A DNA stretch of 48,093 nt from Bacteroidales bacterium (GTDB taxonomy: Bacteria; Bacteroidota; Bacteroidia; Bacteroidales; Muribaculaceae): the NCBI GenBank assembly GCA_020859755.1, contig JAJBVP010000255.1:1-48093 (forward strand), given 5' to 3'. Below the pieces are notes generated by a model. It was not told the origin of the DNA. It made no database searches and saw nothing but the letters and a program-made list of their open reading frames with translations. Shown in pieces: positions 1-48,093 of this stretch. How positions within the stretch are numbered: the stretch's first letter is position 1; every line of letters starts with the position of its first letter. The translations under genes and the position numbers were made by a program.

Positions 1-51
1 TAGTTGTTAGTTGTTAGTTGTTAGTTGTTAGTTGTTAGTTGTTAGTTGTTA
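1..51. repeat. Heptanucleotide tandem repeat (TAGTTGT)x7, truncated by the window edge
   Basis: Seven perfect head-to-tail TAGTTGT units at positions 1-49, then a partial unit. Confidence 0.97.
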
Positions 52-174
52 GTTGAGGAGGGAGTCGAGGGGGAAGCGCATGGCGAGGATCACCATCAGA
101 GCTATGATGGTGATCGCTGCCATGATCGAAATAATCGTGCGCAATTCAGCGTTTGCTGAGTACCTTTTTTTCAT
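49..174 (-). CDS. Putative 41-aa single-pass membrane small protein overlapping the 3' end of rhaA
   Basis: Manual translation of the reverse strand from ATG at 174: MKKRYSANAELRTIISIMAAITIIALMVILAMRFPLDSLLN*, with TAA at 51-49. Basic N-terminus then about 20 hydrophobic residues. Below the 60-aa cutoff of the ORF track. Confidence 0.5.
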   Translation of the reverse strand: MKKRYSANAELRTIISIMAAITIIALMVILAMRFPLDSLLN

Positions 175-1378
175 AATCTTGTATTTGAGAGATGTATTCG
201 GCGCCGACGGGGACGTTGTTGCGGCGGCAGAATTCGTCCCAGACGTCGCCCCAGGGCATTGATTTGCTTTCCTCCATCAGGGCGAGGCGCTCGAAGCCTT
301 GTCCGTTGCCCTCGTATTGGCGCAGTTGCTTGAGAGGCTCAAGCAGGGCAAGGAGCATGCACTTCTGGGTGGCGCGGGTGCCGATGACGTAGGCACCGAT
401 GCGGTTGATGGAGGCGTCGAAGTAGTCGAGGCCGATGTGGACGCGGTCGAGAGCGTTGCAGCGCACGATCTCGCGGCATAGCTCGAGGGTGTCGTCGTTG
501 AGGATCACCACGTGGTCGCTGTCCCAGCGCACCGGGCGGCTCACGTGGAGCATCACCTCGGGGATGTATAGCAGCAGGGAGGAGAGCTTGTCGGCGACAC
601 TCTCGGTGGGGTGGAAGTGGCCCATGTCGAGGGTTACCATCTTCTGGCGCGACACGCCGTATCCGATGTAGAAGTCGTTGGAGCCTACGGTGTAGCTTTC
701 GAGGCCGATGCCGAATACTTTCGACTCGATGCAGTCCTTCATGTGGTCGTATTTCTCGGCGAAGATCTCGTCCAAGCTTTCCATCAACAGCTGGCGATAC
801 TTCATGCGGTTGACGGTCAAGTCCTTGGAGCCGTCGTGTACCCACACGTTCATGATGCAGGGGTCGCCTTGCCGGAGGCCGATCTCGTTGGCGATAGCGC
901 GGCAGCGGCGGGTGTGCTCGATCCAGAAACGGCGTATCTCGTCGTCGGGGTTGGAGAGGGTGAGGTCGCCTGATTTGGGGTGGGAGAAGGAGGTGGAGTT
1001 GAAGTCGAGTTTGAAGCCGTTGGCGAGAGCCCAGTCGACCCATGATTCAAAGTGGCGCATCTCCACTTGGTCGCGGTCGACGTGCTCGCCGGCGAAGTCG
1101 CCGTAGATTTCGTGGAGATTGAGGCGATGTTGTCCGGGGATAAGTGAAGTGGCGTAAAGGATGTCGTCACGCACCTCATCGATGTTACGGGCACGACCGG
1201 GGTAGTTGCCGGTGGTTTGGATGCCACCGGTGAGGGAGCCGGCGTTCTCAAAACCGCAGACGTCGTCGGTTTGCCAGCAGTGGAGGGAGATGTGGACGTT
1301 TTGGAGGGTCTTGAGGACGGCCTCGGTGTCGATGCCCATTGCGGCGTAGCGCTCGCGGGCGAGATCATAAGCTGTCAT
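146..1378 (-). CDS. rhaA: L-rhamnose isomerase
   Basis: 410-aa ORF with RhaA-like sequence (ISLHCWQTDDVCGFE, GGIQTTGNYPGRARN, VTLDMGHFHPTESVADKLSSLL); adjacent to rhaB. Confidence 0.97.
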   Translation of the reverse strand: MTAYDLARERYAAMGIDTEAVLKTLQNVHISLHCWQTDDVCGFENAGSLTGGIQTTGNYPGRARNIDEVRDDILYATSLIPGQHRLNLHEIYGDFAGEHVDRDQVEMRHFESWVDWALANGFKLDFNSTSFSHPKSGDLTLSNPDDEIRRFWIEHTRRCRAIANEIGLRQGDPCIMNVWVHDGSKDLTVNRMKYRQLLMESLDEIFAEKYDHMKDCIESKVFGIGLESYTVGSNDFYIGYGVSRQKMVTLDMGHFHPTESVADKLSSLLLYIPEVMLHVSRPVRWDSDHVVILNDDTLELCREIVRCNALDRVHIGLDYFDASINRIGAYVIGTRATQKCMLLALLEPLKQLRQYEGNGQGFERLALMEESKSMPWGDVWDEFCRRNNVPVGAEYISQIQDYEKKVLSKR

Positions 1379-1379
1379 A

Positions 1380-2846
1380 TTATTTTAGTGTTAGAAAGTT
1401 TTTGTAGGCTTTTTGTAGGCCGGGGATGGCTTGAGGTTGGAATGTCTGTGTTGGGAACGCTCGGGCGATGAGGGCTCGCATCTGTCGGAGGGAGTGGACC
1501 TCTCCGGCAGCGCGGGCTTGGAGCATGATGTTGCCGATGGCGGTACATTCGACCGGTCCGGCGATAACGGGCATTTCCAACACTGATGCTGTCAACTGGT
1601 TGAGAGCGGTGTTCTGGGATCCACCACCAATGACGTGCAGGCACTCGGGTGATTCGGGAACCAAGTCCCTAAGCATCTCCATCACTTGCAGGTAGCGCAG
1701 AGCCAGAGAGTCGTAGATACAACGGGTGATTTGCCCGGGGGTGTGTGGTACACACTGATTGGTGTGGGCGCAGTAATCGACAATCGCCCGAATCATTGAG
1801 CGCGGGTTGGCAAACTCGGGGGCATCGGGGAAAATCAGCGAACGCCAATGTGGCTCTTTCTCGGCCTCGGCCATCAGCTGGGGATGGGTGCAGGGGATAC
1901 CCTGCGCTGTCCATTCTTTGCGGCATTGCTCTAAAATCCACATTCCACAGATGTTTTTGAGGAACCGGATTGTGCTGTCGATACCGCCCTCGTTGGTGAA
2001 GTTGTATCGGCGCGCTTTTTCGTTGACAATGGGTTCTTTGAGTTCCACGCCCATCAGGCTCCATGTACCGGAGCTGAGGTAGGCGAAGGGGCGGTTGGAG
2101 GTGGCAGGGACGGCGGCGACTGCCGAGGCGGTGTCGTGTCCCGCAACAGCGATTACCGGCACTTGCCCCAGGCCGGTAAACTGGCTCAATTCCTTGGTGA
2201 GTACACCCACTCGGTGACCGGGGTAAACCATCTTGGGGAAGCGATCGCGTGTAAGGTCGACCGATTGGAGAATCTCGTCGGAGAAGTCGCGGGTGCGCAC
2301 GTCCAAGAGCTGGGATGTGGACGCGATTGTGTATTCGGTGACAGCTTCGCCAGTCATCATGAAGGAAAGAGCGTCGGGGAGGAACAGCAGTTGCTTGGCT
2401 TGCTTGAGCGCGGCGAGATCCATGCGGCGATGTGTGGAGAGCTGGAACAGGGTGTTGAAGTCCATCACCTGTATACCGGTGATATCGTACACCCGGTTGG
2501 CGCTGAGAGCTCGCTGGAAGTAGCGTTGAGGTTCCCCGGAGGTGTTTCGGTCGCGGTAGCTTACGGGAGTGCCGATGATTTTTCCGTCGGCACCGACGCA
2601 GGCGTAATCGACGCCCCAGGTGTCGATGCCGATAGATGCGACGCTCACGCCCATATCGCCCACTTTCTTGAGGGCGTCGAGGATCGACATCCACAGCGCG
2701 GGGAGGTTCCAGTAGGAGATCCCGTCGGTTTCGAATATCTCATTAGGGAAACGACCCACCTCGGTCATTTCCACGGTTTCAGCCCCGACAGAGGCGAGAA
2801 TGACGCGACCTGAGGTAGCTCCCAAGTCAATTGCAATGTAACGCAT
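1380..2846 (-). CDS. rhaB: Rhamnulokinase (FGGY family)
   Basis: Start chosen at MRYIAIDLGATSGRVILASV; motifs GIDTWGVDYACVGADG, AVAGHDTASAVAAVP, LHVIGGGSQNTALNQLTA. Confidence 0.96.
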   Translation of the reverse strand: MRYIAIDLGATSGRVILASVGAETVEMTEVGRFPNEIFETDGISYWNLPALWMSILDALKKVGDMGVSVASIGIDTWGVDYACVGADGKIIGTPVSYRDRNTSGEPQRYFQRALSANRVYDITGIQVMDFNTLFQLSTHRRMDLAALKQAKQLLFLPDALSFMMTGEAVTEYTIASTSQLLDVRTRDFSDEILQSVDLTRDRFPKMVYPGHRVGVLTKELSQFTGLGQVPVIAVAGHDTASAVAAVPATSNRPFAYLSSGTWSLMGVELKEPIVNEKARRYNFTNEGGIDSTIRFLKNICGMWILEQCRKEWTAQGIPCTHPQLMAEAEKEPHWRSLIFPDAPEFANPRSMIRAIVDYCAHTNQCVPHTPGQITRCIYDSLALRYLQVMEMLRDLVPESPECLHVIGGGSQNTALNQLTASVLEMPVIAGPVECTAIGNIMLQARAAGEVHSLRQMRALIARAFPTQTFQPQAIPGLQKAYKNFLTLK

Positions 2847-2857
2847 ATTGTTGATTA

Positions 2858-5800
2858 TTAGGGTGTTGACAGTATTACCGGACCGATTAGTCCAGAGGGT
2901 TGGAGGGGCGTATCGGGTGTAGAGGTGCGGATAAAGAGTTGGGTAGAGCGCTTGTCGGGAGGGAGCTTGGCGTCGCCCACGAGACGGTTGTGCCAATTGT
3001 TGGCCACGTCGATGCGGAGCGTGTTCTTTCCCTTGCGTAGATATGGAGAGATGTCAATGGCGTATGGAGCCGACCACACGCCGCCCGCTTCGTGGCCATT
3101 GACCCACACTCGTGCCATATCATTCACTGCCCCAAATTGCAGAGATATGGGCTGGTTAGGTACTCCATTCAGTTTGAACTCACCGGTGTAGGACATGGTG
3201 CCAGAGAAGTGGGCGACGGAGGTGTCGGTCGACTGAGAAAGGTCCTGTAATACCCAATCTTTCATCTGCTTATGAGGGCCTTTCATCGGTTTTAGGGTCA
3301 GCGACCAATGGGTATCGGTTAGGTTTAACAATTCCTTGGGTTGGGGGAAATTCTTGGCCACGTCAAGGGGCGAGCCGTCGGGGGTGCCGTCCTTTTGAAA
3401 TACGATGAAAATGGATTCCATGGGAGCCAGGCGCAGGGGCACTTGCGAGCGGCCGTCGGCGATGGCCCATGATTGGGCGTCGCGGCGATCGCCCGAGGCG
3501 GGGAGCCAAAATTCGGGGACGCGGCCTTTGCCATCACGGAGAGAGGAGATAAGCTCCTTAGGCTCGGTTGCCGATTGGTTGGCGATAAAGTATATGTCGT
3601 GGTCACTGTCGGCGACGTGGGCGTAACGCATATCGTCGGCGAGGACGGCGTCGGGGGAGAGGCCTACCATGGCCAGGACTTCATTGATTGGGGTGTTGAG
3701 AGGGAACACGCGGCCTTGCCCCGTGATACCATTTACCCATAAATCAGCGGCGAGAGATGCTACTTGCTGGTCGGCATTGGGATAATCTTTCATCGAAGGG
3801 GAGCGGCGTGGCGGATTGCCCATGACGTTGGCGCCCTGACGGATAAGCCGGGCGATTGCCTCGAGGGTTTCGGGGAGCATGGTGTCGCTCGGGGGTAAAA
3901 TGAGCAACCGATAGCGCCCGTTGCCGGCCAAGATGTCGCCTGTGAGAGGGTCGACCATGGCCTTCTCGCGTAGCACTTCTGAGTTGATGAAGTCGTATTG
4001 GTAACCTGCGGGGAGAGCCGGCTCGGCCAATCCTGTCATCACTGGGGTGTCGTCGCCGATAAAGTAAGCGACGTCGGCCACGTAGCGACCTTGCTGGAGC
4101 ATTAAGTTGCAGCGCTTGAGGTAATCGGTGAAGAGGTCGAGATGGCTGTACCATGTGTTCTTGCGGTTGAACTCGTTGCCGAAGGGGGCGTTCAGGCCGG
4201 GGTAGGAGGTCTCGTCGGGTTGGGCGCACACGAAATGGAGAAGGGTGGCGTTGACACCCTCGGTGAAGAAACGGTCGCCACGCAATTTCATGTCGCGGGG
4301 CGAGCGCGAAAATTCAGGGCCACCGCAAGTGAAGGATTCCGACCACACCAGGGGTTTTCCGTAAATGTGGGCGCAGGACGACGCGCCTCGGTTTTCGATA
4401 TTGCCAAGGTCGCCCTCGCTCCAAAACTCGCCGGCGACCTCCGTGGCTTGTCCGCCGTATTGGAGGAACTCGCCGGGAAACCCCCAGTGGCCATAGCATT
4501 CGAGCCACACGCCGAAGCCGTCGTTCTCGGCCAGCTGGCGCATTCCGCCAATATGGTCGTAGGCCAGGCGGTCGGCCACCATGCGTCGGTAATCCCACAG
4601 GAATCGGTCGCTGATGTCGCTGTCGCCCACGACGGTGCCACCGTAGGTCAACAGGTAGGGCGTGGGATCGTAACCGTAACGTCGCTGGAACTCGGAGATG
4701 AAGTCGTCGCCAAACGTCTGGGTAGCGCGCTCGTAGGAATCGCACACGATGGTGGTCCACGTGCGGCGATCCTCGGCCGGAACGCTGTCGCGGATGCGGC
4801 CGATAAAGCTTTCGTAATGGCGTTTCAGGGCGTTATGATCCCAGCGGTCCACCTCCAATCCTTGGCCGTCGCCGGGAAGCGCCGGGGAGTTGCAGATGCC
4901 GGTGGGGGCGGTATATAATCGTGTAACTATGTATTTTTGGTCGGGAGAAGCTCCGGTCCAGTTGAGCGTTGAGCCATCCCACCACTGGGTGACATCTATA
5001 ATATCTTTAGGGTCAAGACCCTGCGAGACGGCTGTGGCTCCCCATTTGTAGTCGTTCCAGAGGGGTAGGGGAGTTTGGTGCATTTTGGCGAGATTCTTGT
5101 CGGCGTATCGGTCGACAACGGGGGCGTCGCTAAGTTCCAAGCGGGTGAGTTGGCAACCAGGGTTTATGTCGACCTCAATGGTGAGGGTGTCGCCCGGGCT
5201 GATGCCCAAATCGGGGAGGGCCATTGCGGTGGGCGCGGTGCGGTCGTATCCCACCTCGATCATCATGTTGGTGCGGTTGACGGGGAGTGAGATTTTGCCG
5301 GCGACGTTGAATTGGGCAAGAATCGGGCCGGTGGCTTGCACGGTGAGCGACCGGGGAATGAAATCTTTTGGAATGATGTATTTCAGGGTGGCGTGAGGGT
5401 CGGCAATACCCTCGGTGGAGATGCCTTGAGAGGAGAAGGGTTGCAGGACGGAATACCCGGGGTCGACCACGGCCAGCACCTTGACATCGGCCAACCACCC
5501 TTTCGGGCGCTCGAGGGTCGCTGTCAATGTGCCGTCGTGGCGAGTTTCACATCTCGCTGTCTGCAAACCCAAGTATCTTTGCGAGTGCTCGGGCTTTACC
5601 CAAGGCCCACCGGCCTGGCTCCACCCGGGGCCGTTAAAGATACCTATCTCAATACCAAGATTTGACGCTTGGCGCAGCGCCGTTTCAACTATGAAGAACC
5701 ATTCCTTGCTCAAAATGTATACAGGGCCGCGCGGGGCCTCGCCAGGGTCGAGACCCTGAAACCCGATGAACGCGCGGGTGATTCCGGCTTGTTTCATTGC

Positions 5801-5977
5801 TTGAAGATCGGCCACGACGCCCTCGGCGGTGACGTTTCCCGACAGCCAATACCAATAGCACGCCGTGGCGACCTCCTCGCCGGGCGCGGCAAACGTCTGG
5901 GCCAGGTCCCTTGTTGGAGCGGCCATCGCTATCAGGGAAATGATTGCACTGTATATCGGTAACAATACTTTCTTCAT
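2858..5977 (-). CDS. GH106-type alpha-L-rhamnosidase, secreted
   Basis: 1039 aa from MKKVLLPIYSAIISLIAMAAP (signal peptide); CYWYWLSGNVTAEGVVADLQAMKQAGITRAFIG and the C-terminal beta-sandwich (VWVNGHEAGGVWSAPYAIDISPYLRKGKNTLRIDVANNWHNRLVGD) resemble GH106 proteins; co-oriented with rhaBA. Confidence 0.88.
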   Translation of the reverse strand: MKKVLLPIYSAIISLIAMAAPTRDLAQTFAAPGEEVATACYWYWLSGNVTAEGVVADLQAMKQAGITRAFIGFQGLDPGEAPRGPVYILSKEWFFIVETALRQASNLGIEIGIFNGPGWSQAGGPWVKPEHSQRYLGLQTARCETRHDGTLTATLERPKGWLADVKVLAVVDPGYSVLQPFSSQGISTEGIADPHATLKYIIPKDFIPRSLTVQATGPILAQFNVAGKISLPVNRTNMMIEVGYDRTAPTAMALPDLGISPGDTLTIEVDINPGCQLTRLELSDAPVVDRYADKNLAKMHQTPLPLWNDYKWGATAVSQGLDPKDIIDVTQWWDGSTLNWTGASPDQKYIVTRLYTAPTGICNSPALPGDGQGLEVDRWDHNALKRHYESFIGRIRDSVPAEDRRTWTTIVCDSYERATQTFGDDFISEFQRRYGYDPTPYLLTYGGTVVGDSDISDRFLWDYRRMVADRLAYDHIGGMRQLAENDGFGVWLECYGHWGFPGEFLQYGGQATEVAGEFWSEGDLGNIENRGASSCAHIYGKPLVWSESFTCGGPEFSRSPRDMKLRGDRFFTEGVNATLLHFVCAQPDETSYPGLNAPFGNEFNRKNTWYSHLDLFTDYLKRCNLMLQQGRYVADVAYFIGDDTPVMTGLAEPALPAGYQYDFINSEVLREKAMVDPLTGDILAGNGRYRLLILPPSDTMLPETLEAIARLIRQGANVMGNPPRRSPSMKDYPNADQQVASLAADLWVNGITGQGRVFPLNTPINEVLAMVGLSPDAVLADDMRYAHVADSDHDIYFIANQSATEPKELISSLRDGKGRVPEFWLPASGDRRDAQSWAIADGRSQVPLRLAPMESIFIVFQKDGTPDGSPLDVAKNFPQPKELLNLTDTHWSLTLKPMKGPHKQMKDWVLQDLSQSTDTSVAHFSGTMSYTGEFKLNGVPNQPISLQFGAVNDMARVWVNGHEAGGVWSAPYAIDISPYLRKGKNTLRIDVANNWHNRLVGDAKLPPDKRSTQLFIRTSTPDTPLQPSGLIGPVILSTP

Positions 5978-5982
5978 GGCAT

Positions 5983-5992
5983 CGCAAAGGTA
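5983..5992 (-). promoter_or_regulatory. Bacteroidetes-type -7 box (TACCTTTGCG) upstream of the GH106-rhaBA operon
   Basis: Matches the TAnnTTTG consensus, just upstream of the GH106 ATG at 5977. Confidence 0.7.
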
Positions 5993-6023
5993 GGGCTTTT
6001 TACGCGGGCCCACAAAACCGAAA

Positions 6024-6049
6024 CGCGCCAAAAATTAGCGTATTTGTTC
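6024..6049 (-). promoter_or_regulatory. Copy 1 of a 26-bp shared putative operator: GAACAAATACGCTAATTTTTGGCGCG
   Basis: Gapless similarity to copies at 17852, 27060 and 38812; 31 nt upstream of the -7 box. Confidence 0.6.
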
Positions 6050-6168
6050 CAAAACCATAGGAATCCAAAATGATCGAGCCAATGTGTCGCTTGCTCAAGG
6101 GTCGAAAGTTGTAAGAACCCATCTCCAGATATCCCCTTTATACGCTGTCAAGTTACTCTCGGTGTACA

Positions 6169-6205
6169 GCGAGGGGCCACGCCATGGTTGACGCGGCCCC
6201 TCGGA
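6169..6205 (-). terminator. Possible hairpin downstream of the DUF6562-like gene
   Basis: Inverted repeat CGAGGGGCC ... GGCCCCTCG (9-bp stem) after the stop at 6227 on the minus strand; no clear U-tract. Confidence 0.35.
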
Positions 6206-6226
6206 TGTGGTAGGGTGGGATGGAGA

Positions 6227-8625
6227 TTAGTTGGTCAGCTCCTCGTCGGGCCACTGTGAGGTGCCTCCGAAATATTTTTCGGGGACGGTGTTGATTACCT
6301 CATAGTTGGTGATGACAATGTTGGAGGTGCCGTAAAGATTAGTGTCGACGTTGATCACGCCCACGATGGCGCCAACTTGGGTCTTGCCGGTGGCTCCGGT
6401 GGATACGATGGAGATGTTGCTGTTGGAAATCTTCAGCTGGTCGAACACGCGGTGGTTCTGCTCGCCAATGGTGCCGAACATGCCTCCTGCCGAGTGGTAA
6501 ACGCCCGAGATCTGCACGTTGTCGGCAACGATATTGGTGGCGCCGCCGCTGTTGTGCAAGCCCACGATACCGCCCACGCGGATCACGCTCGACGAACCGT
6601 CGCCAACGATGGTGATATCCTTGACGGTGATGTTCTCAAGCGAGCCGTAGAGGTCGCCAGCCAGAGCGCCCACGAATTTGTGAGCACCTGTGGTGATGGT
6701 GACGTTCTCCAGGGTCAAGTTCTTGAAATTAGCGACTGTCCATCCCCCAAAGAGGCCCACGCCATCCTGCGAGCCGGTAAGGGTGTAGTTGCTAATGGAA
6801 TGGCCGTCGCCGTCGAGGGTCATGGCATAGTCTGCCTTATGGTAAACCAATGGAGTCCACTCCTTGCCACCGAGGTCAATGTCGGCAGCCAACTTCACGG
6901 TAGGCTTGTTGACGTCATCCAACACGCTCTGCAGGCCAGCCAACTCGGCCGCGCTGTTAACGATATAGGCTCCGGTGGAGTCGGCCACGGGGGTGGCGGT
7001 GGAGGTGCCGTCCCATACGCAAATCACGGTGCCGTTGTCGGTGACTGTGGGGAAGCCGATAGTCTCGGCGGTCTTGTAGGTGTAAATACCGGGAACTGAG
7101 CAAACGGTCGCCATAGCGCCATGGTAGAGCTTAACTACCGCACCCTCGGCGATGGTTACAGTACCCGTAGAATTTGCGTGGGTTACACCAGCGATAGCGC
7201 CGATACCGTTGTAGGTCTCAACATAGCTGGAGCCTGGGTTTTCACTCGTGTATTTCACAACATTGTTGCCCTTGATGGTGACGTTTTTCATCACGCCATT
7301 CTCATTGTTGCCTGCTACGATACCAGCCTGTGAGCCGATAGAGGTGATGTTCTCAAAGGTGATGTTCTCAATATGGCCTGCGCCAAGATAGCCGGCGAAA
7401 CCGCACTGACCATATTGATTCTGTGTGCAAACGAGATTCTTCACCGTGTGGCCCTGACCGTCGATATTGACGAACCAGAACGAGGGCGATGACCATGCCC
7501 AACCGTCCATGTCGACATCGACATTAAGCTTGAATTTCAGCACCTTACCCTCATTGTGCTCCACCGATTCGATAGTCAAAGGCACGCTTGCCATGTCGTG
7601 AGCCGAGTTGATTTCATATACACCATCGGCGTTGGGTGTAAGGGCAGTGAGGTCGCGAGCGTCGTTATATGAGCCGTCGTATTCGGGGATGATATTAATG
7701 GTGAAGTCGATGGTGGAGGTCAACAGGGCACCGAAGATGTTGGTGCGATAATTGCGCTGCAGGGGAGCGCCGTCCACGTCGAGGTGATGGAAAGCATTAT
7801 CCGAGTTTGCGGCAGTCTCGCCGTCGTAAAAGTCGAGGTCGATATCGGCCGTCTGCTTGTCGGGCGACATCAGCACGTAGGCCATAGCCAGATACTCGTA
7901 AGCTCCCACATTACCCACGGGGAACGCCTCATAACCGTCATCACCCACCTTCTTGCCGTCGTTGGGACGCAGAGTGCCGGCGAAGGTCACGGCAGCGCCC
8001 TCGTCATTGGCATCGATTAAGCCCGTGAGCAGGTTGTACTTCGAGAAGACATTGGCCACGGTCATCTTAGTGTAAATCTTCTTGCCGGCGACCGAGGGCA
8101 CGTTGATGTCGCTTGTGCCCACGTTGATCTGGGCAAAGGGACGCTTCAACTCGGCGGTAACCGTGGAAGCGCCCGTGACGGGAACCTCCTTCATGCACCA
8201 GAACGCGTCAACATCCTCAACGTTGAGATTGGCAATAGCGTCGTACTTAACCTCGACAGAGGAGAGATCTTCGGCCACGGTAAAGAGACTGGAGGCATTG
8301 GGCGACTGTGCCCAGAACACCATTTTATAAGTCTTGCCGGTAACGAGTTGGAGGGAGAGGGTGGTCGTAAGGCCCGAGAACGATGTGCCTTGAGTTTTCT
8401 CGATGACGCACGACTCGGATGTGCCGTCGGTCGATTCCTCGTAAACCGCGTAATAGAACTCGGTAGCCGTCTTGCCATCGCTGTAGACACGCGACTGCAT
8501 GTCGCCGGGGAGTGTCGCTGTGACGGTCACTGTGGCCTCGGTGGCCGCCGAGGGGCATCGAAGTCGTCACTGGAGCAGCTGGCCAACAGCAGGGTGGTAG
8601 CCGCCAATGTCAGGAATTTTTTCAT
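6227..8625 (-). pseudogene. Fimbrillin-like/DUF6562-type surface lipoprotein with GLUG-like repeats; apparent 1-nt frameshift near 8552-8555
   Basis: The 767-aa ORF lacks a signal peptide. An upstream ATG at 8625 encodes MKKFLTLAATTLLLASCSSDDFDAP (lipobox LLASC) in another frame that stops after 32 aa. Adding one C to the CCCC tract joins them as ...SSDDFDAPSAATEATVTVTATLPGDMQSR. Whether it is a pseudogene, sequencing error or phase-variable gene is not decidable here. Confidence 0.7.
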
Positions 8626-8872
8626 TTGCTGATTGTGTTTTTAATTGGTTTAACTGAGTTATTTAGATTCTGTATTCAGTGATGAAGCACTTTTATGTGA
8701 CAGTTTTTCAACTTGCAAAAATAAACGTTTCTGAAAGTTTAAGGAGAATTACCCCCCCCATTTTTAACTTCGGTTAACTATGATTTAACACTACGCAACA
8801 TTTCTTCTCGGTGTGGTGGAATTTATGAACAGCGGTTATGTAGATGGGGGTGGAGCGGTGTTCTTATGTGAA

Positions 8873-10246
8873 ATGGATAAGAAAAAAAGATCTATGCTTA
8901 CCTCACTGAAAAGTTATTATCAGAAATTACCGCCCGCGCCACAATTGCAGTTGCCTGAGGAGGAATTGCGACGCAAGACGCGCCGGTTGCAACTCGAGAC
9001 ATTTTTCGCTGCCGTGGTGGGCCACAGCCTGTATTACGTGTGCCGCACGACGCTCAACGTTGTAAAGACCCCCATCGTGGACGCCAACTTGTTGAACGAC
9101 GCCCAGCTGGGTATCGTAGGGTCGGCGATGCTGTTCGCCTACGCTGCCGGGAAGTTTATCAACAGTTTCATCACCGATTATTCCAATATCAAGCGGTTTA
9201 TGGCCACGGGACTGGTGTTGTCGGTGATTGCCAATGTTATAGTAGGAGCGCTTGGATTCTCGGTATCGGGAGCAGGGCTGGGCGTATCGGCCTTCTTCCT
9301 TACGTTCACCGTCTTGTGGGTGATGAACGGTTGGGGGCAGTCGATGGGCACCGCTCCGCCTATCGTGTCGCTGTCGCGATGGTTCTCTCAAAAGGAGCGA
9401 GGCACCTTCTACGGCTTCTTCAGCGCCGGGCACGGCATCGGCGAGTTCCTGTCGTTTATCATCATCGGTTCGGTGGTGGGATACATCGGGTGGCAGCAGG
9501 GTTTCTTCGCGGCCGCGTTGTGTGGCGTAATCGGCATCTTCGTGATCGTTAAATATCTCCACGACAGCCCAGAAAGCATGGGCTTGCCTCCGATTGGCGT
9601 AACCAAACAGAAGAGCGTGAAGGCAGCCCAGAAGATGGCGCTGACCAACCGCAACGTATGGTTCGTAGCCATCGCGAGCGGACTGATGTACGTGTCGCGC
9701 TACGCCATCAACGGCTGGGGCGTGCGTTATCTGGAGATAGTCAAGGGCTATGAACTGCAGGAAGCGACGTGGGTAATAGGCTTGAACGCGATGGCCGTGA
9801 TATTCGGGGCGATGAGTGCCGGATGGCTGTCCGACCGCTTGTTCGCCGGGCGACGGAATGTGCCGGCGCTGATGTTTGGCGTATTGAATACCATCGCCCT
9901 CGCATGCTTCCTCACTTCGGGGGATGCCCTATGGATCAACATCGTGGCCATGCTTATTTTCGGCTTGTCGATTGGCGGACTGATCTGCTTCCTTGGGGGA
10001 TTGATGGCCATTGACTATGCCCCGAGGATGGCGTCGGGAGCCGCTGTGGGGATGGTGGGCTTGGTAAGCTACATCTTCGCGGGAGTGCAGGACGTGATCA
10101 CAGGCCGATTGATCGAGGCTCACCACACGGTGGTCGACGGCGTGGATTACTATAATTTTCATGCGGTGTCGATATTCTGGATTTCGGCCTCAGCGCTCTC
10201 ATTCTTAGTGGCTTTGCTCGTGTGGAAAGCCAAGCCGTCTGACTAA
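8873..10246 (+). CDS. MFS transporter, organophosphate:phosphate antiporter type (GlpT/UhpT-like)
   Basis: 12-TM-like protein; SLYYVCRTTLNVVKTPIVDANLLNDAQLGIVGSAMLFAYAAGKFINSFITDYSN, GWGQSMGTAPPIVSLSRWFSQKERGTFYGFFSAGHGIGE. Start at MDKKKRSM preferred over the upstream in-frame start. Confidence 0.88.
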   Translation: MDKKKRSMLTSLKSYYQKLPPAPQLQLPEEELRRKTRRLQLETFFAAVVGHSLYYVCRTTLNVVKTPIVDANLLNDAQLGIVGSAMLFAYAAGKFINSFITDYSNIKRFMATGLVLSVIANVIVGALGFSVSGAGLGVSAFFLTFTVLWVMNGWGQSMGTAPPIVSLSRWFSQKERGTFYGFFSAGHGIGEFLSFIIIGSVVGYIGWQQGFFAAALCGVIGIFVIVKYLHDSPESMGLPPIGVTKQKSVKAAQKMALTNRNVWFVAIASGLMYVSRYAINGWGVRYLEIVKGYELQEATWVIGLNAMAVIFGAMSAGWLSDRLFAGRRNVPALMFGVLNTIALACFLTSGDALWINIVAMLIFGLSIGGLICFLGGLMAIDYAPRMASGAAVGMVGLVSYIFAGVQDVITGRLIEAHHTVVDGVDYYNFHAVSIFWISASALSFLVALLVWKAKPSD

Positions 10247-10329
10247 ATTCAACAAAATTTGAAACAAATGTTAAAGCTGAGTTATAAAAAGTAAAAACAT
10301 ATGCGCTAATCCTCGCGGGTAATTCAGGC

Positions 10330-10337
10330 TAACTTCG
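10330..10337 (+). promoter_or_regulatory. Putative -7 element (TAACTTCG) of the sigma-GH65 gene
   Basis: TAnnTTNG match 26 nt upstream of the ATG at 10363; preceded by CGCTAATC at 10304-10311. Confidence 0.4.
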
Positions 10338-10362
10338 TGGCGTCAACCAACAAGCCCTATCC

Positions 10363-12924
10363 ATGAACAATGCCCCATTACTCGACACAGAGGATAAAGC
10401 AATCATCATCGGCCTACGCAAGGACGACCACAAGTGTTTCAACGACTTGTTCGCGAAATACTATCCAGGTTATTTTGGGTTTATTTTAGGAATGGTCAAG
10501 GATACTTGCGTGGCCGAGGATATCGCCCAAAACGTGTTTTCGAAAGTGTGGATCCATCGACAGTCGCTCAACCCCGAGCTGTCGATGCGATCCTATCTTT
10601 ATACCCTGGCCAAATACGAGATTTACAACCATTTCCGATTCAAATATTCCCACGTTACCGAAACAATATCCACTACAATGACCGATACCACCGCCGACAC
10701 CTACGACTTAGAAGCGCATTATTGCGTCCAAGAGATGGAAACCCAGATAATGGAAGCCGTTGACCACTTGCCCGGCAAGCGGCGCGAGGTGTTCCGTCGT
10801 AGCAGGCTCAATTTCCAGTCGGCCAAGGAGATCGCGCAATCGCTGGGAATGTCGGTGAGGACGGTTGAGAAACATATCCAATTGGCTCTACGTGACATCC
10901 GTTGTTGTCTGGCGACGTTGACCTTGTTGTTGGGAGTGGTCACAGCTACAGGCTCTGATTTCAAGGATTACACAATCGCCACCACCGACACCGAGGGAGA
11001 ATATTTCGGAGTGGCAATGGCCAACGGTTGCATCGGCTTGCTAAGCGACCGCGAGCCGTTGACGGTGAGCCAGGTGATGCTCAATCACGTGATGGACGAA
11101 AACCGTGAAGATGGCGTCAGCCGAGGTCTGCGAGGTATCAACCCATTCTGCATGAAGCTGGTAATCGACGGCGACACCGTATCGTTGGGAAAGGTTGACA
11201 ACTGGTCGCAGTCGCTCGACATGCGCCACGCTATGATCACCGACCACTATAATTATAACGGCACCGATATCTCCAGCGACACCTACGCCCTGCGTGGGCA
11301 GCCCTTTGCCGGGATCACGACGGTGAAAGTGACTCCCAAGCGCGATATAGAGCTAAGTGTTGTTAATCCTTACCGCGTTCCTGAGGAATACAGCGACACG
11401 GCGTCGCATACGTTGTCGGTAAAACTGATGTCCACCCGGTTGCCCATTCATCGCGTAAGCGGAGTGTCGAAATTGCGCAATCGCGTGGTATCGGCATCCT
11501 CGGCGATAGTGTTCCCCGAAGGGGCCCCAGTGCCGAAAATTGCCAAGGACAATTCATTCTCAGTAAAGATCCCCGCGGGGACGACACTGGAGTTCTCGCT
11601 GATCGGCGCCGTGTGCTCCGACAGAGATTTCCTTGACCCTCGCAACGAATCCGACCGACAGGTGGCAACGGTGGCCGTAAGAGGTGTCCCTGTGATGCGC
11701 GACGACCATCTGCGGCGTTGGGAGGACCTATGGCAAGGTGACATCGAAATCGTGGGCGATGACGAGGCCCAACAAGTGGCCCGCATGTCGCTCTACACTC
11801 TTTATAGCAACTGCCGTGAGGACTCGAGGTTGAGCATCACCCCATTCGGGTTGAGCTGGACCGAGTACAACGGCCACGTGTTCTGGGATACCGAGCTGTG
11901 GATGTACCCGCCGATGCTGTTGCTCAACCAAGGGATAGCTCGGTCGATGATGGACTATCGCAGCGACCGCCGGGAGGCTGCCCACCGTCGCGCGTTGGCC
12001 AACGGATACCGGGGGGCGATGTTCCCTTGGGAAAGTGACGACGAGGGTGAGGAGGGATGTCCCGTGAGAGCGCTCATGGGTGGCTTTGAGCACCATATTA
12101 ATGGCGACATTGCGGTGGCCGCGCGCGACTATTTCCGCGTGACCCGCGACACCACGTGGCTCGCCAGGGACGGATGGCCCCTGTTGCGTGACATAGCCGA
12201 TTTCTGGACCTCGCGCGTTACCCCCAACCCCGACGGCAGCTACTCAATTGTCAACGTGGTGTGCCCCGATGAATACGCCAAGGAGGTGACCGACAACGCA
12301 TTCACCAACGCCGTTGCCGCCGAGTCGCTCCGAGCCGCTCATCAAGCCGCCCAGGTGCTGGGTGTCACCCCCGACAGCCGCTGGCTCGTCATCGCCGATG
12401 GGTTGCGTATCCCCACTGTGGATGGAGTGACCGCTGAATTTGAAGGCTTTACACCCCGCCAGATCAAGCAGGCCGATGTTAACCTGATGGCTTACCCCTT
12501 GAACGTCGTCACCAATCCTGAGCAGATACGTCGCGACCTGGAGTACTATCACCCTCTTATCAACCCCAACGGCCCGGCAATGTCCTACGCTATCCTGGCC
12601 ATACTGTACTCTCGACTGGGCGACGTCGACAAGGCCAACGAGCTGTTCGTGGAGGCCTACCGACCCCACATGCGTCCCCCTTACGGGGTAATCTCAGAGA
12701 ACGCCTCCGACAACCGCGTGAATTTCGCTACTGGCGCCGGCGGCTTCCTCCAGACAATCATCAACGGTTTCGGGGGGGTGCAAGTGCAGGACATCAGCAG
12801 TGCCATGCCGATCGACTTGGTGCCATCCAAAATGCCTCGCCATTGGGAATCGCTAACAATTCGGGGACTGGGTCCTGACAGGTTAACGCTGAAGAAATCA
12901 CAAAAAGGAGCTACCTTGCGGTAA
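10363..12924 (+). CDS. ECF sigma-70 factor (Bacteroidetes family) fused to a GH65-family glycosidase/phosphorylase domain
   Basis: Residues ~1-180 are an ECF sigma factor (region 2: FNDLFAKYYPGYFGFILGMVKDTCVAEDIAQNVFSKVW; region 4: LPGKRREVFRRSRLNFQSAKEIAQSLGMSVRTVEKHIQLAL). Residues ~181-197 are hydrophobic (CCLATLTLLLGVVTATG). The rest carries GH65 motifs (HVFWDTELWMYPPMLLLN, YRGAMFPWES, HINGDIAVAARDYFRVTRD, CPDEYAKEVTDNAFTN with the expected acid Glu). One uninterrupted ORF. Confidence 0.9.
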   Translation: MNNAPLLDTEDKAIIIGLRKDDHKCFNDLFAKYYPGYFGFILGMVKDTCVAEDIAQNVFSKVWIHRQSLNPELSMRSYLYTLAKYEIYNHFRFKYSHVTETISTTMTDTTADTYDLEAHYCVQEMETQIMEAVDHLPGKRREVFRRSRLNFQSAKEIAQSLGMSVRTVEKHIQLALRDIRCCLATLTLLLGVVTATGSDFKDYTIATTDTEGEYFGVAMANGCIGLLSDREPLTVSQVMLNHVMDENREDGVSRGLRGINPFCMKLVIDGDTVSLGKVDNWSQSLDMRHAMITDHYNYNGTDISSDTYALRGQPFAGITTVKVTPKRDIELSVVNPYRVPEEYSDTASHTLSVKLMSTRLPIHRVSGVSKLRNRVVSASSAIVFPEGAPVPKIAKDNSFSVKIPAGTTLEFSLIGAVCSDRDFLDPRNESDRQVATVAVRGVPVMRDDHLRRWEDLWQGDIEIVGDDEAQQVARMSLYTLYSNCREDSRLSITPFGLSWTEYNGHVFWDTELWMYPPMLLLNQGIARSMMDYRSDRREAAHRRALANGYRGAMFPWESDDEGEEGCPVRALMGGFEHHINGDIAVAARDYFRVTRDTTWLARDGWPLLRDIADFWTSRVTPNPDGSYSIVNVVCPDEYAKEVTDNAFTNAVAAESLRAAHQAAQVLGVTPDSRWLVIADGLRIPTVDGVTAEFEGFTPRQIKQADVNLMAYPLNVVTNPEQIRRDLEYYHPLINPNGPAMSYAILAILYSRLGDVDKANELFVEAYRPHMRPPYGVISENASDNRVNFATGAGGFLQTIINGFGGVQVQDISSAMPIDLVPSKMPRHWESLTIRGLGPDRLTLKKSQKGATLR

Positions 12925-12936
12925 CTCCTTTTTTTC
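12902..12936. terminator. Bidirectional intrinsic terminator between convergent genes
   Basis: AAAAAGGAGcTACC-TTGC-GGTAaCTCCTTTTTTT: stem with one mismatch, U-run on the plus strand and TTTTT on the minus; lies between convergent stops at 12924 and 12961. Confidence 0.85.
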
Positions 12937-12960
12937 GGTGTTACGTGGCGAGTTATGAAA

Positions 12961-13716
12961 CTACTTTCCACTTGCGATGAGTTCTTGGGCACGGAGGGGA
13001 TTGTTGGTGGTGATATAGGTGGCTCCGTTGTCGATGCACCATTGGATGTCGTCGTCCGAGTCGACCGTCCACACGTTCAGCGGCATTCCCAAGCTACGAA
13101 ACTCGTCGATCCACTGTGGAAACTGGCGAAGGCTACCGATGTTGAAGTCGGGTCCATAACAGTCGAGCGCCACCAATTCTTCAGGAGAAACAGCTGAGAG
13201 GTAGGCCGCTTTTTGACCCGTGGTGGCTTGGAGCGCTTTCAACGCATTGGCCGAGAAGGTGATGTACATCGTGCGAGGCTCGAGGTCGCGCTCGGCAATC
13301 ATGCGGGCGATCATTCCGGCCGCCAATACCTCCTTCACGGGATCGGCGTGGGGTTTCAGCTCAAGCACAAGTCCCACTTTCAGCGGAGCCGCGGTGTCGA
13401 GGAATTGGTCAAGACGAGGCACCGGTTCACCATTGGACAACCGGGCCTTAGCCACCTCGTGGTAAGGGGTGTTCTGAATCACCATGCCATCAATCACGTC
13501 GTCGTGGTTGACCACGGGCACGTTGTCGGAGGTGAGCCACACGTCAAATTCAGTGTATTCGCAACCTATGGAGTCGGCTTTCACCAGCGACCGGATCGAG
13601 TTTTGCGCGCTCCCCTCGGTGTTCCAGTAGCCGCGATGAGCTACCACGGCCGGAGGGGTGGCATACAGTGCCAAAGAGCTAAGTGTCAGAAGAGCTAATG
13701 AGATTCTCTTTTTCAT
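12961..13716 (-). CDS. Glycerophosphodiester phosphodiesterase family protein, secreted
   Basis: Signal peptide MKKRISLALLTLSSLALYA; GDPD motifs VVAHRGYWNTEGSAQNSIRSLVKA, YTEFDVWLTSDNVPVVNHDDVIDG, LNVWTVDSDDDIQWCIDNGATYITTNNP. Confidence 0.93.
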   Translation of the reverse strand: MKKRISLALLTLSSLALYATPPAVVAHRGYWNTEGSAQNSIRSLVKADSIGCEYTEFDVWLTSDNVPVVNHDDVIDGMVIQNTPYHEVAKARLSNGEPVPRLDQFLDTAAPLKVGLVLELKPHADPVKEVLAAGMIARMIAERDLEPRTMYITFSANALKALQATTGQKAAYLSAVSPEELVALDCYGPDFNIGSLRQFPQWIDEFRSLGMPLNVWTVDSDDDIQWCIDNGATYITTNNPLRAQELIASGK

Positions 13717-16700
13717 TTTTATTTTGATTAGTGGATTGTTCTCCGTTGTAATTGCGTGGCGACACCCCGAAATGCTTCTTGAACAGAGCCGAGAAATGGC
13801 TCTGGTTGCCGAAGCCGGTCATGTCGGAAACCTCCCCGACGGTGTACTCGCGGGTCATCAGCAACGAGGCGGCTCGATTGAGACGGTAGATGCGCAGCAA
13901 GTCGTTAGGAGTTTCGCCAAGAAGCATCTTCACCTTGCGGTAGAAGTTGGTGCGCGAGAATCCCAATTCCCTTCCCAGCGAATTTACATTGAGCTCGGTA
14001 TCCGAGATGTGTTCATCTATATAAGCGTAAAGCTTTTCGATGAATCGCTTGTCGAGGGCGGTGAGATGCACTTCCGGCTCGGCCTCCACGTCTTCCACAG
14101 CGTCAACAGCCGAGGTAGAGCCGGCCTTGGCCACGAGCGCGCGCTGGCTGCGTCGGCGAGCGTCGAGCAGGTTTTTCACTCGCGAGAGCAATACCTGAGG
14201 ATTGAACGGCTTGCACAGATACCCTTCGGCCCCGGCATCGTAGCCCTTGATCTTGTCCTCGTCGAGGGTTTTGGCCGTGAGCAGGAGGATGGGGATATGG
14301 GAGGTAGTGTGGGACGATTTCAGGCGGTCGCACAATGCGAATCCGTCCAGTTCGCCGGGCATCATCACATCCGACACCACGATGTCGGGCACCTCCTCGG
14401 TGGCGCGATGCATTCCCTCCACGCCGTCGAAAGCCGTCACCACGTCGTAATCCTGCTCCAGAATCTTAACAAGGAAGTCGTTCATGTCCTTGTTGTCCTC
14501 CACGATCAGCACCTTTGGACGCTCGGAGGGTGTGGACGATTGGGTTGAATCCTCGGATGAGGGCACCGATGTGGCGACCTCGGCGGGAGGAGTGGAGCCG
14601 AAGATAGCTTTGTCGGCGTCCATGTAGCGCTCGTCGGTGGCGTAGGCATCCTCGCTCACGGGAATCTCCACGGTGAAAGTCATGCCCTTGATAGGGTTGC
14701 GCGATGGGGTGATGGTGCCCTTGTGCATCGACACCAGGTGGCTCACGTAGTGTAACCCTATACCGTAACCCTGCACCGACGAATCGCGCTTAACCAGGCG
14801 TGAGAAACGCTTGAACAGGCGCGACAACGACTGTTTTTTGATCCCAATTCCGTCGTCGATCACGTCGATGCGCACGTATTTCCAGTTGCTGGCGGCGGAG
14901 GCCGATCCGGGAGCCAATGTCAAGCCCACGCGTATGAGTATGTGACCGTTTTGGGGCGTGTATTTTATGGCGTTGACTATGAGATTGCTCACGATCTTCT
15001 CCACCTTGTCGCTGTCGTAGAGCAGGCGGAGCGACTCGTAAGGGCAATCGAGAGTCACTTGTATACCCTTTTCGGCGGCAAGCATTTTGTAGATGGTGAT
15101 CAAGCCCAGGATTTGGCTGGAGAGGTCGTGGTAGGCCACTTTCAACGGCAGGGTGTCGGCGTCGCTCATCTTGTGGAAGTTGAGGAGCTGGTTGGTGAGC
15201 GTGAGCATACGGTCGATGTTGCCGTCGATGAACGATAGCGACTGGTCGATCTGGTCGGGTGTCATGTTGCGATGGGCGGCTTTCAAGGTCTTTGTGGGGC
15301 CGTAGATGAGCGTCAACGGCGTGCGTAGTTCATGGGAGATGTTGGTGAAGAACGACGTTTTGTTGGCCGTTGAGCGGCGTTCCTGGGCGATTCGTTCCTC
15401 GGCCATGGCGTTCTCTTGCTGAATCAGTCGGTAACGTAGATACAAGCGGTTGAACAAAAGGATGATGCACAGTATCACCACGATATAGCCGATTAGGGCC
15501 ATAGGGTGCAACCACGGCGACGGGCTCACGCTCAGGCACAGTATCTGGCGTGCCGGTCCCCATTCACCTCCCGAGGGACGGGCCTTCACCATGAAGTCGT
15601 AATGGCCCGCTGGCAGGTTGGAATAGGTGGCCTTGGTGTGGGTGCCGCTTTCGATATAGCCTTTGTCGAGGCCTTTAAGGCAGTAGGCGTATTCAAGGTG
15701 GCCTACAGGATCGGGGTTGATGCCGTTGAACTCCAGGGTGACGCTGTTGCGCTTGTGGGGCAAGGTCACCTTTTCGAGGTAGGCGGCGTTGATCGTGTCG
15801 TAGGGAGCGGGACGCTCGGGATTGCACCCAGCGGCTGTGAAACGACTGAGGTAAATTGGGATCTCCGAGGCATGCACGGGACTGATATTGTCGGGACGCA
15901 CCTGCTCTATGCCCTCGTTGCCACCAAAGAAGAGGGTACCCGAGATGGGACTGCGGTATACGCATTTCTCATGATATTGGTTGCCACCCAGGCCGTCGGT
16001 ACGCCAAAAGGCTGAAAGGGTGCGACGGTCGGAGCCGATACGGTACAGGCCGTAAGAGGTGGAGGCCCACAAGTTGTGGTCATGGTCCTCGGCGAGGCCC
16101 ACAACGTCGGTGCCCTTGAGCGCGGGGAAGTGGTAAAGCCGGTCGCTGGCAGGATCGTAACGCAGCAATCCGTCATTGTAGGTGCCCAGCCACAGGTAGC
16201 CCTGGGTGTCGCGGAGCATATCCACCGTGTTGCGCCAATATCGGCGGTATTTGGGCTGGTAAGCTATCGGCACCAGCGTTTGGAGGTCGATCGTGTAGAG
16301 ATTGTCGCTGAAGGATGAGATGAGCATCTGTCGCGGGCCGAAAGGTATTATGCGGGTGATATTGTTGTGATCCTTGAGGTCGGAGAGAAGGTGGGCGGCC
16401 CGGGACAGGTCGCGGTTGAAGATGAACAGGCCTCGAGCCGAAAGGCCTACCCACACGCGTCCCAACGGGTCGTTGGCAGCGCACACTATGTCGCCGGCGG
16501 CGTCAAATGTTTTTAGTGGGGAAAGGGTGTGGCCGTCACCAGCGATTGAACACACAATCAGGGCGTCGCCGTAGCCGATCCACAACCTGCCGTCGCTGTC
16601 AACGTGTATTTCCTGCACGAAATCGTTGGTGTACGGGGCGAGCCAAGGGGTGGTTGTGGCAGTGTACCGTGCCACGATACGGTCGGCGGTGAGGTCGTAG

Positions 16701-17785
16701 GCAATCAAGCCATCATGGCGGGTGCCCACCCACAAAATGTCGGGGTTCTTGGCCGATTGGGTGACACGGGTGACGAAGCGCTTTCGGAAGGTTGATTCCA
16801 GCGTTTTGTTGGCGTTGAAAGCCGAAGCGTGGTGCCCGAAACGGTACAGGCCCTTGTCGAACGTCCCGGCCCATAGGTTGCCCGAACGGTCAACCAGCGA
16901 GGCGGTGGTTTCACCGGTAGGGATAAGGCGAAGGTCGACATTTTTCCACATATACGAGAGGGTGTCCTGGGGATGTTGGAGCAGGAGCATTCCCCGGTTG
17001 TTGGTCGACAACAACATCTGGCCCCCTCCCAGATTGTTGACGCTGTTCACCTCTATGCCTCGCAGCTGTGGCGATTGTGGGCGTAATTCCATCGTCGCGG
17101 GGTCGAGCCAGCGTAGCCCGGTGGAGGTGCCCACGGCCACAACCGTGTCGACCATGGCCATCGACAACACTCTCAACCCCGATGGCAACTCAATGCGTGT
17201 CAACACGTGGAAAGCGCGGTCGAGGCAAAAGAGCTCGCGGCCGTTGGACAGCCAGATCCGTCCTAAATGGTCGGGGGCGGCCGAGTTGAAATGGTCGGAG
17301 GGGATGGTGAATTGTTGCCGCAGCCTACGCCCCTTAAAATCCACCTCGTAAAGCCCGCGTGGACCGATGGCGAATATCTGGTCACCCAATTCGAAGAACG
17401 CTGTGCAGAAGTTGCCCGATAGCTCCTTGTTGGGGAAAGTGAAGCGCTCGAAGACCATCGACCGTGGGCGCTTCATGCTTACCCCGCCGATGGTCGACAC
17501 CCACAGGTTGTCGTGGGAATCGTGCCACACGCCCAGCACCAAGTTGGATGGGATGGTAGTGGTGTCCTCGGGGTCGGCGAAGAAAACTTCGTAGCCATCC
17601 GGGCCGTCGACTCGGGCAATGCCCTTGCCCGTGGCCACCCAGATGTAACCCAAAGTATCCTGGCTTACGCTGAACACATGGGAATTGGGCAACTCAGAGC
17701 GCCGGGTGACTGTCGGGAGCGCCCAAGCTTGAGTGACACCCAGGGCTAACAATAGAAGGATGTGTTTTAGGCGGCTAGATTTCAT
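13679..17785 (-). CDS. Hybrid two-component system regulator (HTCS): periplasmic propeller, Y_Y_Y, histidine kinase, receiver, AraC-type HTH
   Basis: 1368 aa from MKSSRLKHILLLLALG; Reg_prop-like repeats, FFTNISHELRTPLTLIYGPTKTL (H box), VLIVEDNKDMNDFLVKIL...VVSDVMMPGELDGF (receiver), AraC HTH ending FGNQSHFSALFKKHFGVSPRNY. Confidence 0.97.
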   Translation of the reverse strand: MKSSRLKHILLLLALGVTQAWALPTVTRRSELPNSHVFSVSQDTLGYIWVATGKGIARVDGPDGYEVFFADPEDTTTIPSNLVLGVWHDSHDNLWVSTIGGVSMKRPRSMVFERFTFPNKELSGNFCTAFFELGDQIFAIGPRGLYEVDFKGRRLRQQFTIPSDHFNSAAPDHLGRIWLSNGRELFCLDRAFHVLTRIELPSGLRVLSMAMVDTVVAVGTSTGLRWLDPATMELRPQSPQLRGIEVNSVNNLGGGQMLLSTNNRGMLLLQHPQDTLSYMWKNVDLRLIPTGETTASLVDRSGNLWAGTFDKGLYRFGHHASAFNANKTLESTFRKRFVTRVTQSAKNPDILWVGTRHDGLIAYDLTADRIVARYTATTTPWLAPYTNDFVQEIHVDSDGRLWIGYGDALIVCSIAGDGHTLSPLKTFDAAGDIVCAANDPLGRVWVGLSARGLFIFNRDLSRAAHLLSDLKDHNNITRIIPFGPRQMLISSFSDNLYTIDLQTLVPIAYQPKYRRYWRNTVDMLRDTQGYLWLGTYNDGLLRYDPASDRLYHFPALKGTDVVGLAEDHDHNLWASTSYGLYRIGSDRRTLSAFWRTDGLGGNQYHEKCVYRSPISGTLFFGGNEGIEQVRPDNISPVHASEIPIYLSRFTAAGCNPERPAPYDTINAAYLEKVTLPHKRNSVTLEFNGINPDPVGHLEYAYCLKGLDKGYIESGTHTKATYSNLPAGHYDFMVKARPSGGEWGPARQILCLSVSPSPWLHPMALIGYIVVILCIILLFNRLYLRYRLIQQENAMAEERIAQERRSTANKTSFFTNISHELRTPLTLIYGPTKTLKAAHRNMTPDQIDQSLSFIDGNIDRMLTLTNQLLNFHKMSDADTLPLKVAYHDLSSQILGLITIYKMLAAEKGIQVTLDCPYESLRLLYDSDKVEKIVSNLIVNAIKYTPQNGHILIRVGLTLAPGSASAASNWKYVRIDVIDDGIGIKKQSLSRLFKRFSRLVKRDSSVQGYGIGLHYVSHLVSMHKGTITPSRNPIKGMTFTVEIPVSEDAYATDERYMDADKAIFGSTPPAEVATSVPSSEDSTQSSTPSERPKVLIVEDNKDMNDFLVKILEQDYDVVTAFDGVEGMHRATEEVPDIVVSDVMMPGELDGFALCDRLKSSHTTSHIPILLLTAKTLDEDKIKGYDAGAEGYLCKPFNPQVLLSRVKNLLDARRRSQRALVAKAGSTSAVDAVEDVEAEPEVHLTALDKRFIEKLYAYIDEHISDTELNVNSLGRELGFSRTNFYRKVKMLLGETPNDLLRIYRLNRAASLLMTREYTVGEVSDMTGFGNQSHFSALFKKHFGVSPRNYNGEQSTNQNKNEKENLISSSDT

Positions 17786-17790
17786 GGTGA

Positions 17791-17800
17791 CGCAAATGTA
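17791..17800 (-). promoter_or_regulatory. -7 box (TACATTTGCG) of the HTCS gene
   Basis: TAnnTTTG consensus just upstream of the ATG at 17785. Confidence 0.6.
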
Positions 17801-17851
17801 AGCATTTTTCCTTATCCCCAAGAGGTGAAAAACGGCGAAATCGGGCAGTTG

Positions 17852-17877
17852 GAACAAATATTATAAAATTTGGCGCG
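17852..17877 (+). promoter_or_regulatory. Copy 2 of the 26-bp putative operator: GAACAAATATTATAAAATTTGGCGCG
   Basis: In the divergent HTCS/GH78-like intergenic region; gapless similarity to the other copies. Confidence 0.6.
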
Positions 17878-17949
17878 AATGCTACAATTCCCTGCGCCAC
17901 AACGTCCATCTTTTGTACCATTTCGCTAATCGCTGTGCGGCTTCTGGCG

Positions 17950-17959
17950 TAATTTTGCG
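17950..17959 (+). promoter_or_regulatory. -7 box (TAATTTTGCG) of the GH78-like gene
   Basis: TAnnTTTG consensus; preceded by CGCTAATC at 17924-17931 with an 18-nt gap. Confidence 0.55.
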
Positions 17960-17997
17960 GTGTGAATAACCCAAATCATGAATCACCCCTATTTGCC

Positions 17998-19749
17998 ATG
18001 AAGCATAAAGCAAGTTTAGCGCTCTTACTCTCCACGATGTTGTGGTCGGCCCCTCCGGCCATAGGCGCGCTCACGCGTCACACGGTCAACCCCCAGCGTA
18101 TCGTATGGGCCAGTGACACCACGGGACGCTACATAAGTGATACAGGATGCTTGTTGTCGCCCTTTAGCGGACAGGTCTCAGTGGCCGACCGCGAGGGTAC
18201 TCACCTACGTTCTGATTCATCCCACCAGGCGGCATTGCTGCTCGACTTCGGCAAGGAGTTGCACGGTGGCGTGAGGATACATTCGGCCAACCGCGCCAAC
18301 AACACGCCTGTCAGCCTTCGCGTACGTCTTGGCGAATCGGTCACCGAGGCTATGAGCGACGTCACTCCCGGCAACAACCCCTCCAACGCCACCAACGAGC
18401 ACTCGATGCGCGATTTCATCGTGAAGGCTCCTTGGCTCGGCACTATTGAGTGTGGCAACAGCGGCTTCCGCTTCGTGAGAATTGACCTGTTGGATGAGGA
18501 GGTGGATTATGTGCTTCGGCACATCGAGGCCGTTTCGGTGATGATCGACGACCCCGAGATAGGTACATTTTCAAGCTCCGACGGCCGTGTCGACTCAATT
18601 TGGAGCGTAGGGGTATACACAGTGAAACTCAATGTCCAGGATTATGTGTGGGACGGAGTGAAACGCGACCGCCTGGTGTGGCTCGGCGACATGCACCCCG
18701 AGGTGATGACAATCGCCAACGTCTGGGGCAATCTCCCGGCCGTTCATCGCAGCCTTGATTTCGCCCGCGACGACACCCCGCTGCCCGGATGGATCAACGG
18801 CATGAGCAGTTACTCGCTTTGGTGGGTCATTATTCTCCACGACCTGTACCTCTATCAGGGCGACCTGGCGTTCCTCCAGTCGCAGGCTGAATATCTTCAC
18901 CAATTGGTCGACCAGATAGCCTCCAAGGTGGGGGATGACGGCGTGGAACAACTCGACGGGGCGCGTTTCCTCGATTGGCCCACGTCCGACAAGCCCGAAG
19001 CTATCCACTGCGGCCTTCAGGCCTTGACACATTGGTCAATGCAATGCGCCGTCGTGCTCGGGGAGCAGCTTGGCGACAAGGCAATGGCCAACACCGCCCG
19101 CGATTGCATGCGACGGCTCGAGCGTCATCACCCCTCCTGCGCCGGTAACAGCCAGGCCGCGGCCTTGGCGATTATCGCTGGAATGTCAACCGATCCCGAG
19201 AGCGACGCCCAGGTGATTTTGGCTAACGGTGTAAACACGTTCTCCACCTTCTACGGCTATTATATGCTCGAGGCTTTGGCGCAAACGGGGCATCTGGCCG
19301 AGGGCCTGGAAATGATGAAGCAATATTGGGGCGCGATGCTCGACCTGGGCGCAACCACGTTTTGGGAAGATTTGTCCTACTCCGATATAGCCAACGCGGG
19401 CCGTATTGACGAGATCGTCCCCCAGGGGAAATATGACATACACGCCGAGGGTGGCGCCTATTGCTACAAAGGATTACGCCTAAGCTTATGCCACGGCTGG
19501 GCTTCAGGGCCCACATCGTGGCTCTCTCGATACGTGTTGGGAGTCAAGCCGTTGACCCCCGGATGCGCGCAAGTAGCTGTAACACCCTCCTTGGGCTCGC
19601 TCGACCATGCTGAGGGTACTGTCCCCACGCCTCATGGACCCATCCACGTCAAGGCTTGGAAGGACCGACGCGGCAAAACGCAATGCCTGGTTGAAGCTCC
19701 CGACGGCGTGAAAGTGGAGTCAACGGGACGTTCAACCGCCCAAAATTGA
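17998..19749 (+). CDS. Six-hairpin alpha-L-rhamnosidase-like glycosidase (GH78-like), secreted
   Basis: Start at MKHKASLALLLSTMLWSAPPAIGA; LLLDFGKELHGGVRI and WDGVKRDRLVWLGDMHPEVMTIANVWG are typical of bacterial rhamnosidase-like proteins. Confidence 0.8.
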   Translation: MKHKASLALLLSTMLWSAPPAIGALTRHTVNPQRIVWASDTTGRYISDTGCLLSPFSGQVSVADREGTHLRSDSSHQAALLLDFGKELHGGVRIHSANRANNTPVSLRVRLGESVTEAMSDVTPGNNPSNATNEHSMRDFIVKAPWLGTIECGNSGFRFVRIDLLDEEVDYVLRHIEAVSVMIDDPEIGTFSSSDGRVDSIWSVGVYTVKLNVQDYVWDGVKRDRLVWLGDMHPEVMTIANVWGNLPAVHRSLDFARDDTPLPGWINGMSSYSLWWVIILHDLYLYQGDLAFLQSQAEYLHQLVDQIASKVGDDGVEQLDGARFLDWPTSDKPEAIHCGLQALTHWSMQCAVVLGEQLGDKAMANTARDCMRRLERHHPSCAGNSQAAALAIIAGMSTDPESDAQVILANGVNTFSTFYGYYMLEALAQTGHLAEGLEMMKQYWGAMLDLGATTFWEDLSYSDIANAGRIDEIVPQGKYDIHAEGGAYCYKGLRLSLCHGWASGPTSWLSRYVLGVKPLTPGCAQVAVTPSLGSLDHAEGTVPTPHGPIHVKAWKDRRGKTQCLVEAPDGVKVESTGRSTAQN

Positions 19750-19762
19750 CCAGCTGTAAGTG

Positions 19763-22700
19763 ATGAAATATGTTACGTGTATATTGGTAGGCGGATTGGT
19801 TGCCCTGAGCGGTAACTGCCGCGAAACGGCCAGCGAATCCACCATGGTGGATTCGCTGATGTCGGTTATGACCCTGGAGGAGAGGATTGGCCAAACCAAC
19901 TTCGGAGTTGTGGGTACGCCACTGGTCGTTGGGAGCGCCGTTGGGCTGGAAGAGGCCATTGCCCAGGGCCTGATAGGCTCGGTAGGAGGGCACGACCCTC
20001 AAGGGGCCTACAATGCCCAAAAAACCGCGGTGGAGCGCTCTCCACATGGCATACCGTTGATAATCGGCCTCGACGTGGTGCACGGCTACCGCACTACCTT
20101 CCCCATTCCCCTGGGCGCCGCATCCTCTTGGAATCTACCGCTGGTCGAGAAGGCGGCGCGCATGGCCGCGAGGGAAGCGTCGAGCTTCGGCATTTGCCAC
20201 ACCTACGCGCCGATGGTCGATATCTGCCGTGACCCTCGCTGGGGGCGAATCGCTGAAGGCACCGGTGAAGATCCTTGGTTAGGATCCCGTATGGCCGAGG
20301 CTCAGATCCGGGGCTACCAAGGCGCCCACCTCGCGGCCGATAGCACCGTGATGGCTTGCGTGAAACATTTCGCGCTCTATGGGGCCTCGGAGGGTGGCCG
20401 CGACTACAACACGGTGTCGATGGACGATGCCACGATGCACAACTATTATTTGCCTCCATATCACGCCGGGGTGCATGCCGGTGCCGGCACGGTGATGTCG
20501 TCGTTCAACGTGGTCAACGGCGTGCCGGCGACCTCCAACTCTTGGCTCCTCACCACCTTGCTGCGCGACCAATGGGGATTTGACGGTTTTGTGATTTCCG
20601 ATGCCAATTCCGTTGCCGAGACCCTCACTCACGGAACAACCTCGGGAGCCATCGACGCGGCTGTGCAGGCATTGCTTGCCGGAACCGACATGGACCTATG
20701 TAGCGGACTGTACTCAGCCTGCCTAAAGGACGCGTTGGAGCAGGGGCTTATCACCGAGGATGACATCAACCGTGCATGCCGCCGTGTACTGCTCGCCAAA
20801 GTGCGCTTGGGGCTTTTCGACGACCCTTACCGATATTTTCACGATGCGCCAGCACCTTACGAAGCCTTGACCGTTGCCCAAAAGCTGGCCGCTGAAAGTG
20901 CCGTGTTGCTTAAAAATGATGGCGTATTGCCTTTAAAATCCAATGCGAAAGTAGCGGTTGTGGGTGATATGGCCGATGCTCGCGGTGACTTACGGGGATG
21001 TTGGGCATGGAATTACGACGAACAGTTGCTACGCTCTCCCCGGGAGGCTCTCGACAGTGTGATCGGCTTGGTTTCGCCAGAACAGGCCGATGTAGTTCTG
21101 TGCATCACGGGCGAACCGGCTTCCCTCACTGGCGAGGCCAAATGCCGCGCCGACATCTCTCTGCCCGAGAACGGGAAAAGAGCGGTTGAGCATGCTAAAT
21201 CCTACGGCCGGCCTGTTGTGGCTGTGCTGCTTACGGGTCGGCCATTGGTGATACCCGAATTGGAAGCCGACCCGCAAATTTCGGCTATTTTGGTGGGCTG
21301 GCACGGTGGCACCCGAGCTTCACAAGCCTTGGCTGATGTGTTGACTGGCGTGGTGAATCCCTCGGGCCGTCTCACCTCCACATGGCCTCGCCATAACGGG
21401 CAGATCCCGTTGTATTACAACGCTTTGCCCACTGGAAGGCCATATTCCGATTTTTGGGCAACGTCCAAGTACCTCGACGTGAGCAACGAGGCGCTGTATC
21501 CATTCGGTTACGGCCTCGGTTACTCCACCGTGGAATACAGCCCTATATCCCTTTCCGCCAAGGAGATAGTGGGCGAGAAGAAGGAGGCGGAGGCCTATGT
21601 GACCGTGACCAATACGGGCAACGTTCCCCAAACCGAGGTGGTCCAGCTTTACCTGCGTGATCCTGTTGCGGATATCTCGCGCCCCGTCAAGGAGTTAAAA
21701 GGATTTCAGCGAGTGGAATTACAACCCGGGGAGAACCGTCGGGTAACATTTACGATCACCCCCGAATTATTAACGTATTACGACCCGGCAACCGGGCAAT
21801 GGCGTTGGGACGACGGTGAATTTGTGCTGATGGTCGGACCCAATTCCCGCGACCTTTGTTGCGACACGATCACGTGGCGTCACACAAATGCTTCTGCCGA
21901 GACGCAAGCCTTGCGTCGCCATATCCACGAGGAATTGCCTAAGTCGGTGCGTACCCTCAGCGAGGACACCGCAGGCCGTTTCGGCCTGCGGTATCCCTAT
22001 AGCGTGCCGTGCGTGCGCGACGGATTCCAGGACATGTATTATTGGGACACTTACTTCACCAATCTGGGGCTGCTAATCGATGGCGACACCGAGCAGGCGC
22101 TCAATAATTATCGGGATATCATCTCGTTAATCGACCGGTTCGGCTACATGCCCAATGGCAGCAACGAGGCTCTGGTTGATCGCAGTCAGCCCCCTGTTGC
22201 CGCCTTGATGGCTCGTGATCTGCTTGCCTATGGAGTTGATACCATGTCTGTTATCGCCACTTTACCCGCACTTGAGCGCGAATACCAATTTTGGATGACC
22301 CAGCGTATCGCTCCCAACGGGCTCAACCGCTACGGCCACAACAGCTCGGATGACACCCTTGACGGCTTTTACGGCGCAATCACCACTTACCGTTTCCTCC
22401 AGCAACCCGACCCCTCGCTCACGCGCGAGCAGCGAGTAGCGGCCGGAGCGCATCTGTTGGCCGAGGCTGAGAGTGGTTGGGATTTTAATCCTCGTTTCCA
22501 CCATTGCTGCATGGATTTCAACCCTGTGGATCTCAATGCATTAATGTATGCCTCGGAGTTGACTCTGGCTGATTTGTGCTACCTTGCTGGCCGTCAGGCT
22601 GATATCCAGAAGTACCGAAATTCCGCCAATAAGCGGCAAAAGCTTTTTAATCGCTATTGTGTTGACCCAAAGACACATATCCCATATGATTACGATTGGC

Positions 22701-23134
22701 GTAACAGCAAGCGTGGCACCTTGCTTTCCTCGGCTATTTTCTTCCCGTTATATACTGGGCTGGTCGACAAAGCCACAGCCAAAGCGGTGTCGCAAGCTCT
22801 TGACCGCCTCGAGCTACCCTACGGGCTGCCCGCTTGCGAGAAGGGTGTGCGCGATGTTACCTATCAGTGGGATTATCCCAATTGCTGGGCTCCCCTGTTG
22901 GTGATGGCCGTGGGAGGACTCGAAAAATACGGAAACTCCACCGAGGCCAAGCGCTTGGCCCAAAAATACTTGGATACAGTCACCCGCATGTACCGCGAAT
23001 CGGGCCAACTTTGGGAGAAATACAATGGCGAGACCGGCAACCATGACGCGGCCGACGAGTATGCCAATATCGGCAACTTCATGGGCTGGACCGCGGGTGC
23101 TTGGCTATATTGTTACAATTATCTATATCAATGA
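19763..23134 (+). CDS. Bimodular glycosidase: N-terminal GH3 (BglX-like) and C-terminal GH37 trehalase-like domain
   Basis: GH3: RDPRWGRIAEGTGEDPWLGSRMA, CVKHFALYGASEGGRDYNTV, GFDGFVISDANSV, Fn3-like domain. GH37: RDGFQDMYYWDTYFTNLGLL, AESGWDFNPRF, QWDYPNCWAP, LWEKYN...DEYANIGNFMGWTAG. Confidence 0.9.
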   Translation: MKYVTCILVGGLVALSGNCRETASESTMVDSLMSVMTLEERIGQTNFGVVGTPLVVGSAVGLEEAIAQGLIGSVGGHDPQGAYNAQKTAVERSPHGIPLIIGLDVVHGYRTTFPIPLGAASSWNLPLVEKAARMAAREASSFGICHTYAPMVDICRDPRWGRIAEGTGEDPWLGSRMAEAQIRGYQGAHLAADSTVMACVKHFALYGASEGGRDYNTVSMDDATMHNYYLPPYHAGVHAGAGTVMSSFNVVNGVPATSNSWLLTTLLRDQWGFDGFVISDANSVAETLTHGTTSGAIDAAVQALLAGTDMDLCSGLYSACLKDALEQGLITEDDINRACRRVLLAKVRLGLFDDPYRYFHDAPAPYEALTVAQKLAAESAVLLKNDGVLPLKSNAKVAVVGDMADARGDLRGCWAWNYDEQLLRSPREALDSVIGLVSPEQADVVLCITGEPASLTGEAKCRADISLPENGKRAVEHAKSYGRPVVAVLLTGRPLVIPELEADPQISAILVGWHGGTRASQALADVLTGVVNPSGRLTSTWPRHNGQIPLYYNALPTGRPYSDFWATSKYLDVSNEALYPFGYGLGYSTVEYSPISLSAKEIVGEKKEAEAYVTVTNTGNVPQTEVVQLYLRDPVADISRPVKELKGFQRVELQPGENRRVTFTITPELLTYYDPATGQWRWDDGEFVLMVGPNSRDLCCDTITWRHTNASAETQALRRHIHEELPKSVRTLSEDTAGRFGLRYPYSVPCVRDGFQDMYYWDTYFTNLGLLIDGDTEQALNNYRDIISLIDRFGYMPNGSNEALVDRSQPPVAALMARDLLAYGVDTMSVIATLPALEREYQFWMTQRIAPNGLNRYGHNSSDDTLDGFYGAITTYRFLQQPDPSLTREQRVAAGAHLLAEAESGWDFNPRFHHCCMDFNPVDLNALMYASELTLADLCYLAGRQADIQKYRNSANKRQKLFNRYCVDPKTHIPYDYDWRNSKRGTLLSSAIFFPLYTGLVDKATAKAVSQALDRLELPYGLPACEKGVRDVTYQWDYPNCWAPLLVMAVGGLEKYGNSTEAKRLAQKYLDTVTRMYRESGQLWEKYNGETGNHDAADEYANIGNFMGWTAGAWLYCYNYLYQ

Positions 23135-26100
23135 GACTCAGTTGGTTAATATCTATAGTGTGTTTTTGTGCGTTGACCATCCGGGGCGAGTCCCCGGTGG
23201 CCAACGTCATCAACTTCGTGCGCCTCACCGAACCGCGCTCGCTGATCGAGCCTGTTTTGGCCCGATTCACCGACGAATATCTGTTCCTGACTACCCGCAA
23301 CCAACTTTCCCTCTGCGACTCCCTTGACATAAAGGCCACTTGGCTTCTCCAATACGACGCCCTTTGCTCCGACAACTATCAACAGCTTATGGCTCAGGCG
23401 ATAAAAAAAGGCCACGAGGTGGGGTTGTGGTGGGAAATCACTGAGCCTCATGTAGAAGCTGCCGGCATCCCGTGGCGAGGTCGATTCCCTTGGGATTGGC
23501 ACGCCAATGTAGGGTTCTCAATCGGTTACTCTCCCGAGCAACGCCTGCGGTTGGTCGACGTGGCAATGACGAAATTCAAGGAGGTATTCGGCGAGTATCC
23601 CCGATCGGTGGGTTCATGGTTTATCGATGCCAAAACGCTTGATTACATGCAATCTAAATACGGTGTCAAGGGTGCCGCTGTGTGCCGCGACCAAATCGGC
23701 ACCGACGGCTACAACCTGTGGGGAGGATATTGGCAAGGAGGTTACTTCCCGTCCAAAAACAATTTCTTTATCCCCGCACAAAATCCTGAAAACCAAATAA
23801 ATGTGGCAACTTTCCGAATGCTTGGCTCCGACCCGATCCGGCAATACGAGAGTGGCTTGGGAGGTCGACATCAGGACGTTGCCACGCTCGAACCCGTATA
23901 TCCCGCCTACGGAGGCAATAATCAATGGGTTGACTGGTATTTAAAGCAACTCTACGACACCTCTCGCCATGGATTGGTCTACACTCAAGTAGGTCAAGAG
24001 AACTCCTTCGGATGGGATGCGATCAATAGCGGCTTGCGTTGCCAACTCGCAGAATTACAACGTCTTAGTCAAAAGGGAAAAATCAGAATAGAAACCCTTG
24101 GAACTACATCTGAGCGATTTTTGGCCCAACATGCCACCACGCCCCTAAGCGTCACCACCACTCGTGACCCTTATGCCGCCGATAGGCGCCAAGCGATTTG
24201 GGTGAACGGCCCGCGTTACCGCGCCCACTTGATTGTAGAGGAGGATGGACGCCTGTCAATCAGGGACATACACCTGTTTGACGAAAGTTGGCAGTCGGCT
24301 TATCTTGACTCAGTGTGCACCTCCTCCTCTTGCTTTTATTTCACTCCAGCCCTCTTCGACGGCAATTGTTGGAGCGATGGTACAACCCCGGCACGCATCG
24401 CCATCGTGACTGCAGGTAAAAAAGGAGAATGGTTGGAATCTCACGACAAAATCCACTGTAAGGATTTCCCTGACCACTTCCAAGTGCGGCAAGGCCCCCT
24501 CACTATGTCGTTTTACCGGGACAGCATCACCATTTCCGCCAAAAATCGCCCCATCCGTTTACGCCCTCATTGCGACTGGAGCCGTGTGAATGGAATGACT
24601 GTCGAAGATGATTGTTTATCAGGAACTTTCGGCACAATGGATTGGAGCGTGGCCTTAAATGGCGTGGAAACGATTTCTAAAGAGGGAATCACCTCCTCAA
24701 GCAACCATATTTCTTTGGATTTCACCAATATAACGACTGCAAAAAGTCAAATGGGGAATGCCCAGTGGATTGGCGCACCGTGGCAAGGCGAGGAGCCATC
24801 GAAATCGGCCGGCCCCGAGCCTTATTGCCATGAATTGGGGGCATCCCCCTGGCTACGTGGCTCCTTTCGGTTAACAAAATCGGTGGCAAAAGCGACTGCC
24901 CGGGTAACAGGCTTGGGCTACTTTGAATTTTGGGTTAACGGCAAGCGAGTGGGCGATGATTATTTCGTGCCCGCCTTTACCTGTTACGGTCCACGTAACG
25001 ACCTGAAATACTACCCGATAGCTATCGAAGACACACCTTCGGCTTATCGCGTGGTGTATCTTGAATACGATATCACCCCGATGGTTCAAACCGGCGACAA
25101 TGTGGCTGGATTATGGCTCGGCAACGGCTTTTACGACTCGACAACGGGATGGGTGTCGGCCTTTGGTTCGCCACGCGGCATCGTTCGCATTGACGTGATT
25201 TACCCCGACGGCACTGTCGATCAGTTGGTTACCGACTCCACCTGGCAAGCAAAGCCGTCACCAATCGGTCTTAACGGCACATTTGAGGGGGAAATTTACG
25301 ACGCACGCCTCGACAATCCCGAATGGTGCACAACCGGTGATGATTCCCCTGATTGGCAACCAGTTGCAATACGCAAAGATCCAGAAGGTAAACTCCAACT
25401 TCAAGATTGCCCAACCGACAAAATCACTTCCACCTGGCTTCCCGATAGCGTAACCTGCAACGGCACCAAAAGTTACACCTTCCATTTCCCCGAAGAGATT
25501 GCCGGTCGAGTTTATCTCAAAAACATCCGGGGCCAACGAGGTGACACCATCAACATCATTTACCACAATGAAATGCCTCAGGGCGTCAATCACTATGTAA
25601 TAGGTGATTCTATTCCAAACGAATACGCCCCACGCTTTTCCTGGTGGACCTTCAGCAATGTTACAATTGAAGGGCTGGACGACCTACCTGAGGTAATTGC
25701 GCAGGCTATCAACACCGATATCCCCGTTGTGGGTCATTTCAGTTGCTCCAATGAGGTGATCAACAAGCTCTTACACGCATGGCAACGTACCCAATTGGAC
25801 AATTTCCACGGAGGAATAGCCAGCGACTGCCCACAGCGCGAGCACGCCCCTTACACTGGCGACGGACAAGTGGTTATGCCCATGGTACTGTACAATTTCG
25901 ATGCCGTGGATTTTTACCGCAAGTGGTTGCGGGATATGCGCGACGCCCAAATCCCCGAAACGGGTTATGTGCCCAACGGAGCTCCCTGGCAACCTGGTTG
26001 CGGCGGTGGCCCAGCTTGGGGTGCTGCTATGTCGTTGATGCCGTGGGATCTATATCGATGGACTGGCGACCTTCAAGACCTGCTCGACAATTTTGACGCC

Positions 26101-27039
26101 ATGGAGCGTCAAGCCCAGTATATGCTCTCGTGGCAACTACCCGACGGCACGATGCTCGCCCAACGCGCCAACGTAGGTTCCACGGAGCCGATGTATTGGC
26201 TCAACCTTGGCGACTGGTGCGCCCCAGGCGACCTGCCCAACCAAAATCTTGTTCACACATTTTATTTGTGGCTCTGTGCCGACCGTGTCGCTCAAGCCGC
26301 CAACGCCTTAGGTTTCAGCGAAAAAGCCAGTCAATGGCTACAGATAGCCACCGACGTCAAGCAGGCTTTCCACACCAAATTCTACAACCCCGAGGTCCAT
26401 AGCTACGGAAACTGTGGTGGCGATGTCTTTGCCTTGGCAATGGGCTTACCTCCGCATAAAGACGACAAAACCAAGGTGTCATTATCCTTGGTCCTCAGCA
26501 ACTTGATATACCGTTGCAATCGTCATCTCGACACTGGCATCTACGCTTCACGATACCTCGGAGAGGTGCTTGCCGACCGTGGACACATCGACCTTGCGCT
26601 TGACCTCATCACCCAACCCACTTACCCCTCACCCGCCTGTTGGCTATCCCAGGGAAGCACTACATTTTGGGAAAAATGGGATGGTGCCGACAGTCACAAC
26701 CATCCCATGTTTGGCGCACTACTCACATTCCTTTATTCTCGGTTGACAGGCCTTCGCCTCGACTTGAGTCAACCAGGCCTGAAACACGCCGTGATAGCCC
26801 CGATACTTTCCGAGGACGTAGCCCACGTGGAATACGAGCGTAAAGGGTGGAAAATACATATCGATCATTCGCCTCAGGATGTGACCTTGCGAGTAACCGT
26901 TCCCGAAGATTGTTCAGCCACGGTCATGCTCCCTTGGCCATTGCCTTGTCATGCCTCCACTGAGATTCCTCTAAACGAAGGCTCATGGCGGCTGGAGACA
27001 CATGAGGACGGCCGAGTGGTGGTCCAACCCGACGTTTAA
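23131..27039 (+). CDS. Multidomain protein: N-terminal polysaccharide-deacetylase-like domain plus C-terminal GH78 alpha-L-rhamnosidase
   Basis: Start at MRLSWLISIVCFCALTIRG overlapping the upstream stop (ATGA). N-terminus: LDIKATWLLQYDALCSDNYQQLMAQAIKKGHEVGLWWEITEPH. C-terminus: AQWIGAPWQ, DNFHGGIASDCPQREHAPYTGDGQVVMP, CWLSQGSTTFWEKWDGADSHNHPMFGA. Confidence 0.85.
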   Translation: MRLSWLISIVCFCALTIRGESPVANVINFVRLTEPRSLIEPVLARFTDEYLFLTTRNQLSLCDSLDIKATWLLQYDALCSDNYQQLMAQAIKKGHEVGLWWEITEPHVEAAGIPWRGRFPWDWHANVGFSIGYSPEQRLRLVDVAMTKFKEVFGEYPRSVGSWFIDAKTLDYMQSKYGVKGAAVCRDQIGTDGYNLWGGYWQGGYFPSKNNFFIPAQNPENQINVATFRMLGSDPIRQYESGLGGRHQDVATLEPVYPAYGGNNQWVDWYLKQLYDTSRHGLVYTQVGQENSFGWDAINSGLRCQLAELQRLSQKGKIRIETLGTTSERFLAQHATTPLSVTTTRDPYAADRRQAIWVNGPRYRAHLIVEEDGRLSIRDIHLFDESWQSAYLDSVCTSSSCFYFTPALFDGNCWSDGTTPARIAIVTAGKKGEWLESHDKIHCKDFPDHFQVRQGPLTMSFYRDSITISAKNRPIRLRPHCDWSRVNGMTVEDDCLSGTFGTMDWSVALNGVETISKEGITSSSNHISLDFTNITTAKSQMGNAQWIGAPWQGEEPSKSAGPEPYCHELGASPWLRGSFRLTKSVAKATARVTGLGYFEFWVNGKRVGDDYFVPAFTCYGPRNDLKYYPIAIEDTPSAYRVVYLEYDITPMVQTGDNVAGLWLGNGFYDSTTGWVSAFGSPRGIVRIDVIYPDGTVDQLVTDSTWQAKPSPIGLNGTFEGEIYDARLDNPEWCTTGDDSPDWQPVAIRKDPEGKLQLQDCPTDKITSTWLPDSVTCNGTKSYTFHFPEEIAGRVYLKNIRGQRGDTINIIYHNEMPQGVNHYVIGDSIPNEYAPRFSWWTFSNVTIEGLDDLPEVIAQAINTDIPVVGHFSCSNEVINKLLHAWQRTQLDNFHGGIASDCPQREHAPYTGDGQVVMPMVLYNFDAVDFYRKWLRDMRDAQIPETGYVPNGAPWQPGCGGGPAWGAAMSLMPWDLYRWTGDLQDLLDNFDAMERQAQYMLSWQLPDGTMLAQRANVGSTEPMYWLNLGDWCAPGDLPNQNLVHTFYLWLCADRVAQAANALGFSEKASQWLQIATDVKQAFHTKFYNPEVHSYGNCGGDVFALAMGLPPHKDDKTKVSLSLVLSNLIYRCNRHLDTGIYASRYLGEVLADRGHIDLALDLITQPTYPSPACWLSQGSTTFWEKWDGADSHNHPMFGALLTFLYSRLTGLRLDLSQPGLKHAVIAPILSEDVAHVEYERKGWKIHIDHSPQDVTLRVTVPEDCSATVMLPWPLPCHASTEIPLNEGSWRLETHEDGRVVVQPDV

Positions 27040-27059
27040 CACTCTTCTGTCCTCGGGTG

Positions 27060-27085
27060 GAACAAATACAACAAATTTGTGAACA
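27060..27085 (+). promoter_or_regulatory. Copy 3 of the 26-bp putative operator: GAACAAATACAACAAATTTGTGAACA
   Basis: 30 nt upstream of the -7 box TAGCTTTGC at 27116; weaker right half than copies 1 and 2. Confidence 0.5.
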
Positions 27086-27115
27086 ATTGTAAAATTGCAA
27101 TCCCGCGATTGTCAA

Positions 27116-27124
27116 TAGCTTTGC
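27116..27124 (+). promoter_or_regulatory. -7 box (TAGCTTTGC) of the first susC-like gene
   Basis: TAnnTTTG consensus upstream of the ATG at 27174. Confidence 0.65.
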
Positions 27125-27173
27125 ACTACCATGAAACCCCTTATCTAACCCCGCGAAACAATACCTCGACATA

Positions 27174-30100
27174 ATGCAACGACAACACAACCAATCATTA
27201 CCGCGACGCTTGACGCTCTTATTGCTGGGGATTCTCGTCCCTGTGCTCGGCTGGAGCGCGACCATCAAGGGCACAATCATCGATGAAACAGGGGAGCCCC
27301 TCACAGGCGCAACCGTGCTTGAGAAAGGCACCTCCAACGCCATCGCCACCGACATCGACGGCCACTTCACCTTGACCACCAACAGCGCCACCCCCACGCT
27401 TCTGATCAACTTCATTGGCTATGAGCCAGTAACCATCAAGGCAAAAGCTGGCACGCCTGTCAACGTCACCATGAAACCATCCTCCACAATGCTCGACGAC
27501 GTGGTGGTGGTAGCCTACGGCACTCAGAAAAAGGTGTCGGTGACAGGTGCTATCGCATCAGTGGACAACGCTGAAATCAAAAAATCTTCGGCACCCAACC
27601 TCTCAGCCGCTCTCGCCGGCAAGCTTCCGGGATTGACCACCATCCAAACCAACGGTGCCCCCGGCAAGGATGAAGTGAATATGTACCTGCGCGGCGCGGC
27701 CACCTACAACGACACCAACCCTCTGATTCTCGTCGACGGCGTGCCCCGCGAGTCGATTCGCGACATCGACCCCAATGAGATCCAGTCGATATCGGTGCTG
27801 AAGGACGCGTCGGCCACTGCCGTGTTCGGCGTGCGCGGCGCTAACGGTGTCATCCTTATCACCACGCGTCGCGGCGAGCAGGGCAAGGCGCAGGTGAGCG
27901 GATTGGTACAGTACAGCCAACAGTCATTTGCCCGCAAGCCTTACCGCCGCGATTCCTGGGACTACGCCCGATTGTTGAACGAGTCGCGCGCCAACGAGGG
28001 GATGCCCGCCGCGTTCTCCGACGACGAGCTTGCCCTGTTTGACGCTTGGAAAACCGGTGGCCCCACCAACGCCAGTGATGCCTATTGGTACCCCAACACC
28101 AACTGGAGCGACATCCTCTTCAAAGATCACTCCTCGATGGTTCAAGCCAACGCCAACGTGAGCGGTGGCACCGACAAGGTGCAATATTTCGTTAACGCCG
28201 GCTACGTCTACCAAGGCGGTATGTACAACTGTGAATCCAAAGAACAACTTGGCTACAACCCGCAAGCCCAGATGAACCGCTACAACCTTCGATCCAATAT
28301 CGACTACAAATTCTCGCAATGGGTAAAGGCCTCGCTCGACCTCTCCAGCTTTATCGAAAAGGTCAACGGCACCAACCGCGAGGAGGCCTCCATGTGGGCA
28401 GATGCCATCACGGCACGTCCCACCACTCCAGGACCGTTGACCATCGCCGGAGTGCAGGTGCGCTCGGGTGGCACAGGTGACGACGGCAGCGTGTTGACCC
28501 ACGACGTGGTCCCTGGGCAAGTGATCCAGGATCCCGCACAGTCGCTCCAGCCAGCCTACGGACTTATGAACCGCGCCGGTTACAACCTGGCCACTCGCTC
28601 GGGCATCAACGCCATCGGCACGTTGACAATCGACCTGGGGTTCCTTACACAGGGCTTGAGCATCAAGGGGCTTGTGAGCTACCAAAGTCGCAGCAGCTCC
28701 AACTCCTGGGCTACCAAGAATTTCGTGATATACCAATATGAACGCAACCCCTCGGGCCTCGACTTCCCGATTTACACCTTCGACGGCTCGGATGAGCGCG
28801 ACGACGCCCTGGGCCTGGGCCGCTCCGTCACCTCCAACTGGTTCCTCAACCTGCAAGCACAGGTGAATTACAACCGCACGTTCAACAAGGTGCACAACGT
28901 CACCGCCATGCTCCTCTTCCAGCGCGACAAGCGAGAGGGCGACTCGGGCGACATTCCCTACAACATGATCGGTACATCGGCTCGTTTCACCTATAATTAC
29001 GACTCGCGCTATCTGGCCGAGGTCGACATGGGCTACAACGGCACCGAGCAGTTTGCCCCCAAGCACCGTTTTGGCTTCTTCCCCGCATTCTCCCTTGGCT
29101 GGGTGCTCAGCAACGAGCCTTACATCAACCCCTACACCCGCGACTGGCTCGACATGTTGAAGCTGCGCGCATCCATCGGTAAGGTGGGTAATGACGGCTT
29201 GGGTTCCACCCGATTCCTGTACCTCGACAATGTCAACTATTATCAGTCGGCCACCGTAAGCTTCGGCGTGCCGTCCCTGGGCAACGCCTACAAGATCTCG
29301 GAGGTGATGCTCGGCAACCCCGACATCCATTGGGAGACGGCCTGGAAATACAACTACGGTGTCGACCTCACCCTCTTCCGCAACCTCCATATGGCATTCG
29401 ACTACTTCATCGAGAACCGCTCCGACATCCTCATCGCCCGCAACACCGTGCCGATGATTTCAGGTATGTCATCGTCGCTTCTCCCCCGTGTCAACAAAGG
29501 CGAGATCCGCAACAAAGGCTATGAGTTGACCGGCTCCTACTATTTCCCCGTGAACAAGGATTTCAACTTCACCGTCAACGGCTCAGTGGCCTACAACACC
29601 AATAAAGTGAAAGAAGCCGATGAGTCAATACTCGCCGAGGATTACGCCTACCGTTACCGCTCTACGGGCTTTATGCTCGGCCAGTGCTGGGGATACGTTA
29701 TCGACCACACGGTCGACCCGGCCACCGGTCGCGACGGCTCAGGCTTCTTCAACTCGGAGGAGGACATCGCCCTGCGCGGACTCAAATACGAGATCGAGGG
29801 AGGCTCCCCGCTCCCTGGCGATTTCATCTACAAGGATCTCAACGGCGACGGTGTGATCAACGACCGCGACCAAGCTCCTATCGGCTATTCCTCCCTACTG
29901 CCCAAATACACCTACTCGTTTGGCGCAACGGTTAACGCCTACGGGTTTGATTTCTCGATCATGTTCCAAGGCGTGAGCAAATACTCCAAGTACTACTCGG
30001 GTTGGGGAATCTTCGAGGAAAACGGCTCGAAATATTTCAACGACTTCCTCGACGAGCGCTGGAGTGCCGAGCGTTACGCCGCCGGCGAGAAAATCACCGC

Positions 30101-30380
30101 GCCGCGACTCACCAACACCGCCTCGCCCTCCCATGTGGCCAACTCCTATTATATCATGGACGCTTCCTACCTGCGCTTGAAGAATATCACCCTGGGATAC
30201 ACCATCCCCTCCAAGATCACCCGTAAGCTGCGCATGTCGGAAATACGCTTCTACGTGTCGGCCGAAAACCTTTACACGTGGCAACACCTGCGCACCAAGT
30301 CGTTCGACCCCGAGCAATCGTCGCTTCTCGACTACCCTTTGCTCAAAACCTACACCTGTGGACTTAACATCAACTTCTAA
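27174..30380 (+). CDS. SusC/RagA-like TonB-dependent outer-membrane transporter
   Basis: IKGTIIDETGEPLTGATVLEKGT (carboxypeptidase-regulatory-like domain), plug LVDGVPRESIRDIDPNEIQSISVLKDASATAVFGVRGANGVILITT, C-terminal barrel. Confidence 0.98.
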   Translation: MQRQHNQSLPRRLTLLLLGILVPVLGWSATIKGTIIDETGEPLTGATVLEKGTSNAIATDIDGHFTLTTNSATPTLLINFIGYEPVTIKAKAGTPVNVTMKPSSTMLDDVVVVAYGTQKKVSVTGAIASVDNAEIKKSSAPNLSAALAGKLPGLTTIQTNGAPGKDEVNMYLRGAATYNDTNPLILVDGVPRESIRDIDPNEIQSISVLKDASATAVFGVRGANGVILITTRRGEQGKAQVSGLVQYSQQSFARKPYRRDSWDYARLLNESRANEGMPAAFSDDELALFDAWKTGGPTNASDAYWYPNTNWSDILFKDHSSMVQANANVSGGTDKVQYFVNAGYVYQGGMYNCESKEQLGYNPQAQMNRYNLRSNIDYKFSQWVKASLDLSSFIEKVNGTNREEASMWADAITARPTTPGPLTIAGVQVRSGGTGDDGSVLTHDVVPGQVIQDPAQSLQPAYGLMNRAGYNLATRSGINAIGTLTIDLGFLTQGLSIKGLVSYQSRSSSNSWATKNFVIYQYERNPSGLDFPIYTFDGSDERDDALGLGRSVTSNWFLNLQAQVNYNRTFNKVHNVTAMLLFQRDKREGDSGDIPYNMIGTSARFTYNYDSRYLAEVDMGYNGTEQFAPKHRFGFFPAFSLGWVLSNEPYINPYTRDWLDMLKLRASIGKVGNDGLGSTRFLYLDNVNYYQSATVSFGVPSLGNAYKISEVMLGNPDIHWETAWKYNYGVDLTLFRNLHMAFDYFIENRSDILIARNTVPMISGMSSSLLPRVNKGEIRNKGYELTGSYYFPVNKDFNFTVNGSVAYNTNKVKEADESILAEDYAYRYRSTGFMLGQCWGYVIDHTVDPATGRDGSGFFNSEEDIALRGLKYEIEGGSPLPGDFIYKDLNGDGVINDRDQAPIGYSSLLPKYTYSFGATVNAYGFDFSIMFQGVSKYSKYYSGWGIFEENGSKYFNDFLDERWSAERYAAGEKITAPRLTNTASPSHVANSYYIMDASYLRLKNITLGYTIPSKITRKLRMSEIRFYVSAENLYTWQHLRTKSFDPEQSSLLDYPLLKTYTCGLNINF

Positions 30381-30384
30381 TCCC

Positions 30385-32184
30385 ATGATTACCCGTATAT
30401 TACATAAACAATTGTCACTTTGGGCCTGCTTGGGCTTGATTGCACTCGCCTCATGTAGCGACGACCTCGACATCACTCCCGACGGTCGATTGACCTTGGA
30501 CGAGGTGTTTGCCAACGCCGACTATACCGAGGCTTACCTCTCGGGGGCCTACGCCGCAATGCCCAAGAAAATGCACATGTACTACTGGATGGAGAACCTC
30601 CCCACCTCGCTTAGCGACGAATCGTGGTCCAACGAGGATACCGAGGGCCATGGCGCCATCATGGCCTATCGTGGCCAAGGTTCATCGGCCGTCGGTGGTA
30701 ACATCTTCGACATGAACGACCGCGAGGACGCCTTCGACACCCACTACTGGACGCGCTACTGGTCGTCAATTCGCTCATGCAACGTGTTCATCGAGCGTAT
30801 CCCTACAGCAGTGGTGCGCTCCGAGGACGTGCGCAAGCGCCTCGAGGGAGAGTGCCGCACCCTGCGAGCATTCTACTACCTGCAGATGGTGAAATGGTTT
30901 GGCGACCTCCCCATCATCGACTACGTTGTGAGCGTCGACGCGACATTTGAGAACGCCCGCAAGCAGCCCGCCGTCGACGTGCTGAAATGGATCGTCCAAG
31001 AGTGTCAAGATATAATGACCTACGACAACCTCCCCTGGCGATTGAGTAGCGGTAACGAGACGCGACGCATGTCCAAGGCCGTGGCCGCGGCTATCGCCTC
31101 CGAGGCCTCGCTATTCGCTGCCTCAACGCTCTACAACAACGGTGAAAACCTGTGGGAATGGGCCTATCAGGTGAATATGGACGCCCTGAGCAAACTCCGT
31201 TCCAACGGATACGAGCTTTACACCCAGATGCAAACCGACAACTACAACTCGGCTTACGGCGAGTATTTCGCCCAGGACGAATCGCTGGGCACATCCCCGG
31301 CCGACCGCGAGACCATCCTCTATAATCCCAACGTCAACCACCAGCAATGGTACGTCAACGGCACGCCCTTGCAGGATTGCTACTCGGCCTCCAACGTCCC
31401 CTCGCAAGAGCTGGTCGACTCCTACGACATGCTCGCCACCGGCAAGCCCGTGCTCGACCTGGAGAACCCCTACCTCGACACCGATCACCTCGAGCCCAAC
31501 TACACCAGCGACTCGGGCTACAACGCCAAGAGGCCTTACGATGGTCGCGACCCGCGTTTCGACGCCACGATAATCCACAACAAGTCGATAATCTACATCG
31601 GCACGGAGCGTGCTGAGGTGCGCACTGAGGAGGGCGGCAACTGCGAGGTGCGTTCCCAATCTCGCACCTATACCCGCACGGGCTACTACTTCCGCAAGTA
31701 CCACCATTACAATTCCTACGCTTCGGGCAATCAACCCGACGGTCACTGGAAATTCTATCGCCTGGGAGTGGTGATTCTCAACGCCGCCGAAGCCGCCGCC
31801 GAGTCGGGGCATATCGGTGAAGCTATGGAGCTTGTCAACGAGATACGCCACCGCGCCGGTTTCGACCCTTCGGTCGATGTCACGGCCTCGGGGATTGACG
31901 ACGCCCGCCTCAAGGTGCGCCACGAGCGACGTATTGAAATGGCATTCGAGGAGCATCGCTTCTTCGACTGTCGCCGCTGGACCACCAACACCGAGGATAT
32001 CGAATGCGAGAAGGTGTGCACCGGAATGCTTATCCAGAGCGGCTTCTCCACCAAGTACACCCGTTTCGTCGTAGGCACCAAGCAGTCCTCGGCCGCAAAG
32101 TGGCACTTCCTCCCCATTCCTCTCAACGAGGTTTCCACGCTTGAATCACAAACTGGAGTGTCGTGGCAAAACTACGGCTGGTAA
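30385..32184 (+). CDS. SusD/RagB-like nutrient-binding lipoprotein
   Basis: Lipobox ALASCSDD; RTLRAFYYLQMVKWFGDLPII, AVAAAIASEASLFAASTLYN, ERRIEMAFEEHRFFDCRRW; directly follows susC. Confidence 0.97.
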   Translation: MITRILHKQLSLWACLGLIALASCSDDLDITPDGRLTLDEVFANADYTEAYLSGAYAAMPKKMHMYYWMENLPTSLSDESWSNEDTEGHGAIMAYRGQGSSAVGGNIFDMNDREDAFDTHYWTRYWSSIRSCNVFIERIPTAVVRSEDVRKRLEGECRTLRAFYYLQMVKWFGDLPIIDYVVSVDATFENARKQPAVDVLKWIVQECQDIMTYDNLPWRLSSGNETRRMSKAVAAAIASEASLFAASTLYNNGENLWEWAYQVNMDALSKLRSNGYELYTQMQTDNYNSAYGEYFAQDESLGTSPADRETILYNPNVNHQQWYVNGTPLQDCYSASNVPSQELVDSYDMLATGKPVLDLENPYLDTDHLEPNYTSDSGYNAKRPYDGRDPRFDATIIHNKSIIYIGTERAEVRTEEGGNCEVRSQSRTYTRTGYYFRKYHHYNSYASGNQPDGHWKFYRLGVVILNAAEAAAESGHIGEAMELVNEIRHRAGFDPSVDVTASGIDDARLKVRHERRIEMAFEEHRFFDCRRWTTNTEDIECEKVCTGMLIQSGFSTKYTRFVVGTKQSSAAKWHFLPIPLNEVSTLESQTGVSWQNYGW

Positions 32185-32206
32185 ACCCTAAACCCTGATA
32201 CACATT

Positions 32207-34978
32207 ATGAAATATCGACATATAATATTAGCATTGGCCATCGGGGCACCGGCATGGACGCAAGCTCAGGAGCCAGCCGACTCTACCCTCGTGAAGTCGC
32301 ATGCCGTTTACCCCAACGACACCACGACCTATGCCTCAGCCCGCGTAGGCTCGGAAATTATCGACTTGGCACCCTCCACCACGCTCGATGAGGCCGTAAA
32401 GGGGCATCTCGCCGGATTCTATAACAACGGACAAATACGCGGCATGCAATCCCAAAACGGTTCGCCGATCTTGCTTGTGCTCGACGGCGTCCCTTCCACC
32501 ACCTTGTCACTCAGCGACATTGACCCCCGCACGGTGGAAAGCGTTGAAATCCTGAAGGACGCCGCTGCCAAGGCAATTTATGGCCCTCTTGGAGCACAAG
32601 GTGTGATCCTCGTCACCACCAAGAAAGGATTTACAGGCAACACCGTCGTGAAAGTAACCGCCGATTTCGCCTTCCAAAAGCCCACCAAGACGGCCGACAT
32701 GGTCGACGGATACCAATACGCCTCCCTGCGCAACCAAGCTCTCGCCAACGACGGCTTAAGCCCCGCGTTCTCCACCGACCAGCTTTCACTGCTCCAATCG
32801 GGCCAAGGCTATAACAACAATTGGCGCAAGCAATACCTCAACGACTTCCGCACGGCCCAGCGCTACTCAATCTCGCTCAACGGCGGCAACGAGCGCGTGA
32901 AATACTACGTCAACGGCGGATTTGAGCGCGAAACAGGAATGTACGAAACCGATTGGAAAGAGAAATACGACCCCTCGCCTTGGACCAACCGCTTCAACGT
33001 CACCTCCAACCTCGACATCAAGATGTTCCCGTTCCTCTCGGCTTGGATGTACTCCTCGATGCGCATCATCCGCGAAAACGGCTCCGACAGCGACAACAAT
33101 ATAATCAACCTCTGCTACATTACACCCCCCACTACCCCCGGCGGAGTAATTGACGGCAAAATCGTCACCGATGAGAATTTCTCCGACCCCATCTACGGTG
33201 AAATCAACTACTCGGGTGCCCGCGAAACCTCCACGACCAACATCAACGCCAATTTCGGCCTCAACCTCGACCTCAACCAATGGGTTAAAGGCCTGTCGCT
33301 ACAAGGCATCTTGGGGTACAACTCCAAGTATAGCGGCATCCGCAAAGGCGCTTACGACTACACCCGCTACGTGAGCGACGGCGACGGCGGCTGGACTGTG
33401 CTTGGCACTCAGCGAGAAGCCGCCCTCTCATGGTCCAAGACCTCCACCGCTATCTATTTCATGAATTTCCAGGGGCGTATAAAATACCAGCGAAACTTCG
33501 ACAAAAATTACGTGAGCGCCAACGTCACCTATCTCTCCGAGGACAAGCTCAACGGCTCCACCTCCACGGGCTGGTTGCTTCCCTTCTCACGCATCCAGCT
33601 AAGCGGAGAGGTGAAATACGGCTTCGACAACCGTTACTACGTGCAAGTGGCGTTCAACCACGCCGGCAGCGAGCAGTTGCCTAAGGGCAACCAATTCCAC
33701 TTCTCGCCGGCTGGCTCAGTGAGCTGGAATGCACATAATGAATCGTTCCTGCGCCAAGTGACGTGGCTCAACCAGTTGAAGCTGCGTGCCTCGGCCGGCA
33801 TCTTGCAATACGACAATCTGTGGAACTTCCCCTCGCGCTACCTCTACGCCGACGAATACCGCCAGCAGGGAGGAGGGGGTGTCATAGGCTCGCTCTACTC
33901 CTATGCCCACATCTCCGAGGGTTTGTTAGGCAATCCCGCCTTGACTTGGGAAAAAACCTATGAGCAGAATTACGGCATCGACCTGAGGGTGCTCAACTCC
34001 CTGTCACTGTCGGTCGACTACTTCCGCTCCCATCTCAACCGCATGCTGTGCGTCGACAACACCACCCCCACCGCGGGCGGCCACACCACCTCCACTCGCG
34101 CCTACACCAACATCGGCCGTACCCACAACCAGGGTGTCGACATCTCGGCGCGCTACACTGGCGTTATCCCTTCGGCCTCCCACATGACTATCAACGGCTA
34201 CGTTGACCTCGGCTGGAACAAAAACCGCATCGACTACGCGGGCGACCTCGACTACTCGTCCTCGGGTTACGCCTACCCGTCACGCACCTCGGGCTACTCA
34301 ATCGGCCAACAATTCGGTTACCTGATTGACGGTTCCAACGGCTCTATCTTCTACAACTCGCAAGACGAGATCGACAACAGTGGCCTGAAATTCGCTGGCC
34401 GCGAGCCTCGTCCCGGCGACTTGAAATTCAAGGATCTTAACGGCGACGGTGTCATCGACGAGTGCGACAAGGCCCCATTGGACGGCGTGAAAACTATGCC
34501 TTCGTTCAACTACGGATTCGGCGCACAAGTGATATGGCGCGGCTTCGACCTCTATCTCTATTTCCAAGGCGAAACCGGGCGCAGCCACCTCTACACCTGC
34601 GCTGGCGTTTACGAGAATTCCTATCAAGGAGTATATGTCAACGGTATTCACACCCACGCTTGGACAGCCGAACGCTACGCAGCGGGACAAGACATTCGAT
34701 ACCCGGCCTTGACCACCTCCAACTCCTCCTCGCTCGAGGACAACAGCTTCTTCGTGAGCAAAGCCGATTTCATCCGCCTGCGCAACCTCGTTTTGGGCTA
34801 CTCCTTGCCTTCAACCACTGTGCAAAAGTTGAAACTCACCCAGTTGCGTTTCTACTTCGCCGCCGAAAACTTGTTCACATCCACCAATATGAAATTCAAG
34901 TGCTTCGACCCCGAGGCTTCCGCGCTTTCCGATTACCTCTATCGCAGTTTCTCGATTGGTCTTAACCTTAGCTTCTAA
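32207..34978 (+). CDS. Second SusC-like outer-membrane protein, lacking the N-terminal carboxypeptidase-regulatory-like domain
   Basis: Signal peptide, then directly a plug (LLVLDGVPSTTLSLSDIDPRTVESVEILKDAAAKAIYGPLGAQGVILVTTKKG) and barrel; 923 aa versus 1068 aa in the first copy. Confidence 0.95.
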   Translation: MKYRHIILALAIGAPAWTQAQEPADSTLVKSHAVYPNDTTTYASARVGSEIIDLAPSTTLDEAVKGHLAGFYNNGQIRGMQSQNGSPILLVLDGVPSTTLSLSDIDPRTVESVEILKDAAAKAIYGPLGAQGVILVTTKKGFTGNTVVKVTADFAFQKPTKTADMVDGYQYASLRNQALANDGLSPAFSTDQLSLLQSGQGYNNNWRKQYLNDFRTAQRYSISLNGGNERVKYYVNGGFERETGMYETDWKEKYDPSPWTNRFNVTSNLDIKMFPFLSAWMYSSMRIIRENGSDSDNNIINLCYITPPTTPGGVIDGKIVTDENFSDPIYGEINYSGARETSTTNINANFGLNLDLNQWVKGLSLQGILGYNSKYSGIRKGAYDYTRYVSDGDGGWTVLGTQREAALSWSKTSTAIYFMNFQGRIKYQRNFDKNYVSANVTYLSEDKLNGSTSTGWLLPFSRIQLSGEVKYGFDNRYYVQVAFNHAGSEQLPKGNQFHFSPAGSVSWNAHNESFLRQVTWLNQLKLRASAGILQYDNLWNFPSRYLYADEYRQQGGGGVIGSLYSYAHISEGLLGNPALTWEKTYEQNYGIDLRVLNSLSLSVDYFRSHLNRMLCVDNTTPTAGGHTTSTRAYTNIGRTHNQGVDISARYTGVIPSASHMTINGYVDLGWNKNRIDYAGDLDYSSSGYAYPSRTSGYSIGQQFGYLIDGSNGSIFYNSQDEIDNSGLKFAGREPRPGDLKFKDLNGDGVIDECDKAPLDGVKTMPSFNYGFGAQVIWRGFDLYLYFQGETGRSHLYTCAGVYENSYQGVYVNGIHTHAWTAERYAAGQDIRYPALTTSNSSSLEDNSFFVSKADFIRLRNLVLGYSLPSTTVQKLKLTQLRFYFAAENLFTSTNMKFKCFDPEASALSDYLYRSFSIGLNLSF

Positions 34979-34988
34979 CCCCTCCCTT

Positions 34989-36740
34989 ATGAAACGCTAT
35001 AAATCACTCTTATATTTCGCCGCCGGCTTGGCCATGGCCGCATGCACCGAAATCGAGGAATACCCCGACGGACGCCTGTCGTTCGACCAGATTTTCCAAA
35101 ATCAAAAGCTCACCGGCGCCTACATGAACAACTGCTACGAGGGCCTCAACCTCGGTCACGGGCACATCTACGGCTCCCACTCCTTTATCGAGGGTGCCAC
35201 TGACAACGCGGCCGACGTCGACGATGCCAACGGAGGCTCCATCAGCCTGTGGAACCAAGGGGCCGTAACCTCGTTCACCAACCCCCTGGGCACTCCCAAG
35301 CAGTGGAATCTCTACACCTACATCCGTCAGGTCAACACAATGCTCCACTATCTGCCCGACGCCGAGATCCACACCGAGAGCGTGCGCGAGCATTACCGTG
35401 GCGAGTGTTACGCCCTGCGCGCTTATTACTATCTGCAATTGCTGAAAACCTACGGCGCCGTGCCGTTGATGCTCGACAATTACGACACCGAGGTCTCATC
35501 CGACAACACCTACGACTACTCCACCGTCCAAGTAACCACTCCCTGCGACATCGCCCGCCAGGTCATCGCCGATGCGCGCGAGGCGATCGCTTGTGAGCAA
35601 CTGGAATGGCACTCTGGATCAAGCGACAACGACGCTTTCCGTATGTCCAAGGCCATCGCCGCGGCAACTATGTCGGAGGCCGCGCTCTTCGCCGCCTCGC
35701 CACTCAACAACGACGGCACTTTCTCCTGGCAGGATGCCGCCGAGGTGTGCCTCGAGGCTCTCACTGGCTGCACCACCAATGGCTACTCTCTTTACAACAC
35801 CGCTCCCACCCTCGAGGGACTCTTGCAAGCCTACAACGTCTACGATTTCTACTTCTTGGGCGGGTACGATGTGCGTGGAGCCTCCGACCCCGAGACTATC
35901 ATGGGCTACAACGGCCAGTACTCGATTTGGCAGTACCACGGCCTTCCCACCACCACGGGCCAAACCAGCGCCGGCACTTGCCCTTCGCAAGAACTTATCG
36001 ACTGCTACGAGACCATCGATGGGGTAGCTCCCATCTTGGGATATGCCGATGCCGATCATCTCCAACCGATCATTAATCCTGTGGCCACTCTCTATGATCC
36101 CGCCAACCCTTACGCCAATCGCGATCCTCGCTTAATGGCCTGTGTCTACTACAACGGGGCGCCTTTGTCGCCCCAAAGCGAAACCTTGGTGTCGACCGCC
36201 GACGGTGGCAACTGCGCCATCTCGTCGACCAACGTGCGCAACACACGCACCGGCTACTACCTGCGAAAATTCGGCTCGCCCTTGTCGGACCGCTCACTCA
36301 ACTCCGACGGCGCCATCAAGGCTTTTCGCTTGGCCGAGCTTTACCTCAATTACGCTGAATGCGTGCTCGAGGCTTCCACATCCGAGACCGCTCCCCGCGA
36401 GGCCGTCAACGCCGTCAACAAGATTCGCGACCGCGTGGGAATGCCACGCCTGGGTTACGACATGAGCCGCGACGAGTTCCGCAAGCGCTTGCGCAACGAG
36501 CGTCGCGTGGAGCTGGCCTTCGAGGACAATTATTTCTACGACCTGCGCCGCTGGAAAGCCCTCTCAGGCACCGAAACCGTCACCGGAATGCGACCCTTGG
36601 CCGAGGGCGGCTACCAACGCTTCGTGGTATCCCGCAGCAAGGCCACAGCCGACAAATACCTGCGCTTCCCTATCCCCGGCGAGGAGGCTGTGCGCCTGAA
36701 ACAGGCCACCGGCCACGACTGGCAAAATGCTGGATGGTAA
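34989..36740 (+). CDS. Second SusD-like nutrient-binding lipoprotein
   Basis: Lipobox AMAACTEI; CYALRAYYYLQLLKTYGAVPLML, ERRVELAFEDNYFYDLRRWKAL; directly follows the second susC. Confidence 0.97.
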   Translation: MKRYKSLLYFAAGLAMAACTEIEEYPDGRLSFDQIFQNQKLTGAYMNNCYEGLNLGHGHIYGSHSFIEGATDNAADVDDANGGSISLWNQGAVTSFTNPLGTPKQWNLYTYIRQVNTMLHYLPDAEIHTESVREHYRGECYALRAYYYLQLLKTYGAVPLMLDNYDTEVSSDNTYDYSTVQVTTPCDIARQVIADAREAIACEQLEWHSGSSDNDAFRMSKAIAAATMSEAALFAASPLNNDGTFSWQDAAEVCLEALTGCTTNGYSLYNTAPTLEGLLQAYNVYDFYFLGGYDVRGASDPETIMGYNGQYSIWQYHGLPTTTGQTSAGTCPSQELIDCYETIDGVAPILGYADADHLQPIINPVATLYDPANPYANRDPRLMACVYYNGAPLSPQSETLVSTADGGNCAISSTNVRNTRTGYYLRKFGSPLSDRSLNSDGAIKAFRLAELYLNYAECVLEASTSETAPREAVNAVNKIRDRVGMPRLGYDMSRDEFRKRLRNERRVELAFEDNYFYDLRRWKALSGTETVTGMRPLAEGGYQRFVVSRSKATADKYLRFPIPGEEAVRLKQATGHDWQNAGW

Positions 36741-36769
36741 ATTTATTTCTGAGTTACGAAAATTATACA

Positions 36770-36778
36770 TACATTTGC
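36770..36778 (+). promoter_or_regulatory. -7 box (TACATTTGC) upstream of the GH99-like gene
   Basis: TAnnTTTG consensus, 13 nt before the ATG at 36792. Confidence 0.5.
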
Positions 36779-36791
36779 AATACCTTTAACC

Positions 36792-38813
36792 ATGAGATTA
36801 CAACCACTGATAATCGCTACCGCCCTGACCGCTTGCACTACGGCTTGGGCTTCGGAAGTGCTCCCCGACACCTGGGTGTGCGACGACGAGCTCGGGCGCC
36901 GTGTGCTCACGGCCGACGACGGCCTCGACTCACCCGCAGCCGAGGGCACCTATTCCATTGGCATCTTCTACTACATCTGGCACTGGCAACACACCGGTTT
37001 CAAGAAGGATATCTCCCAACTCCTTCAAGAAGACCCCGACAACCCCGCCTGGGACTCGGAGGGCGCCTTCCATTGGGGATCAAAGCCTTGGCTCGGCTAC
37101 TACATGGCCGGCAACCAATATATCGTGGCCAAGCACATGCAGATGTTGATGGACGCCGGCATCGACTGGTACTTCTTCGACTGCACCAACGGCACGGTCT
37201 ACGAGTCGCAGGTGCGCGCCGTCATGGCCGAGATCGACCGCCGCGAGGCCCTGGGATTGAAGGCTCCCAAATTGGCCTTCATGCTCCACTCGGTACTCTC
37301 GATCCAGATCAAAAAAGTGTATGATTATTTCTACTCCGACTCCTCCAACGACCACTATTGGTACATGTACGACGGCAAGCCTCTGATCCTCTGCGACAAA
37401 TCGGAGGCTCCAGAGGAGTATCACGACAAATTCACGTTCCGCAACTGCTGGGCGTGGATGGATTTCAACGAGGGAGAGTGGTCGTGGCTGGAATTTTATC
37501 CCCAAAACGTCGGTTGGGTTTACAACTCCAGTGGCCGCAAATATTACGAGCAAATTTCGGTGTCGGCAGCCCAGCATGCCACCTCCAAGATTGGCAAAAG
37601 CTATACTTCAACGGGCAAGCAGCCTTCGATAGACAAGTGGGGACTGTGCGAGGAAACCGCCCAAGGCCTCTACTTGCAGGAGCAGTGGAAAAGAGCCCAA
37701 CTGGTGAAAGCCCCGGTTGTGATGATCACGCAATGGAACGAATGGTGTGCCCAGCGTTTCGTCATCAAGTCCACCTCCGAGTACTCTAACGTGCGTCCTG
37801 GAGCAACTGCCAAGATTGGCGAGAGCTACTTCGTGGATGTGTACAACGAAGAATTCAACCGCGACATCGAGCCAGGAGCCAACGCCCTCACTCGCGACAA
37901 CCACTACCTGCTCACGGTAAGCAACATCCGCAAGTACAAAGGCGCGCACGCCCTGCCCGTGCCCACCCATAACCTCCCGATCGACATCGCATCCGGCAAC
38001 TTCTCGCAATGGGATGACGAAACCACCGAATACGTCGACGAGCCAGGCGACTGCGAGTTCTATTACGCAAAGGCCGAGCCTGAGGAGTGCGCCGACCGCG
38101 AAACCAACGATTTCATCACGGCCAAGGTCACCAAGGACGCCACCTCGTTCTACTTCTTCGTGGAAACGGTCGACGAAATCATCGAGCGCGGCACAAGTGA
38201 AACCCTCTGGATGAGCCTGTTTATCAACCTTGACCAAGATTACAGCACCGGCTGGGGAGGCTATGATTACGCTGTGCTCGACCATAACGGCAAGCAGTAC
38301 CTTATGCGTTGCCAAGGCAAGGATTATTCTTGGCAAGAAGTTGCCCAGGTCGATAGCTACTACGACGGTAATCGCATGATGCTCGCCGTGAAGGCCTCCG
38401 ACATGGGGCTTCCCGACACCAACGTCGATTTCGACTTCAAGTGGGCCGACAACGTATCGGTGGCCGAGCCTGATGTGATGCGATTTATCTCCGACGGCGA
38501 CGCGGCTCCCAATGGCCGTTTCAACTACCGTTACAAGGGGGCTTCCCTGCCCGTCCAAAGCGGTGTGAAAGGCGTCAGTAGTGATTACGCGCTAAAATCC
38601 CTAAAGGTTACAGTCGACGGAAGCCGTGCTCTTGTCTCCTTTGGCTATACTACCTCCAACGTTGTGGTGGAAATTTTCAACACCTTAGGGGAAAGAATCG
38701 CTTGCCAAGAGGGCAAAAACTTGGGCGCAATGTCGTTTTCCCTTCCCCATGGCTTGTATTTCGCTCGATGCACCGGCGCTGGGGGCAACTCATCGGCAAA
38801 ATTCACAATCTGA
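36792..38813 (+). CDS. GH71/GH99-like glycosidase with CBM9-like domain and C-terminal T9SS-type sorting-like domain
   Basis: GIFYYIWHWQHTG, KHMQMLMDAGIDWYFFDCTNG, VVMITQWNEWCAQRF (WNEW); middle beta-sandwich; C-terminus VVVEIFNTLGERIACQEGKNLGAMSFSLPHGLYFARCTGAGGNSSAKFTI. Confidence 0.8.
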   Translation: MRLQPLIIATALTACTTAWASEVLPDTWVCDDELGRRVLTADDGLDSPAAEGTYSIGIFYYIWHWQHTGFKKDISQLLQEDPDNPAWDSEGAFHWGSKPWLGYYMAGNQYIVAKHMQMLMDAGIDWYFFDCTNGTVYESQVRAVMAEIDRREALGLKAPKLAFMLHSVLSIQIKKVYDYFYSDSSNDHYWYMYDGKPLILCDKSEAPEEYHDKFTFRNCWAWMDFNEGEWSWLEFYPQNVGWVYNSSGRKYYEQISVSAAQHATSKIGKSYTSTGKQPSIDKWGLCEETAQGLYLQEQWKRAQLVKAPVVMITQWNEWCAQRFVIKSTSEYSNVRPGATAKIGESYFVDVYNEEFNRDIEPGANALTRDNHYLLTVSNIRKYKGAHALPVPTHNLPIDIASGNFSQWDDETTEYVDEPGDCEFYYAKAEPEECADRETNDFITAKVTKDATSFYFFVETVDEIIERGTSETLWMSLFINLDQDYSTGWGGYDYAVLDHNGKQYLMRCQGKDYSWQEVAQVDSYYDGNRMMLAVKASDMGLPDTNVDFDFKWADNVSVAEPDVMRFISDGDAAPNGRFNYRYKGASLPVQSGVKGVSSDYALKSLKVTVDGSRALVSFGYTTSNVVVEIFNTLGERIACQEGKNLGAMSFSLPHGLYFARCTGAGGNSSAKFTI

Positions 38814-38837
38814 ACAAATATTAAAATCTTTGGGACG
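38812..38837 (+). promoter_or_regulatory. Copy 4 of the 26-bp putative operator: GAACAAATATTAAAATCTTTGGGACG
   Basis: 30 nt upstream of the -7 box TACCTTTGC at 38868; begins inside the GH99-like stop region. Confidence 0.6.
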
Positions 38838-38867
38838 CACCCGATAATGTGAAATTTCGGGGGTGGC

Positions 38868-38876
38868 TACCTTTGC
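38868..38876 (+). promoter_or_regulatory. -7 box (TACCTTTGC) of the NAGPA gene
   Basis: TAnnTTTG consensus upstream of the ATG at 38908. Confidence 0.65.
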
Positions 38877-38907
38877 AATGCATAGCTACACCCCTAACAT
38901 TATCACA

Positions 38908-41900
38908 ATGCGTCTAAAAGAAACGATTCTTCTTACCTTTGTCACCTTGTGTGGCATTCAGGGAACACAGGCCGAAAGTTTCACGGCCGGTGGTGAGACC
39001 TACACTTACACTGAGAAACAAACGCAGCAACTCAACTCGGGAGTCGTGCACCGTCGTCTACGGTTCACGGCTCCCACGGCTTTGAATGTGCAGATCGTGG
39101 AAGTCGACTTGACCAACTCCAACGTGCGTGTCGAGACGACGTTGGCCTCCGACAAGATGTTTGCCACACAGACGTTGCCCAACCGTTACTCGGCCCTTAA
39201 GTCGGCCGGCCGAAAGCCGTTGGTGATCCAGAACGCCTCGTTCTGGTCAATGTCGTCTCAATCCACCGATGCCGGCACCTGGGCCACCACATGCCCTCTG
39301 GGAGGCTTGATGCAGAACCAAACTATCGTCACCGAGACCAACTATAGCTCCGACACGTGGGTAGGCGGTCCGACGGCTCAAGGCGTGTTCGGCGTTGGTG
39401 CCGGCAAGGCAATCGCAGGCCATTACCAAACGTATATGCGACTGATGTGTCCCGCACGATGGGGCACATCCGAAACCCAAAACATCATCACTATCGAGGA
39501 GGTCAACCGCTACTGCCACAACGGTCGCGCCGCCGCGTTCAACTCCAATTTCCCCTCCGACCGCGACATCAAGGTGATCAACGCGTCAACTATGCCCAAC
39601 ACGCAGATGGCCAACGGCGAGGGTATCTATATATTCTGCTCGCTTAAATCGGGTTGCCACGAAGGTTACAACAAGTGGAACAAGTACATTGTAAAGGCCA
39701 TTACTCCTGACGCCACCTCGGGTTACCGCGGAAGCTACGACCTCGTTTTGGTAGGTACCCAAACAGCCAAAACCATCATGTCGACCCTACAAGTGGGCGA
39801 CGAGGTGCAAACCAAATACTACTGGCACGTCACCTCGGGCGACGTCAACGTGCCTATTGAGGGTATCGACAACGTGTGGGCCGGCCATCAAGTGGCGATG
39901 CTAAACGGCACCGTGCAGACTCCCGACGATTATGGCTCCGACGTCTACTCCCGTTCGGCCTACGGTGTAAGCTCCGACGGCAAGAAAATGATAATGTGTG
40001 TGATCGACAAGTCGACCGACGCCACCTACGGCACCTCCAACGGATGCAACACCTCCAGAATGAGCTACATCATGCAGCACTGGGGAGCCTCGAGCGTAAT
40101 CTCCTGCGACGCCGGTGGCTCGGCCCAGATGGTGATCAACGGCTCCTATGTCAACACCCCCAGCGACCAGCGCGGAATATGCGCCTCCGTTGTCGTTTAC
40201 GACGAGGCACAACCCGACTTCCCCGAGGATGTTGAGGAGAGCGACATCTCCACCTCCGGAGTTACTAGCTACGACGCATCCTCAGTGAGCGGCACATCCA
40301 ATCCCTTCTGCTACAATTTCTCCTGTACCACCTCCGACGAAGGCGTCACCTTCAAGTGGACCAACACCGCCGCGCTCAACGCCGCCACCTTCCGCATTAT
40401 CAGCGACGACAACGCCACCTCCCTCAAAACCTGGACTCTTGCCGACTCCTACCTCACAGCCGGGAACAAGACCTTTAAGCTCGCCTGGGACGAAATCCTC
40501 GACGACGCCAAGGGAATTGTCGTCGGCACCAAATACTCCTGGGGTATCACCGCCAAATGTCCGGCCCAAACAGGCGTGGTGAAATTCAAGGAACGCAAAT
40601 TCTACTACCCGCAAACGGTGGAAACCGTCAACGACACCGACGATCCCTATTACGGTTACATAATTACCGCCGAAGGTCGTGCGCCCAAATCAAGCGGTTA
40701 CTGGTCTTACTCCCGCGGCGGCCAAGGCGTGTATCTCTTCACTCCCCGCAACCTCGGCTCCGTCACCTACATCAACGGCACCGACACCACCTACTGCTTC
40801 CGTCAAGGCCTTACCGACACCAATTTCACCTGCGATGCCGGCGGCACTGGCTCCAACAACGGCTCCGTGCCACGAAAGATACGCCGCACCGACGACGGTC
40901 GCATCTTCTTCACCTCCGAGTCCAATTACTGCGCTCCCCTATACGAGTTCCCCACGCTCACAAAGCTCATCACCAAGAACGCCAAGTTCACCCAAGTGGC
41001 CGGGGGCCCTCTGGACAGTTCCCTTTGGTACTGGACCGACTCCGACGGCAACTTCTCCATGGCACAAAACGTGGGATTTGACGTCAAGGGCTCCGGCGAT
41101 GACCTCACCCTCCTTATGCTTGGCGTTGACAACAATATGCTCTCCTCCAAGAACCAAACCGGCGTGCATTGCAACACCTACAAGATAGGAACCGCTACCA
41201 AATGGAGCGGCAAAACTCCCACATCCACCTTCAGCCCCTATAACAAGAAAATCCTTGGCACATCCTACTTCGCCAACGTCGAGATCGACTCCAAGGGCAA
41301 CTACTGGCTGTGCCAAAGCCAATTAACTCCCACAGCCGATAAGCCTTCGCTCATCTGTTGCTCATCGGGTGGCACCGAGCGCTTCCGCAACTTCTCGATG
41401 GTGTGCGGCGGCGGTGGAATCCGCTTCAGCCCCAACGGCAAGCAAGTGGTGATCACCTCCTCCGAGACCACGTTCTCGGTTTACGACGTCACCTACTCGT
41501 CGGGCGTGCCCACGCTCACCGAAAAATATCGCGTTAGCCACGGCCTTGGCACCAACGTTACCGACTACGCCTGGGATCTCGCCGGCAACATCTACGCCGT
41601 CTCCACCACCAACAAGAAGCTGGCTGGTTTCGCCATGCCCCGCGAGGCCAACACCAACATCACCACCAAGGCCCGCGAAGCTTACCACTTCACTGCTCAG
41701 GCCGCTCCGGTAGTGACTACTCCCACTCTGTCGGCCACTGTTGACGAAATCGAGATTGAAGCCGAGGTGGGTGAATCGGCTAAAGCCACTTTCACCCTCA
41801 AAGGCTCCGACCTTACCGCCAACGCAACGCTCTCCCTTTCGGGTACAAACAAAGCTATGTTCTCAGTTTCCCCGACTTCAGTCACTGCCGCCACGTCGGT

Positions 41901-43302
41901 AAGCAAAACCGTTACCGTAACCTATACTCCCACGGCAGCCGGCACCCATACGGCCACCCTCACAATAGCATCCACCGGTGCCACTTCCCTGAAAATTACA
42001 TTGACCGGTATCGGCACCGTCACTCCCGAGCCGGAGCCTGACCCTGATCCCGATCCCACGCCTGTCACCTATAACGACAAAGTGTCAGGCCTCGACGAGA
42101 TATGGCTCTACTCCACCACCCGTGGCAACGTGGCCGACGCCTCCGATTGGTTCAATATTGAGTCCCTCCAAGATTACTCGCGCTCGCTGGCCTTCAACGA
42201 CGGCAAGCTCTACGTGGCCAACAACAAAACGTGGTCGGATACCCCGTCGATCAACATCCTCAACGCCTATACGGGCCAAAAGACCGGCTCGCTGAGCGTC
42301 GAGGGTACCACCGCCACCGGCTCTACCTGCCGCCTGAGCGACGTGAAGATTTTCGACGGTAAGATTATCGCTTGCAACCGCGTGCTTGATACCCACATTC
42401 TCAAAGTATACATTTGGGACACCGATGCCTCCACCCCGCGTGAATTGCTCAGCGACGCCACCCATGGCCAGCTCTCTCTGGGAGGCCAGCTCTACGCATC
42501 GGGCACCCTCGAGGACGGTTACCTTTGGTTCACCAACGGCTATTCAATCCTGCGTTACAAGGTGACCGACGGCGTAGCTTCCTCCGATCCACAATTGATA
42601 GCTTTGGGGAAAGTGTGCGGTGGCACCAACTTCACCGACGGTATCTTTGTAGAAAACGATGGCACATTCTGGGTGAACGGCGACAAATACGCTCCCACCC
42701 ATTTTGAAGCCGATGGCTCCCTATTGGCCCGCATGGAGTTGACCGCTCTGGGTGGCAGCCATGCCGCCGAAGCTACCGCCGTGGCCGCGATACCATTTGG
42801 CAATCGCCGCTACCTGGCCGCTACCACCTACGGCAACTCCAATGAAAACGGCTTGGCCGACGGCGCGCTTGTGCTGGCCGACATCACCGATGGCGAAAGC
42901 GATGTCACCGAGGCAATCGGCCTTTACCCCTCCGAGGGCCTTGGCTCCACTCGCAACACCAACTTTATCACCTCCCTTGCCTACGAAACCACCTCGGAAG
43001 GTAAACTCAATCTGTGGGTGCTGGTACCCATGCAAGGCGTCGCCTATTACCAATTTGACGGCTCGCAGGATGCCACCTCGGTGAAATCCCTCCTTGCTCC
43101 CACCTGGCAACTTTCTTGCCACAACAAGGTGATTACGACATCACTCCCGGCCCACCGCATCGAGGTATACTCATCGATGGGTCAACTCCTCCTTGTCGGT
43201 CGTGGCGACCAGCTCGACGCCAGCTCTCTGCCTCACGGCCTCTATATCGTAAGAGCCGTGGCCGAGGGAATGCCCGCACTCACTTCCAAGATAATATTGT
43301 AA
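38908..43302 (+). CDS. Phosphodiester glycosidase (NAGPA-like) with propeller-like domains and C-terminal sorting-like domain
   Basis: PLVIQNASFWSM, KKMIMCVIDKSTDATYGTSNGCNTSRMSYIMQHWGASSVISCDAGGSAQMVINGSYVNTPSDQRGICASVVVYDE match the NAGPA family pattern; acidic/Pro linker EPEPDPDPDPTP; C-terminus HRIEVYSSMGQLLLVGRGDQLDASSLPHGLYIVRAVAEG. Confidence 0.85.
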   Translation: MRLKETILLTFVTLCGIQGTQAESFTAGGETYTYTEKQTQQLNSGVVHRRLRFTAPTALNVQIVEVDLTNSNVRVETTLASDKMFATQTLPNRYSALKSAGRKPLVIQNASFWSMSSQSTDAGTWATTCPLGGLMQNQTIVTETNYSSDTWVGGPTAQGVFGVGAGKAIAGHYQTYMRLMCPARWGTSETQNIITIEEVNRYCHNGRAAAFNSNFPSDRDIKVINASTMPNTQMANGEGIYIFCSLKSGCHEGYNKWNKYIVKAITPDATSGYRGSYDLVLVGTQTAKTIMSTLQVGDEVQTKYYWHVTSGDVNVPIEGIDNVWAGHQVAMLNGTVQTPDDYGSDVYSRSAYGVSSDGKKMIMCVIDKSTDATYGTSNGCNTSRMSYIMQHWGASSVISCDAGGSAQMVINGSYVNTPSDQRGICASVVVYDEAQPDFPEDVEESDISTSGVTSYDASSVSGTSNPFCYNFSCTTSDEGVTFKWTNTAALNAATFRIISDDNATSLKTWTLADSYLTAGNKTFKLAWDEILDDAKGIVVGTKYSWGITAKCPAQTGVVKFKERKFYYPQTVETVNDTDDPYYGYIITAEGRAPKSSGYWSYSRGGQGVYLFTPRNLGSVTYINGTDTTYCFRQGLTDTNFTCDAGGTGSNNGSVPRKIRRTDDGRIFFTSESNYCAPLYEFPTLTKLITKNAKFTQVAGGPLDSSLWYWTDSDGNFSMAQNVGFDVKGSGDDLTLLMLGVDNNMLSSKNQTGVHCNTYKIGTATKWSGKTPTSTFSPYNKKILGTSYFANVEIDSKGNYWLCQSQLTPTADKPSLICCSSGGTERFRNFSMVCGGGGIRFSPNGKQVVITSSETTFSVYDVTYSSGVPTLTEKYRVSHGLGTNVTDYAWDLAGNIYAVSTTNKKLAGFAMPREANTNITTKAREAYHFTAQAAPVVTTPTLSATVDEIEIEAEVGESAKATFTLKGSDLTANATLSLSGTNKAMFSVSPTSVTAATSVSKTVTVTYTPTAAGTHTATLTIASTGATSLKITLTGIGTVTPEPEPDPDPDPTPVTYNDKVSGLDEIWLYSTTRGNVADASDWFNIESLQDYSRSLAFNDGKLYVANNKTWSDTPSINILNAYTGQKTGSLSVEGTTATGSTCRLSDVKIFDGKIIACNRVLDTHILKVYIWDTDASTPRELLSDATHGQLSLGGQLYASGTLEDGYLWFTNGYSILRYKVTDGVASSDPQLIALGKVCGGTNFTDGIFVENDGTFWVNGDKYAPTHFEADGSLLARMELTALGGSHAAEATAVAAIPFGNRRYLAATTYGNSNENGLADGALVLADITDGESDVTEAIGLYPSEGLGSTRNTNFITSLAYETTSEGKLNLWVLVPMQGVAYYQFDGSQDATSVKSLLAPTWQLSCHNKVITTSLPAHRIEVYSSMGQLLLVGRGDQLDASSLPHGLYIVRAVAEGMPALTSKIIL

Positions 43303-43324
43303 GAAACCCTAAATCAAAATAGTA

Positions 43325-44287
43325 ATGAAGAAATCTATGTTGTTAATAGCCCTGGTGTTTGGGGGAATGGTCTCCCATGCACAAGGCTTGAAGACTGGGG
43401 AGTTGACAAATGTGCGCCAACTCACCCACGACCCATCGGCCCGATTTGAGAATCCCCGATTCTCTCCCGATGGGCTCACTGTTGCCTTCACCGGCGAAGG
43501 TTATGAGGGATTGTACCTTATAGGAGCCGACGGAACATCTATGCGCCAAATCAGCCATGACCTCGGCGTGGGCTACATGTACCAATGGAGTGCCGACTCG
43601 CGCGAAATCCTCGTGCGCGACACACGCTGGGTGACAAACGCCGGCGAGACCACCCGCTACCATGCCGCTTGGACCGTCGACCTCTATGGCAGCAAGACGC
43701 GCCTCTCGGCCGACACCGAGACCATGCAACCCGCCGCTTGGCGCTACTCCAAGGCCGGCGCCAAGTCGATCGTAGCACCGGGCCAACGCCTCGAGCAAGT
43801 GTCGCTCCAAAAAGTGCCCACAAAGCTTCTTGAGGCACAGTCGGCAACTGCCGTTAGCCGCAACCTTTCGTTCATCTGCGACAGTGAAAAGCTCATTCTC
43901 GTCGACGAGCAGGGCAACCAAAAAGTGTTGTACAACAGCCCCGCATTCGCCCCGGCTCTTAGCCCCGACGGCAAGCGCGTCGCCTTCAACGCCTTGAACG
44001 ATCTGGCCGTTATCAACATCGACGGCTCCGGCTTCCGCAACCTGGGCGCTGGCTTCAACCCCTCCTGGGCCAATAATTCGCAAGTGGTAGTGGAGCGCAC
44101 TACCGACGACGGCCATAAATTCCTCGAAGGCGACCTCTACCTCATCAACGTCGACAACGCCCATGCCAAGCGCCTGACCACCACCTCATCCATGATCGAG
44201 GTCAATCCCTCGGTATCGGCCGACGGACAGCGTGTGTTGTTCACCAACGATGTCGATGGACAAGTGTATATTGCTGATTTAAAATAA
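43325..44287 (+). CDS. TolB/WD40-like (PD40) beta-propeller protein, exported
   Basis: Signal peptide MKKSMLLIALVFGGMVSHAQG; repeats RFENPRFSPDGLTVAFTGEGYEGLYLIGADGT, PALSPDGKRVAFNALNDLAVINIDGSG, VNPSVSADGQRVLFTNDVDGQVYIADL. Confidence 0.88.
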   Translation: MKKSMLLIALVFGGMVSHAQGLKTGELTNVRQLTHDPSARFENPRFSPDGLTVAFTGEGYEGLYLIGADGTSMRQISHDLGVGYMYQWSADSREILVRDTRWVTNAGETTRYHAAWTVDLYGSKTRLSADTETMQPAAWRYSKAGAKSIVAPGQRLEQVSLQKVPTKLLEAQSATAVSRNLSFICDSEKLILVDEQGNQKVLYNSPAFAPALSPDGKRVAFNALNDLAVINIDGSGFRNLGAGFNPSWANNSQVVVERTTDDGHKFLEGDLYLINVDNAHAKRLTTTSSMIEVNPSVSADGQRVLFTNDVDGQVYIADLK

Positions 44288-44295
44288 CTTAAGCC

Positions 44296-47200
44296 ATGAA
44301 AAAGATATTTACCATATTATCCGTTGTGGCGATGGCCTTCACCCTCAACGCTACATCTACTTGGAGCGGCCTGCGCATCATGCTCGACCCGGGTCATGGC
44401 GGTCACGACTGCGGCGCTTGCGGTTACAACTCGCAGAAACCCCACGAGGCCGACCTCGTGTTGCTTTGCTCCAACACCCTATATCCCAAATTGACCGCCC
44501 TGGGCGCTCCCGTTTCCCGCACCCGCTTGGACGACACCTTTATCGCCCTGCAGACGCGCAAAGCCCTCTCTGTGAGCTACGACCCATACATCTTCTGCTC
44601 AATCCACCTTAACGCCTCAACGGCCCACACCGCTTCTGGCACCGAGACCTGGTACTACTGGACCACCGGCAACTCCCTCAACCTCGCCAACAAGGTGCAA
44701 GCCCAGCTCTTGGAGCAGATGGGACGCACCAACCGCGGCGTGCAGCGCAACGGCTGGACCGTCATCACCGGCTCTGCCTCAGTCCCTGCAATCCTCACCG
44801 AGGGCGAGTTCGTCGACAATCAAAGCGCATGGAATTACCTCAAAGATGAAACAGGCACCGGCTTCGCCAACTGGGTGAAGGGTCATCTCTACGGCTTCTA
44901 CGACCACTTCAACCAGACGCTCGGCAAGGACATCACCAACCCCAAGACAACCTCTACGGATCCCACCCCCACCACCAATCCCACCCTCAAGGTATCTACC
45001 ACGAGCCTATATTTCGACGCTCGTCGCGGTTCCACCGAGACTCTCTCGTTCACCGTTACTGGCACCGACCTTTCGGGTAATATCACCGTCACCTCCTCCA
45101 ATTCCATGTTCACTGTCGACAACGCCACATTAGGCTCCTCCGGGGGCACCGTGAAAGTGAAATTCACTCCTCCCACCGATGCCTCAACCATGGCTGCCGG
45201 CGACTTCAGCGGCTACAAAATCACCGTAAAGAATACCACCGACGGCACATCCTACTCCAAGACCGTCAAAATCACCGGCCACCTCGGCGAGAAACTTCTC
45301 ACCAACCTCTCCAAGCAGTGGCGCCGTTGCCAAGCCGCCGGAAACGTCGACAAGACTATCAGCGCATCAGTGTTCGGCTACGACCCCACGCTGATCCGCA
45401 ACTTCGCCTACTACCAAGGCAAGCTCTATTGCGTGTACAACGGCACCGACATCCTCGTGCTCAACGCCCTCAACGGCTACAAGATCGGCTTCCTCAAGAA
45501 AGGCACCACAATTTTGGAATCCACACTGCAATTATGCGACGTGAAAGTGCTCGACGGCGTTATATTCGCATGCTCATTGGCTATCAACGGCACCGACAAA
45601 GGCCTACGCATCTACCAGTGGGACAGCGACGATTCCTACCCCAAGCGCATCTACACCACCACCAATTTCCGCGACTGCGACCGCCTCGGCGACTGCATGG
45701 AAGTGACCGGCGACGTCAACGGCACTCTCTATTTCACCTTCGCCAACGACAACTCGGAGATCGCTTCATCACCCAAGACCCAGATCTTGCAGTATATCCG
45801 CAAGATGAAAGACTCCTCCACCGGCGTGGCCGACTCGGCTGTATGGTCGCTCTGGCGCGCTCCCGTTTACCGAAACGACGGCTCCACCCAGCTTTCCACC
45901 AAAGGCAACACCCGAGCCTATCGCCTATCGGGTAAGAAATGGTGGATTGACGGCAAGGACTCTTATCCCACGCTCGTCAAAGCCAACGACGACGAAACCG
46001 CGGCCATCTCACAGAATATCACCATCGACACTGGCGAAAGCTGGGGATCATCCTTCCACGACTTCACATGGGGTGATGACCACTACGTGGCCAACATCGT
46101 GTTCAACGGCAAGGTCTACGACAAGAACGGCAATATGGTTTCCGACTACAACTATAAGGGCGCCCGCGTGCGCCTCTCGCTCGACGCCGAAAAGGATTAC
46201 TCGCGCGTTTACCAAGTGAAGGATTACCCCAACGACACTATCGGCCTGGGCATCGACTCGCGCAACACCAACGCCACAGCCGACCTCGTGATCGATACCG
46301 ACTCCCAGAATTACGTGTGGATTTGGGAATACTCCACCACCCACGGCATCGGTTGCTACGGCTACGGCACCCTCCCCACCTACACGTTACCCTCGTCGAT
46401 TACTCCCGATGCCGCAATCACAATCAGCGACACCGATGTCATTTTGGATACTGAGGTAGGCAAGTCGGCTTCAACCGGCATTACCGTTTCGGGAACCGAC
46501 CTTGTCGGCGACATCACAATCTCCCTTGGTGGCACCGACAAGGGAATGTTCTCCATCGACACCAAGAAGATCACCCAAGCCAATGCCCAAGGCGTGGTTG
46601 TGGTGACATATACACCCACCGAGGCCGGCACTCACACAGCCACCCTTACAATAAAATCGACCCAAGTAGCGTCGCAGACAGTTACTATCGTTGGTACCGC
46701 AACCGAGTCGGACATACCCGACCCCGATTACCAATTCGTCGACCTCATCCCCTCTCTTACCGAGGGATGGTGTTACTCAGTCAACCGTGGAAATCTCGCG
46801 CAGGCTCCCTGGTTCTCCTCCGAGTCGCCTTGGAGCCGATCAATCGAGGTGATCAACGGCCATCTCTATGTGCTCAACCACCAAAACTGGGGCACCGATC
46901 CCGTGATCAACATCGTCGACGCCTACACTGGCACGCAACTCGGTACACTCTCCACCGAGGGCGTTAACGACGTGTCGTGCGCCGCTAAACTTAGCTCGCT
47001 GTCCAAGATTGGCAATCAGCTGATCGCTTGCAACTACGCCTCCGCAACCCACACGTTGACCGTCTACAAGTGGGCCTCCGACACTTCCGATCCCGAGATT
47101 ATACTCCAGGACAGCGCCCATGGCGGGGCTTACGTGGGCATGATCACCGCATCAGGCACCATGTCCGACGGCTACCTCTGGTTCTGCTCACCAGCGATAT

Positions 47201-47976
47201 GCTCCGTTATTCGCTACAAGATCTCCAACGGCGATGTCAACTCCACACCCGAGGTGATCAAGCTGGCCAACGAATGGACCATTTGGGGCAACTTCGCCAA
47301 CGTCTACCCCGACGACAACGACACATTCTGGGTGGCTTGCGATAAGATGCAACCTGTGCGCTACAACAACAAGGGCGAGGTGGTTGAAACCCTCCCTGTA
47401 GCCGCTCTTGGCTCGGCTGTGGCGCCTTCGGCTGGTACTGACGTTGTAATCGTTCCCTTCGGCGAGCGCAAGTATATGGGTGCCGTGACTTATGCCGGTT
47501 CCAACGCCAATGGCCTTAACAGCGGCGCTCTCGCCCTGATTGACCTCACCAGCGGTGCCGAGGCCGCGACTGCTCCCGTCGGCGTTTATCCCTCCGACGG
47601 TTACGCATCCGACCTGCGCAACACCAACTTTATCTCCTCCGTCGCCGCTGAGCTTACCGACAAAAACACCACAATCAACCTCTGGACACTCGTGCCTCAG
47701 CAAGGCGTGGCTTACTACTACTATCAAGGCCTTATCGCTTCCGGAATCGAAAGCGAGTGGGCACAACCCTGGCAACTTGTCACCCGCGCTTGCCAAGTGT
47801 CGACAACAGCCCCGGTTGCCCTCATCGAGGTTTACACCCTTAGCGGATCTATGGTGAAGTCGTCGCATGGCGAGCCAATCGACTGCTCGTCCCTCCCGGC
47901 CGGAGTGTACATCGCACGTGCAATCGGCCTCGACCGACACACCCAAGTGGCCAAGATCACAGTGGCTAAACGCTAA
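44296..47976 (+). CDS. N-acetylmuramoyl-L-alanine amidase (Amidase_3) with two propeller-like modules and C-terminal sorting-like domain
   Basis: IMLDPGHGGHDCGACG, HEADLVLL, FCSIHLNAS, AILTEGEFVDN give the Zn-ligand/catalytic residue pattern; two downstream propeller-like copies; C-terminus IEVYTLSGSMVKSSHGEPIDCSSLPAGVYIARAIG. Confidence 0.9.
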   Translation: MKKIFTILSVVAMAFTLNATSTWSGLRIMLDPGHGGHDCGACGYNSQKPHEADLVLLCSNTLYPKLTALGAPVSRTRLDDTFIALQTRKALSVSYDPYIFCSIHLNASTAHTASGTETWYYWTTGNSLNLANKVQAQLLEQMGRTNRGVQRNGWTVITGSASVPAILTEGEFVDNQSAWNYLKDETGTGFANWVKGHLYGFYDHFNQTLGKDITNPKTTSTDPTPTTNPTLKVSTTSLYFDARRGSTETLSFTVTGTDLSGNITVTSSNSMFTVDNATLGSSGGTVKVKFTPPTDASTMAAGDFSGYKITVKNTTDGTSYSKTVKITGHLGEKLLTNLSKQWRRCQAAGNVDKTISASVFGYDPTLIRNFAYYQGKLYCVYNGTDILVLNALNGYKIGFLKKGTTILESTLQLCDVKVLDGVIFACSLAINGTDKGLRIYQWDSDDSYPKRIYTTTNFRDCDRLGDCMEVTGDVNGTLYFTFANDNSEIASSPKTQILQYIRKMKDSSTGVADSAVWSLWRAPVYRNDGSTQLSTKGNTRAYRLSGKKWWIDGKDSYPTLVKANDDETAAISQNITIDTGESWGSSFHDFTWGDDHYVANIVFNGKVYDKNGNMVSDYNYKGARVRLSLDAEKDYSRVYQVKDYPNDTIGLGIDSRNTNATADLVIDTDSQNYVWIWEYSTTHGIGCYGYGTLPTYTLPSSITPDAAITISDTDVILDTEVGKSASTGITVSGTDLVGDITISLGGTDKGMFSIDTKKITQANAQGVVVVTYTPTEAGTHTATLTIKSTQVASQTVTIVGTATESDIPDPDYQFVDLIPSLTEGWCYSVNRGNLAQAPWFSSESPWSRSIEVINGHLYVLNHQNWGTDPVINIVDAYTGTQLGTLSTEGVNDVSCAAKLSSLSKIGNQLIACNYASATHTLTVYKWASDTSDPEIILQDSAHGGAYVGMITASGTMSDGYLWFCSPAICSVIRYKISNGDVNSTPEVIKLANEWTIWGNFANVYPDDNDTFWVACDKMQPVRYNNKGEVVETLPVAALGSAVAPSAGTDVVIVPFGERKYMGAVTYAGSNANGLNSGALALIDLTSGAEAATAPVGVYPSDGYASDLRNTNFISSVAAELTDKNTTINLWTLVPQQGVAYYYYQGLIASGIESEWAQPWQLVTRACQVSTTAPVALIEVYTLSGSMVKSSHGEPIDCSSLPAGVYIARAIGLDRHTQVAKITVAKR

Positions 47977-48001
47977 CTTGACACATTCAGCACAATCTTT
48001 G

Positions 48002-48040
48002 GAACAAACGGCCTAAACAGGGCCGTTTGTTCTTTCTACT
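48002..48040 (+). terminator. Intrinsic terminator of the SusCD/amidase block
   Basis: Perfect 12-bp stem GAACAAACGGCC-TAAACAG-GGCCGTTTGTTC followed by TTTCTACTT. Confidence 0.85.
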
Positions 48041-48075
48041 TGTTCGCCCGACATGGGCATAATCTAACGGGTGCG

Positions 48076-48093
48076 AGGCCAAGAGAGGCCTTT
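48076..48093 (+). terminator. Possible second hairpin at the window edge
   Basis: AGGCC-AAGAGA-GGCCT followed by TT at the window end; truncated. Confidence 0.3.

Follow-up and report, generated by a model that had tools for sequence, protein, structure and literature searches.

A single open reading frame (ORF) in a Bacteroidales genome joins a FecI-type ECF sigma factor in frame to a GH65 glucosidase across a hydrophobic junction, and this fusion was seen in one species only. The ORF (10363..12924, + strand) lies in the stretch of DNA considered here, referred to as the window, which comprises 48,093 nucleotides and is contig 175 of the 294 contigs in a 3.62-Mb assembly. It starts with ATG and runs over 853 codons with no internal stop. 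A sequence-only reading of the window had described one 853-aa ORF containing a complete ECF sigma factor followed by GH65, and this was borne out by the ORF and by the domain matches. Our analysis confirmed the 853-aa fusion ORF as real and uninterrupted, and the join looks real. The explanation that we favor, with confidence somewhat short of even, is a species-restricted fusion in which one hydrophobic segment would act both as the tail of the sigma factor and as the signal of the enzyme, would be inserted N-in and then cleaved by signal peptidase I.

The sigma part (residues 1-180; 10363..10902, +) is FecI-like and belongs to the TIGR02985 family, with an intact FecI-type ECF sigma domain at residues 9-183. 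Its TIGR02985 score was 132.1 bits against a cut-off of 126.4 (136.4 bits in the genome search), and both Pfam sigma regions are present, region 2 at residues 29-92 and region 4 at residues 128-178. As seen in the sigma alignment (A3), the conserved positions of both regions are retained. Among the 11 TIGR02985 matches in its own assembly, the window sigma is the sole one above the cut-off. The closest sigma relatives, which are 36-40% identical to it and 192-203 aa in total length, all have region 4 followed at once by a short hydrophobic tail, 13-19 aa long (e.g. LRDLRARLNPFLFFLILFFNI and LKTLRKDISSGLMSLLTLMAGWF). When two models were used to search the whole assembly, neither FecR (PF04773) nor FecR_C (PF16344) was found above cut-off, and ordinary FecI/FecR control thus appears to be absent from the genome of the window. 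For the sigma relatives in loci L124 and L125, FecR is encoded in the same locus. The sigma gene there lies beside genes for an EEP phosphodiesterase, GH97, FecR and SusC, with GH31 also found in L125; both loci are alpha-glucan-type PULs with close sigma relatives.

The GH65 part (residues 203-843; 10969..12891, +) is a complete alpha-1,2-glucosidase domain, its C-terminal end included. It scored 197 bits with PF03632, matched FjGH65A (PDB 7FE3) at 1.8e-159 with 536 bits, and scored 719 bits over residues 201-843 with NF053734 (kojibiose hydrolase), which is below the curated cut-off of 800. The catalytic residues of FjGH65A are the general acid E472 and the general base E616 (PMC8626586). 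According to the PDB 7FE3 alignment and our GH65 alignment of 29 relatives and the window (A2), these correspond to E637 (12271..12273, +), which is found in CPDEY, and to E779 (12697..12699, +). Both glutamates are invariant across the 30 sequences, so that the acid motif CPDEY, which had been pointed out as expected and kept, is indeed in place. Likewise retained is the proline-alanine pair (P738/A739) found in place of the phosphate-binding serines. As the general base is kept and the phosphate-site serines are replaced, the GH65 part should be a hydrolase rather than a phosphorylase, by prediction. A glucosyl-rhamnose phosphorylase was considered and rejected, as the phosphate site is absent and the general base is present (PMC8626586). 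The equivalents of W391/E392 of FjGH65A are also found. T407 of the FjGH65A +1 subsite, a threonine in at least 90% of the relatives, is replaced in the window by M572 (12076-12078), which may alter this subsite, and the window motif is DEY, as compared to DEW in the FjGH65A type.

Between the two domains lies the junction, RDIR-CCLATLTLLLGVVTATGS-DF, in which the hydrophobic segment CCLATLTLLLGVVTATGS spans residues 181-198 (10903..10956, +), the position taken by the tails of the sigma relatives and by the signal peptides of the GH65 relatives. In A2, each of the 29 GH65 relatives begins with a short signal peptide, and window residues 179-197 align with its hydrophobic and c-regions; the separate GH65 start codon and the basic n-region are absent in the window, while the rest of the signal peptide is aligned. 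A joint alignment of fused, sigma and GH65 proteins (A1) was left out, as the short sigma proteins were poorly placed in it. To compare hydrophobicity, we used the best 19-residue Kyte-Doolittle mean (KD19), with 13 sigma-TM-barrel proteins, described below, serving as anchor controls. The junction gave a KD19 of 1.71, inside the range of the GH65 signal peptides (1.62 +/- 0.37, n=29) and just under the lowest of the anchors (2.14 +/- 0.34, range 1.73-2.71, n=13). In addition, two candidate signal peptidase I sites (10942..10953, +), one after A195 (VTA/TG) and the other after G197 (ATG/SD), agree with the -3/-1 rule when inspected by eye. In the AF2 model, region 4 and the hydrophobic segment form a single helix (residues 165-197), followed by a low-confidence break at residues 196-199 and then by a confidently modeled GH65 part; the sigma part, which the alignment rows leave uncovered, was for that reason modeled with low confidence. 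Judged on its hydrophobicity and on these two motifs, the junction looks like a signal peptide and not like a typical anchor. The sequence-only reading had taken it for a positive-inside signal anchor and had proposed a check of its membrane and signal-peptide character. That interpretation was supported in part: the positive-inside, hydrophobic nature of the segment holds, while its match to the sigma tail and the GH65 signal peptide, its KD19 and the cleavage-like motifs make an anchor or sensor role less likely.

The distribution of the fusion was examined in about 850 Bacteroidales genomes, comprising those of 60 relatives, 397 from the family and 394 from the order. No second fused copy was found among them, and none was found in the GTDB species genomes among the best 80 loci listed. 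In the same genomes, relatives of the GH65 subfamily are separate ORFs of ~650-730 aa, apart from fragments at contig ends, and the sigma relatives are separate short ORFs. The same holds for the ~150 best TIGR02985 matches in 247 family genomes, where all other open frames were of 166-281 aa, as compared to 863 for that of the window. Locus L048, in which sigma and GH65 genes lie close together, was considered as a fused match and rejected, as GH65, sigma, a ~340-aa gene and SusC are separate genes in that order; genome G332 also has both genes. The other two genomes of the genus are without the GlpT and GH65 genes and yielded only distant matches to the glycerophosphodiester phosphodiesterase (GDPD) that follows the fused gene. 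The search thus revealed no relative with the same architecture, an outcome that the sequence-only reading had itself listed among those that would refute its proposal.

According to the explanation that we favor, the final codons and the stop of a FecI-type sigma gene would have been lost, along with the start codon of a gene for a secreted GH65 alpha-1,2-glucosidase and the charged beginning of the signal peptide of that enzyme. A single hydrophobic segment would then do double duty as the C-terminal tail of the sigma factor and the signal sequence of the enzyme. The fused chain would insert N-in/C-out, and signal peptidase I would most likely cut after A195 or G197, yielding GH65 in the periplasm and, in a one-to-one ratio to it, a native-length sigma factor that keeps its usual hydrophobic tail. 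With a cut after A195, the sigma factor would measure 195 aa, within the 192-203 aa of the relatives, and the other product would be mature GH65. The origin by deletion, membrane insertion, cleavage and sigma activity are what we infer here, as are all other steps that would follow translation of the fused product. It should be considered that, with a cytoplasmic domain of 180 aa ahead of it, a signal sequence may be cleaved inefficiently or stay uncut, and that the sigma part could be inactive.

Of the alternatives to this fusion with a shared, cleaved segment, the least probable in our estimation is an artefact of assembly or consensus, in which two genes of a metagenome-assembled contig became one through a mis-join or through bases left out. 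The division of the assembly into 294 contigs, the representation of the species by one genome and the absence of the fusion from the relatives searched would fit such an error. Other observations speak against it. The DNA of the fused gene occurs as one copy in its own genome, neither the sigma part nor the GH65 part has a separate copy there, and the join is free of repeats, long ones included, by which an assembler might be misled. A chimera formed through a duplicated gene was accordingly rejected. A frameshift error parting two genes was rejected as well, since in the other reading frames near the junction there is no sigma tail and no GH65 start hidden behind a stop. A chance ORF was dismissed, as both halves align in full length to their families and as the other open frames of the ~150 best TIGR02985 matches do not exceed 281 aa. 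The sigma part has a GC content of 48.8% vs 58.4% for GH65, and the rise across the join is gradual. We discounted this difference as a sign of a mis-join, as the sigma genes of relatives (L121, L123, L124 and L125) are similarly offset, being ~4-11 points below their neighbors. The two genes meet exactly at corresponding hydrophobic segments. An assembly error behind the fusion is therefore unlikely.

Two further alternatives accept the ORF, and we consider each of them unlikely, to the same degree. The one closest to the sequence-only reading, which had suggested a membrane-tethered sigma factor with a glycosidase as its sensor, is that the junction remains an uncut signal anchor holding sigma at the inner membrane. 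The periplasmic GH65 would then sense or process a glycan, proteolysis or a conformational change would free sigma, and the tether would replace the missing FecR. The lack of FecR or FecR_C above cut-off in this genome, set against the FecR found with the sigma relatives in L124 and L125, is in line with such a replacement, and so are the described precedents ECF52 (SCO4117) and IutY (PMC5826349, PMC8999054) and the sigma-TM-barrel proteins of the same family, which suggest that a TM segment right after region 4 is used. The segment itself argues the other way, being short, with hydrophobicity of the signal-peptide range just below that of the anchors and with peptidase-like motifs. An anti-sigma domain is absent, and among the genomes searched the architecture was seen in one species only. 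The more specific proposal that the periplasmic GH65, on engaging its substrate, governs whether the junction is cut and thereby whether sigma is released, in place of FecR, we hold to be slightly less probable still. According to the other alternative, the ORF is real and GH65 is made from an internal start, or the sigma part is a mere carrier, with sigma having no regulatory role. An in-frame ATG (M163; 10849..10851, +) lies 18 codons before the hydrophobic stretch and could give GH65 a plausible long signal peptide with a long n-region; in A3, the closest relatives have L or I at this position. The singleton distribution of the fusion and the lack of a FecR partner in the genome are compatible with such a bypass. 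Against it, the sigma part is free of stops across 180 codons, retains its conserved positions in regions 2 and 4 and is the only TIGR02985 match in the genome above cut-off.

The proteins that served as anchor controls are worth describing in their own right. These sigma-TM-barrel ORFs, 480-670 aa long, encode an ECF sigma factor whose region 4 runs directly into a TM helix; a linker then leads to an apparent outer-membrane barrel. An example is found in L180 (1757-3541, +), and others are found in L182-L197 and among the matches in G616 and G557. Assignment of the barrel is based on weak Pfam matches in L180 and on OMP-like C-termini in those that were read. Matches with E <= 1e-30 occur in 51 of the 247 genomes of the bacterial family, while in the order outside this family, matches to the sigma and to the barrel mostly fall in different ORFs, much as in Das/Dma pairs (PMC13088901). 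The sigma-TM-barrel protein looks like a dual-membrane-spanning sigma factor with no anti-sigma domain, and such ORFs suggest that membrane-tethered sigma factors exist in this bacterial family. We found no description of the sigma-TM-barrel family in the open literature.

The surroundings of the fused gene provide some indication of the substrate. Upstream lies a gene for a GlpT-like MFS transporter (8813..10246, +), and downstream, in convergent orientation, that of GDPD (12961..13716, -). A terminator-like hairpin flanked by A/T runs (12902..12933) is found between the end of the fused gene and GDPD, although in our scan such sites were no more numerous than in shuffles; a promoter scan of the window was uninformative. 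GH65 is accompanied by GDPD and GlpT in two other genomes as well (L122 of G332 and L131 of G341). The window further encodes RhaA, an FGGY sugar kinase, GH106 and two alpha-L-rhamnosidase-type proteins (PF17389), so that the rhamnose context proposed earlier proved correct, together with two SusC/SusD pairs, a hybrid two-component regulator, an N-acetylmuramoyl-L-alanine amidase, a 1124-aa protein with GH3 and trehalase-family (PF01204) domains (19760-23134, +) and a 1479-aa protein with a NAGPA phosphodiester-glycosidase domain and weak Cep192/ASH matches (38863-43302, +). In the wall polysaccharide of Streptococcus mutans, a polyrhamnose, rhamnose carries alpha-glucose at position 2, the site of glycerol phosphate (PMC11754754). 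The gene list suggests that the locus uses rhamnan cell-wall polymers with glycerol phosphate and alpha-1,2-glucose. On Gram-positive wall polymers of this kind, GDPD would remove the glycerol phosphate, after which GH65 would remove the alpha-1,2-glucose. Considering its neighbors, the enzyme probably takes alpha-1,2-glucose off rhamnan or teichoic-type polymers that bear glycerol phosphate.

Should the fused product be made, it would be an instance from nature of one hydrophobic element serving both a transcription factor and an enzyme that is secreted, and sigma output would be coupled to export of the enzyme. The fusion thus raises the question of whether signal peptidase I, and not an anti-sigma cascade, could release a sigma factor, and it points to a possible role for the hydrophobic C-terminal tails of these Bacteroidetes FecI-type sigma factors. 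Our search of the open literature found no report of a sigma-GH fusion, which should be regarded as weak evidence of absence.

When compared to known systems, the window sigma resembles the Bacteroidetes FecI-type PUL sigma factors (TIGR02985) in the layout of regions 2 and 4, in its above-cut-off score and in the hydrophobic C-terminal tail at the same place. Those are, however, separate proteins of ~195 aa, found in two loci with FecR, EEP, GH97 and SusC, whereas the window sigma is fused to GH65 with FecR undetected. The GH65 part shares with the FjGH65A-type kojibiose hydrolases (NF053734; PDB 7FE3; PMC8626586) both catalytic glutamates, W391/E392 and the lack of a phosphate site, yet it differs in having lost its own start codon, in scoring below the curated cut-off and in bearing M572 for T407 and DEY for DEW. 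The nearest described membrane-tethered sigma factors are ECF52 and IutY, and the anti-sigma domain of both is missing here. ECF52 SCO4117 has a sigma-zinc finger-TM-carbohydrate module order (PMC5826349) and, like the fused protein, has its sigma factor followed by a membrane segment and then by a carbohydrate-related domain that is extracytoplasmic. Unlike it, ECF52 proteins contain a zinc-finger anti-sigma domain, a proline-rich linker and a carbohydrate-binding module rather than an enzyme, and are confined to Actinobacteria (PMC5826349); the fused protein has no Pfam match to a zinc-finger anti-sigma domain or a carbohydrate-binding module. In IutY (ECF243), sigma is likewise joined to a membrane and extracytoplasmic part, but is fused to its own anti-sigma domain and freed by Prc/RseP (PMC8999054), and Pfam gave no match to a FecR-like anti-sigma domain in the fused protein. 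Dma proteins, also from Bacteroidota, share the order of a cytoplasmic transcription-control part, a TM segment and an extracytoplasmic part, but have an anti-sigma domain and a beta-barrel. The cytochrome b/c1 polyprotein encoded by Bradyrhizobium fbcH is a single ORF product that signal peptidase cleaves at a signal sequence in its interior. Among bacterial polyproteins divided in such a manner, it comes closest as a precedent, although cytochromes b and c1, unlike a sigma factor and a glucosidase, are respiratory subunits and both membrane associated.
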